From Acidobacteriota bacterium (GTDB taxonomy: Bacteria > Acidobacteriota > JAAYUB01), in assembly GCA_016935015.1 (NCBI GenBank), contig JAFGRT010000059.1, forward strand, positions 1 through 34,701: DNA of 34,701 nucleotides. Reading direction: 5' to 3'. The notes below the pieces were generated by a model, which worked only from the letters and a program-made list of their open reading frames with translations, was not told the DNA's origin and made no database searches. The translations under genes were made by a program, and so were the position numbers. This document shows positions 1 to 34,701 of this stretch, one piece after another. Every line of letters begins with the position of its first letter. The first letter of the stretch is position 1.

Positions 1-146
1 GGGGCGGCAAGCCGGGGGAGTATGTGTTCTTTCTGGATTTCGAGGGGGATGCCCGTGACGGCCGGGTGACCGATATGCTGCAACAGGTCAGCGAGCTGAC
101 CACTTCCTTCCGGGTTCTGGGCAGCTATCCGGTGGCACAAGAGTAG
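1..146 (+). CDS. pheA: Prephenate dehydratase (P-protein), C-terminal ACT-domain end; 5' truncated by window edge
   Basis: The open frame is read from base 3 and ends at the TAG at 144-146. It encodes the last 47 residues of a protein, including GGKPGEYVFFLDFEG and, near the end, VLGSYP. These are the hallmark strands of the regulatory ACT domain that closes bacterial prephenate dehydratases, where phenylalanine binds for feedback inhibition. The enzyme converts prephenate to phenylpyruvate in phenylalanine synthesis. Only the C-terminus is visible, so I cannot say whether a chorismate mutase domain is fused at the N-terminus. A terminator follows directly, so this is the last gene of its transcript. 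Confidence 0.85.
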   Translation, partial: GGKPGEYVFFLDFEGDARDGRVTDMLQQVSELTTSFRVLGSYPVAQE

Positions 147-175
147 CCGACAACCACCCACCTTGTACCTGTGAC

Positions 176-195
176 AGACGCGAAGACGTCTTTTT
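176..195 (+). terminator. Intrinsic terminator after pheA
   Basis: A 5-bp stem AGACG (176-180) / CGTCT (187-191) closes a 6-base loop and runs into five T residues (191-195). It sits 30 bases after the pheA stop, between two converging genes. The stem is short, so efficiency is uncertain. Confidence 0.55.
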
Positions 196-196
196 C

Positions 197-1282
197 CTAC
201 AGGGCGATGCGACCCTCGGCAGGGCGTGGGATGGGGTAGACGGCGTGAATGTCCTCCAGTCCGAGAATGGCGTAGGTCAGCCGTTCCACGCCGAAACCGC
301 CGCCGGCGCAGGAAATGGCGCCATCGCCGGCATCCAGGGCGGTGAACATGTCGAAAAAAGGGCGGAAATATTCCACCGGATAGCCCAGTTCCGCCATGCG
401 GCGGCGCAGATCAGCCAGGGAACGGGTCCGCTCGGCACCGGACAGGCACTCCACGGGATGGGCGTTGCGGCCGTGCGGCGGCAGGACCACGTCATAGTTG
501 AGAAAGCGGCCACTGCTTTCATCGAAACAGTCATAGGCCTCCCGGCGCAGATTGACCAGGAAAAAGGGCCGGCCGCCGGTTCGCGCGGCCGCCCAGCGCT
601 CCACGGCGTCGTCGTCGGCCAGCCGTTCGCGTTCCCGGATGTCCTGGACATCGAAGACCGGCAGATCGACCGTCAGTTGTGGCAGCGGGGCACCCCGCAG
701 CTGGATCAGTGTTGCCGGATGGTGTTCATTGAGGAAGGCGTACAGCCCGCCGAGGAGACTGGAAATGAAGGGGAGCATCTCCGCGTAGGAGGCGGCGCGC
801 TGCTCGAAATCCACCTGCATGAATTCGGTGGTGTACTTGTAGCCACGGCCGCCGGTGCGGGTTTCCATGCGGATATTGGGTGAAGCCCAGAACACCTTGT
901 CCACGGGTGAGAGCATCACCATCAGGATTTTTTGGAAAATCAGCGACTGGGTCAGGGAGATCTCCTCGCCGTAGTAGTCCAGCCGGGCGGGGTAGGTGCA
1001 GTGATTCAGGGGATCGGTGCACCCGGCCAGCATGTAGATGGGGGGATGGACGTAGCCCGCTTTCGCCAGTTCGCGGCACAGATACTGCTGGATGGCGGTG
1101 CGGATTTCCAGAATGCGTTGCAAGCGCTCGTTGCGGAGAGCCTGGCGGGTCTGCTGCAGGGCGGCTGTCCGGCATGGATCGGTCATGTCGAGGGGCCGGA
1201 TGTTCGTTATCGCCAGGGATGAAGATGGGAGCGGCCGTTGGTCGGTTGCCGGGAGGGAGGAAATCGGGATTCGCGGTGACAT
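197..1282 (-). CDS. Archaeal-type asparagine synthetase (AsnRS/AspRS-core paralogue, AS-AR type)
   Basis: This 361-residue protein is a class II aminoacyl-tRNA synthetase catalytic core without the OB-fold anticodon-binding domain. Motif 2 is seen around residues 134-160 (SPNIRME, then EFMQVDFE). Motif 3 is around 326-353 (GGGFGVERL, ending YPIPR). Other stretches, TDPL (89-92), TQSLIFQK (111-118) and NYDVVLP (262-268), match what I recall of the Pyrococcus abyssi paralogue shown to be an asparagine synthetase, which makes asparagine from aspartate, ammonia and ATP. The neighbouring divergent gene is an AsnC homologue, which supports this role over tRNA charging. An N-terminal extension of about 45 residues precedes the conserved core. 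The start at 1282 is favoured by a GGAG-containing site just upstream; Met33 has none. The alternative is another synthetase-like paralogue such as EpmA, but the asparagine-family motifs fit better. Confidence 0.8.
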   Translation of the reverse strand: MSPRIPISSLPATDQRPLPSSSLAITNIRPLDMTDPCRTAALQQTRQALRNERLQRILEIRTAIQQYLCRELAKAGYVHPPIYMLAGCTDPLNHCTYPARLDYYGEEISLTQSLIFQKILMVMLSPVDKVFWASPNIRMETRTGGRGYKYTTEFMQVDFEQRAASYAEMLPFISSLLGGLYAFLNEHHPATLIQLRGAPLPQLTVDLPVFDVQDIRERERLADDDAVERWAAARTGGRPFFLVNLRREAYDCFDESSGRFLNYDVVLPPHGRNAHPVECLSGAERTRSLADLRRRMAELGYPVEYFRPFFDMFTALDAGDGAISCAGGGFGVERLTYAILGLEDIHAVYPIPRPAEGRIAL

Positions 1283-1313
1283 CTTTCTTCTCCGGGATCT
1301 ATGACTTGATGAT

Positions 1314-1343
1314 ATGATAGACTTTTTGTAAAATAAATGTCAA
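1314..1343 (-). promoter_or_regulatory. Promoter for the asparagine synthetase gene
   Basis: Read on the minus strand, TTGACA (1338-1343) and TATCAT (1314-1319) are separated by 18 bases. The match is 6/6 and 5/6 to the sigma-70 consensus. Predicted transcription starts a few bases before 1310 and leaves a leader of roughly 25 bases before the ATG at 1282. It lies back to back with the asnC promoter. Confidence 0.65.
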
Positions 1344-1353
1344 TATAAAAAAA

Positions 1354-1366
1354 TATTTGACAAATA
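1354..1366. promoter_or_regulatory. 13-bp palindrome, candidate AsnC operator
   Basis: TATTTG-A-CAAATA is a perfect palindrome with a one-base centre and covers the -35 box of the asnC promoter. It is also one side of a larger imperfect inverted repeat formed by 1338-1346 and 1353-1362. Lrp/AsnC proteins bind AT-rich palindromes of about 15 bp, so it could be an autoregulatory site. The whole gap is AT-rich, which raises the odds of chance symmetry. Confidence 0.4.
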
Positions 1367-1385
1367 ATAATCACATATATATAAT
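1357..1385 (+). promoter_or_regulatory. Consensus sigma-70 promoter for asnC
   Basis: TTGACA (1357-1362) and TATAAT (1380-1385) are separated by exactly 17 bases, a full consensus promoter. It sits in the most AT-rich stretch of the window and would start transcription near 1392, leaving a leader of about 43 bases before the asnC ATG at 1435. An overlapping palindrome suggests repression. Confidence 0.75.
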
Positions 1386-1434
1386 AAGTCGGTAAAATTT
1401 GATGATGTGATAATTTATTTGCAGAAAGGCGGCC

Positions 1435-1890
1435 ATGAATTATCAAATTGACACCATCGACCGGCACATCCTGCGGCGACTGCAGGAAGATTCGCGCACA
1501 GCCTACCTGGAAATCGCCCGGGAACTGGGAGTGGCCGGCGGGACCATCCACGCCCGCATCCACCGTTTGCGCGAGGCGGGAGTTGTCCGGGGAGCGAGGA
1601 TCGTCCTGGATCCCATGCGCCTCGGATATACGGTGGCGGCCTTCATCGGCATCCGGCTGGTTCATGCCCGCAGCTGCGGCGACGTGCAAGCGGCTCTGGC
1701 TCGTTTTCCCGAGATCGTGGAAATCCATTACACCACCGGCACCTACAGCCTGCTCATCAAGGTGGTGGTGCCGGAGATGCGCGACCTGCACGCTCTCCTT
1801 TTCGACAAGCTGCAGCAGCTGGAGGAGATCCAGTCCACGGAAACCTTCGTCATCCTGGACACGCGGGTGGATCGGGACCTGGCCCTGTAG
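1435..1890 (+). CDS. asnC: AsnC-like transcriptional regulator (Lrp/AsnC family)
   Basis: This 151-residue protein has the full family layout: an N-terminal helix-turn-helix (residues about 5-55, with the recognition region near GTIHARIHRLREAG) and a C-terminal ligand-binding RAM domain (about 65-145). It matches remembered E. coli AsnC more closely than Lrp. Shared blocks are RTAY, GTIH.R, AG...GARI, LGY.V..FIGI, YTTG.YS..IKV and EIQSTET. E. coli AsnC activates the asparagine synthetase gene asnA and is antagonised by asparagine. Here the divergent neighbour is a different kind of asparagine synthetase, so a role in asparagine-responsive control is likely but inferred. An AAAGGCGG-like site precedes the ATG. 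It converges on the mltA gene with a 9-base gap. Confidence 0.85.
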   Translation: MNYQIDTIDRHILRRLQEDSRTAYLEIARELGVAGGTIHARIHRLREAGVVRGARIVLDPMRLGYTVAAFIGIRLVHARSCGDVQAALARFPEIVEIHYTTGTYSLLIKVVVPEMRDLHALLFDKLQQLEEIQSTETFVILDTRVDRDLAL

Positions 1891-1899
1891 CCGGCGGCG

Positions 1900-3105
1900 T
1901 TATTTGGGGGCGAGGAAGAAAAGGCGGCCGGGCCGCTTGAGGTGACCGGCCACCTGCTCGCTGGCCGGTCCGAAACCGGTGAAGAGGTCTACCCGGCCGG
2001 CGCCGCGGATGGCACCGCCCGTGTCCTGGTTCAGCACAAAGGCCCGAAATGGCTGCCAGTCAACGCGCTGGCCGCTTTCGTCGAACACCGGCAGTTCCGT
2101 TTCCACGTAACAGAGAGCGCCCGGCGGGAAGAGGCGCCGGTCGGTGGCGATGCTGCGGTAGGGGGTCAGGGGCCGGTCCAGCATGCCCAGCGGGCCGTTG
2201 TCCACTTCCCGGAAAAAGATGTAACTGGGATTGGTGCTCAGGATTTCCTCCAACTGGAACGGGTGTGCTTCCAGGTAGTGGCGAATGCTCTGCATGGAGA
2301 CCTGTTCCGGTGTCAGGATCTCCCGCTCCAGCAGCCAGCGACCGATGGCATAATACGGGTGCCCGTTGCGCTGGGCGTAGTTGACCCGCACGGTCTCGCC
2401 GGATTCCAGCTCCACGATGCCCGATCCCTGGATATGCAGAAAGAAAGCATCCAGGAGGTTGTCCGTCCAGATCAGCTCGAAATCGCGTCCGGACAGCACT
2501 CCCTGGAAATCGATCTCGTGACGGGTGAAATACGGGCCGACAGTGCCATCGGGCAGCTGGCGTCCGATGAGAACGGCGGGCAGCCCCGGGCAGGTGCCGG
2601 CTGACGGAAATTCAGCCAGCCGAATGGGGACCAGGTCGTCCGGGGTCCGATACAACGGAAACCGGTAGCGGTCAGACGGCCGCCGTGAGCCGTGTACATG
2701 GGCCTCGAAATAACCGGTGAACAAAACTTTCGCGGCGGCAGATTCGTATAAATCGAAGTGGTGGGTTACCCAACTACGAAATTCGTCCGTCGGTCCGGCG
2801 ATGGAATAGCGGGCCAGGAATTCCTCCAGACCGGCCATGACCTGTGGGGCGGGCACGGTGACTGGTCCATATCGCAGCACCGTCGCCGGTTCCAGGGTGG
2901 CCAGGTAGGCCAGACTTTCATGGATGCCCCTGGTCAGGGAATCGGCCGCCAAATCGTCGGCCAGGGTCGGGGCGGACGCCGGGGTCAGACTGTTGGTGGG
3001 GGTCCATTCCAGTGGCGGTTGCAGGAGCCACCACACGGCCGCCGCCAGCAGGAGGAGGAGCAGAGCAGCCGGCACCGCCAGCCGGTACACGGTTTTTCGG
3101 GTCAC
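1900..3105 (-). CDS. mltA: Membrane-bound lytic murein transglycosylase A (MltA, with 3D domain)
   Basis: The protein cleaves the peptidoglycan glycan backbone to form 1,6-anhydro-muropeptides. It carries the MltA core, seen as LFTGYFEAHVHGS followed by PLYR, and the C-terminal 3D domain with NQDTGGAIRGAGRVDLFTG. The last Asp of that block corresponds to the catalytic acid of E. coli MltA. The N-terminus has basic residues followed by a long hydrophobic stretch (about residues 8-28) with no lipobox, so it is probably a membrane anchor rather than a lipoprotein. The frame opens further upstream with a TTG at 3162, which has no ribosome binding site. The GTG at 3105, preceded by a GGGG tract, gives a typical signal-anchor start and is preferred, though not certain. 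Confidence 0.88.
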   Translation of the reverse strand: MTRKTVYRLAVPAALLLLLLAAAVWWLLQPPLEWTPTNSLTPASAPTLADDLAADSLTRGIHESLAYLATLEPATVLRYGPVTVPAPQVMAGLEEFLARYSIAGPTDEFRSWVTHHFDLYESAAAKVLFTGYFEAHVHGSRRPSDRYRFPLYRTPDDLVPIRLAEFPSAGTCPGLPAVLIGRQLPDGTVGPYFTRHEIDFQGVLSGRDFELIWTDNLLDAFFLHIQGSGIVELESGETVRVNYAQRNGHPYYAIGRWLLEREILTPEQVSMQSIRHYLEAHPFQLEEILSTNPSYIFFREVDNGPLGMLDRPLTPYRSIATDRRLFPPGALCYVETELPVFDESGQRVDWQPFRAFVLNQDTGGAIRGAGRVDLFTGFGPASEQVAGHLKRPGRLFFLAPK

Positions 3106-3203
3106 GGTTTTCCCCGCAACGGAATTTGCGGCTACAGTAACGCAATCAGAAAGCCGGTGCAAGCACTTGTTGTCGGAACGGACACCGCTGCGGTGCGGAA
3201 AAA

Positions 3204-3234
3204 CCGACCGGCCGGTCGGGGAGTCTGCTATAAT
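3204..3234 (+). promoter_or_regulatory. Extended -10 promoter of sppA with overlapping 16-bp palindrome
   Basis: TGC-TATAAT (3226-3234) is a perfect extended -10 element. No good -35 box lies at the right distance. Instead a perfect 16-bp palindrome, CCGACCGG followed by CCGGTCGG (3204-3219), occupies that space. The placement is typical of an operator, but no regulator is visible nearby. The resulting leader to the sppA start would be about 105 bases. Confidence 0.5.
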
Positions 3235-3297
3235 CGGGAATTATCGATGGGTACGTGGGATGCAATCCCGTATATCTGATTCATTATACATCGTTTC

Positions 3298-3335
3298 AGT
3301 TAAAAAACAAACCGATTAGTTAAAGAACAAACCGA
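3298..3335 (+). repeat. 20-bp-period direct repeat in the sppA leader
   Basis: An 18-base unit beginning AGTTAAA and ending CAAACCGA occurs at 3298-3315 and again at 3318-3335, with one mismatch (A to G). The second copy runs into the ribosome binding site GAGGAG (3334-3339) of sppA. It looks like a recent short tandem duplication in an untranslated leader. Confidence 0.8.
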
Positions 3336-3346
3336 GGAGAAACCCA

Positions 3347-5203
3347 ATGTACGATGAGGAACGACGGAAATCCGGCGGCCTGGGCTGCCTGTTCCGGGGG
3401 ATCGATGTGACGCGCCGTGTCATTCTGAACGTGATCTTCTGGGCACTGGTCATCGCCGTGATCGTGCTGCTGCTGCGGGACACCACGCCCGACGTACCCG
3501 ACAGCGCCGCGCTGGTCATTTCGCCACAGGGGGATGTGGTAGAGCAGCTGGCGGGGGATCCCGTGGAGCGGCTGCAGGAACAGTTGACCGGCGGCGGCGG
3601 ACCCGAGACACTGCTCAAGGATCTGGAGGATTCCATTCTCGCCGCCAGGGACGACGAGCGAATCAAGGCCCTCTTGCTGGACCTGGATTCCATGGGCAGC
3701 ATCGGGCTGAGCAAGCTGCAGGACCTGCGGGTTGCCCTGCGGGAGTTCAAAAAATCGGGCAAACCCGTGATCGCCGCGGCCGACACCTATGACCAGAACC
3801 GTTACTACTTGGCGGCGATGGCCGATGAGATCTATCTCCATGAAATGGGGATGCTCCTGCTGGAAGGATTCAGCCGCTATCGCATGTACTACAAGGAAGG
3901 GCTGGGAAAACTCATGGTGGATGTGCATGTGTTCAAGGTCGGCACCTTCAAGTCGGCGGTGGAGCCGTATCTGCGCCAGGACATGTCCGAGGAGGCCAAG
4001 ACCGCCAACAAGGAATGGCTGGGCGACTTATGGCGGCGGTATCTGGAAGATGTGGCCGAGTCCCGGAAAGTCTCTGTGGCCGCGCTCCAGGAATATATCG
4101 AGGGCTATCCCGACAACCTGAGCCGGGCCGAGGGCGATGCCGCCAAAATGGCCCTCAGCGCCGGTCTCGTGGATCATGTGGTCAGCCGGGATGCCATTCG
4201 CCGGCGGATGATCGAACTGGTGGGGAAAGATGAAAAGACGCATTCCTTCCAGCAGATCGGTCATGACAGTTACCTCCAGGCACTGGACAAGGACCGGTTC
4301 GGCGCCGAAGCCGAGGGTGACCTGGTGGGCGTCGTCGTGGCTGTGGGCAACATTCTGGGCGGCTCCCAGCCGCCGGGCAAGATCGGCGGAGACTCCACCG
4401 CGGCCCTCATCCGCCAGGCGCGGGAAAACGAAAATGTCAAGGCCGTGGTGTTGCGGGTGGACAGCGGCGGCGGCAGTGCCTTCGCCTCGGAAGTCATCCG
4501 GCGGGAACTGGAACTGACCCGCCAGGCCGGCAAGCCGGTGGTGGCGTCCATGGGCACCGTGGCCGCCTCGGGCGGCTACTGGATCACCATGGCTTCGGAT
4601 GAGGTCTGGGCGGCACCCACGACCATTACCGGCTCCATCGGCATTTTCGGCATGTTCCCGACCTACGACCGCGGTCTCAAGGAATACCTGGGGATCAGCG
4701 TGGACGGCATCGGCACCACCCCCTACGCCGGCGCCATGCGGCCCGATCGTCCCCTGGACGACAGGGTGGGGCAGTTGATCCAGCAGACCATCAACAAAGG
4801 CTATCGCGACTTCATTACCAAGGTGGGTCAGGCCCGCAACATGACGTCCGAAGAGGTGGACCGCATCGCCCAGGGGCGTGTCTGGAGCGGCGAGGATGCC
4901 CACGAGCTGGGTCTCGTGGACAACATGGGTTCACTGCAGGACGCTATTGCCGCGGCGGCCAAACTGGCCAAGCTGGGTGATGAGTACAAAGTGAAGTACA
5001 TGGAGCGGGAGGTCTCCTTCCGCGAAAAGATCCTGCGCGATATCTTCAGCGGCATGGTGCAGGTTCTGGGGAAGCATCCGTCCCTGCAGTCCGCACTGCC
5101 GCCGCCGCTCAGCACGATGCGACTGTTGGCCGAACAGGCAGCCAAGATCGCCGAGTTGAACGATCCCCAGCATATGTATGCCTATTTCCCCTATGAGGAG
5201 TGA
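3347..5203 (+). CDS. sppA: Signal peptide peptidase SppA, long (67K) type
   Basis: This 618-residue membrane protease degrades leftover signal peptides in the cytoplasmic membrane. One transmembrane segment lies at about residues 25-43. Two tandem S49 domains follow, as in the E. coli long form. The general-base lysine is visible as Lys202 in KVGTFKSAVEPY. The nucleophile is Ser408 in VAASGGYWIT, followed by TITGSIGIFG. These match K209 and S409 of E. coli SppA in position and context, so the enzyme should be active. The length equals the family norm. A GAGGAG site sits 7 bases before the ATG. The gene is monocistronic and converges on ackA. Confidence 0.95.
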   Translation: MYDEERRKSGGLGCLFRGIDVTRRVILNVIFWALVIAVIVLLLRDTTPDVPDSAALVISPQGDVVEQLAGDPVERLQEQLTGGGGPETLLKDLEDSILAARDDERIKALLLDLDSMGSIGLSKLQDLRVALREFKKSGKPVIAAADTYDQNRYYLAAMADEIYLHEMGMLLLEGFSRYRMYYKEGLGKLMVDVHVFKVGTFKSAVEPYLRQDMSEEAKTANKEWLGDLWRRYLEDVAESRKVSVAALQEYIEGYPDNLSRAEGDAAKMALSAGLVDHVVSRDAIRRRMIELVGKDEKTHSFQQIGHDSYLQALDKDRFGAEAEGDLVGVVVAVGNILGGSQPPGKIGGDSTAALIRQARENENVKAVVLRVDSGGGSAFASEVIRRELELTRQAGKPVVASMGTVAASGGYWITMASDEVWAAPTTITGSIGIFGMFPTYDRGLKEYLGISVDGIGTTPYAGAMRPDRPLDDRVGQLIQQTINKGYRDFITKVGQARNMTSEEVDRIAQGRVWSGEDAHELGLVDNMGSLQDAIAAAAKLAKLGDEYKVKYMEREVSFREKILRDIFSGMVQVLGKHPSLQSALPPPLSTMRLLAEQAAKIAELNDPQHMYAYFPYEE

Positions 5204-5250
5204 CGGGCGTTTTCGGTGGACGGAGGAAGAAAGAACGGGTCCGCCCGGTT

Positions 5251-5276
5251 GTCATCGGGATGACCCATTTTGATTT
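5251..5276 (+). terminator. Weak candidate terminator between sppA and ackA
   Basis: GTCAT-CGGG-ATGAC (5251-5264) can fold into a 5-bp hairpin with a four-base loop, followed by the T-rich stretch TTTTGATTT (5268-5276). It would serve sppA. The stem is short and the call is tentative. Confidence 0.3.
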
Positions 5277-5287
5277 GCGCAAAATCC

Positions 5288-6493
5288 TTATTTCTTCATC
5301 CTGGACACGATTTCTGCCGTGTCCAGGGCGATGACCAGCTCCTCGTTGGTGGGTACCACCATTATTTTCGTCGGTGAATCCGGGGTGGAAATAATGGCTT
5401 CCTGGCCGACCACTTCGTCGTTTTTCTTCTTGTCCAGCACGATCCCCAGGTGATCCAGACCCTCCAGGCATTTTTCGCGGATGAGGGGGCTGTTCTCACC
5501 GATGCCGGCGGTGAAAACGATGCATTCCACTCCGTTAAGAACGGCGAAATAGGATCCGATGTATTTCTTGATGCGGTAGGCGTAGATGTTGATCACCAGG
5601 TGAGCCTGCTTGTCGCCGGCGAAGTATAGCTCCTCAATATCCCGCATGTCGCTGGATCGGCCGGAGATCCCCAGGATACCGCTGAACTTGTTGAGCAGGT
5701 TGTCGGCTTCGTGGAGCGACAGCTTCTCCTGGCGCATGATATGCAGGATGATGGCCGGGTCGATATCGCCGCAGCGGGTTCCCATGACCAGGCCCTCCAG
5801 TGGCGTAAAACCCATGGAGGTATCCACCGATTTGCCGTTGCGGATGGCCGCCATGCTGGCACCGTTGCCGAGGTGGATGCTGATCATGGTGCAGTTTTTG
5901 AAGTTGCGGCCGTTGATCTCGCAGGCCCGCTGGCTGACGAAACGGTGCGAAGTGCCGTGGAAACCGTAGCGGCGGATGGCATATTTCTTGTACAGTTGGT
6001 AAGGGATGGGGTAGATGTAGGAGTACTCGGGGATGGTGGAATGAAAAGCCGTGTCGAACACGCCCACCATGGGGACGTCCAGCAGAGCCATGGCCGCTTC
6101 GATGCCCTGGATGTTGGGTGGATTATGCAGCGGCGCCAGCTGGATATTGTCCTTGAGTGTCTGCACGACCTTGTCGGTGATGAGCACGGAGCCACTGAAC
6201 GTCTCACCGCCGTGTACCACCCGGTGACCGACGGCATCAATCTCTTCGAGATCCTTGAGTACCCCGACTTTCGGTTCGACCATAATTTTCAGGATGGCGT
6301 TGATGGCCATGACGTGGTCCAGTATTTCCACCTCGCGCACGACCTTGTTGCCGTCGGGAGACTTCAATTCGATGCTGGCTCCGATCATACCGATCCGCTC
6401 CACCTTGCCGGTGGCGATATTGCTCCGGGATTCAGTGTCGATCAGCTTGTATTTGACGGTGGAACTGCCGCAATTCAACGTTAGTACTTTCAT
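5288..6493 (-). CDS. ackA: Acetate kinase
   Basis: This 401-residue enzyme interconverts acetyl phosphate plus ADP with acetate plus ATP, giving substrate-level ATP in fermentation or activating acetate. Family signatures are complete: LNCGSSTVKYKLID (residues 6-19), HRVVHGG with Arg91, FDTAFHST with the catalytic Asp147, GFHGTSHRFVS with His179, the block beginning SMGFTPLEGL, and TAGIGENSPLIREK. A CGGAG site precedes the ATG. The gene lies 12 bases after the Hbd-like gene, so both are likely one transcript. No phosphotransacetylase gene is present in the window. Propionate kinase activity cannot be excluded from sequence alone. Confidence 0.95.
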   Translation of the reverse strand: MKVLTLNCGSSTVKYKLIDTESRSNIATGKVERIGMIGASIELKSPDGNKVVREVEILDHVMAINAILKIMVEPKVGVLKDLEEIDAVGHRVVHGGETFSGSVLITDKVVQTLKDNIQLAPLHNPPNIQGIEAAMALLDVPMVGVFDTAFHSTIPEYSYIYPIPYQLYKKYAIRRYGFHGTSHRFVSQRACEINGRNFKNCTMISIHLGNGASMAAIRNGKSVDTSMGFTPLEGLVMGTRCGDIDPAIILHIMRQEKLSLHEADNLLNKFSGILGISGRSSDMRDIEELYFAGDKQAHLVINIYAYRIKKYIGSYFAVLNGVECIVFTAGIGENSPLIREKCLEGLDHLGIVLDKKKNDEVVGQEAIISTPDSPTKIMVVPTNEELVIALDTAEIVSRMKK

Positions 6494-6505
6494 GGCAACA
6501 CTCCG

Positions 6506-7384
6506 TTAACCGTTTTGGATTCGACGTTTCATTTTGTCGTACTTGAAAAAACCGTGACCGCTCTTGACGCCGAGACGGCCCTCCCGGACCATCTTCCGGA
6601 AAAGGGAGCACGGGCGATAGGATGGGTCGCCCAGCTGCTTGTAAATAGAATCGAGATAGGTCAGGGCGACGTCGATGCCCATCTCGTCGGCCATGGCCAA
6701 GGGGCCCTGGGTGATGTTGTAACCCAGGTTGATGGCCCGGTCGATATCCTCGGCGCTGGCCAGTCCCTCCAGCAGGACATGGGCGGCGGTATTGATCATG
6801 GGCATGATGATGCGCGTGGTGACGAATCCGGGGTATTCATAAACCTCGATACTCTTCTTGCCCAGCGTGTCCATTAAAAACTTGGTGGTCTTGACCACTT
6901 CCTCCGTGGTGTGGATGCCTTTGATCACTTCGACAATGATGGATTTGTGCACCGGCAGGATGAAGTGCAGGCCGATGATCCGCTCGGGGAACATAAGCTG
7001 TTTCTGGATGTCCGTGACCCCGATGGTGGTGGTGTTGGTCATAAAGATGGTGCTGTCGTGGCAGATAGCCTCCATATCCATGAAGATCTTGGTTTTTTCC
7101 TCGAGGCTGCGCCCCTTGGCTTCGATGAGGATCTGCACGTCTTTCAGCTCCCGCATTTTCGTGGTGGTGGAAATGCGACTCATGATGGCCTTTTTATCGG
7201 CGGGAGTTAGGCCCCAACGGCTGATCTCGTTGTCGATGGTCAACTCGATGCCGGCCAGTCCGTCCTTGAGCCAGTTCTCTGTTTCGTCATACATGATGAC
7301 TTCCAGCTTGGCGTGGGCAATGTTCAAGGCGATCCCTTCGGCGACGGTGCCACAGCCGACGACTCCGATCTTTTGTATTCTCAT
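6506..7384 (-). CDS. Divergent 3-hydroxyacyl-CoA dehydrogenase (Hbd-like)
   Basis: This 292-residue protein has the two-domain layout of 3-hydroxybutyryl-CoA dehydrogenase. An N-terminal NAD-binding Rossmann fold is seen at GVVGCGTVAEG (7-17). The C-terminal helical domain contains ASAEDIDRAINLGYN and the terminal GVKSGHGFFKY. The catalytic His (His140 in GLHFILPV) and the following Glu (Glu152 in VEVIKG) are present. Other usually fixed positions differ: the Asn of PGFVxNR is Thr190, the Ser of the NTSS region is Thr, the Asn of HFFNPV is Leu143, and the nucleotide loop lacks its usual final MG pair. It may be a specialised or reduced-activity paralogue. It is the first gene of a pair with ackA, with a GAGGG site before the ATG. 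Acyl-CoA metabolism is a reasonable guess; the substrate is unknown. Confidence 0.75.
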   Translation of the reverse strand: MRIQKIGVVGCGTVAEGIALNIAHAKLEVIMYDETENWLKDGLAGIELTIDNEISRWGLTPADKKAIMSRISTTTKMRELKDVQILIEAKGRSLEEKTKIFMDMEAICHDSTIFMTNTTTIGVTDIQKQLMFPERIIGLHFILPVHKSIIVEVIKGIHTTEEVVKTTKFLMDTLGKKSIEVYEYPGFVTTRIIMPMINTAAHVLLEGLASAEDIDRAINLGYNITQGPLAMADEMGIDVALTYLDSIYKQLGDPSYRPCSLFRKMVREGRLGVKSGHGFFKYDKMKRRIQNG

Positions 7385-7473
7385 GAGAACCCTCGGAAGA
7401 CAGTTTTCAAAATAAAACCCAACATTCTATCGTATATCCGGAAATATGCAACACTCTTTGAGTGGAAAATATC

Positions 7474-7528
7474 ATCCCGGTGGCGGTCGGATACCGATTC
7501 GGGTGATGTGACACGATATCACCGGGAT
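7474..7528. repeat. 9-bp inverted repeat between the beta-barrel gene and the Hbd-like gene
   Basis: ATCCCGGTG (7474-7482) pairs with CACCGGGAT (7520-7528) across 37 bases, and a smaller hairpin CGGT-CGGAT-ACCG lies between (7484-7496). Both neighbouring genes read leftward, so it could end the beta-barrel transcript or belong to the leader of the Hbd-like gene. It has no clear T-tract. Function is unknown. Confidence 0.35.
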
Positions 7529-7545
7529 CGGGCGGGAAGCAGTCT

Positions 7546-8226
7546 TTATTTGATTTTGACCCCGAAAGTGATCTGGAACTCGTTGCGGCTTCTTTCGAAA
7601 AAGGATGTTTCGGCGGTGAAATTGTTGTGGGACCAACGGATGTATTTTACTTCAAAGATATAGGCATACGAACCGCCGGGTATCTCAAAGCCCGTGCTCA
7701 GGAACATGCCCAGGTTGTGCCGTTTGGCGAAATCGGTGATGGTGTCGTAATTCCCTTCCGGTGGCGCGGAACTGAAATCGATGGTCTGGGATTCCGCCAC
7801 AATGAAATCCGCCTGCATACCGATGCCGAAAAAGGGGTGGCCGTTCATGCTGGGATGAATGAACTTGAAGCCCACGGGCACATCGATGGTGTGGAAATAG
7901 TTCTTGAAATCACCAACGATCAGCGGATCGCCATCGATGGCGAAGTCGCCTTTAAAGACCAGAAGCTTGTAAGATCCGCCAAAAGTGAAGTAAACAATGG
8001 GATTGCCCTTGAAGATTTGTATGTCGTAGAAAACGCCGCCGATGACCCCCCAGTAGGGATCAATATCCGTGGTGTCGAACGGATTGTAGGCGCCGTCAGG
8101 AACGTATTCGAACGAATTTTTGACCACACCCAGCTTGATGCCGTATTTGAACTGACGATCCGCCGCCGCGGCAGGGCCTATGATCATCAGGATCAGCAGG
8201 GGGAGCAAAATGATTTTTTTGTTCAT
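7546..8226 (-). CDS. Predicted outer-membrane beta-barrel protein
   Basis: This 226-residue protein starts with a clear signal peptide: MNKK, a hydrophobic run, then AAAAD with a likely cleavage near residue 22. The rest alternates polar and hydrophobic or aromatic residues with many Gly, Phe and Tyr. It contains strand-like segments such as YGIKLGVVKNSF, GHPFFGIGMQADF and YAYIFEVKYIRWSHNNF, and ends in FQITFGVKIK. This resembles small OmpA/PorT-like eight-stranded barrels, although the last residue is Lys rather than Phe. The frame extends 12 codons upstream, but AAGGAAG five bases before the ATG at 8226, plus the signal peptide, fixes this start. No specific function can be given. Confidence 0.65.
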   Translation of the reverse strand: MNKKIILLPLLILMIIGPAAAADRQFKYGIKLGVVKNSFEYVPDGAYNPFDTTDIDPYWGVIGGVFYDIQIFKGNPIVYFTFGGSYKLLVFKGDFAIDGDPLIVGDFKNYFHTIDVPVGFKFIHPSMNGHPFFGIGMQADFIVAESQTIDFSSAPPEGNYDTITDFAKRHNLGMFLSTGFEIPGGSYAYIFEVKYIRWSHNNFTAETSFFERSRNEFQITFGVKIK

Positions 8227-8326
8227 GACGCTTCCTTTACCGAAGGGAGAGTAAAATAACAAGACAGCATGATGCCATGACCGGTCAAAAAGTTCAAACG
8301 ATTTCAGGGTTACAGGCGGATGAATG

Positions 8327-8356
8327 TTGCCGGTGGGGCGGGAACTGTGCTACCAT
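8327..8356 (+). promoter_or_regulatory. Promoter of the AbiEi-like gene
   Basis: TTGCCG (8327-8332) and TACCAT (8351-8356) are 18 bases apart, with TGC directly before the -10 box. Transcription would start near 8363, about 20 bases before the ATG at 8383. This rules out the longer open frame from 8320. The segment CTGTGCTACCAT nearly repeats at the site-2 protease promoter (13626-13637). Confidence 0.5.
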
Positions 8357-8382
8357 CCCGCCCAAACCAAAATCCGGGGTCG

Positions 8383-9180
8383 ATGATGAATGAGGTGATC
8401 TACGTTCGGCGCGAGGAGTGGCTGCCCCAGCTGCCGGCGCTGTTCGGGCTGGCGGAGTTTCGGGAGCGGAGCGGGCTGTCAAAGGATGCCGCCTGGCAGA
8501 CCTGCCGGTACTGGACGGACAGCGGTCGCATCCGGCCCTTCATCCGCGGGATGTACCTGCGGAAGGGCTGGCCGCTCGCCTGTCCGCCGGTCTGGCATCT
8601 GGCCCAGTGTCGCGCCGGCGAGGGGTATGTCACCGGAATGTGGGCGCTGGCTTGGCATGGGTTGGTCAGGGAATATCCTCCCCGCCTGGATCTGGTGGTG
8701 GGTGACGGCCAGCGCCGTTCCATCCATCATGAAGGGACGACGGTTGTCTTCCACCGACTCAGCCTCAACCGGAGCCGACGGGGGATCATCACGGTGGCCG
8801 ACGGCGGCCGCTCCCTCCAAATGGCCGAACCCGAGCGGGCGCTGCTCGATTGCCTGGCCTGCCCGTCGCTGGGCGGCGGCTTGGCCCAACCGGCCGAGCT
8901 GCTGCGTTCTGGCAAGAAACGGTTTCGCCAGTTCCGCCTGCTGGACATCCTCCTGGACCTGGATTCGGAAACCCTGCGCCGCCGGCTGCGCGTCCTGGCG
9001 GAGTATGCCGGCATGCTCCGCCTCACCTCCTGGCTGGAGCAGCAGCGCAGCGCGGCGGGCGACCGGATGGGGCCGGTGGTGCTGGATCCCAGCCGGTCCT
9101 CTTCGCCGCGGGATCCGCTCTATCGGGGGGTGCGCATCAATCTGCCCCTGCTGTTGCCGGGCCTGGAGGGGGACCACTGA
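8383..9180 (+). CDS. AbiEi-type antitoxin-like regulator (solitary)
   Basis: This 265-residue protein has the layout of type IV antitoxins of the AbiEi group. An N-terminal winged helix comes first (about residues 15-60: FGLAEFRERSGLSKDAAW, then SGRIRPFIRGMYLRKGW). The C-terminal AbiEi fold follows, seen in GYVTGMWALAWHGL and MAEPERALLDCL. Such proteins repress their own operon and counter an AbiEii nucleotidyltransferase toxin. No AbiEii-like partner lies on either side: the next gene is an aldehyde dehydrogenase on the other strand and the upstream gene is a beta-barrel protein. It is therefore orphaned, has been recruited as a plain regulator, or has a partner elsewhere. The start at 8383 is chosen because the promoter lies downstream of the earlier Met and a GGGG site precedes it. 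A second ATG at 8386 is equally possible. Confidence 0.6.
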   Translation: MMNEVIYVRREEWLPQLPALFGLAEFRERSGLSKDAAWQTCRYWTDSGRIRPFIRGMYLRKGWPLACPPVWHLAQCRAGEGYVTGMWALAWHGLVREYPPRLDLVVGDGQRRSIHHEGTTVVFHRLSLNRSRRGIITVADGGRSLQMAEPERALLDCLACPSLGGGLAQPAELLRSGKKRFRQFRLLDILLDLDSETLRRRLRVLAEYAGMLRLTSWLEQQRSAAGDRMGPVVLDPSRSSSPRDPLYRGVRINLPLLLPGLEGDH

Positions 9181-9188
9181 CCGCCCCG

Positions 9189-10787
9189 TCATTCGGGCAG
9201 CGGCTTCCGGGTATATTCGCCGTTGACCAACCGCAGGATGCCGGCCGGATTTTCATTCTGCAACAAGCCGGGCAGGAGCTCGGGCGGTGTGTTCTGGAAG
9301 GCCACGGGCCGCAGAAAACGGCGGACGGCGGTGATTCCGACGGAGCTGGCCTGAGCCTGGCTGCTGGCCGGATAGGGGCCGCCGTGCATCATGGCCGCGC
9401 AGACCTCGACGCCGGTAGGAACCCCGTTGAAGATGATCCGGCCCGCCTTGCGCTGCAGGATGTCGAGCAGCGGCCGGATCAGCCCCGTTTCACCGGCGGC
9501 GATGTGGATCGTGGCCGTGAGCTGGCCGCCCAGCCGCCGGGCCACGTCCGCCATGGCCGTCATGTCCGGACAGCGGATCAGGAGGCCAACCGGGCCGAAG
9601 TGCTCCGCCAACAGTACATCATCGGCCAGGAAATGGGCGGCCGTCGTCTGCAGCAGGGCAGGGCGGAACCGCCATCCTGGTTCGTCGGGCACGGTGCCGC
9701 CGGTAAGGCACGTGACATCACCGGTTGCCAGGGTGCTGTCCAGGGAGCGGCGCAGGTTATCACGGATGCGGCGGTTGAGCAGGGGACCACCGGGGTGTTG
9801 CTCCATGTGGCGGATCATGGCATCGATCATGTCGTCGGTGACGGGCATGTCCGGCACCACCAGGAGGCCGGGCTTGGTGCAGAACTGGCCCATACCCAGC
9901 AAGACCGAGGCGGCGAGGTCTTCGGCTAGGCGGGTACTTCGCATCGTGAGGCTGCCGGGCGTGACGAACAGCGGATTCAAGCTGCCCATCTCGGCGAAGA
10001 CGGGAATGGGCCGCGGCCGCGCCGCCGCCTCGTCGAACAGCGCCCGGCCGCCCGCCAGGGAGCCGGTGAAACTGACGGCTTCGAGTTCGGGCTGTCGGAC
10101 CAGCTCCCGGCCCACGGCGTCGTCGGCGCCGTGAAGCAGGGAGAACCAGCCGCCGGGTAGTCCCTGGGTTTTCATCGCGCCCAGAACGGCCTGACCGCAC
10201 AGTTCCGATGTCTGCGGTTGGGAAGGGTGCGCCTTGTAAATCACCGGACAACCGGCGGCCCAGGCTGCGGCGCTGTCGCCGCCGCAGACGCCGAAGGCCA
10301 GCGGAAAGTTGCCGGCACCGAACACGGCCACCGGGCCGATCGGAAAGAGCATTCGGCGCAGGTCGGGCCGGGGCACCGGACGGCGTTGGGGCTCGGCCGT
10401 GTCGATGATGGCGTCGACGTAACTGCCCTCGCGCACGTCGGCCGCGAACATGCGCAGCTGGTGGATGGTGCGATCCCGTTCCGACGCCAGGCGGGTCCGA
10501 CCCAGCGCCGTTTCCCAGTCGGCCACGGCCAGCAGTGGTTCGCCCAGGTCCATCAGTTCACGGGCGACGTTCTCCAGGAAGGTCGCCCGTTGCTCACGGT
10601 TGAAGCGGCTGTCTGCCGTGGCGATTTGGCTCGCGGCATGGACGGCCGCGTGGATCTCCATCGGCGTGGCATCGGTGTACGTGACATCGCCGGTCGCGCC
10701 GGTGGCGGGATTGACGGATTCGAAATGTTGTTCGCCCGTGGCGGATGGCATTCCGCCGATAGTATTCGCTCCATGCAACGGGGTCAT
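9189..10787 (-). CDS. NADP-dependent aldehyde dehydrogenase, ketoglutarate-semialdehyde/fatty-aldehyde type
   Basis: This 532-residue enzyme is of the long aldehyde dehydrogenase branch that includes alpha-ketoglutaric semialdehyde dehydrogenase and Vibrio harveyi Aldh. Catalytic residues are present: Asn160 in FGAGNFPLAFG, the general base Glu266 in FAEMGSLNP, and the nucleophile Cys303 in GQFCTKPG. SFTGSLAGGRALFD near residue 239 is the nucleotide-binding strand region. It oxidises an aldehyde to the acid, and in relatives serves sugar-acid or hydroxyproline breakdown. No such pathway genes adjoin it, so the substrate is open. GGAGG six bases before the ATG fixes the start. It converges on the AbiEi-like gene with an 8-base gap. 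Confidence 0.85.
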   Translation of the reverse strand: MTPLHGANTIGGMPSATGEQHFESVNPATGATGDVTYTDATPMEIHAAVHAASQIATADSRFNREQRATFLENVARELMDLGEPLLAVADWETALGRTRLASERDRTIHQLRMFAADVREGSYVDAIIDTAEPQRRPVPRPDLRRMLFPIGPVAVFGAGNFPLAFGVCGGDSAAAWAAGCPVIYKAHPSQPQTSELCGQAVLGAMKTQGLPGGWFSLLHGADDAVGRELVRQPELEAVSFTGSLAGGRALFDEAAARPRPIPVFAEMGSLNPLFVTPGSLTMRSTRLAEDLAASVLLGMGQFCTKPGLLVVPDMPVTDDMIDAMIRHMEQHPGGPLLNRRIRDNLRRSLDSTLATGDVTCLTGGTVPDEPGWRFRPALLQTTAAHFLADDVLLAEHFGPVGLLIRCPDMTAMADVARRLGGQLTATIHIAAGETGLIRPLLDILQRKAGRIIFNGVPTGVEVCAAMMHGGPYPASSQAQASSVGITAVRRFLRPVAFQNTPPELLPGLLQNENPAGILRLVNGEYTRKPLPE

Positions 10788-10931
10788 GACTGGCCTCCCG
10801 AGTGAATTCTATACCCAGCATACCCGTTTCCGGCCGGCAACACAAGTCGCGGCTGCACCGCTATCCGCCGCCGGCCGGACGAGCGTTCTCACGGCGGCGA
10901 GCCGGGTATTCCGTCCGGCGCACGTCAGCAG

Positions 10932-10960
10932 TGGTCAGGCGGCGGTAACCGTGATACAAT
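10932..10960 (+). promoter_or_regulatory. Promoter of the DUF72 gene
   Basis: TGGTCA (10932-10937) and TACAAT (10955-10960) are 17 bases apart, with TGA before the -10 box giving an extended -10. The leader would be about 87 bases. Confidence 0.5.
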
Positions 10961-11053
10961 ACGGACAGACGCGACATCACCACTCACCGTGCCCCAGCCG
11001 GAGACCTCCCGGATTGAACCGGCGAGTGATAGTGCGACAAGGAGAACGAGGAG

Positions 11054-11914
11054 ATGTCTCAACTGCGCATCGGGACCTGCAGCTGGAAATTTGATTCCTG
11101 GATCGGCCTGGTCTATTCTGAAGGTGTCGGCAAGCACTATCTGCGGGAGTACGCCGGCAAGTACAACTCTGTTGAGGTGGATCAATGGTTCTGGTCGCTG
11201 CATGGGGTGGATACAATCACCCTGCCGCGCGATAAAGTGGTCCGTGAATATGTCGATTCCGTCACCCGCGATTTCCGGTTCACGGTGAAAGTGCCCAATT
11301 CCATCACCCTGACACATTTCTATCGCCAAGCCAAGTCGGAGCCGCTGGCGGAGAATCCCCATTTTCTTTCTCCCACCCTGTTCGAAAGGTTTCTTTCGTC
11401 CCTGGTGGGCATGGAAGCGCAGCTGGGGATGTTGATCTTCCAATTCGAATATCTGAACAAGAAGAAAATGCCTTCCCAGGATGAATTTCAGCGCCGATTC
11501 ACCGAATTCTTCCGGCTGTGTGACCGGCGCCTCCCCTCGGCGGTGGAAATCCGGAATCCCAAGTATCTCAACGACGACTATTTTCGTTTTCTGCAGGCCA
11601 ACGGCCTGTCCGCCGTCTTTCTGCAAGGTTATTTCATGCCGCCCATCACCGAAATCTACGACCGTTTCGGCGGTTACCTGCAGGCGCCGGCAGTCATCCG
11701 TCTGCATGGTCCGGACCGGGAGGGAATGGAGGAAAAGACCGGCGGCCGCTGGAACCGCCTGGTCGTCCATCGTGATGAAGAGCTGGACGCCATTTGCGAA
11801 ATGGTGAACGATCTGCTGCATCGCAATCTGGATGTTTATCTGAATGTCAACAATCACTATGAAGGATCGGCGCCGCTGACCATTGAACGCATCAAGGAGC
11901 GCCTCGCCGGCTGA
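11054..11914 (+). CDS. DUF72 (YecE-like) TIM-barrel protein
   Basis: This 286-residue protein belongs to the DUF72 family. It starts with the conserved strand RIGTCSWKFDSW, continues with the YAGKYNSVEVDQWFWS block, and has FRFTVKVPNSITLTHF, AVEIRNPKY and VIRLHGPDR further on. The family is a TIM barrel of unproven enzymatic activity, widespread in bacteria and archaea. The length is normal. An AAGGAG site precedes the ATG. The gene stands alone and no functional context is offered by its neighbours. Confidence 0.85.
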   Translation: MSQLRIGTCSWKFDSWIGLVYSEGVGKHYLREYAGKYNSVEVDQWFWSLHGVDTITLPRDKVVREYVDSVTRDFRFTVKVPNSITLTHFYRQAKSEPLAENPHFLSPTLFERFLSSLVGMEAQLGMLIFQFEYLNKKKMPSQDEFQRRFTEFFRLCDRRLPSAVEIRNPKYLNDDYFRFLQANGLSAVFLQGYFMPPITEIYDRFGGYLQAPAVIRLHGPDREGMEEKTGGRWNRLVVHRDEELDAICEMVNDLLHRNLDVYLNVNNHYEGSAPLTIERIKERLAG

Positions 11915-12027
11915 GGGTGGGCGGCGGTTCACGGTGCGTCGGATCCGTGATGGTGCTGGGAACAGGCGATGGTCGTGTCATGACGTTACGCTATAACCAA
12001 CCGTGCCCAATATGAAAAGGAGGAATG

Positions 12028-12627
12028 ATGGCCGTAGAATTACCCGATCTTTTGTTTGCCTCGGACGCGCTGGAGCCCCATATCAGCGCCCGCACCCTGG
12101 AATTCCACCACGGCAAGCATCACAAGGCTTACGTAGACAATGCCAACAAGCTCATCGCCGACACCCGATTCGAGAACATGCCGCTGGAGAACGTCATCCG
12201 TCAGACGGCCGGTGACGAAGCCCGGGTGGGCATCTTTAACAACGCCGCCCAGGCCTGGAATCACGCTTTCTACTGGCAGTGCCTGAAACCCGGTGGTGGC
12301 GGAGCGCCCACCGGTGCCATCGCCGACAAGATCGAAGCTGAGTTCGGCGGCTACGAGCAGATGATGGATGAGTTCAAGAAGGCCGGCGCCACCCAGTTCG
12401 GCAGCGGCTGGGCCTGGCTGGTACTGGAGGAGGGGAACGTCCTGCGGGTGCACAAGACGGCCAACGCCGACTGTCCGCTGGTCTACGGCTGTAAGCCGCT
12501 GCTGACGGTGGATGTCTGGGAGCATGCCTATTACCTGGACTACCAAAACCGGCGGCCCGATTACCTGGCCGTGTTCGTGGAGAAGCTGATCAACTGGGAA
12601 TTCGTAAACGCCGAGTTTCGTCAGTGA
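12028..12627 (+). CDS. sodB: Superoxide dismutase, Fe type
   Basis: This 199-residue protein dismutates superoxide to oxygen and hydrogen peroxide in the cytoplasm. All four metal ligands are visible: His27 (EFHHGKHHKAYV), His79 (QAWNHAFYW), Asp162 and His166 (DVWEHAYYLDYQNRR). Gln75 in FNNAAQAWNH is the second-shell glutamine placed as in Fe enzymes; Mn enzymes place it elsewhere. Two adjacent ATGs exist at 12025 and 12028. AGGAGG at 12018-12023 is only one base from the first, so the second is preferred and also fits the usual MA-ELP start. The aspartyl-protease-like gene begins 4 bases after the stop, so the two are probably co-transcribed. Confidence 0.93.
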   Translation: MAVELPDLLFASDALEPHISARTLEFHHGKHHKAYVDNANKLIADTRFENMPLENVIRQTAGDEARVGIFNNAAQAWNHAFYWQCLKPGGGGAPTGAIADKIEAEFGGYEQMMDEFKKAGATQFGSGWAWLVLEEGNVLRVHKTANADCPLVYGCKPLLTVDVWEHAYYLDYQNRRPDYLAVFVEKLINWEFVNAEFRQ

Positions 12628-12631
12628 GTGG

Positions 12632-13573
12632 ATGAATGTGTCCGGCCGCCAGATGAGGATGAATTTGGGCCGACCGCAGACCCGGCACCGGGGAGGCGCC
12701 GGCGTCCCTCCGATGACGGCGATGCTGCTGCTGGTCATGATGCTGGCGGCATGGGGCTGCCGGCGGTCCACCTACGTGGTACCCTGGATCACCAACCTCG
12801 GCTACCGCCCCGCCGAGATCCACGCCATCACCACGGGCGTCTACGCCATGCCCAACGTGCCGGTCACCATCAACGGCCGGCGCTTGCAGCTGGTGCTGGA
12901 CACCGGCAACCTGAGCGGTCTGACCCTCACGCCCGACTGGTTGCACCGGCTGGACTTGCCGGTGGTGGATGAGGTGGCGACCTATGATTCCATCGGGACG
13001 GAAACGGGCCGGGTACCCGTTCACCGGGCGGCCGAGGTGGCGGCGTTCGGCCGGCGCTGGACCGACGTGCAGGTGCTGCAGCGCGACACGGGCGTCATCG
13101 ACGGTCTCATCGGTCCGGCCTTTTTGCTGGACCGGCGCTTCACTCTCGATTACCGCAACCGGTTGATGGGGATTTCGACAACCCCCCTGCCCAACGAGGC
13201 CGCCCACAGCCACGGCGGTGAGCTGGTGTCCCATCCCGGACTACCCGGGCTGATCCTCATGCGGGGGACGGTGAACGGGCAGGCGGTGCTCATCGGGGTG
13301 GACACGGGCAAAAGCCGCACCTGCATCGACGAACGGTTGGTGAATCAGCTGGATTTGCCACGCACGCCGGACGGGTGCCAGGTGGAGTCGGTGACCGTCG
13401 GCCCCTTTTCCTTCGACGTACCGTCGGCCAAGGTGCTCAGCTTCGCCGGTCTGTCCCGGGAACTGCCCGAACCGGTTTTGCTTGCCGTCGGTTCAGACAT
13501 CATGCTGCAGGTCATCCTCAGCGTGGACTACCCACGCGGCCGCTACATGCTCACCCGTATCACCCGCCGCTGA
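12632..13573 (+). CDS. Double-domain retropepsin-like aspartyl protease, predicted lipoprotein
   Basis: This 313-residue protein carries two aspartyl protease halves in one chain. Asp90 is in LVLDTGNLSG and Asp224 is in IGVDTGKSRT. Each half also shows the closing strand pattern: GLIGPAFLLDRRFTLDYRN at about 158-176, and VGSDIMLQVILSVDYPRG near the C-terminus. The two halves could form one active site as in pepsin. The N-terminus has several Arg residues, a hydrophobic run and LAAWGC with Cys43, suggesting a lipoprotein signal, though Trp at -2 is unusual. Later Met codons (residues 8, 10, 28) are possible starts. It follows the superoxide dismutase gene by 4 bases. The substrate is unknown. 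Confidence 0.65.
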   Translation: MNVSGRQMRMNLGRPQTRHRGGAGVPPMTAMLLLVMMLAAWGCRRSTYVVPWITNLGYRPAEIHAITTGVYAMPNVPVTINGRRLQLVLDTGNLSGLTLTPDWLHRLDLPVVDEVATYDSIGTETGRVPVHRAAEVAAFGRRWTDVQVLQRDTGVIDGLIGPAFLLDRRFTLDYRNRLMGISTTPLPNEAAHSHGGELVSHPGLPGLILMRGTVNGQAVLIGVDTGKSRTCIDERLVNQLDLPRTPDGCQVESVTVGPFSFDVPSAKVLSFAGLSRELPEPVLLAVGSDIMLQVILSVDYPRGRYMLTRITRR

Positions 13574-13607
13574 AAGCGCGGGCGGCGGGACCGCCGTGAA
13601 AAGGGCG

Positions 13608-13637
13608 TTGGTGTTTCCCGATGGTCTGTGGTACCAT
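13608..13637 (+). promoter_or_regulatory. Candidate promoter of the site-2 protease/scpAB/cmk/ribE operon
   Basis: TTGGTG (13608-13613) and TACCAT (13632-13637) are 18 bases apart, with TGG immediately before the -10 box. This gives a leader of about 190 bases to the ATG at 13831, in which I see no convincing gene. Confidence 0.4.
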
Positions 13638-13830
13638 TTTCTGTCATTCGGCGGTGACCGGCCCGGCCGCGCCACCGTCACGGCCGGGTGGATGGCGAAC
13701 CGGCGGAATCCGACGCCCTGGGGCCGAGAAGGCATCTCCGGCCGGATGATGGCGGGAATGAATCGTCGTCCGCAGTGGCCGTTGGGTGAAGGCCGGCCAT
13801 GTGATCCTGCATTCGGCGAGGAGACCGTGT

Positions 13831-14487
13831 ATGGATTTGAAAAACTTTCCCTGGCAGATGCTGCTGCTCGGCTACCCCGTCCTGCTGCTGGCCCTGACGG
13901 TGCACGAGACGGCCCATGCCTGGACGGCTGAAAAATTCGGCGATTCCACCGCCCGCAATATGGGCCGGGTCAGTCTCAATCCCATCGTACACATGGACAT
14001 TTTCGGCACGGTCCTTTTCCCCATTTTCGCCATGATCACGGGTTTTCCTCTCATCGGTTGGGCCAAGCCGGTACCGGTGAACACACGTTTTTTGCAACAC
14101 CCGTCACGGGATAACATGTTCATCTCCCTGGCCGGCCCCGTCAGCAATGTACTGCTCGCCCTGGGAATGTTCCTTCTGCTGGTGTTTCTCTCGTTATCCG
14201 GCCTGCTGGACGCGCTCCCTCTCTCCGTGAAGGAACCGGTGCACATCATCCTGTACTACGGCGTGCTCATCAACGTGCTCTTGGCCATCTTCAACCTGAT
14301 TCCGGTGCCGCCGCTGGACGGGAGTCATGTGCTGGAGCATTTCCTGCCTTACCGGTGGGCGGAAAAATACGAAATGATCAAGCCCTACGGCTTTCTCATC
14401 ATCCTGGTGCTGTTCTACGCCGGACTGTTCCGGTTGTTGATCATGCCCGTCTGGAACGTTCTGAGCGTTATCCTGGCGATGTTTTGA
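13831..14487 (+). CDS. Site-2 protease family membrane metalloprotease (M50)
   Basis: This 218-residue polytopic membrane protein has the zinc motif HETAH (residues 25-29) inside the first hydrophobic segment and the third ligand Asp163 in NLIPVPPLDGSHV. This is the compact M50 type (YwhC/YdgG-like) with no PDZ domain. Such proteins cut membrane-embedded substrates, but targets of the small ones are mostly unknown. The frame opens 15 codons earlier; GAGGAG seven bases before the ATG at 13831 decides the start. It leads a seven-gene operon. A small M50 protease next to scpA, scpB and a pseudouridine synthase is a context I recall from many bacteria. Confidence 0.88.
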   Translation: MDLKNFPWQMLLLGYPVLLLALTVHETAHAWTAEKFGDSTARNMGRVSLNPIVHMDIFGTVLFPIFAMITGFPLIGWAKPVPVNTRFLQHPSRDNMFISLAGPVSNVLLALGMFLLLVFLSLSGLLDALPLSVKEPVHIILYYGVLINVLLAIFNLIPVPPLDGSHVLEHFLPYRWAEKYEMIKPYGFLIILVLFYAGLFRLLIMPVWNVLSVILAMF

Positions 14488-14491
14488 GGCG

Positions 14492-15256
14492 ATGGAATCC
14501 ACTGACCAACCCACGGCCGGTGTGATCCGGCTCCGCGAAAAGTACGAGATCTGTCTCCCCCTGTTCGAAGGGCCGCTGGATCTGTTGCTGCATCTCATTC
14601 GCAAGCAGGAGATCGACATCTACGACATCCCCATCGCCCTCATTACGGCTCAGTACCTGGATTATATCCGCCTGATGCAGGACCTCAACGTCAACGTGGC
14701 GGGGGAGTTTCTCGAGATGGCCGCCACCCTCATCTACATCAAGTCGCGGATGCTGCTGCCGGTGGAGGTCACGGATGAGGACGGCCTGTTGCTGGAGGAA
14801 GATCCCCGCCTGGAGCTGGTGGAGCGGCTGCTGGAATACGAAAAGTTCAAGAAAATCGCCGAGGAGATGTACACCCGCTTCCAGGTGGAGTCCAGCATGT
14901 GGTCGGTCAGCCGGGTGAATGAGGTGATGGATGATGACGAGCCGCTGGTGGCGGCCGATATCATCGACCTGATGGCGGCTTATCATAACCTGGTCAAGCG
15001 GTACGAGGACCGGCTGGCGCTGGAGGTGGAGCGGGAGCAGATCACGGTAGCCGAAAAAATGCAGCAGATCACCGAAATGCTGCGCACCCGGAAGTCGGTC
15101 CGTTTCTCGAAGCTCTTTACCGAGCGGATCACCCGGCGCAATCTCATCGTTCTGTTCATTGCCGTGCTGGAGCTGGTGCGGATGCGAACCGTGCGGGCGC
15201 GGCAGGACGAACTTTTTTCCGACATCATTCTGTATCGGCGCAACAAGGGGCAATGA
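14492..15256 (+). CDS. scpA: Segregation and condensation protein A
   Basis: This 254-residue kleisin bridges SMC and ScpB in the bacterial condensin complex that compacts and segregates chromosomes. The N-terminal SMC-neck-binding region is recognised by LPLFEGPLDLLLHLIRKQE, followed by IYDIPIALITAQYL and FLEMAATLIYIKSRMLLP. The C-terminal winged helix is at the end (ITRRNLIVLFIAVLELVRM). The gene starts 4 bases after the protease gene. Its stop overlaps the scpB start by 4 bases (ATGA), suggesting translational coupling of the two complex partners. No SMC gene lies in the window. Confidence 0.93.
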   Translation: MESTDQPTAGVIRLREKYEICLPLFEGPLDLLLHLIRKQEIDIYDIPIALITAQYLDYIRLMQDLNVNVAGEFLEMAATLIYIKSRMLLPVEVTDEDGLLLEEDPRLELVERLLEYEKFKKIAEEMYTRFQVESSMWSVSRVNEVMDDDEPLVAADIIDLMAAYHNLVKRYEDRLALEVEREQITVAEKMQQITEMLRTRKSVRFSKLFTERITRRNLIVLFIAVLELVRMRTVRARQDELFSDIILYRRNKGQ

Positions 15257-15888
15257 AGGACTACACACAATTGAAAGCGGCCATTGAAGCGATCCTTTAC
15301 GTGGCGGACGAACCGGTCACCCTGGACAAGCTGCGGGAGGCGTTCCCTGAGGCGGAGACCGAGATCCTCACGGCCGTCCTGGACGACCTGCAGCAGGACT
15401 ACAAGAGCGAGTCCCGCGGCCTGACCCTCCGCCGCCTGGCCGGCGGATACCAGCTATTCACCCGCCTGGAATACCATGAACATGTGCAGAAATTCCTGCG
15501 CACTCGGCCCGGTTTCCGGCTATCCATGGCGGCGCTGGAGACGCTGGCCATCATCGCCTACAAACAGCCGGTGACCATCCCCGAGATTCTGGAAATTCGC
15601 CAGGTGAAGTCGCCGGCGGCTATCAAAACATTGGTGGAAAAGAAGATGATCGTGCCGCGCGGCCGAAAGAAAGCACTGGGGGCGCCCATCCAGTACGGCA
15701 CCAGCAAGGAATTCCTTGTTCAATTCGGGCTGGATTCCCTGAAGGATCTGCCGTCGCTGGAGGAGTTCGAGGATTTATTCGGCGACAAGGCCGACACCAT
15801 TCGGCAAAAATCATTGTTTGATCTGAAGATGCGCGGCATCGAGCCGTTGCAAAACACAGATACGGCCACCGGATTCGAGCAGGAATGA
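15253..15888 (+). CDS. scpB: Segregation and condensation protein B
   Basis: This 211-residue protein dimerises and binds the ScpA kleisin in the SMC condensin complex. It has two winged-helix domains. The first starts IEAILYVADEPVTLDKL. The second contains MAALETLAIIAYKQPVT, IRQVKSP and LGAPIQYGTSKEFLVQFGL, all typical of ScpB. It overlaps scpA by 4 bases and is followed after 37 bases by the pseudouridine synthase gene. Confidence 0.93.
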   Translation: MKDYTQLKAAIEAILYVADEPVTLDKLREAFPEAETEILTAVLDDLQQDYKSESRGLTLRRLAGGYQLFTRLEYHEHVQKFLRTRPGFRLSMAALETLAIIAYKQPVTIPEILEIRQVKSPAAIKTLVEKKMIVPRGRKKALGAPIQYGTSKEFLVQFGLDSLKDLPSLEEFEDLFGDKADTIRQKSLFDLKMRGIEPLQNTDTATGFEQE

Positions 15889-15925
15889 TCCCCGGCGCCG
15901 GTCCGACCAGATGGAGAGAGGAACC

Positions 15926-16720
15926 GTGGAACGAGTTCAAAAACTGATCGCCGAACGAACGCGCTATTCCCGGCGCAAAGCCGAGGACCTCATCGTCCAG
16001 GGCCGGGTGACCATCGACGGCCGTCCAGCGCAGCTGGGCGACAAGGCCGATCCGGATGGGCAGCGGATCTGCATCGACGGCAAACCGCTGCCGAAGCCGG
16101 CCCCGCGAATCTATCTGCTGCTCAACAAACCACGGGGCTACCTGTGCACCGTTAGCGATCCGGGGCACCGCAAGACGGTGTTGGACTTGGTGGATACCCG
16201 GGAGCCGGTCTACCCGGTGGGTCGTCTGGATATGTTCTCCACCGGCCTGGTCATTCTGACCAACGACGGTGAACTGGCCCAGCGGGTGATGCAGGCCGGC
16301 CCCCATTGCCCCAAGGTATACCTGGTGAAGGTGGCCGGCAATCCCGACGACCGGAAGATCCAGCGGCTGGAGCGAGGGATCCTGTATGAAGGGGAGCGTT
16401 TCGGGCCGTGTGAAATCCGCCGCACGAAAACCAAGCCCGATTCCTACACCTGGTTCCGCGTCACCCTGTACCAGGGAAAAAACCGGCAGATCCGGCGGAT
16501 GTTCGAGGCTGTCCAGCACCCGGTTTACCATTTGAAGCGGGTGGCCATCGGCCCACTGACGGATGCCAATCTGCCCGTCGGTCATTTTCGTGAGCTAACG
16601 CCTGCCGAAGTGAACCGGTTGAAGAACCCGATGCCGGAAAATTCCCGGAAATCGAACCGGCGCCGCCCACCGCGTCCATCCGCCGACGGACGTTCCAGCC
16701 GCGGCCGCCGCAAAGACTGA
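15926..16720 (+). CDS. rluB: RNA pseudouridine synthase, RluB/RsuA family
   Basis: This 264-residue enzyme converts uridine to pseudouridine in ribosomal RNA. An N-terminal S4 RNA-binding domain (about residues 1-48, YSRRKAEDLI and GRVTIDG) is followed by the catalytic domain. The latter has LLNKPRGYLCTVSDP and GRLDMFSTGLVILTNDG, with the catalytic Asp102, and ends with YQGKNRQIRRMF. The frame opens at an ATG at 15911 with no ribosome binding site. The GTG at 15926 is preceded by GAGAGAGGA and aligns with the usual family N-terminus (ERVQKLIAE), so GTG is chosen. Whether it modifies 23S (RluB-like) or 16S rRNA is inferred from the scpAB context, which favours RluB. The C-terminal tail of about 35 residues is Arg/Ser-rich. 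Confidence 0.88.
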   Translation: MERVQKLIAERTRYSRRKAEDLIVQGRVTIDGRPAQLGDKADPDGQRICIDGKPLPKPAPRIYLLLNKPRGYLCTVSDPGHRKTVLDLVDTREPVYPVGRLDMFSTGLVILTNDGELAQRVMQAGPHCPKVYLVKVAGNPDDRKIQRLERGILYEGERFGPCEIRRTKTKPDSYTWFRVTLYQGKNRQIRRMFEAVQHPVYHLKRVAIGPLTDANLPVGHFRELTPAEVNRLKNPMPENSRKSNRRRPPRPSADGRSSRGRRKD

Positions 16721-16750
16721 TCCGTAATGATAAGCCATGATGGAGGTTTC

Positions 16751-17863
16751 ATGTTCGAGGACATCATCCCCCCCCACATCCTGAAAATAATCCCTTACAA
16801 GCCGGGCAAGCCCATCACTGAAGTCACGCGGGAACTGGGCTTGACGGAGGTGATCAAGCTGGCCTCCAACGAGAACCCCCTGGGACCGTCGCCGTCGGCG
16901 GTGCGCGTCATCCGCGAGAAAGTCCGTGATCTGCATTATTATCCGGAGGACAGCGGCTATTTTTTACGCCACAAGCTGGGCGATAAGCTCGGGGTGGACC
17001 CCGATCTGATCCACCTGGGCAACGGCTCCTGCGAGATCATCGTCAATCTGGGCCGGGCCTTTCTGAGCCCCGGCGACCAGATCCTCACCAGCCATACCAG
17101 TTTCGTCATGTATTACCTGTGCGGCGCCTATACGGGCAACGAGGTTATCCGCGCACCGATGAAAGACTGGGCCTATGATCTGGATGCCCTGGCCGCGCGG
17201 ATTACGCCGCGGACGCGGCTGATCTTTATCGCCAATCCCAACAATCCCACCGGCAGCTATTTCGACCGGGCGACCTGGGAGGCTTTTTTGGCCAAGGTTC
17301 CGCCCAAGGTCCTGGTGGTGCTGGACGAAGCCTACTGCGAATACGTCGAGGTCGAAGACTATCCCGATGGTCTCCGCTATCTGGCCGATTTTCCCAACCT
17401 GGTGGTCCTGCGCACGTTTTCCAAGATCTACGGCCTGGCCGGGATCCGGGCCGGGTACGGTGTCGCCGATCGGGAGATCATCGACGTGCTCTACCGCGTC
17501 AAGCTGCCCTTCAACGCCAACGCCCTCGGTCAGGAGGCCGCCGCCGCCGCCCTGGACGATGATGAGTTTGTGGGCCGTTCTCAGGCGGTGAACCGGGAAG
17601 GTCTGGCTTACCTGCAGGAGTTTTTCCGGCAACATGACGTGGAGTTTGTGCCCAGCGTGGCCAATTTCGTCATGGTGCACCTGACGGTGGATGCCGGCCG
17701 GTTTTTCGAACGCATGCAGCGCCGTGGCGTCCTGATCCGGCCCCTCAAAGGCTTCGGCAGCGCCAATGCCGTCCGTGTCACCGTGGGCAGCATGACGGAA
17801 AACCGGAAGTTCACCCGCGTGTTCAGTGAAGTGATGGCCGACATGCAGGCAGGCAAGGCGTGA
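16751..17863 (+). CDS. hisC: Histidinol-phosphate aminotransferase family (HisC); possible aromatic aminotransferase
   Basis: This 370-residue fold-type I PLP enzyme has LASNENPLGPSPSAV at the N-terminus, ANPNNPTGSYF (161-171), Asp192 and Tyr195 in LDEAYCEYVE, and the PLP lysine Lys225 in RTFSKIYGLAGIRAGYG. It transfers an amino group from glutamate to imidazole-acetol phosphate in histidine synthesis. No other his gene is near. HisC-like enzymes placed beside cmk often belong to aromatic amino acid clusters and can transaminate phenylpyruvate or hydroxyphenylpyruvate, so that role is an open alternative. The frame opens 8 codons earlier; GGAGG before the ATG at 16751 decides the start. The stop codon overlaps the cmk start (TGATG). 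Confidence 0.88.
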   Translation: MFEDIIPPHILKIIPYKPGKPITEVTRELGLTEVIKLASNENPLGPSPSAVRVIREKVRDLHYYPEDSGYFLRHKLGDKLGVDPDLIHLGNGSCEIIVNLGRAFLSPGDQILTSHTSFVMYYLCGAYTGNEVIRAPMKDWAYDLDALAARITPRTRLIFIANPNNPTGSYFDRATWEAFLAKVPPKVLVVLDEAYCEYVEVEDYPDGLRYLADFPNLVVLRTFSKIYGLAGIRAGYGVADREIIDVLYRVKLPFNANALGQEAAAAALDDDEFVGRSQAVNREGLAYLQEFFRQHDVEFVPSVANFVMVHLTVDAGRFFERMQRRGVLIRPLKGFGSANAVRVTVGSMTENRKFTRVFSEVMADMQAGKA

Positions 17864-18534
17864 TGAGAAAGATTCGCATCGCCATCGATGGTCCGTCCGG
17901 ATCGGGGAAAAGCACCATCGGCAAGCGGGTGGCGCAGCGGCTGGGTTTCGTCTACATCGATTCCGGCGCCATGTACCGCGCCGTGGCCCGGCAGGCCCTG
18001 GCGGCCGGTATCCCCTTGATGGACGAGGCGCGGGTGGTGGAACTGGCGCAGAACCTGACCATCGAATTCGTGCCGGGTGAAAAAGGACAACATCTGCTGG
18101 TCAACGGCGAGGATATGACCGAGGCCATCCGAACCCCCGCCGTGGCCCAGGGGGCCTCCCGGGTGTCGGCCATTCCCGGTGTCCGGCGTGCGCTGGTCCG
18201 TCGGCAGAAGGAGATGGGCGCGGCGGGTGGCGTGGTCATGGACGGCCGGGACATCGGCACGGTGGTTTTTCCCGATGCCGAGGTGAAGGTCTTCCTCGAT
18301 GCCGCCCTGCCGGAGCGGGCCCGCCGCCGCTACCTGGAGGACCGCCGACGGGGCGAAACGGCCGATCTGGCCGCCACGGAAAAGGATGTGGCCGAACGCG
18401 ACCGGCGGGACACCACCCGGGCCGACTCGCCCTTGCGACAGGCCGAGGACGCCGTCCGGGTGGATACCACCGGTCTGGATATCGAGGCGGTCACCCGGCG
18501 GGTGCTTGACATCGTCGCGGCAAAGGTGGGCTGA
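17863..18534 (+). CDS. cmk: Cytidylate kinase
   Basis: This 223-residue kinase phosphorylates CMP and dCMP with ATP. The P-loop GPSGSGKST is at residues 9-17, followed by YIDSGAMYRAVA. The central region contains VVMDGRDIGTVVFPDA and FLDAALPERARRRYLE, and the lid contains ERDRRDTTRADSPL. All are typical of the bacterial Cmk family and length. A GTG at 17860 is an alternative start; the ATG at 17863, overlapping the hisC stop as TGATG, is preferred. Its own stop overlaps the next start in the same way, so translation of hisC, cmk and ribE is probably coupled. Confidence 0.95.
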   Translation: MRKIRIAIDGPSGSGKSTIGKRVAQRLGFVYIDSGAMYRAVARQALAAGIPLMDEARVVELAQNLTIEFVPGEKGQHLLVNGEDMTEAIRTPAVAQGASRVSAIPGVRRALVRRQKEMGAAGGVVMDGRDIGTVVFPDAEVKVFLDAALPERARRRYLEDRRRGETADLAATEKDVAERDRRDTTRADSPLRQAEDAVRVDTTGLDIEAVTRRVLDIVAAKVG

Positions 18535-19166
18535 TGTTTACCGGACTCGTGGAAAGAATCGGTACCTTACTGGAGAAGAGAACGACAGCCCTCGTCCTGG
18601 ATGTGGCCGGCCTTGAAGAGCGCCTGCGGCCGGGAGACAGCCTGGCGGTGAACGGCGTCTGTCTCACTGCGACCCGGATCAGCGGACGCCGGGTGACCGT
18701 GGATGTGTCGGCCGAAACCTTGTCCCGCACCACGCTGGGCGGACAGATCACCGGTGCCCGGGTCAATCTGGAGACGGCCCTGACCCTGGACCGGCCGCTG
18801 GGCGGCCATTTCCTGCAAGGGCATGTGGACGGCGTGGGCGAAGTGACAGCGGTGCGCCGGGCGAGCGATTCCTGGACACTGGAAGTGGCGTTTCCGCAGG
18901 AATTTGCGCGGCTGGTGGTCAGCAAGGGCTCCCTTGGCGTGGACGGCGTCAGCCTCACGGTAGCCGAACTGGAGCCGGCCGCGGTCCACATCGCTGTCAT
19001 CCCCCATACCATCCGGCAGACCATCATTCCCGATTACGCAACGGGTCGGCGGGTGAATCTCGAATTCGACATCCTGGGGAAATATGTCCTGCGTTATCTC
19101 GAAAGTGTCGGCGAAACAGACGACGACTCCCTGAGTTTCGGACAACTCCACGACCTCGGCTATTGA
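18534..19166 (+). CDS. ribE: Riboflavin synthase, alpha subunit type
   Basis: This 210-residue enzyme dismutates two 6,7-dimethyl-8-ribityllumazine molecules into riboflavin plus a pyrimidine. It begins with the invariant MFTGLVERIG and has the internal duplication of two lumazine-binding barrels. The first carries SLAVNGVCLTA and the second carries GHFLQGHVDGVG with SLGVDGVSLTV. It is last in the operon and overlaps cmk by one base. No FMN riboswitch precedes it, and no other rib genes are present, which is an unusual placement. The gene is also called ribC in some species. Confidence 0.95.
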   Translation: MFTGLVERIGTLLEKRTTALVLDVAGLEERLRPGDSLAVNGVCLTATRISGRRVTVDVSAETLSRTTLGGQITGARVNLETALTLDRPLGGHFLQGHVDGVGEVTAVRRASDSWTLEVAFPQEFARLVVSKGSLGVDGVSLTVAELEPAAVHIAVIPHTIRQTIIPDYATGRRVNLEFDILGKYVLRYLESVGETDDDSLSFGQLHDLGY

Positions 19167-19334
19167 GATGTGCCGATGTACCTCCGGATGAGGTCGGGTT
19201 GCTCCGGCCGCCCACCATCCACTCCCCGCCGCGCCGGACGAATCCTGGTCCCGTCCAAACAAAAAAATAATCTGCCACTCTCTGTCTGGAATCAATCTTT
19301 TACGGGAGAGGGCCATCGCCGGTCGAGCAGGGTA

Positions 19335-19363
19335 TTGAAAAAAGGTCGGCGGCAGGCTAAGAT
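19335..19363 (+). promoter_or_regulatory. Promoter of the LRR/FG-GAP protein gene
   Basis: TTGAAA (19335-19340) and TAAGAT (19358-19363) are separated by 17 bases. Transcription would start near 19370, about 47 bases before the ATG. The rest of the 250-base gap between riboflavin synthase and this gene shows no gene or strong hairpin. Confidence 0.5.
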
Positions 19364-19416
19364 GGGAGCAGTACGAAATTGACCCTGTTTCCATTCTATG
19401 AACATCAGGAGCAACC

Positions 19417-22400
19417 ATGAAAAAGTGTATCTTTCTGTTTGCTTTTATACTCGTGGCCGTGGGGTCGCTGCTCGCCGTCATCCCGACGGCGGAGCGGGAC
19501 GCCCTGATCGCGCTTTATCATTCCACCAACGGTCCCAACTGGTACGACAATACCGGCTGGTTGGGGCCCGCCGGCACGGAGTGTGACTGGTTCGGGATCG
19601 AGTGCGATGCCGGCGGCAACCATGTGACGCAAATCAACCTCGGCTGGACCGAAACCAGCGGCAACAACCTCATCGGCACGCTGCCGCCGGAACTGGGGAA
19701 CCTGACCATGCTGCAGCGACTGGACCTGGAGTTCAACTACCTCAGCGGCCAGATCCCGCCCGAGTATGCCAATCTGCAGAACCTGATCGTCCTGCATCTG
19801 GGTTTCAATCTGCTGAATCTGGACAGCATCCCCGCCTGGCTTTACAACCTGCCTGAATTGGCGGTCCTGGATCTGGCCGAGTGCGGCATCGGCGGCACCA
19901 TTCCTTCCCAGCTGGCCGGACTGACCGGGCTTTGGCAAATCAACCTGGGCGGCAATCAACTGTCGGGCACCATTCCCGCCTGGCTGGCTCAGTTGTCTTC
20001 CCTGGAGAGCCTGTTTCTGTGGGGTAACCAGCTGCATGGCGCCATCCCGTCCGAGCTGGGCAATCTGTACGGGCTGGAACTGCTCAGCCTGTTCGACAAC
20101 CAGCTCAGCGGCAGCATTCCCTCCCAGATCGGCAATCTGGAAATACTGTGGGGCTTGTGGCTCTTCGACAACCTGCTCACCGGACCGATTCCGCCGCAGA
20201 TCGGACAGTTGGGGGATCTGAACTATTTTTTCCTGGATTCCAACCAGCTGACGGGGGAAGTACCGTCCAGTATCCTGAACCTGAACTACCTGATGTCGGC
20301 CAATCCCGGCACGGGCGCTTCCGGTCTGGGACTCTGGTATAACGGCCTATACTCGACGCAGCCCACGGTCGTGAATTTCATCAACGCCCATCAACTGGGC
20401 GAGTTCGGCCTGACCCAAACGTCGCCGCCGGCCCAGGCGAATTATGGCGGCTGCTATCCTTTCTTCCTCAACGTCGTGAACTGGACACCCATCTCGTATC
20501 AGGAAGATCCGGGGTATTACGAGATCCATCACTACAATTGGTCCTCGGGCGGGTATGATCTGCTGGCCACGACCCGCTCCAAGCAGAGCTCCTCCCACCT
20601 GGTGCCCATGGTCATTCTCAAGGATAGCGCCCAGTACAAGGTGCGGGCCGTGACCGAGCCGCACAGTCTGAACAAGGGCGCGGTTACGGGCGATTTCGTC
20701 GACGCCCAGGCGGTCGAACCGAACCGGTATATCGCCATCGAATACAATCCGGAGATGATGGGTTCCCTGTATCCCGACAGTGCCTCCCAGATCGTACCGG
20801 CTACCTACCTCACGTTCCGTATTGACCCCATCCTGTTCCCCGATGCGTCCCCGGAGAACCCGGCCATCATCCAGCTGACCCTGCCCGAGGGGGCCTACCT
20901 GAGCCAGACGCTGGCGACAGGAGTGGCCGATACGGCGGCCCCTTACCCGGAAAATGGCGAAATAGTGAGGAACCTGGCTGTGGTGGAATACGAGGGGGAA
21001 CCTCAGAAGGGGGCAGCACCCCGACCGGTGAAAGGAGCGAAGGATCTTTCCTTCATCGAGCCGTGGGCGGTTCAGCTTTTTCGCTACGTGGCCGGCGAGA
21101 ACGTGATTCAGATCCGGATCAATCGGTACACGGAAGATTGGTTTCCTGAGGATCCCTACAATTACCTGGGGTTCACCATCGGACTCGGGGCCGGCGTCTG
21201 GCCCAACACAGAGACGAGCAACTTCGGCGAAGGCGGCATGTTCACCCAGGAGGGCACCCTCTTTTACATGGACCTGCGCGAGTTCCCCTTCGATTGGTAT
21301 GACAACAACCTGCCCGTCTGTTTTTCTTCCTTCTGGCAGTACGACGGCATGCCCACCAACGCGGGATTCGAGCCCGAGGCCCTGAGCCTGTTCATGCTGG
21401 AGTCCTTTTACGAGGATCCGGCGCCGGTTGTGTCCCAGATCGGTGATACCCTGGACGACTACGTGGTGCTGGACTGGAACCGCGACGGTTTCGATGACGT
21501 GGTCAGCATTTCCAGGCGCACCCGGCGTCTCTATTTTTCCTACGGCAACAGTGACGGGACGTTCCAGGGGCCGGAATGGATGGCCCTGGCGCCGGAGATC
21601 GATAGACCCCGGACCTTGGCCGCCGGAGATGTGAACGGTGATTCCTACCCTGACCTGCTCATCGGCGACGAGTTGGGCAACCACTGGATTATCACGTATG
21701 AAAATACCATGAAAGACGGCGGCGTTCCCTGGCGCATTCCCTGGCGGGCTGATTCGCTGAAGTCGCCCGGTGTGCCGTACGACTCCACCCTGCAGGATGT
21801 GAATGCCGACGGCCGGATGGACTATATTTTTACCGACATTACGGATAACCGGTTGAATGTGGTTTTCGGCGACTCGTTCTCGGCGGGGCAGGCTTACGCC
21901 ACCGGTAATTTTCCCGTGGCCCTGACCAGCGGCGATTTCAACGGCGATACAGCGCCGGATCTGGCGGTGGCGAACCAGGACAGTGATTCGGTCACGGTCT
22001 TCTGGAACAATGGCACGGGCAGTTTCTCGTCGACGGTTTTGACCGGCCTCGGGGACAACCCGGTGGACGTGGATGCCGCCGATTTCGACCGTAACGGCAA
22101 GAGCGATCTGGCCGTCGGCCTGGCGGGCAGCAAATCCCTGGCCGTCCTGCTGGTTCAGTCCAACAATCAGTTCAACCCGGCCACGGCGCAGAAAGTCTTC
22201 TTTACCAAAACCCCCTCGGCTCTGCAGGCCGACAACTTCGACGCCCTCAACGGACCCGACGTCCTGGTGGGTTTCAATGACGATTCCAAGCTGGCCCTGG
22301 TTACAACCAACGAACAGGGAATCCTGGTTGTGCCTTACCTCACCATCAATTCGCTGGGCGATGTGGTGGTGGACCCGTTCGGCGGCGTGACGCTGACGGA

Positions 22401-23784
22401 GGACAACATCCTGTCGGTGGGTGGTGGTACCGGATTCGGTGGCGTCAGCACCCGCACCGGAGTCGGTGGGATTACCCAGCAGGCGTACAACGTTCTTCAT
22501 TTTCCGCGCAGCACCAACATCTCCTTTTCGGTGGTGAATCTGGCCGATAACGACTCGCTCCTGAATCTGGAGCTGTACGACGACGCCGGTAATTTCAAGG
22601 CGGCCACGACCCAGGGAATCTCTCCGGGCATGCAGTTCGCCCGCTATTTCACGGATCTGCTGGGCACCGAGGCACAAAGCACCCAGCGCTGGGTGCGGGC
22701 CTTCATGACCCAGAGCGAAACGTACGGTTTGTGGCTGGTCAACGAGGGCGGCAAACCCTACCTCGACGGCACGCGTGTGCCCGATATCCGGACTGCCCTC
22801 CTGGAGCTCGTTCTGCCTGTGATGATGACGACCGATGATCATTCCACTTCGTTGGTCTTGATCAACCCCAACCTGGACCCGGCCAATGTCCAGCTGTTTC
22901 TCTACAGCAGCACCGGGAGTCTGAAGGCCACGCTCAGCCGCAACCTGGCCGGCCGGGCGCGCCTGGTGCTGGACGCCGCCACGGTGTTCCCGTCGGTGGC
23001 CGAAACGGATTCCGTCTTCGTCCGCTCCGACAGGGCCATCTTCGGCCTTGAACTGTTCGGCAACGATGACGCCATGGCCTGCCTGGAAGGCATCCCCGCC
23101 GGCGGAAGCCATACGGTCCTGTACTCGCCGCACCTGGCCACGGGTGACTGGGGGGTGATCTACGAGTCGATCCTGACACTGGTCAATACCACAGGGAGCG
23201 GTGCCCAACTGACCGTCAGCCGTTACAACGATGATGGTGTCCAGCAAGGTCCGCCGCAGACCGTCAACCTGCCCTCTCTCGGCAAGGTGTCCCTGGATGT
23301 GGCCACGCTGTTTTCGCTGACCGGCGCCCAAACCGGTTACCTGGAGATTGACGCCAACGGTGCCACCGGCATTGTGGGCAGCATCACCTTCGGCGACGCC
23401 GTCGGCGACGAATTCGTGTCGTGCCTGCCGCTGCAATGGACGGGCGGCGAGGATTATATCCTGGGCCACATCGCCAACGGCACCCTGGGCGCCGTCGGTT
23501 ACTTTACGGGTATCGCCATCCTGAACGCAGATGCCCAGGCCCATGATGTGACCATCTCTGCCTATGACCAGGCCGGTATCCTGAAGCAGAGCCAGGCCCT
23601 GAATATTCAGCCCAACCAGCGCCGGGTTTTTCTGCTGGACGGCCTGATGCCCGGTCTGGGTGCCATTTTCGGCGGCTATATCACCCTAGACGGCCCTGAT
23701 AACGCCCGGCTGATGGTGTTCGAGCTCTTCGGCAGCTCTCCCACGCTCGATTTTCTGAGCGCCGTGCCGGCCGTGAGCCGGTAG
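19417..23784 (+). CDS. Giant secreted protein with plant-type LRRs, FG-GAP/VCBS propeller and four C-terminal beta repeats
   Basis: This is a 1455-residue exported protein. A signal peptide covers about residues 1-20. An LRR N-cap follows (ALIALYHSTNGPNWYDNTGW and CDWFGIECD), then about nine 24-residue LRRs to about residue 300 with the pattern GxIPxxLxxLxxLxxLxLxxNxLsG, as in plant receptor-like proteins. A fibronectin-like segment follows at about 325-430, and then an unrecognised beta-rich region. Six FG-GAP/VCBS calcium-loop blades are spaced about 48-55 residues apart (DWNRDGFDD, DVNGDSYPD, DVNADGRMD, DFNGDTAPD, DFDRNGKSD and a weak NFDALNGPD). Last come four repeats of about 110 residues starting near 1034, 1143, 1248 and 1363. 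No anchor or sorting tail is evident. AGGAG precedes the ATG. Adhesion or binding at the cell surface is a guess. Confidence 0.85.
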   Translation: MKKCIFLFAFILVAVGSLLAVIPTAERDALIALYHSTNGPNWYDNTGWLGPAGTECDWFGIECDAGGNHVTQINLGWTETSGNNLIGTLPPELGNLTMLQRLDLEFNYLSGQIPPEYANLQNLIVLHLGFNLLNLDSIPAWLYNLPELAVLDLAECGIGGTIPSQLAGLTGLWQINLGGNQLSGTIPAWLAQLSSLESLFLWGNQLHGAIPSELGNLYGLELLSLFDNQLSGSIPSQIGNLEILWGLWLFDNLLTGPIPPQIGQLGDLNYFFLDSNQLTGEVPSSILNLNYLMSANPGTGASGLGLWYNGLYSTQPTVVNFINAHQLGEFGLTQTSPPAQANYGGCYPFFLNVVNWTPISYQEDPGYYEIHHYNWSSGGYDLLATTRSKQSSSHLVPMVILKDSAQYKVRAVTEPHSLNKGAVTGDFVDAQAVEPNRYIAIEYNPEMMGSLYPDSASQIVPATYLTFRIDPILFPDASPENPAIIQLTLPEGAYLSQTLATGVADTAAPYPENGEIVRNLAVVEYEGEPQKGAAPRPVKGAKDLSFIEPWAVQLFRYVAGENVIQIRINRYTEDWFPEDPYNYLGFTIGLGAGVWPNTETSNFGEGGMFTQEGTLFYMDLREFPFDWYDNNLPVCFSSFWQYDGMPTNAGFEPEALSLFMLESFYEDPAPVVSQIGDTLDDYVVLDWNRDGFDDVVSISRRTRRLYFSYGNSDGTFQGPEWMALAPEIDRPRTLAAGDVNGDSYPDLLIGDELGNHWIITYENTMKDGGVPWRIPWRADSLKSPGVPYDSTLQDVNADGRMDYIFTDITDNRLNVVFGDSFSAGQAYATGNFPVALTSGDFNGDTAPDLAVANQDSDSVTVFWNNGTGSFSSTVLTGLGDNPVDVDAADFDRNGKSDLAVGLAGSKSLAVLLVQSNNQFNPATAQKVFFTKTPSALQADNFDALNGPDVLVGFNDDSKLALVTTNEQGILVVPYLTINSLGDVVVDPFGGVTLTEDNILSVGGGTGFGGVSTRTGVGGITQQAYNVLHFPRSTNISFSVVNLADNDSLLNLELYDDAGNFKAATTQGISPGMQFARYFTDLLGTEAQSTQRWVRAFMTQSETYGLWLVNEGGKPYLDGTRVPDIRTALLELVLPVMMTTDDHSTSLVLINPNLDPANVQLFLYSSTGSLKATLSRNLAGRARLVLDAATVFPSVAETDSVFVRSDRAIFGLELFGNDDAMACLEGIPAGGSHTVLYSPHLATGDWGVIYESILTLVNTTGSGAQLTVSRYNDDGVQQGPPQTVNLPSLGKVSLDVATLFSLTGAQTGYLEIDANGATGIVGSITFGDAVGDEFVSCLPLQWTGGEDYILGHIANGTLGAVGYFTGIAILNADAQAHDVTISAYDQAGILKQSQALNIQPNQRRVFLLDGLMPGLGAIFGGYITLDGPDNARLMVFELFGSSPTLDFLSAVPAVSR

Positions 23785-23801
23785 CCGTCTTCCATGGAAC
23801 A

Positions 23802-23833
23802 GCCCGTCCGTCGTCGGCAAAGGCCGGGCGGGC
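23802..23833. terminator. Possible bidirectional terminator hairpin
   Basis: GCCCGTCC (23802-23809) pairs with GGGCGGGC (23826-23833), eight pairs including one G-U. It lies between the LRR gene and the converging TPR gene. There is no T-tract on either side, so it may act only as a 3' stabilising hairpin. Confidence 0.3.
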
Positions 23834-23873
23834 TCGTTCCCTGCTTCATCGGGTTCTGGATTTTGGGGGTTGG

Positions 23874-25472
23874 TCAGACGACGGACAGTCTCTGTAACAA
23901 TTCATGGGCCAGTTGGCCGAAATCGTTGTCCATTCCTGTGAGTTCCAGCAAAAGGACCCGGGCCTTGTCCAGCCGACCTTCCAGCTGATGGAGCACGGCG
24001 AGGGTGTAGGTGACCTTGGCGTACAGGCGGCGGTTGCCGGACAGCTGGTTGAGGACGGCCCGGGCGTCGTCGATATGCTGCATCTGCATGAGGGATACCG
24101 CCTGCCCGATATTGGCGCGGATGAAATTGGGGTTGAGCCGGCAGGCCTTCTCGAAGTACTGGAGGGCCTCCTCGGGCTGATCCAGCAAATAATGGATGCG
24201 ACCGATATTGTAGTGAATATCGGCGAAATGAGGATTCTGGCGTACGGCCATTTGCAGGATCCGCAACTCGTCACGCAAGGCCTTCTCATCCACCGGCACG
24301 GCCGGTTCATCCATCTGCAGCTCGCTGGACCGGAGAATCAGGTCGGGCATCTTCTGGAAGCTGTGGTGAATCTCTTCCAGCAGCTCCCGGGCCTTGTCCC
24401 GTTCGGTGAGTTCATTGTGAGCGAAAGCCAGGCTGATCTTGGCCGGTAAAAACCCGGGATTGGCGGCCAGGCATTTCCGGAAGTGGCGGATGGCCAGGTC
24501 GTGTTTTTTGGTGCGCTGGAACTCCCGGCCCAGTCGGAAATGAATGTCCGGCTGATCGGAGCCCCCCGCCAGCAGTTGTTGGTAATGCTGGATCAGCAGG
24601 CTGCGAAACCAGAAGTGACGGATGAGTTCACCCTCCGAGTCGTGAAACGGCAGGGTCAGTACGTCGATGGGCAACGCTTCGTAAAAGTGGTTGTCCGCCC
24701 AGCGGTTGATTTCGTTGAGTGTGGGCGGGGCAGCCGACGATGGCGACAGATATTCGCGGACGACGGGGTGATCGTCGGCCAGGGACAGTTTGTGCCGGAG
24801 GTAGGCCAGCACCGGGAGCAGGTGTTTTCGACGCCGGTAAAACGGCAGCAGGTCGGTCAAAACGGTCATGGCTTCCGCCGGTCGGTTCTGGCGAACATAC
24901 AGGGCGATGAGGCCGAGCAAGGCTTCCGGAAAGGGTTTCTGAAGCTCCAGTGCCCGGTTCAGCTGGGTTTCAGCGACGGGGTATTTCTGTTTCCGGTAAT
25001 GGACGGTTCCCAACAACAAGTGGATGGTGGCGTCGAAGGGGGGTAAGGTCGTGGTCTCACTGAGAATCTTCTCCGCCTGATCGAGAAAACCCATGTTCAA
25101 TAAGGTAATGCTGGTGGATATCCGAACGGCCGGCACGTCTGGACTGTTGTCCAGGCATGCCTGGAACAGGGACAGGGCTTCGGCGTATTTCGAAGTATTG
25201 TGAAAAACAATGGCCTTGCAGATCTTCAGATCCGTGCTCTCGGGCAACTCTTCGAGTCCCGACGTCAGGAGGTCGAGGGCCTGCGGGAAAAGTTCCTGGG
25301 ATATGTATTTGACCGCAAGCAGCTTGATGGATTCCTGCAGGAACTGCTGTGCCAGCGGCGCATAAGTCGATTCATCCTGTCCGATGGCCTCGCGGAAACC
25401 TGAAATGGCACGGTGATACAGGCCGCGGCTGAAAAACTCCAACGCTTCTTCAAATGACTGTTTTGCTCGCAT
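23874..25472 (-). CDS. Tetratricopeptide repeat protein
   Basis: This 532-residue cytoplasmic protein is built from TPR units. Clear ones include the N-terminal SFEEALEFFSRGLYHRAISG, HFRLGREFQRTKKHDLAIRHF followed by NPGFLPAKISLAFAHNEL, and HYNIGRIHYLLDQPEEALQYF followed by NPNFIRANIGQAVSLM. No enzymatic domain and no signal peptide are seen. The frame opens 11 codons earlier at 25505, but that ATG lies inside the predicted -10 box, so a transcript would not contain it. Met at 25472 also begins exactly at the first TPR helix and is chosen, although its ribosome binding site (CAGG) is weak. It diverges from the histidine-kinase-like gene, which hints at, but does not prove, a shared role. Confidence 0.75.
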   Translation of the reverse strand: MRAKQSFEEALEFFSRGLYHRAISGFREAIGQDESTYAPLAQQFLQESIKLLAVKYISQELFPQALDLLTSGLEELPESTDLKICKAIVFHNTSKYAEALSLFQACLDNSPDVPAVRISTSITLLNMGFLDQAEKILSETTTLPPFDATIHLLLGTVHYRKQKYPVAETQLNRALELQKPFPEALLGLIALYVRQNRPAEAMTVLTDLLPFYRRRKHLLPVLAYLRHKLSLADDHPVVREYLSPSSAAPPTLNEINRWADNHFYEALPIDVLTLPFHDSEGELIRHFWFRSLLIQHYQQLLAGGSDQPDIHFRLGREFQRTKKHDLAIRHFRKCLAANPGFLPAKISLAFAHNELTERDKARELLEEIHHSFQKMPDLILRSSELQMDEPAVPVDEKALRDELRILQMAVRQNPHFADIHYNIGRIHYLLDQPEEALQYFEKACRLNPNFIRANIGQAVSLMQMQHIDDARAVLNQLSGNRRLYAKVTYTLAVLHQLEGRLDKARVLLLELTGMDNDFGQLAHELLQRLSVV

Positions 25473-25503
25473 AAAACCTGATAAGATGATGGATCGAAGC
25501 ACC

Positions 25504-25533
25504 ATTATGAAAGGAACACCCTTTATTGGTCAA
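25504..25533 (-). promoter_or_regulatory. Promoter of the TPR gene
   Basis: On the minus strand TTGACC (25528-25533) and CATAAT (25504-25509) are 18 bases apart, each 5/6 to consensus. Predicted initiation near 25497 lies downstream of the ATG at 25505 and upstream of the one at 25472, which decides the gene start. Confidence 0.6.
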
Positions 25534-25582
25534 GGGAAAATCCGGCCTGAGTGAGGGAAAGATCGGCGGAAGCAGGTGACGC

Positions 25583-27175
25583 GTGGACTCGACCCGGACG
25601 GCATCCGGAAATCTGGCTCAGGGTGAGTTGCTCCAGAGCCTGGTGGAGATATTTCATCATGTGACCGGTGCGACCGGCGGCGTACTGGCTCTGGACCCGA
25701 TCTGTGAGATCCTGCTGACGTTGCAGGATTATTGCTCCGTCTGGCTCCATCACCGGGATGAGGAATCCGGCCAGGTTCGCCTCCAGTATCACCTTGGTCT
25801 CCCCGCTCCGCTGCTGGCCATGCAGGAAAACACGGATTTCTCCCGCTGCGTCGCGGATTTCGTTCTCCGCACCGGCCAGCCCATGGCCTTGCGGGACTTG
25901 GCCCATTGCCGGCGCCTGCCGGCGGACATCATCCGGCAGGATCTGGAGATGAAAGCCCATCTGTCCGTCCCGGTGAACATTGACGGCCGGACGACCGATG
26001 TGCTTCATGTGGGGGTTCGCCATGCCCGGCGGTTCCTCATTCACGAGATCCGCTTCCTGGCCGTGGTGGCGGGGGCCATGGGGCTCCTTTTCCAGAAGGA
26101 CCAGATGCGAGGCGTGGGCGACGATCACGGTCGCTATCTGTTTGAGACCGGGGCACAGACCATCATCAGCAGTCTGGTGGACGGCATCCTGATGGTGGAG
26201 CGTGATTTTCGTTTTACCATCTGGGACCCGGCCGGCCGGTCCTTTTTGGAGGGATTCACGGAGATCGAGAAGGGCGAATGCTACGACCAGCTGTCCCACC
26301 TGTTCCCGGTGATGCTCCGGTGTGTGGACAACGGGCACCGCGTCTATGAAACGGAGATCACCCTCAACCAACCGCCGGGCAAGTGCCTGCGCGTCACCGC
26401 CACTCCGCTGGGAAAGCCTGGTCCCGCGGTGGAGCGGCTGCTGGTCTCCGTCAAGGACCTCACCCGGGAGAAAGTCACCGCCCGCAAGGAACAGCTCGAG
26501 GCGCGGATTTCCTCGGTGAGTGCCTTTCTGGAGGGGATCACGCACGAGTTGTACAACCCGCTGACGGCTGTATCCGGCTATCTGCAATTGCTTCTCTCCA
26601 AACTGGATGCCCCGACAGAGGTGACGGAGCTGGCCTGGAAAATGGATCTGGAGCTGAACCGGGCCATCGGCCTGGTGAGGGAACTGGTGGATCACGCCCG
26701 CCAGGGGAAACTCGTCCGACAGCCCGTGCACCCGGGGCAATTGTTGCGGCAGTTGGCGGAGGAAATCCGGGAGTCCTTTCAGGGGACGGCGGTGGCTGTG
26801 CACATCGATGTGGAGGAGGAGCTGCCTCTTGTGGACCTGGATCGTACGTCATTTCGCCAGGCCCTGCAGGGCCTGCTGGAATTTTCCGCCCAGAAACTGC
26901 GGGACGGCGGCAATCGGGGTGTCCTCCATGTCTCCGCCCAGCAGATAGACGAAGTGTTGCATATTGCCGTACGGGATAATCACCCCGGACTGTTCGAACA
27001 TCCGCCGGACGAGGAGGAACCGGCCGGTCCGGACGTCCAGCGTGACTATGAAGTTCCCTTGGCTTTCTGCTTCCGGGTAATGCGCGACCACGGCGGGGTG
27101 ATGTACGCCCAGACGGAACCGGGGAAAGGGCTGGGGTATGTGGTGAAATTGCCGCTGCAACCGGTGGTGAAATAA
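25583..27175 (+). CDS. GAF/PAS sensor histidine-kinase-like protein with degenerate ATP-binding domain
   Basis: This 530-residue soluble protein has a GAF-like domain (about residues 15-172) and a PAS-like domain (about 188-295). A short coiled linker leads to a dimerisation box with the phospho-accepting His321 in ITHELYNPLTAVSGYLQLL, close to the NtrB/HisKA type. The catalytic domain is unusual. The N-box (424-440) has Gly430 and Phe434 where two Asn are expected, and the G1 box reads VRDNHPGLF, with His for the first Gly. A GKGLGYVVKLPL tail keeps the fold. ATP binding may be weak or lost, leaving a sensor or phosphatase role. No response regulator gene is adjacent. The start is a GTG with AGGTGA just before it. 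Confidence 0.72.
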   Translation: MDSTRTASGNLAQGELLQSLVEIFHHVTGATGGVLALDPICEILLTLQDYCSVWLHHRDEESGQVRLQYHLGLPAPLLAMQENTDFSRCVADFVLRTGQPMALRDLAHCRRLPADIIRQDLEMKAHLSVPVNIDGRTTDVLHVGVRHARRFLIHEIRFLAVVAGAMGLLFQKDQMRGVGDDHGRYLFETGAQTIISSLVDGILMVERDFRFTIWDPAGRSFLEGFTEIEKGECYDQLSHLFPVMLRCVDNGHRVYETEITLNQPPGKCLRVTATPLGKPGPAVERLLVSVKDLTREKVTARKEQLEARISSVSAFLEGITHELYNPLTAVSGYLQLLLSKLDAPTEVTELAWKMDLELNRAIGLVRELVDHARQGKLVRQPVHPGQLLRQLAEEIRESFQGTAVAVHIDVEEELPLVDLDRTSFRQALQGLLEFSAQKLRDGGNRGVLHVSAQQIDEVLHIAVRDNHPGLFEHPPDEEEPAGPDVQRDYEVPLAFCFRVMRDHGGVMYAQTEPGKGLGYVVKLPLQPVVK

Positions 27176-27200
27176 AAAACCCCCGTGGGGACGGGGGTTT
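27174..27200 (-). terminator. Strong intrinsic terminator of the cytochrome c3 gene
   Basis: A perfect 10-bp stem (27177-27186 with 27191-27200) closes a four-base loop. Read on the minus strand it ends in a run of six T residues (27174-27179) just after the cytochrome gene. It also touches the stop codon of the converging kinase-like gene and can act on that transcript as well, though with only three T residues. Confidence 0.85.
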
Positions 27201-27222
27201 CGGGATCTGTTCTACGGCGCGG

Positions 27223-27585
27223 TTATGCTTTGGGGTGACAGTCGATGCACTTGGTAGGGCCGGCCCCTTCCGTCTTGCCGTGGCAACCGACGCAGGAAGC
27301 TTCCGACGTCTTGGTGTGGAAGGCCTTGAATCCCTTGGGAGCATCGTCCTTGCCCTCGAGGGTATGACAGGACGTACACTTGGCCGGATCGCCGTTGCCA
27401 TCCCATGTATGATGGCAGATCTTGCAATCATACTTGTCGGCATGAACCTTGTGGGGGAATTCCACCGCGGCCTGTTTGGACTTGATGCCGTCGATCACGA
27501 GCTTGTCCGGTGCGGCGGCATAGACCAGCAGCGCCAATCCCGCGAACAACAAAGCGGCCATCACGAAACATAATACCTTCTTCAT
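27223..27585 (-). CDS. Tetraheme cytochrome c3 (class III), periplasmic
   Basis: This 120-residue precursor has a signal peptide (MKKVLCFVMAALLFAGLALL, cleavage near residue 24) and a mature part of about 96 residues. Four CxxCH heme sites are present: Cys54-His58, Cys70-His74, Cys98-His102 and Cys113-His117. The only other histidines are His45 and His48 (FPHKVH), His59 (CHH) and His90. That is exactly four, placed as the distal ligands of Desulfovibrio cytochrome c3, so bis-histidine ligation of all four hemes is expected. It would carry electrons at low potential in the periplasm. AGGAGGAG before the ATG at 27585 fixes the start; the longer frame to 27645 is discarded. It is smaller than classical c3. 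Confidence 0.9.
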   Translation of the reverse strand: MKKVLCFVMAALLFAGLALLVYAAAPDKLVIDGIKSKQAAVEFPHKVHADKYDCKICHHTWDGNGDPAKCTSCHTLEGKDDAPKGFKAFHTKTSEASCVGCHGKTEGAGPTKCIDCHPKA

Positions 27586-27616
27586 AAATTTGCTCCTCCT
27601 TGGATGTTCACTGGCT

Positions 27617-27645
27617 ATGATACCGAAAAACATTTTTTGTTTCAA
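27617..27645 (-). promoter_or_regulatory. Promoter of the cytochrome c3 gene
   Basis: On the minus strand TTGAAA (27640-27645) and TATCAT (27617-27622) are exactly 17 bases apart. Transcription would begin near 27610, giving a leader of about 25 bases. The position confirms that the ATG at 27585, not the upstream Met, is used. Confidence 0.65.
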
Positions 27646-27725
27646 TCAATTCTCCACTTTTCACAACAAACATCCTGGCGGGACGAAAAAAGGGAAACGG
27701 CCGCGGCCGGCGGGGCCCGATAGCC

Positions 27726-30700
27726 TCAACGCTCCGCCAGTGTGAGGGAGAGGGTCAGTTCAGATCCGTTCCGCCGGATGATCATGGACACCGTTTCTCC
27801 CGGCACATGCCCTTTCAGGGCGGCGGCGTATTCCTGCAGATTCCGTACCGGTGTGTCTCCGAGGCGGATGATGACGTCGCCCGGCTGCAATCCCGCAGTC
27901 GCGGCTGGAGATTGACCGGCCACTTGGGCGATTTTCACGCCTTCGCCGTCGAAGGCAAAATCGGGCATGACCCCCGTGCCGGCCCGACGTCCGGCTGCGG
28001 CGGGCCGGGCGGGCGGTGCGGCGCCGGTCGACCCGGTGAACGTCAGCGGCTCGTCTCTCTCCGTCAGGTAGTTGAGGGCTTCATGAGCCACGGTAGCCAC
28101 GCGGACCAGGCCGGCCGTGTCGATCTTGTCCATGGTGTCGCCCGGCCTGTGATAATCGGAGTGTGGACCGGAGAACAGCTGTACGCCGGGGATGCCCCGG
28201 CGGATGAAGCTGACCTGGTCGCTGGCGTCCAGGGGCTGGGTGATCAATTCCGTGGCCACACCGGTGGTATATTCGATTCCCATGAAGATGAATTTCCATT
28301 CCCGGGCCGAATCGCCGCCCAGGACCAACAGCTTTTTGTCTCCCAGCCGACCGATGCTGTCCAGGTTGATCATGGCGTGGATCCCCTGGCGAAGTTCAGG
28401 CGAAAGCTGCTCCAGAAAGTGTTCCGAGCCGATGCGACCCGGCTCCTCGGCGGTGAAGGCGATAAAGGTGACGGATCGCGACGGGCTGACGTTTCGCGCG
28501 TAGTAGCGGGCCAGCTCCAGTAAGACGGCCACCCCGCTGGCGTTGTCGTCAGCGCCTGGATGGATCTTGCCCTCGTCGCCCTGATGGACATCGGGCCAGC
28601 CTCGCCCCAAATGATCGTAATGGGCCGCCAGCACGATGGATTGATCGTGCCGGGCTTCCTGGGTACCGGGCAGGATGCCGATGATGTTGGTGAGCTTCTC
28701 CGTCGCTCCTTCCCGGCCGACGGGCGCCGACCATGTTTGATGGAACGTGCCGCCGTCGCCGCCGGGTTGAAGGCCCGCCAGGCGGAACTGTTCGGCGATG
28801 TACGCCGCCGACTCGTCCAGGCCCCGGCTGCCCAGTCCGCGCCCTTCGCGCGCCGGATCCGCCAGAAAGGCAATGTGCTGCTGCATGCGCGCCGCCGAGA
28901 ACAAGGCCGGCAGCATGGCCAGCGGTTCATGGCCCGTCAAAGCGGCGAATGGTTCGCCGGCGAACGGTTGTTCCGCCGTGAGATCGGCGGTGAGGGGAGA
29001 ACCGATGGTCGGCCACTGGCCTTTGTACGTGTTGCTGGGTTCAGGGCCTTCGAAAACGAGGTAGCTGTATTTCCCGTAATGGGGCAGTTTGCGGGCAAGT
29101 CCTGCCAGGGCCGCCGGTTCGCCGGTACTCAGCCAGACGATGGGCTGGCGGGGCTGGTCGGGATGACGCACCACCAGGGCGATGGACTGCGCCGGATCGA
29201 ATTCCCGCTGATTCAGGCGGACACCCGCCGCGGAAATTTCCCCCGCGTAGACCGCCAGCTGCTGCTCCACCAGCGGGCGCAGGGCATTTTCCCAGCCCAG
29301 CAGCCAGATGGCGCCTTCGCCGGTCAGGCTCTTCACGTCGTCATCCCACACGATTTCGAACTGGGCGGACCGTTCCCCGGCCCAGCTGCGGGCCAGTGCT
29401 TCGTATTCGCGGCGCAGGGGTTCGGGTGCAGAGCGGGGTAGGACGATCCGGATGTGCGGACTACCGAAGGCCGCCGACAGGGACGGTGGCGTCTCGCTGT
29501 GATGCAGCCAGCGGAAGACGTCGAACAGCGGATCGATTTCCAGTCGCCGCGGTCGGGCGGTCAGGGGCAGGCGGAACGACTGCTCGCGCTGGGTCATATC
29601 GACCTGGGCGACGTAGGGCTCTTGCCGGCCGGCCTGATACACGGCCAGGGGGATAGTGACCTCGAACGGTTCATCCGGTTGGGTCTGGCGCAGGCGGAAG
29701 ACCAGTTCAAAACCGCCGGCGGCAGGTTCCGTCCTCACGTCATCCAGCTCCAGGCGCGGTGCACCCGTCCGGGTGGTCCATTGCCGGAAGAACGGGACGA
29801 AGTCCTCGCCGCTGACGGCGGAGAAAGAACGTTCCAGGTCCCCAAAATCGGCCCGGCGGAACCTGTTCTCCCGGTAAAAATGGCGCAGCCCTTCGATGAA
29901 ACGCTCATCACCCAGACGCAGGCGCAGCATATGGAACATCATCATGGATTTCCCGTAGCCGATGGCCGAAGAGGCCGAATCGTGCCGTGCCCTGAACTGG
30001 ACCAGGGGAAAATCGCGGTTCGCCCCGACGTAATCGGTATACCCCTGCAGTGTGGTGCGGCGGTATTCCACACCCTGGTTTCGCTGCTCCTTGATGAGAT
30101 GGTCCGCCAGATAGACGGTGAGTCCCTCGCACCAGTTGCCGGACTCATAATGGACGAACACGCTGTTGCCCCAATAGTTGTGAAGGAGTTCATGGGGGTA
30201 GGACGAATGAAGGATGAAGGGGAAGCGGATGATCTTGGGGCCGAGCAGGGTGAAGGACGGCATGCCATAGCCTGTTTCCCAGAAGTTTTCCACCAGGGCG
30301 AACTTGGGATAGGGGAAGGGGCCGATGAGGTCCTGATACATGCGCAAGTACTGGCCGGTGGTGTCCAGATATTTGCCGGCCAGGGTTTCATCGGGCGTCC
30401 GCAGGTAGGCCATGAGCTGGATCCCGTCCACCGGCTGGGAATAGACCGTAAACGGCGCGGCGATGAGATAGGCTTCATCCATGGGTTCCGGTGAATCCCA
30501 GGTAACCAGCCGGCGGCCGGCGGCGGTCTCCCAGCGGGTGCGCTCCCCCTGGGATACGGCGTCCCACACTGACGGCAGATCGACAGTCAGGCGGAATGAG
30601 ATGAGATCGTCGTTAAACCAGGGGATCCAGAAAGATGACCCGCTGAGATAGACACCCCGGGGATCGATAATGCCGGGGGTTTCGCTGAAGCTGCGGGCGT

Positions 30701-31124
30701 ACTCCTCGCTGAACTGCTCCACGGGATGATGAATGGTGCCCCGGTAGTGCAGGGTCACCGTCTGTTCGGTGCTCGGGTCGGCGCCCGCCGGCAGGTGGAG
30801 GGAATAGTGCCGGACGGGGATCCGGTCGCTGATATGAAATTCAGCCGTATTGATGCCGAAAAAGGAAGACTTGAGCTCTCCCGCCTCGGTTTGCAACCGC
30901 AGGCCCTCTGTCAGGCATTCCACCTGCAGGTCGCCGTGCAGAAGGAAATGGATGCCGTCCGACGGGTAGGGGGGCGTGAGGGTGACGCGGTCTGTGACGT
31001 CCAGTCGATGGGACTCCGGATCAAGAGAGACCTGCAACTGATGATGGGGCCGGACTGGCTGGGCCGCCAGCCAGCCGGTGACCATCAGGATGGCGATGAA
31101 TGATACATGATGATATGGTTTCAT
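27726..31124 (-). CDS. Secreted fusion peptidase: M1-like, M28 and PDZ domains
   Basis: This 1132-residue exported protein has a signal peptide at residues 1-22 (MKPYHHVSFIAILMVTGWLA). The first half is M1-like, with HELLH at 311-315 and a downstream Glu333 in NWCEGLTVYLADHL. The spacing is 17 rather than the usual 18 residues, and the aminopeptidase GxMEN motif is replaced by GYGMPS. The second half is an M28 zinc aminopeptidase domain with all five ligands in context: AAHYDHLG, GADDNASG, TAEEPG, NLDSIGR and SDYHRPGDT (from about residue 835 on). The last about 80 residues form a PDZ domain (SPAATAGLQPGDVIIRLGD). It probably digests peptides outside the cytoplasmic membrane. GGAAGGA precedes the ATG at 31124; the frame opening at 31142 is discarded. 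It follows the helical-protein gene by 119 bases on the same strand. Confidence 0.87.
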   Translation of the reverse strand: MKPYHHVSFIAILMVTGWLAAQPVRPHHQLQVSLDPESHRLDVTDRVTLTPPYPSDGIHFLLHGDLQVECLTEGLRLQTEAGELKSSFFGINTAEFHISDRIPVRHYSLHLPAGADPSTEQTVTLHYRGTIHHPVEQFSEEYARSFSETPGIIDPRGVYLSGSSFWIPWFNDDLISFRLTVDLPSVWDAVSQGERTRWETAAGRRLVTWDSPEPMDEAYLIAAPFTVYSQPVDGIQLMAYLRTPDETLAGKYLDTTGQYLRMYQDLIGPFPYPKFALVENFWETGYGMPSFTLLGPKIIRFPFILHSSYPHELLHNYWGNSVFVHYESGNWCEGLTVYLADHLIKEQRNQGVEYRRTTLQGYTDYVGANRDFPLVQFRARHDSASSAIGYGKSMMMFHMLRLRLGDERFIEGLRHFYRENRFRRADFGDLERSFSAVSGEDFVPFFRQWTTRTGAPRLELDDVRTEPAAGGFELVFRLRQTQPDEPFEVTIPLAVYQAGRQEPYVAQVDMTQREQSFRLPLTARPRRLEIDPLFDVFRWLHHSETPPSLSAAFGSPHIRIVLPRSAPEPLRREYEALARSWAGERSAQFEIVWDDDVKSLTGEGAIWLLGWENALRPLVEQQLAVYAGEISAAGVRLNQREFDPAQSIALVVRHPDQPRQPIVWLSTGEPAALAGLARKLPHYGKYSYLVFEGPEPSNTYKGQWPTIGSPLTADLTAEQPFAGEPFAALTGHEPLAMLPALFSAARMQQHIAFLADPAREGRGLGSRGLDESAAYIAEQFRLAGLQPGGDGGTFHQTWSAPVGREGATEKLTNIIGILPGTQEARHDQSIVLAAHYDHLGRGWPDVHQGDEGKIHPGADDNASGVAVLLELARYYARNVSPSRSVTFIAFTAEEPGRIGSEHFLEQLSPELRQGIHAMINLDSIGRLGDKKLLVLGGDSAREWKFIFMGIEYTTGVATELITQPLDASDQVSFIRRGIPGVQLFSGPHSDYHRPGDTMDKIDTAGLVRVATVAHEALNYLTERDEPLTFTGSTGAAPPARPAAAGRRAGTGVMPDFAFDGEGVKIAQVAGQSPAATAGLQPGDVIIRLGDTPVRNLQEYAAALKGHVPGETVSMIIRRNGSELTLSLTLAER

Positions 31125-31243
31125 GAAACGTCCTTCCGTCACGGGACAGGTTCGCCGCCGCCCAGGGATGATGTCCGGATGATCCGGGCAGCATGCAAAC
31201 CCTTCAGATTCAGAATGCCGGCCATCGGTTTCGGATTCATGTC

Positions 31244-32854
31244 CTAGATGAATTCGGAGCGTTCACCCCGCATGATGGACAATACCCGCTGCACCGTCTG
31301 GTGCAGGGCGGAAATGTTGTGCCGCGCCGCCAGACTCTGCAGGGTATGGACGACATCGGGCGAGTTGGAAGAAGACAGCAGGTAGAGTAGCGAGTCCACC
31401 CGCCGTTGATCCTGGCTGATGCCGAATTTCCCCATTTTGAAGCCGCTGCGGCCGATCTCCTGTTCGATGGTCTGGACGATCAGCTTCACCGCTGCCGGGT
31501 AACCGGCGAAATTGAACGAGGCGGCCGCCTGCATGATGCTGCGGTTGAAGACGTTCAGGCGTTCCACCGGGTAGAAATGATCCAGCCGGATCACCTCGGA
31601 AACATGGGGCGCCCGCAACAAACGGATCAGGAACTCCGCGCCACGGATCGGATCGAAAAAGAGGTAACTGCGGACGGCTTCCTGCATCAGTGTGGGATGG
31701 ACGTCCGGATGGATGAAATCCTGAAGCACATGCTGTACATCCGCCGCCGTCACTCCCTCGGGCGGGTTCACCTTGCGCAACAGGAACACCAGATTGCGCT
31801 GGAAATACCACTTGGACGGAGTGCTGCAGGTGAGTTCCTGCAGGATATACGTGAAAATTTCCGGCTCGTAGACGGTGAGGTATTTCAGAATTTTTTTTCG
31901 TTCCTCGGGATTTTCCTCCTGGGCGAGACGGGACACCAGTGTCTGCTGGCGGGTGTCAAAGATATTGGCAAAAACGGCTTTGAGCAGCTTTTTTCGCTCC
32001 GGATTATCCATGACTTCATCGATGATCGACTTGTCCAGTTCATCAAGGCGCAAGGTGGAGGCGACGGCCTTTTCAAGGAACTGGTCATTGCGCTCGGTCA
32101 CGATCCCGTCCGTCAAACCGAACAGCAGGGTGGCCGCTTCCAATTCGCCCCGGTTGAACAGTTTGGTTCCCGGCAAGATGAGTTTGGACAGGCGTTGGGT
32201 GAGGACGGGATTGTCGATGACGTTCTGAAAGCTATCTTTGATTCGGGGCATCAAGTTCTGAATTTGCCGGAGACGCTCTTCGGCGGAGATGGATTCGTCG
32301 GCAGTGATCTGCTGCAGCGGCTCCAGCGCGGCCTGAAATTTTTCACCGGTCAGCCGCAGCCATTCGCCTTCCGTCACCGTGGTTTGGTCATCCACCTTGA
32401 ATTGCACTTCGAACTCGGGCATCTGCTTCTTTTCTTCCACCCGGATGGAACGCTCAAAGCGTTCCTTGGCCAGCGGCAGTTCTTCCTTCAGCAGATCACG
32501 CTCGTCCGCCGGGCAAAGGCGAAAGAGCGAGTTGACGAAGGGGCGGATAAAGTCGGCGAGCTTGAAATTCGGCAGCGAGCAAAGGGCGTTGGCCTGATAA
32601 ATGCGGTAGAGGCCGGTGGCCAGTGACTGAAACACGGGCGTGCCATGCTTTTGCAGCGTTTTCTGCGCCCATTGATGGCAAATCTGGGCCACCTGTTCCG
32701 CGGTCAAGTGCACCTCGCCTTCCGTGCGCAGCAGGATCTGTAAAACGCTTTCGACGCTGGCCGCCGTCACCTGGTCATCCAGGTACGAAAAGAACATCTC
32801 CTTGAGTTGAGCAATACCCGCTCCGGTGTTTGAATCCGCCATGGGCCCATCCAA
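31244..32854 (-). CDS. Unrecognised all-helical protein, possibly HEAT-like repeats
   Basis: I do not recognise this 536-residue protein. It has no signal peptide or transmembrane segment and is predicted to be almost entirely helical and charged, so it is cytoplasmic. A cysteine-poor N-terminal part (residues 1-150) is followed by an acidic linker (EEKKQMPEFEVQFKVDDQTTVTEGEW in part) and a C-terminal half of repeated helix pairs about 35-40 residues long that resemble HEAT or armadillo repeats. Examples are YLTVYEPEIFTYILQEL, VQHVLQDFIHP and VVHTLQSLAARHNISALH. Such folds are usually scaffolds. It diverges from the Cache-type membrane protein gene with overlapping promoters, which suggests a link. 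Starts at 32854 and 32842 are both possible. Confidence 0.6.
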   Translation of the reverse strand: MDGPMADSNTGAGIAQLKEMFFSYLDDQVTAASVESVLQILLRTEGEVHLTAEQVAQICHQWAQKTLQKHGTPVFQSLATGLYRIYQANALCSLPNFKLADFIRPFVNSLFRLCPADERDLLKEELPLAKERFERSIRVEEKKQMPEFEVQFKVDDQTTVTEGEWLRLTGEKFQAALEPLQQITADESISAEERLRQIQNLMPRIKDSFQNVIDNPVLTQRLSKLILPGTKLFNRGELEAATLLFGLTDGIVTERNDQFLEKAVASTLRLDELDKSIIDEVMDNPERKKLLKAVFANIFDTRQQTLVSRLAQEENPEERKKILKYLTVYEPEIFTYILQELTCSTPSKWYFQRNLVFLLRKVNPPEGVTAADVQHVLQDFIHPDVHPTLMQEAVRSYLFFDPIRGAEFLIRLLRAPHVSEVIRLDHFYPVERLNVFNRSIMQAAASFNFAGYPAAVKLIVQTIEQEIGRSGFKMGKFGISQDQRRVDSLLYLLSSSNSPDVVHTLQSLAARHNISALHQTVQRVLSIMRGERSEFI

Positions 32855-32872
32855 TCGAAAAAGTTTGGCTGA

Positions 32873-32901
32873 ATTTTAGCAGACGGATCCTCGCTTTTCA
32901 A
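32873..32901 (-). promoter_or_regulatory. Promoter of the helical-protein gene
   Basis: On the minus strand TTGAAA (32896-32901) and TAAAAT (32873-32878) are 17 bases apart, with TGC directly before the -10 box (extended -10). Transcription would start near 32866. It overlaps the region where the divergent gene's -35 would lie. Confidence 0.6.
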
Positions 32902-32912
32902 TGAGAATGGAG

Positions 32913-32918
32913 TATAAT
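32913..32918 (+). promoter_or_regulatory. -10 box of the Cache-type membrane protein gene
   Basis: TATAAT lies 24 bases before the ATG at 32942. No good -35 is seen at 16-18 bases; that position overlaps the divergent promoter's -35 box. Only a very short leader would precede the AGGAG site (32928-32932). Use of this promoter may depend on an activator or on competition with the divergent one. Confidence 0.4.
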
Positions 32919-32941
32919 TTGAGCCTCAGGAGAATTGACGA

Positions 32942-34579
32942 ATGACGGAAACCTCGGCCACAAGGGACTTTAACTGGCGGAATTTGGCGCTGCCCCTGAT
33001 CTGGGTCCTGTTTCTGCTGCCGGGTTACGTCATGGGACCCGTGCGTATATCCTGGGCGGAATCGTTCGGGCTGCTGCCGCTGACGGTGCTGTTGGAATTG
33101 ATGGGCGGGGCGACTTTCGGAATTTGGGGCGGCATCATCAGTCCGCTGCTGGCGTCCGCCCTGGCCCATTCCGTCCATCCGGCCCTGCCGTTGCCCCTCT
33201 TGATCCAGGCCGTGCTGGTGCGCATGGCCAATGCTGTCGTACTGCCCTGGATCTGGACGAAGATGAGAGCCCAAGGGGATCGCCACCCCCACGAAAGGTG
33301 GCTCTTCCTGGTCACGATCTATGGCGCGGTTCCCTTGATGAACGGGCTGTTTTTCGGCCTGAATGCAAAACATTTCGGCAGCGAGATTCTGGATACGGCC
33401 CAGCTGGCCGAGACTGTCCTGCTCGTCGCCGCCGGAACGGCCCTGATGGTTTTCGCCGCCCGGGGCCTTTGCCGATACATCCGGCCGGCGGCCCAGTATT
33501 TTGGCATCCTCCTGGAAGATCGCTGGAATCGCTGGAGCGAATCGCCCGGTCGCCGGATATTGGGGGCGACCATGCTGGCTTTGCTGCTTTGGGGTGGGGT
33601 GGTGAGCGCATTGTCCATGGTGGCCAAGGATACCGTGAAGCGACAGCAGACCATGTGGCAGGATTCCTTGGTCAAAACCCGCTATTTTTACGTCCGGACC
33701 TGCGCCGGACAGCTGGGCAACATCTTGCAGCGACAGCGCAAGATTCTGGAACTCAGTTCATGGATGATCAAGCGGTTGCTCTTTTCCCCCGACCAACGAA
33801 GCAATTTTCTGCTGGATGTCCTCAAGACCCACCGCGAGATGCTCAACATGGAGTTCATCGACTACGGTATGAATGATTGGCGGTTGCGCCTGCGCTATTT
33901 CGTGCGGGACGAGAGCGAGCTGAAGTCACTGGAAAACCGCCGATTCTTCTGCTCTTCATTGCAGCGCACCCCGGATAACCAGTGGTTCTATTCCATGGGC
34001 GTGACGGTCTACGGCCCGGACAGCCGCGAACACGGCTGGCTGTTCGTCCGTTACAAGGCCCAGGATCTGCAGGACACGTTCCAGCGCTTCCGGGAGGCGG
34101 GTCTGGCCGGCAGCCGCTGGGTGCTGGCCGATCGTCACGGGAACATCATTTACGGCGATGATGTGCCCCATCTATATATCCAGCGGGATCAATCCGTTCA
34201 GTTTTTCCAGACCCGTGACCGCGTGTCCCATCTACTGGTCCGGGTGCCGTTGCCCGTGAGCCAGTGGGAGCTGATCTATCTGCGGCAGCGGGAGGAATTC
34301 GACCGGCTCCTGTGGTCCAACCGCTGGATTGGCGCCATCCATCTCATCGCCTGGATGGCCCTCCTGACCCTGGCCGTCTATGGACGCCGCCTGACAGTCG
34401 TCACCAGGAAAGTCGACCTGCCGCCGGATATCGAACGGATTACCGGTGTGTGGGGCGATCCGCCACCGGCGGCGAAACCGCCGATCTCTTCACCGGCCAA
34501 CAGCACCGCGGCGACCGTCGACGAGAAGGCGGATCCATCGCCGGCGGACTCCCCGCCCCAGGATTCACGGGAATCCTGA
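32942..34579 (+). CDS. Multi-spanning membrane protein with extracytoplasmic Cache-like sensor region and no output domain
   Basis: This 545-residue protein has about five to six hydrophobic segments in the first 228 residues (such as LALPLIWVLFLLPGYVMG, ELMGGATFGIWGGIIS and RRILGATMLALLLWGG). The glycine-rich packing of the early segments recalls 5TM/MASE-type or ECF S-component-like sensor modules. A large region at about 229-455 follows outside the membrane. It starts with a helical stretch and contains WFYSMGVTVYG, GWLFVRYKAQDL, WVLADRHGNIIYGDD and WELIYLRQREEFDRLLW, typical of a double Cache domain. One more membrane helix (about 459-478) leads to a disordered Pro/Ala/Ser tail of about 65 residues. 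No kinase, cyclase or methyl-accepting domain is present. The ligand is unknown. AGGAG nine bases upstream supports the start. Confidence 0.65.
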   Translation: MTETSATRDFNWRNLALPLIWVLFLLPGYVMGPVRISWAESFGLLPLTVLLELMGGATFGIWGGIISPLLASALAHSVHPALPLPLLIQAVLVRMANAVVLPWIWTKMRAQGDRHPHERWLFLVTIYGAVPLMNGLFFGLNAKHFGSEILDTAQLAETVLLVAAGTALMVFAARGLCRYIRPAAQYFGILLEDRWNRWSESPGRRILGATMLALLLWGGVVSALSMVAKDTVKRQQTMWQDSLVKTRYFYVRTCAGQLGNILQRQRKILELSSWMIKRLLFSPDQRSNFLLDVLKTHREMLNMEFIDYGMNDWRLRLRYFVRDESELKSLENRRFFCSSLQRTPDNQWFYSMGVTVYGPDSREHGWLFVRYKAQDLQDTFQRFREAGLAGSRWVLADRHGNIIYGDDVPHLYIQRDQSVQFFQTRDRVSHLLVRVPLPVSQWELIYLRQREEFDRLLWSNRWIGAIHLIAWMALLTLAVYGRRLTVVTRKVDLPPDIERITGVWGDPPPAAKPPISSPANSTAATVDEKADPSPADSPPQDSRES

Positions 34580-34644
34580 ACCTTCTCCCCGCCCCGGGCA
34601 ACGGCCGGCCAGCGGTGGAGGGCCTGCGACATAAAAGAGGGTTT

Positions 34645-34701
34645 TTAAGCGGAGGCCTGTTGTGCCCAGAAGTCTTCGAGACGATTGGAGAGGTGAGCGC
34701 A
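34645..34701 (-). CDS. Possible C-terminal end of a gene cut by the window edge
   Basis: On the minus strand an open frame enters from the right edge and ends at a TAA (34645-34647), encoding CAHLSNRLEDFWAQQASA. The codons are mostly GC-ending, as in neighbouring genes, and a protein tail is plausible, but 18 residues cannot identify a family. A competing reading is a plus-strand gene beginning at the GTG at 34662, six bases after GGAGG (34651-34655). The two cannot be resolved here. Confidence 0.3.
   Translation of the reverse strand, partial: CAHLSNRLEDFWAQQASA

Follow-up and report, generated by a model that had tools for sequence, protein, structure and literature searches.

An AsnC-type regulator gene lies divergently beside a gene for a class II synthetase-like protein close to the start of the window (the whole analysed stretch of 34,701 nucleotides), which raises the question of what this protein makes and how it became the partner of such a regulator. 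The pair is probably an asparagine-biosynthesis unit, with an enzyme of the archaeal asparagine synthetase (AS-AR) type under an AsnC-type regulator; from sequence comparisons we put the probability of this reading at about 0.8.

Organization of the locus

The features of the region are as follows:

1–146, plus strand: C-terminal end of a probable prephenate dehydratase (PheA, ACT part), frame 3, truncated by the contig start; a neighbour only
197–1282, minus strand: gene for the AS-AR-like asparagine synthetase, 361 aa; open reading frame with a class II core and no anticodon-binding domain
1283–1434: divergent spacer between the enzyme and regulator genes, 152 bp, 27% G+C, presumed regulatory from its sequence
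1314–1343, minus strand: candidate enzyme promoter, TTGACA-N18-TATCAT (consensus scan, 11/12 positions)
1357–1385, plus strand: candidate regulator promoter, TTGACA-N17-TATAAT (consensus scan, 12/12 positions)
1435–1890, plus strand: gene for the AsnC-type regulator, 151 aa, with HTH and RAM ligand domains (PF13404 and PF01037)

The preliminary description had proposed the two open reading frames, and both were recovered, with products of 361 aa from the minus strand (197–1282) and 151 aa from the plus strand (1435–1890). The regulator gene is followed by mltA and then sppA. The prephenate dehydratase end reads GGKPGEYVFFLDFEGDARDG...VLGSYPVAQE* in frame 3, and a Pfam search with these 47 residues gave no match. 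Prephenate dehydratase adjoins the AsnC/synthetase pair in two families (window, 1–146; L027, 1–816), flanking the enzyme gene in one of them and the AsnC gene in the other.

A consensus scan of the spacer region gave four promoter-like sites against 1.1 expected. The two sigma-70-like candidates in the 152-bp spacer stand back to back, both near consensus. Inverted repeats in the spacers of 12 loci, judged by eye, revealed no convincing common operator word. The divergent layout is shared with asnC-asnA of Escherichia coli, where the spacer measures 151 bp against 152 bp here; the window pair differs in its enzyme, which is AS-AR-like and not AsnA, and in a candidate enzyme promoter that is near consensus.

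Identity of the enzyme

The sole Pfam match of the 361-aa enzyme is PF00152 (62.5 bits), the catalytic domain that it shares with bacterial AsnRS, AspRS, LysRS and EpmA; no anticodon-binding domain was found, and PF03590 (AsnA) does not recognize the protein. Both AsnRS and AspRS have an N-terminal anticodon-binding domain, which the window enzyme lacks. The closest PDB entries by sequence are the AS-AR of Pyrococcus abyssi (3p8t, 98 bits) and P. furiosus (1nnh, 92 bits). The earlier recognition of a class II core resembling archaeal asparagine synthetase and lacking an anticodon-binding domain is thus confirmed. The best NCBIfam model, NF005054 “asparagine synthetase A,” gave 159 bits, under its equivalog cut-off of 309, and NF005052 gave 89 bits, with the cut-off of 368 not reached. 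The enzyme is therefore a divergent relative, and its function is better worded as working like AS-AR than as membership of an equivalog family. An AF2 model (mean pLDDT 79, with the N-terminal 28 residues and two loops poor) was compared with the PDB by fold, and the top five matches were all AS-AR crystals, including 3reu, 3rl6, and 3p8t.

Phylogenetic analysis took in AS-AR, AsnRS, AspRS, LysRS, EpmA, and ten proteins of the window type. The enzyme falls within the AS-AR group, split at 100/99 from AsnRS, AspRS, LysRS, and EpmA; this in silico placement answers the concern raised in the preliminary description that the protein might belong with EpmA, LysRS, or genuine AsnRS. AsnRS forms its own clade (100/98), which contains the AsnRS encoded in the genome of the window (G000) and leaves the window enzyme outside. 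The ten window-type enzymes make up one bacterial clade (100/100) nested with the P. abyssi and P. furiosus AS-AR at 97/95, on a long stem of 2.28 changes per column.

With the archaeal AS-AR (P. abyssi, 3p8t/3reu/3rl6; NF005054/NF005052) the window enzyme has in common the free-standing class II core, the fold, the tree group, and the motifs TDPL, SPNIR.E, and EF.Q.D.E. It differs in its identity of about 30%, its position in a bacterial clade on a long stem, its scores below the equivalog cut-offs, its pairing with AsnC, and an insertion around PPxGxNPHPVE before the ECLSGAERTRS motif. By sequence criteria, the enzyme is a distinct bacterial subfamily of AS-AR, about 30% identical to the archaeal proteins. 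Calling it the archaeal type, as had been done, holds for its place inside the AS-AR group and needs qualifying for the long stem and low identity of this bacterial branch.

Active-site columns kept in the enzyme are TDPL, S113...K118, SPNIR.E, EF.Q.D.E, R285, and R334. K118 and R285 align with the K and R of AspRS, at columns that we take to be its aspartate recognition positions; AsnRS is without the K, and in LysRS and EpmA the R285 column holds Q. The reading frame is intact, and the active-site positions do not vary among members from at least two phyla.

EpmA likewise consists of a free-standing class II core, similar in length (325 aa in E. coli), and the window protein could on that ground be a tRNA-independent aminoacyl ligase, either EpmA-like or another modifier of proteins or small molecules. 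E. coli EpmA, however, joins LysRS in the tree, apart from the window enzyme and across the 100/99 split; at the R285 position of the AS-AR group, EpmA and LysRS carry Q; AS-AR ranks first among the fold matches; and such a ligase would give the AsnC partner no reason to be there. We consider a ligase function very improbable.

Identity of the regulator

Both PF13404 and PF01037 match the regulator over cut-off, and its best solved match is E. coli AsnC (2cg4), with 44% identity over 148 residues. In a tree with Lrp-type outgroups from the phylum it groups with E. coli AsnC at 98/96, while the node of all AsnCs drops to 59/56 once Bacteroides homologues are added. The NCBIfam AsnC equivalog gives it 157 bits, below the cut-off of 227 bits, which is also missed by the AsnA-linked AsnC of a sister genus (202 bits against 227). 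The grouping and the identity agree with the previous designation of the protein as a near-orthologue of E. coli AsnC, a wording that is a little strong in view of the equivalog score. The stretches YTTG and EIQSTET, which distinguish AsnC, are conserved, and Y100, T101, Q128, Q134, and S135, seldom seen in other members of the Lrp family, do not vary among the AS-AR-linked and AsnA-linked regulators; the AsnC ligand-domain residues are thus common to the window regulator and that of E. coli.

Asparagine supply

The G000 assembly is 96.8% complete and encodes an AsnRS (616 bits), so that free asparagine is needed. A genome search did not find AsnA (PF03590) in G000. Two other candidate routes were rejected: the single PF00733 match, examined as AsnB, is an NAD synthetase, and the GatB match, which would point to tRNA-dependent asparagine synthesis, is GatE, followed by GatD. 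A true GatB was not found in G000, which has GatDE instead. As searches of this draft assembly found no AsnA, AsnB, or GatB, the paired enzyme is the apparent sole source of asparagine, with an overlooked AsnB or GatB possible at the given completeness.

The archaeal-type GatE and GatD genes of G000 (contig C85, L159) are located on the plus strand at 1920–4049 and 4033–5082, and both products are over the NCBIfam cut-offs (GatE, 475 bits against 456; GatD, 403 against 310). The substrate described for GatDE is Glu-tRNA(Gln) (PMC9499178), which leaves tRNA-dependent asparagine synthesis without a visible enzyme in G000. The same 2022 review states that GatDE occurs only in archaea (PMC9499178). 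GatD and GatE are present, with true GatB absent, in two other genomes that encode the enzyme (G399 and G398), and in G003, a relative from the window's family, GatE lies on the contig of an AsnC-AsnA pair and true GatB is likewise absent. Besides L159, the loci of these genes are L160 (3650–5725), L161 (1280–4665), and L162 (1494–4986). Surveys of bacterial asparagine routes list AsnA, AsnB, and GatCAB (e.g., PMC4206432); a genome like G000 would be scored in them as having no route and called an asparagine auxotroph.

Among the other genomes with the enzyme, likewise searched as draft assemblies, AsnB was not found in G142 and G399, and GatB is present in G142 and was not found in G399. AsnB-type proteins are present in G007, G035, and G244, so the enzyme is not the sole asparagine source there, and the members without an AsnC partner (G396–G398) also carry AsnB. 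The searches for AsnA and AsnRS covered the genomes other than G396–G399 and G451.

The pair could be real but its enzyme dispensable or decaying, with asparagine made on tRNA or taken up. Bacteria can dispense with Asn synthetases when they have GatCAB and a non-discriminating AspRS (PMC4206432), and in one relative, G025, the enzyme gene is reduced to a fragment containing a stop codon (L005, 1504–1797), with no AsnC nearby. G025 has no recognisable AsnRS and contains several AsnB-type proteins and GatB; its fragment may represent decay where free asparagine is no longer needed. For the window this explanation is improbable, given the intact frame, the active-site positions invariant across two or more phyla, the near-consensus promoter candidates, and a genome with archaeal-type GatDE only and no GatB.

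Conservation of the pair

Whole-genome searches revealed close homologues of the enzyme (59–67% identical) in G007, G035, G142, and G244, all from the phylum of the window; other members came from Myxococcota, Krumholzibacteriota, and a Deltaproteobacteria MAG. The survey of adjoining asnC genes suggested in the preliminary description found AsnC divergently adjacent in seven of ten intact members (G000, G007, G035, G142, G244, G399, and G451), spanning four lineages and at least two phyla. Recurrence of the divergent pair in six other genomes indicates that the arrangement is not due to chance. Within the loci of the Myxococcota and Deltaproteobacteria members (3/10), AsnC is absent.

AsnC-type regulators occur in just eight of the 396 genomes of the phylum sample, and their neighbour is always an asparagine synthetase, AS-AR-like in five genomes and true AsnA in three. 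A regulator model scored these eight genomes at 255–270 bits and the next match at 127 bits, a gap inflated by training rows, since seven of the eight rows of the model came from those genomes. E. coli AsnC, which is not part of the model, separated the same group (110–150 bits) from the rest (at most 92 bits). The conserved link with the regulator points independently to asparagine, and in this respect the regulator reinforces the call for the enzyme, as had been argued before. By pointing out the metabolite, the regulator gives a clear indication of function for a bacterial AS-AR branch that is still uncharacterised.

No homologues of the enzyme were found in phages, and only three, all distant, on plasmids. 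Proteins of the AS-AR group annotated as “asparagine synthetase A” are encoded on a Streptomyces plasmid (NZ_CP108868.1; L140, 4980–5957) and a Methylobacter plasmid (NZ_CP091425.1; L139, 4983–5963), where the neighbouring genes code for methylaspartate mutase, a glutamate-synthase-like protein, MbtH, and NRPS, or for a B12-binding protein. These plasmid proteins possibly amidate 3-methylaspartate.

The long stem of the window-type enzymes (2.28) and their NCBIfam scores below cut-off make a changed substrate possible. The enzyme might amidate another aspartate-like compound, such as 3-methylaspartate, or make another acyl-adenylate product, with AsnC sensing asparagine for other reasons. Other uses of the fold are suggested by the gene neighbours of the distant homologues: methylaspartate mutase, MbtH, and NRPS on the Streptomyces plasmid, and a B12-binding protein on the Methylobacter plasmid. 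The visible surroundings of the window pair, however, contain neither a mutase nor an NRPS gene; contexts vary among the members while AsnC stays; the aspartate-recognition columns are kept; G000 and G399 show no AsnB, and the AsnRS of G000 has no other apparent source of asparagine. Another substrate is thus unlikely, and asparagine synthesis remains the preferred reading.

Proposed function

The enzyme would activate aspartate with ATP in its class II synthetase active site; ammonia, in place of tRNA, would then accept the aspartyl group, and free asparagine would be released, as in the reaction of archaeal AS-AR. The AsnC-type regulator would bind the shared 152-bp spacer and tune expression of the enzyme and of itself by asparagine. 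In G000 the product would be used by AsnRS, for which the enzyme is the only detectable supplier. Catalysis, the use of ammonia, asparagine as the effector, and the sign of regulation are what we infer in this scheme. In E. coli, asnA is activated by AsnC, an effect that asparagine abolishes (PMC4482635). The near-consensus candidate promoter of the window enzyme would be no less compatible with repression under plentiful asparagine than with E. coli-style activation under scarcity.

Probable change of the enzyme partner

Three genomes of a sister genus in the window's family (G001–G003; loci L056–L058) encode a true AsnA (TIGR00669, 401 bits; cut-off 293) divergently beside AsnC. Architecture, regulator type, and bacterial family are common to these pairs and that of the window, and their AsnC is 50% identical to the window regulator; the differences are the AsnA itself and the other genomic neighbours. 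A single bacterial family thus provides a natural example of regulators of one type partnered by two distinct enzymes serving the same reaction.

The regulator tree separates the AsnCs by partner: those linked to AS-AR group together at 89/89, and those linked to AsnA join E. coli AsnC at 90/83. With homologues from Aeromonas, Proteus, and two members of the Bacteroides group added, the values are 83/92 for the AS-AR-linked and 93/93 for the AsnA-linked group. In-place replacement of the enzyme in the window lineage was considered and rejected, as the regulators split by partner and the sister locus has other neighbours. The separate clades indicate that each pair seems to have been inherited as a unit. 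At moderate support from these sequences, the exchange of partner would lie deep in the AsnC tree and would have happened once or rarely, the pairs being inherited as units thereafter. The earlier view that the regulator was kept and the enzyme swapped is accordingly right at depth, as an older event, but not for an exchange in place. The tree of the enzyme subfamily is mostly unresolved, so that strict co-inheritance at a fine scale is neither supported nor contradicted.

A broader proposal, to which we give even odds, is that AsnC represents a conserved core of asparagine control in several phyla, which has exchanged its enzyme between AsnA and the AS-AR-like protein, both derived from class II synthetases. 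In bacteria such as G000, the AS-AR-like enzyme would be the sole asparagine source alongside archaeal-type GatDE for Gln-tRNA, and both amide amino acids would depend on archaeal-type machinery.

Adjacency to AsnC was seen in three of the 30 AsnA loci of the phylum, all three in G001–G003. AsnA proteins of the phylum (L066–L092), almost never beside AsnC, fall into length classes of about 340–346 and about 375–412 aa, with some open reading frames longer.
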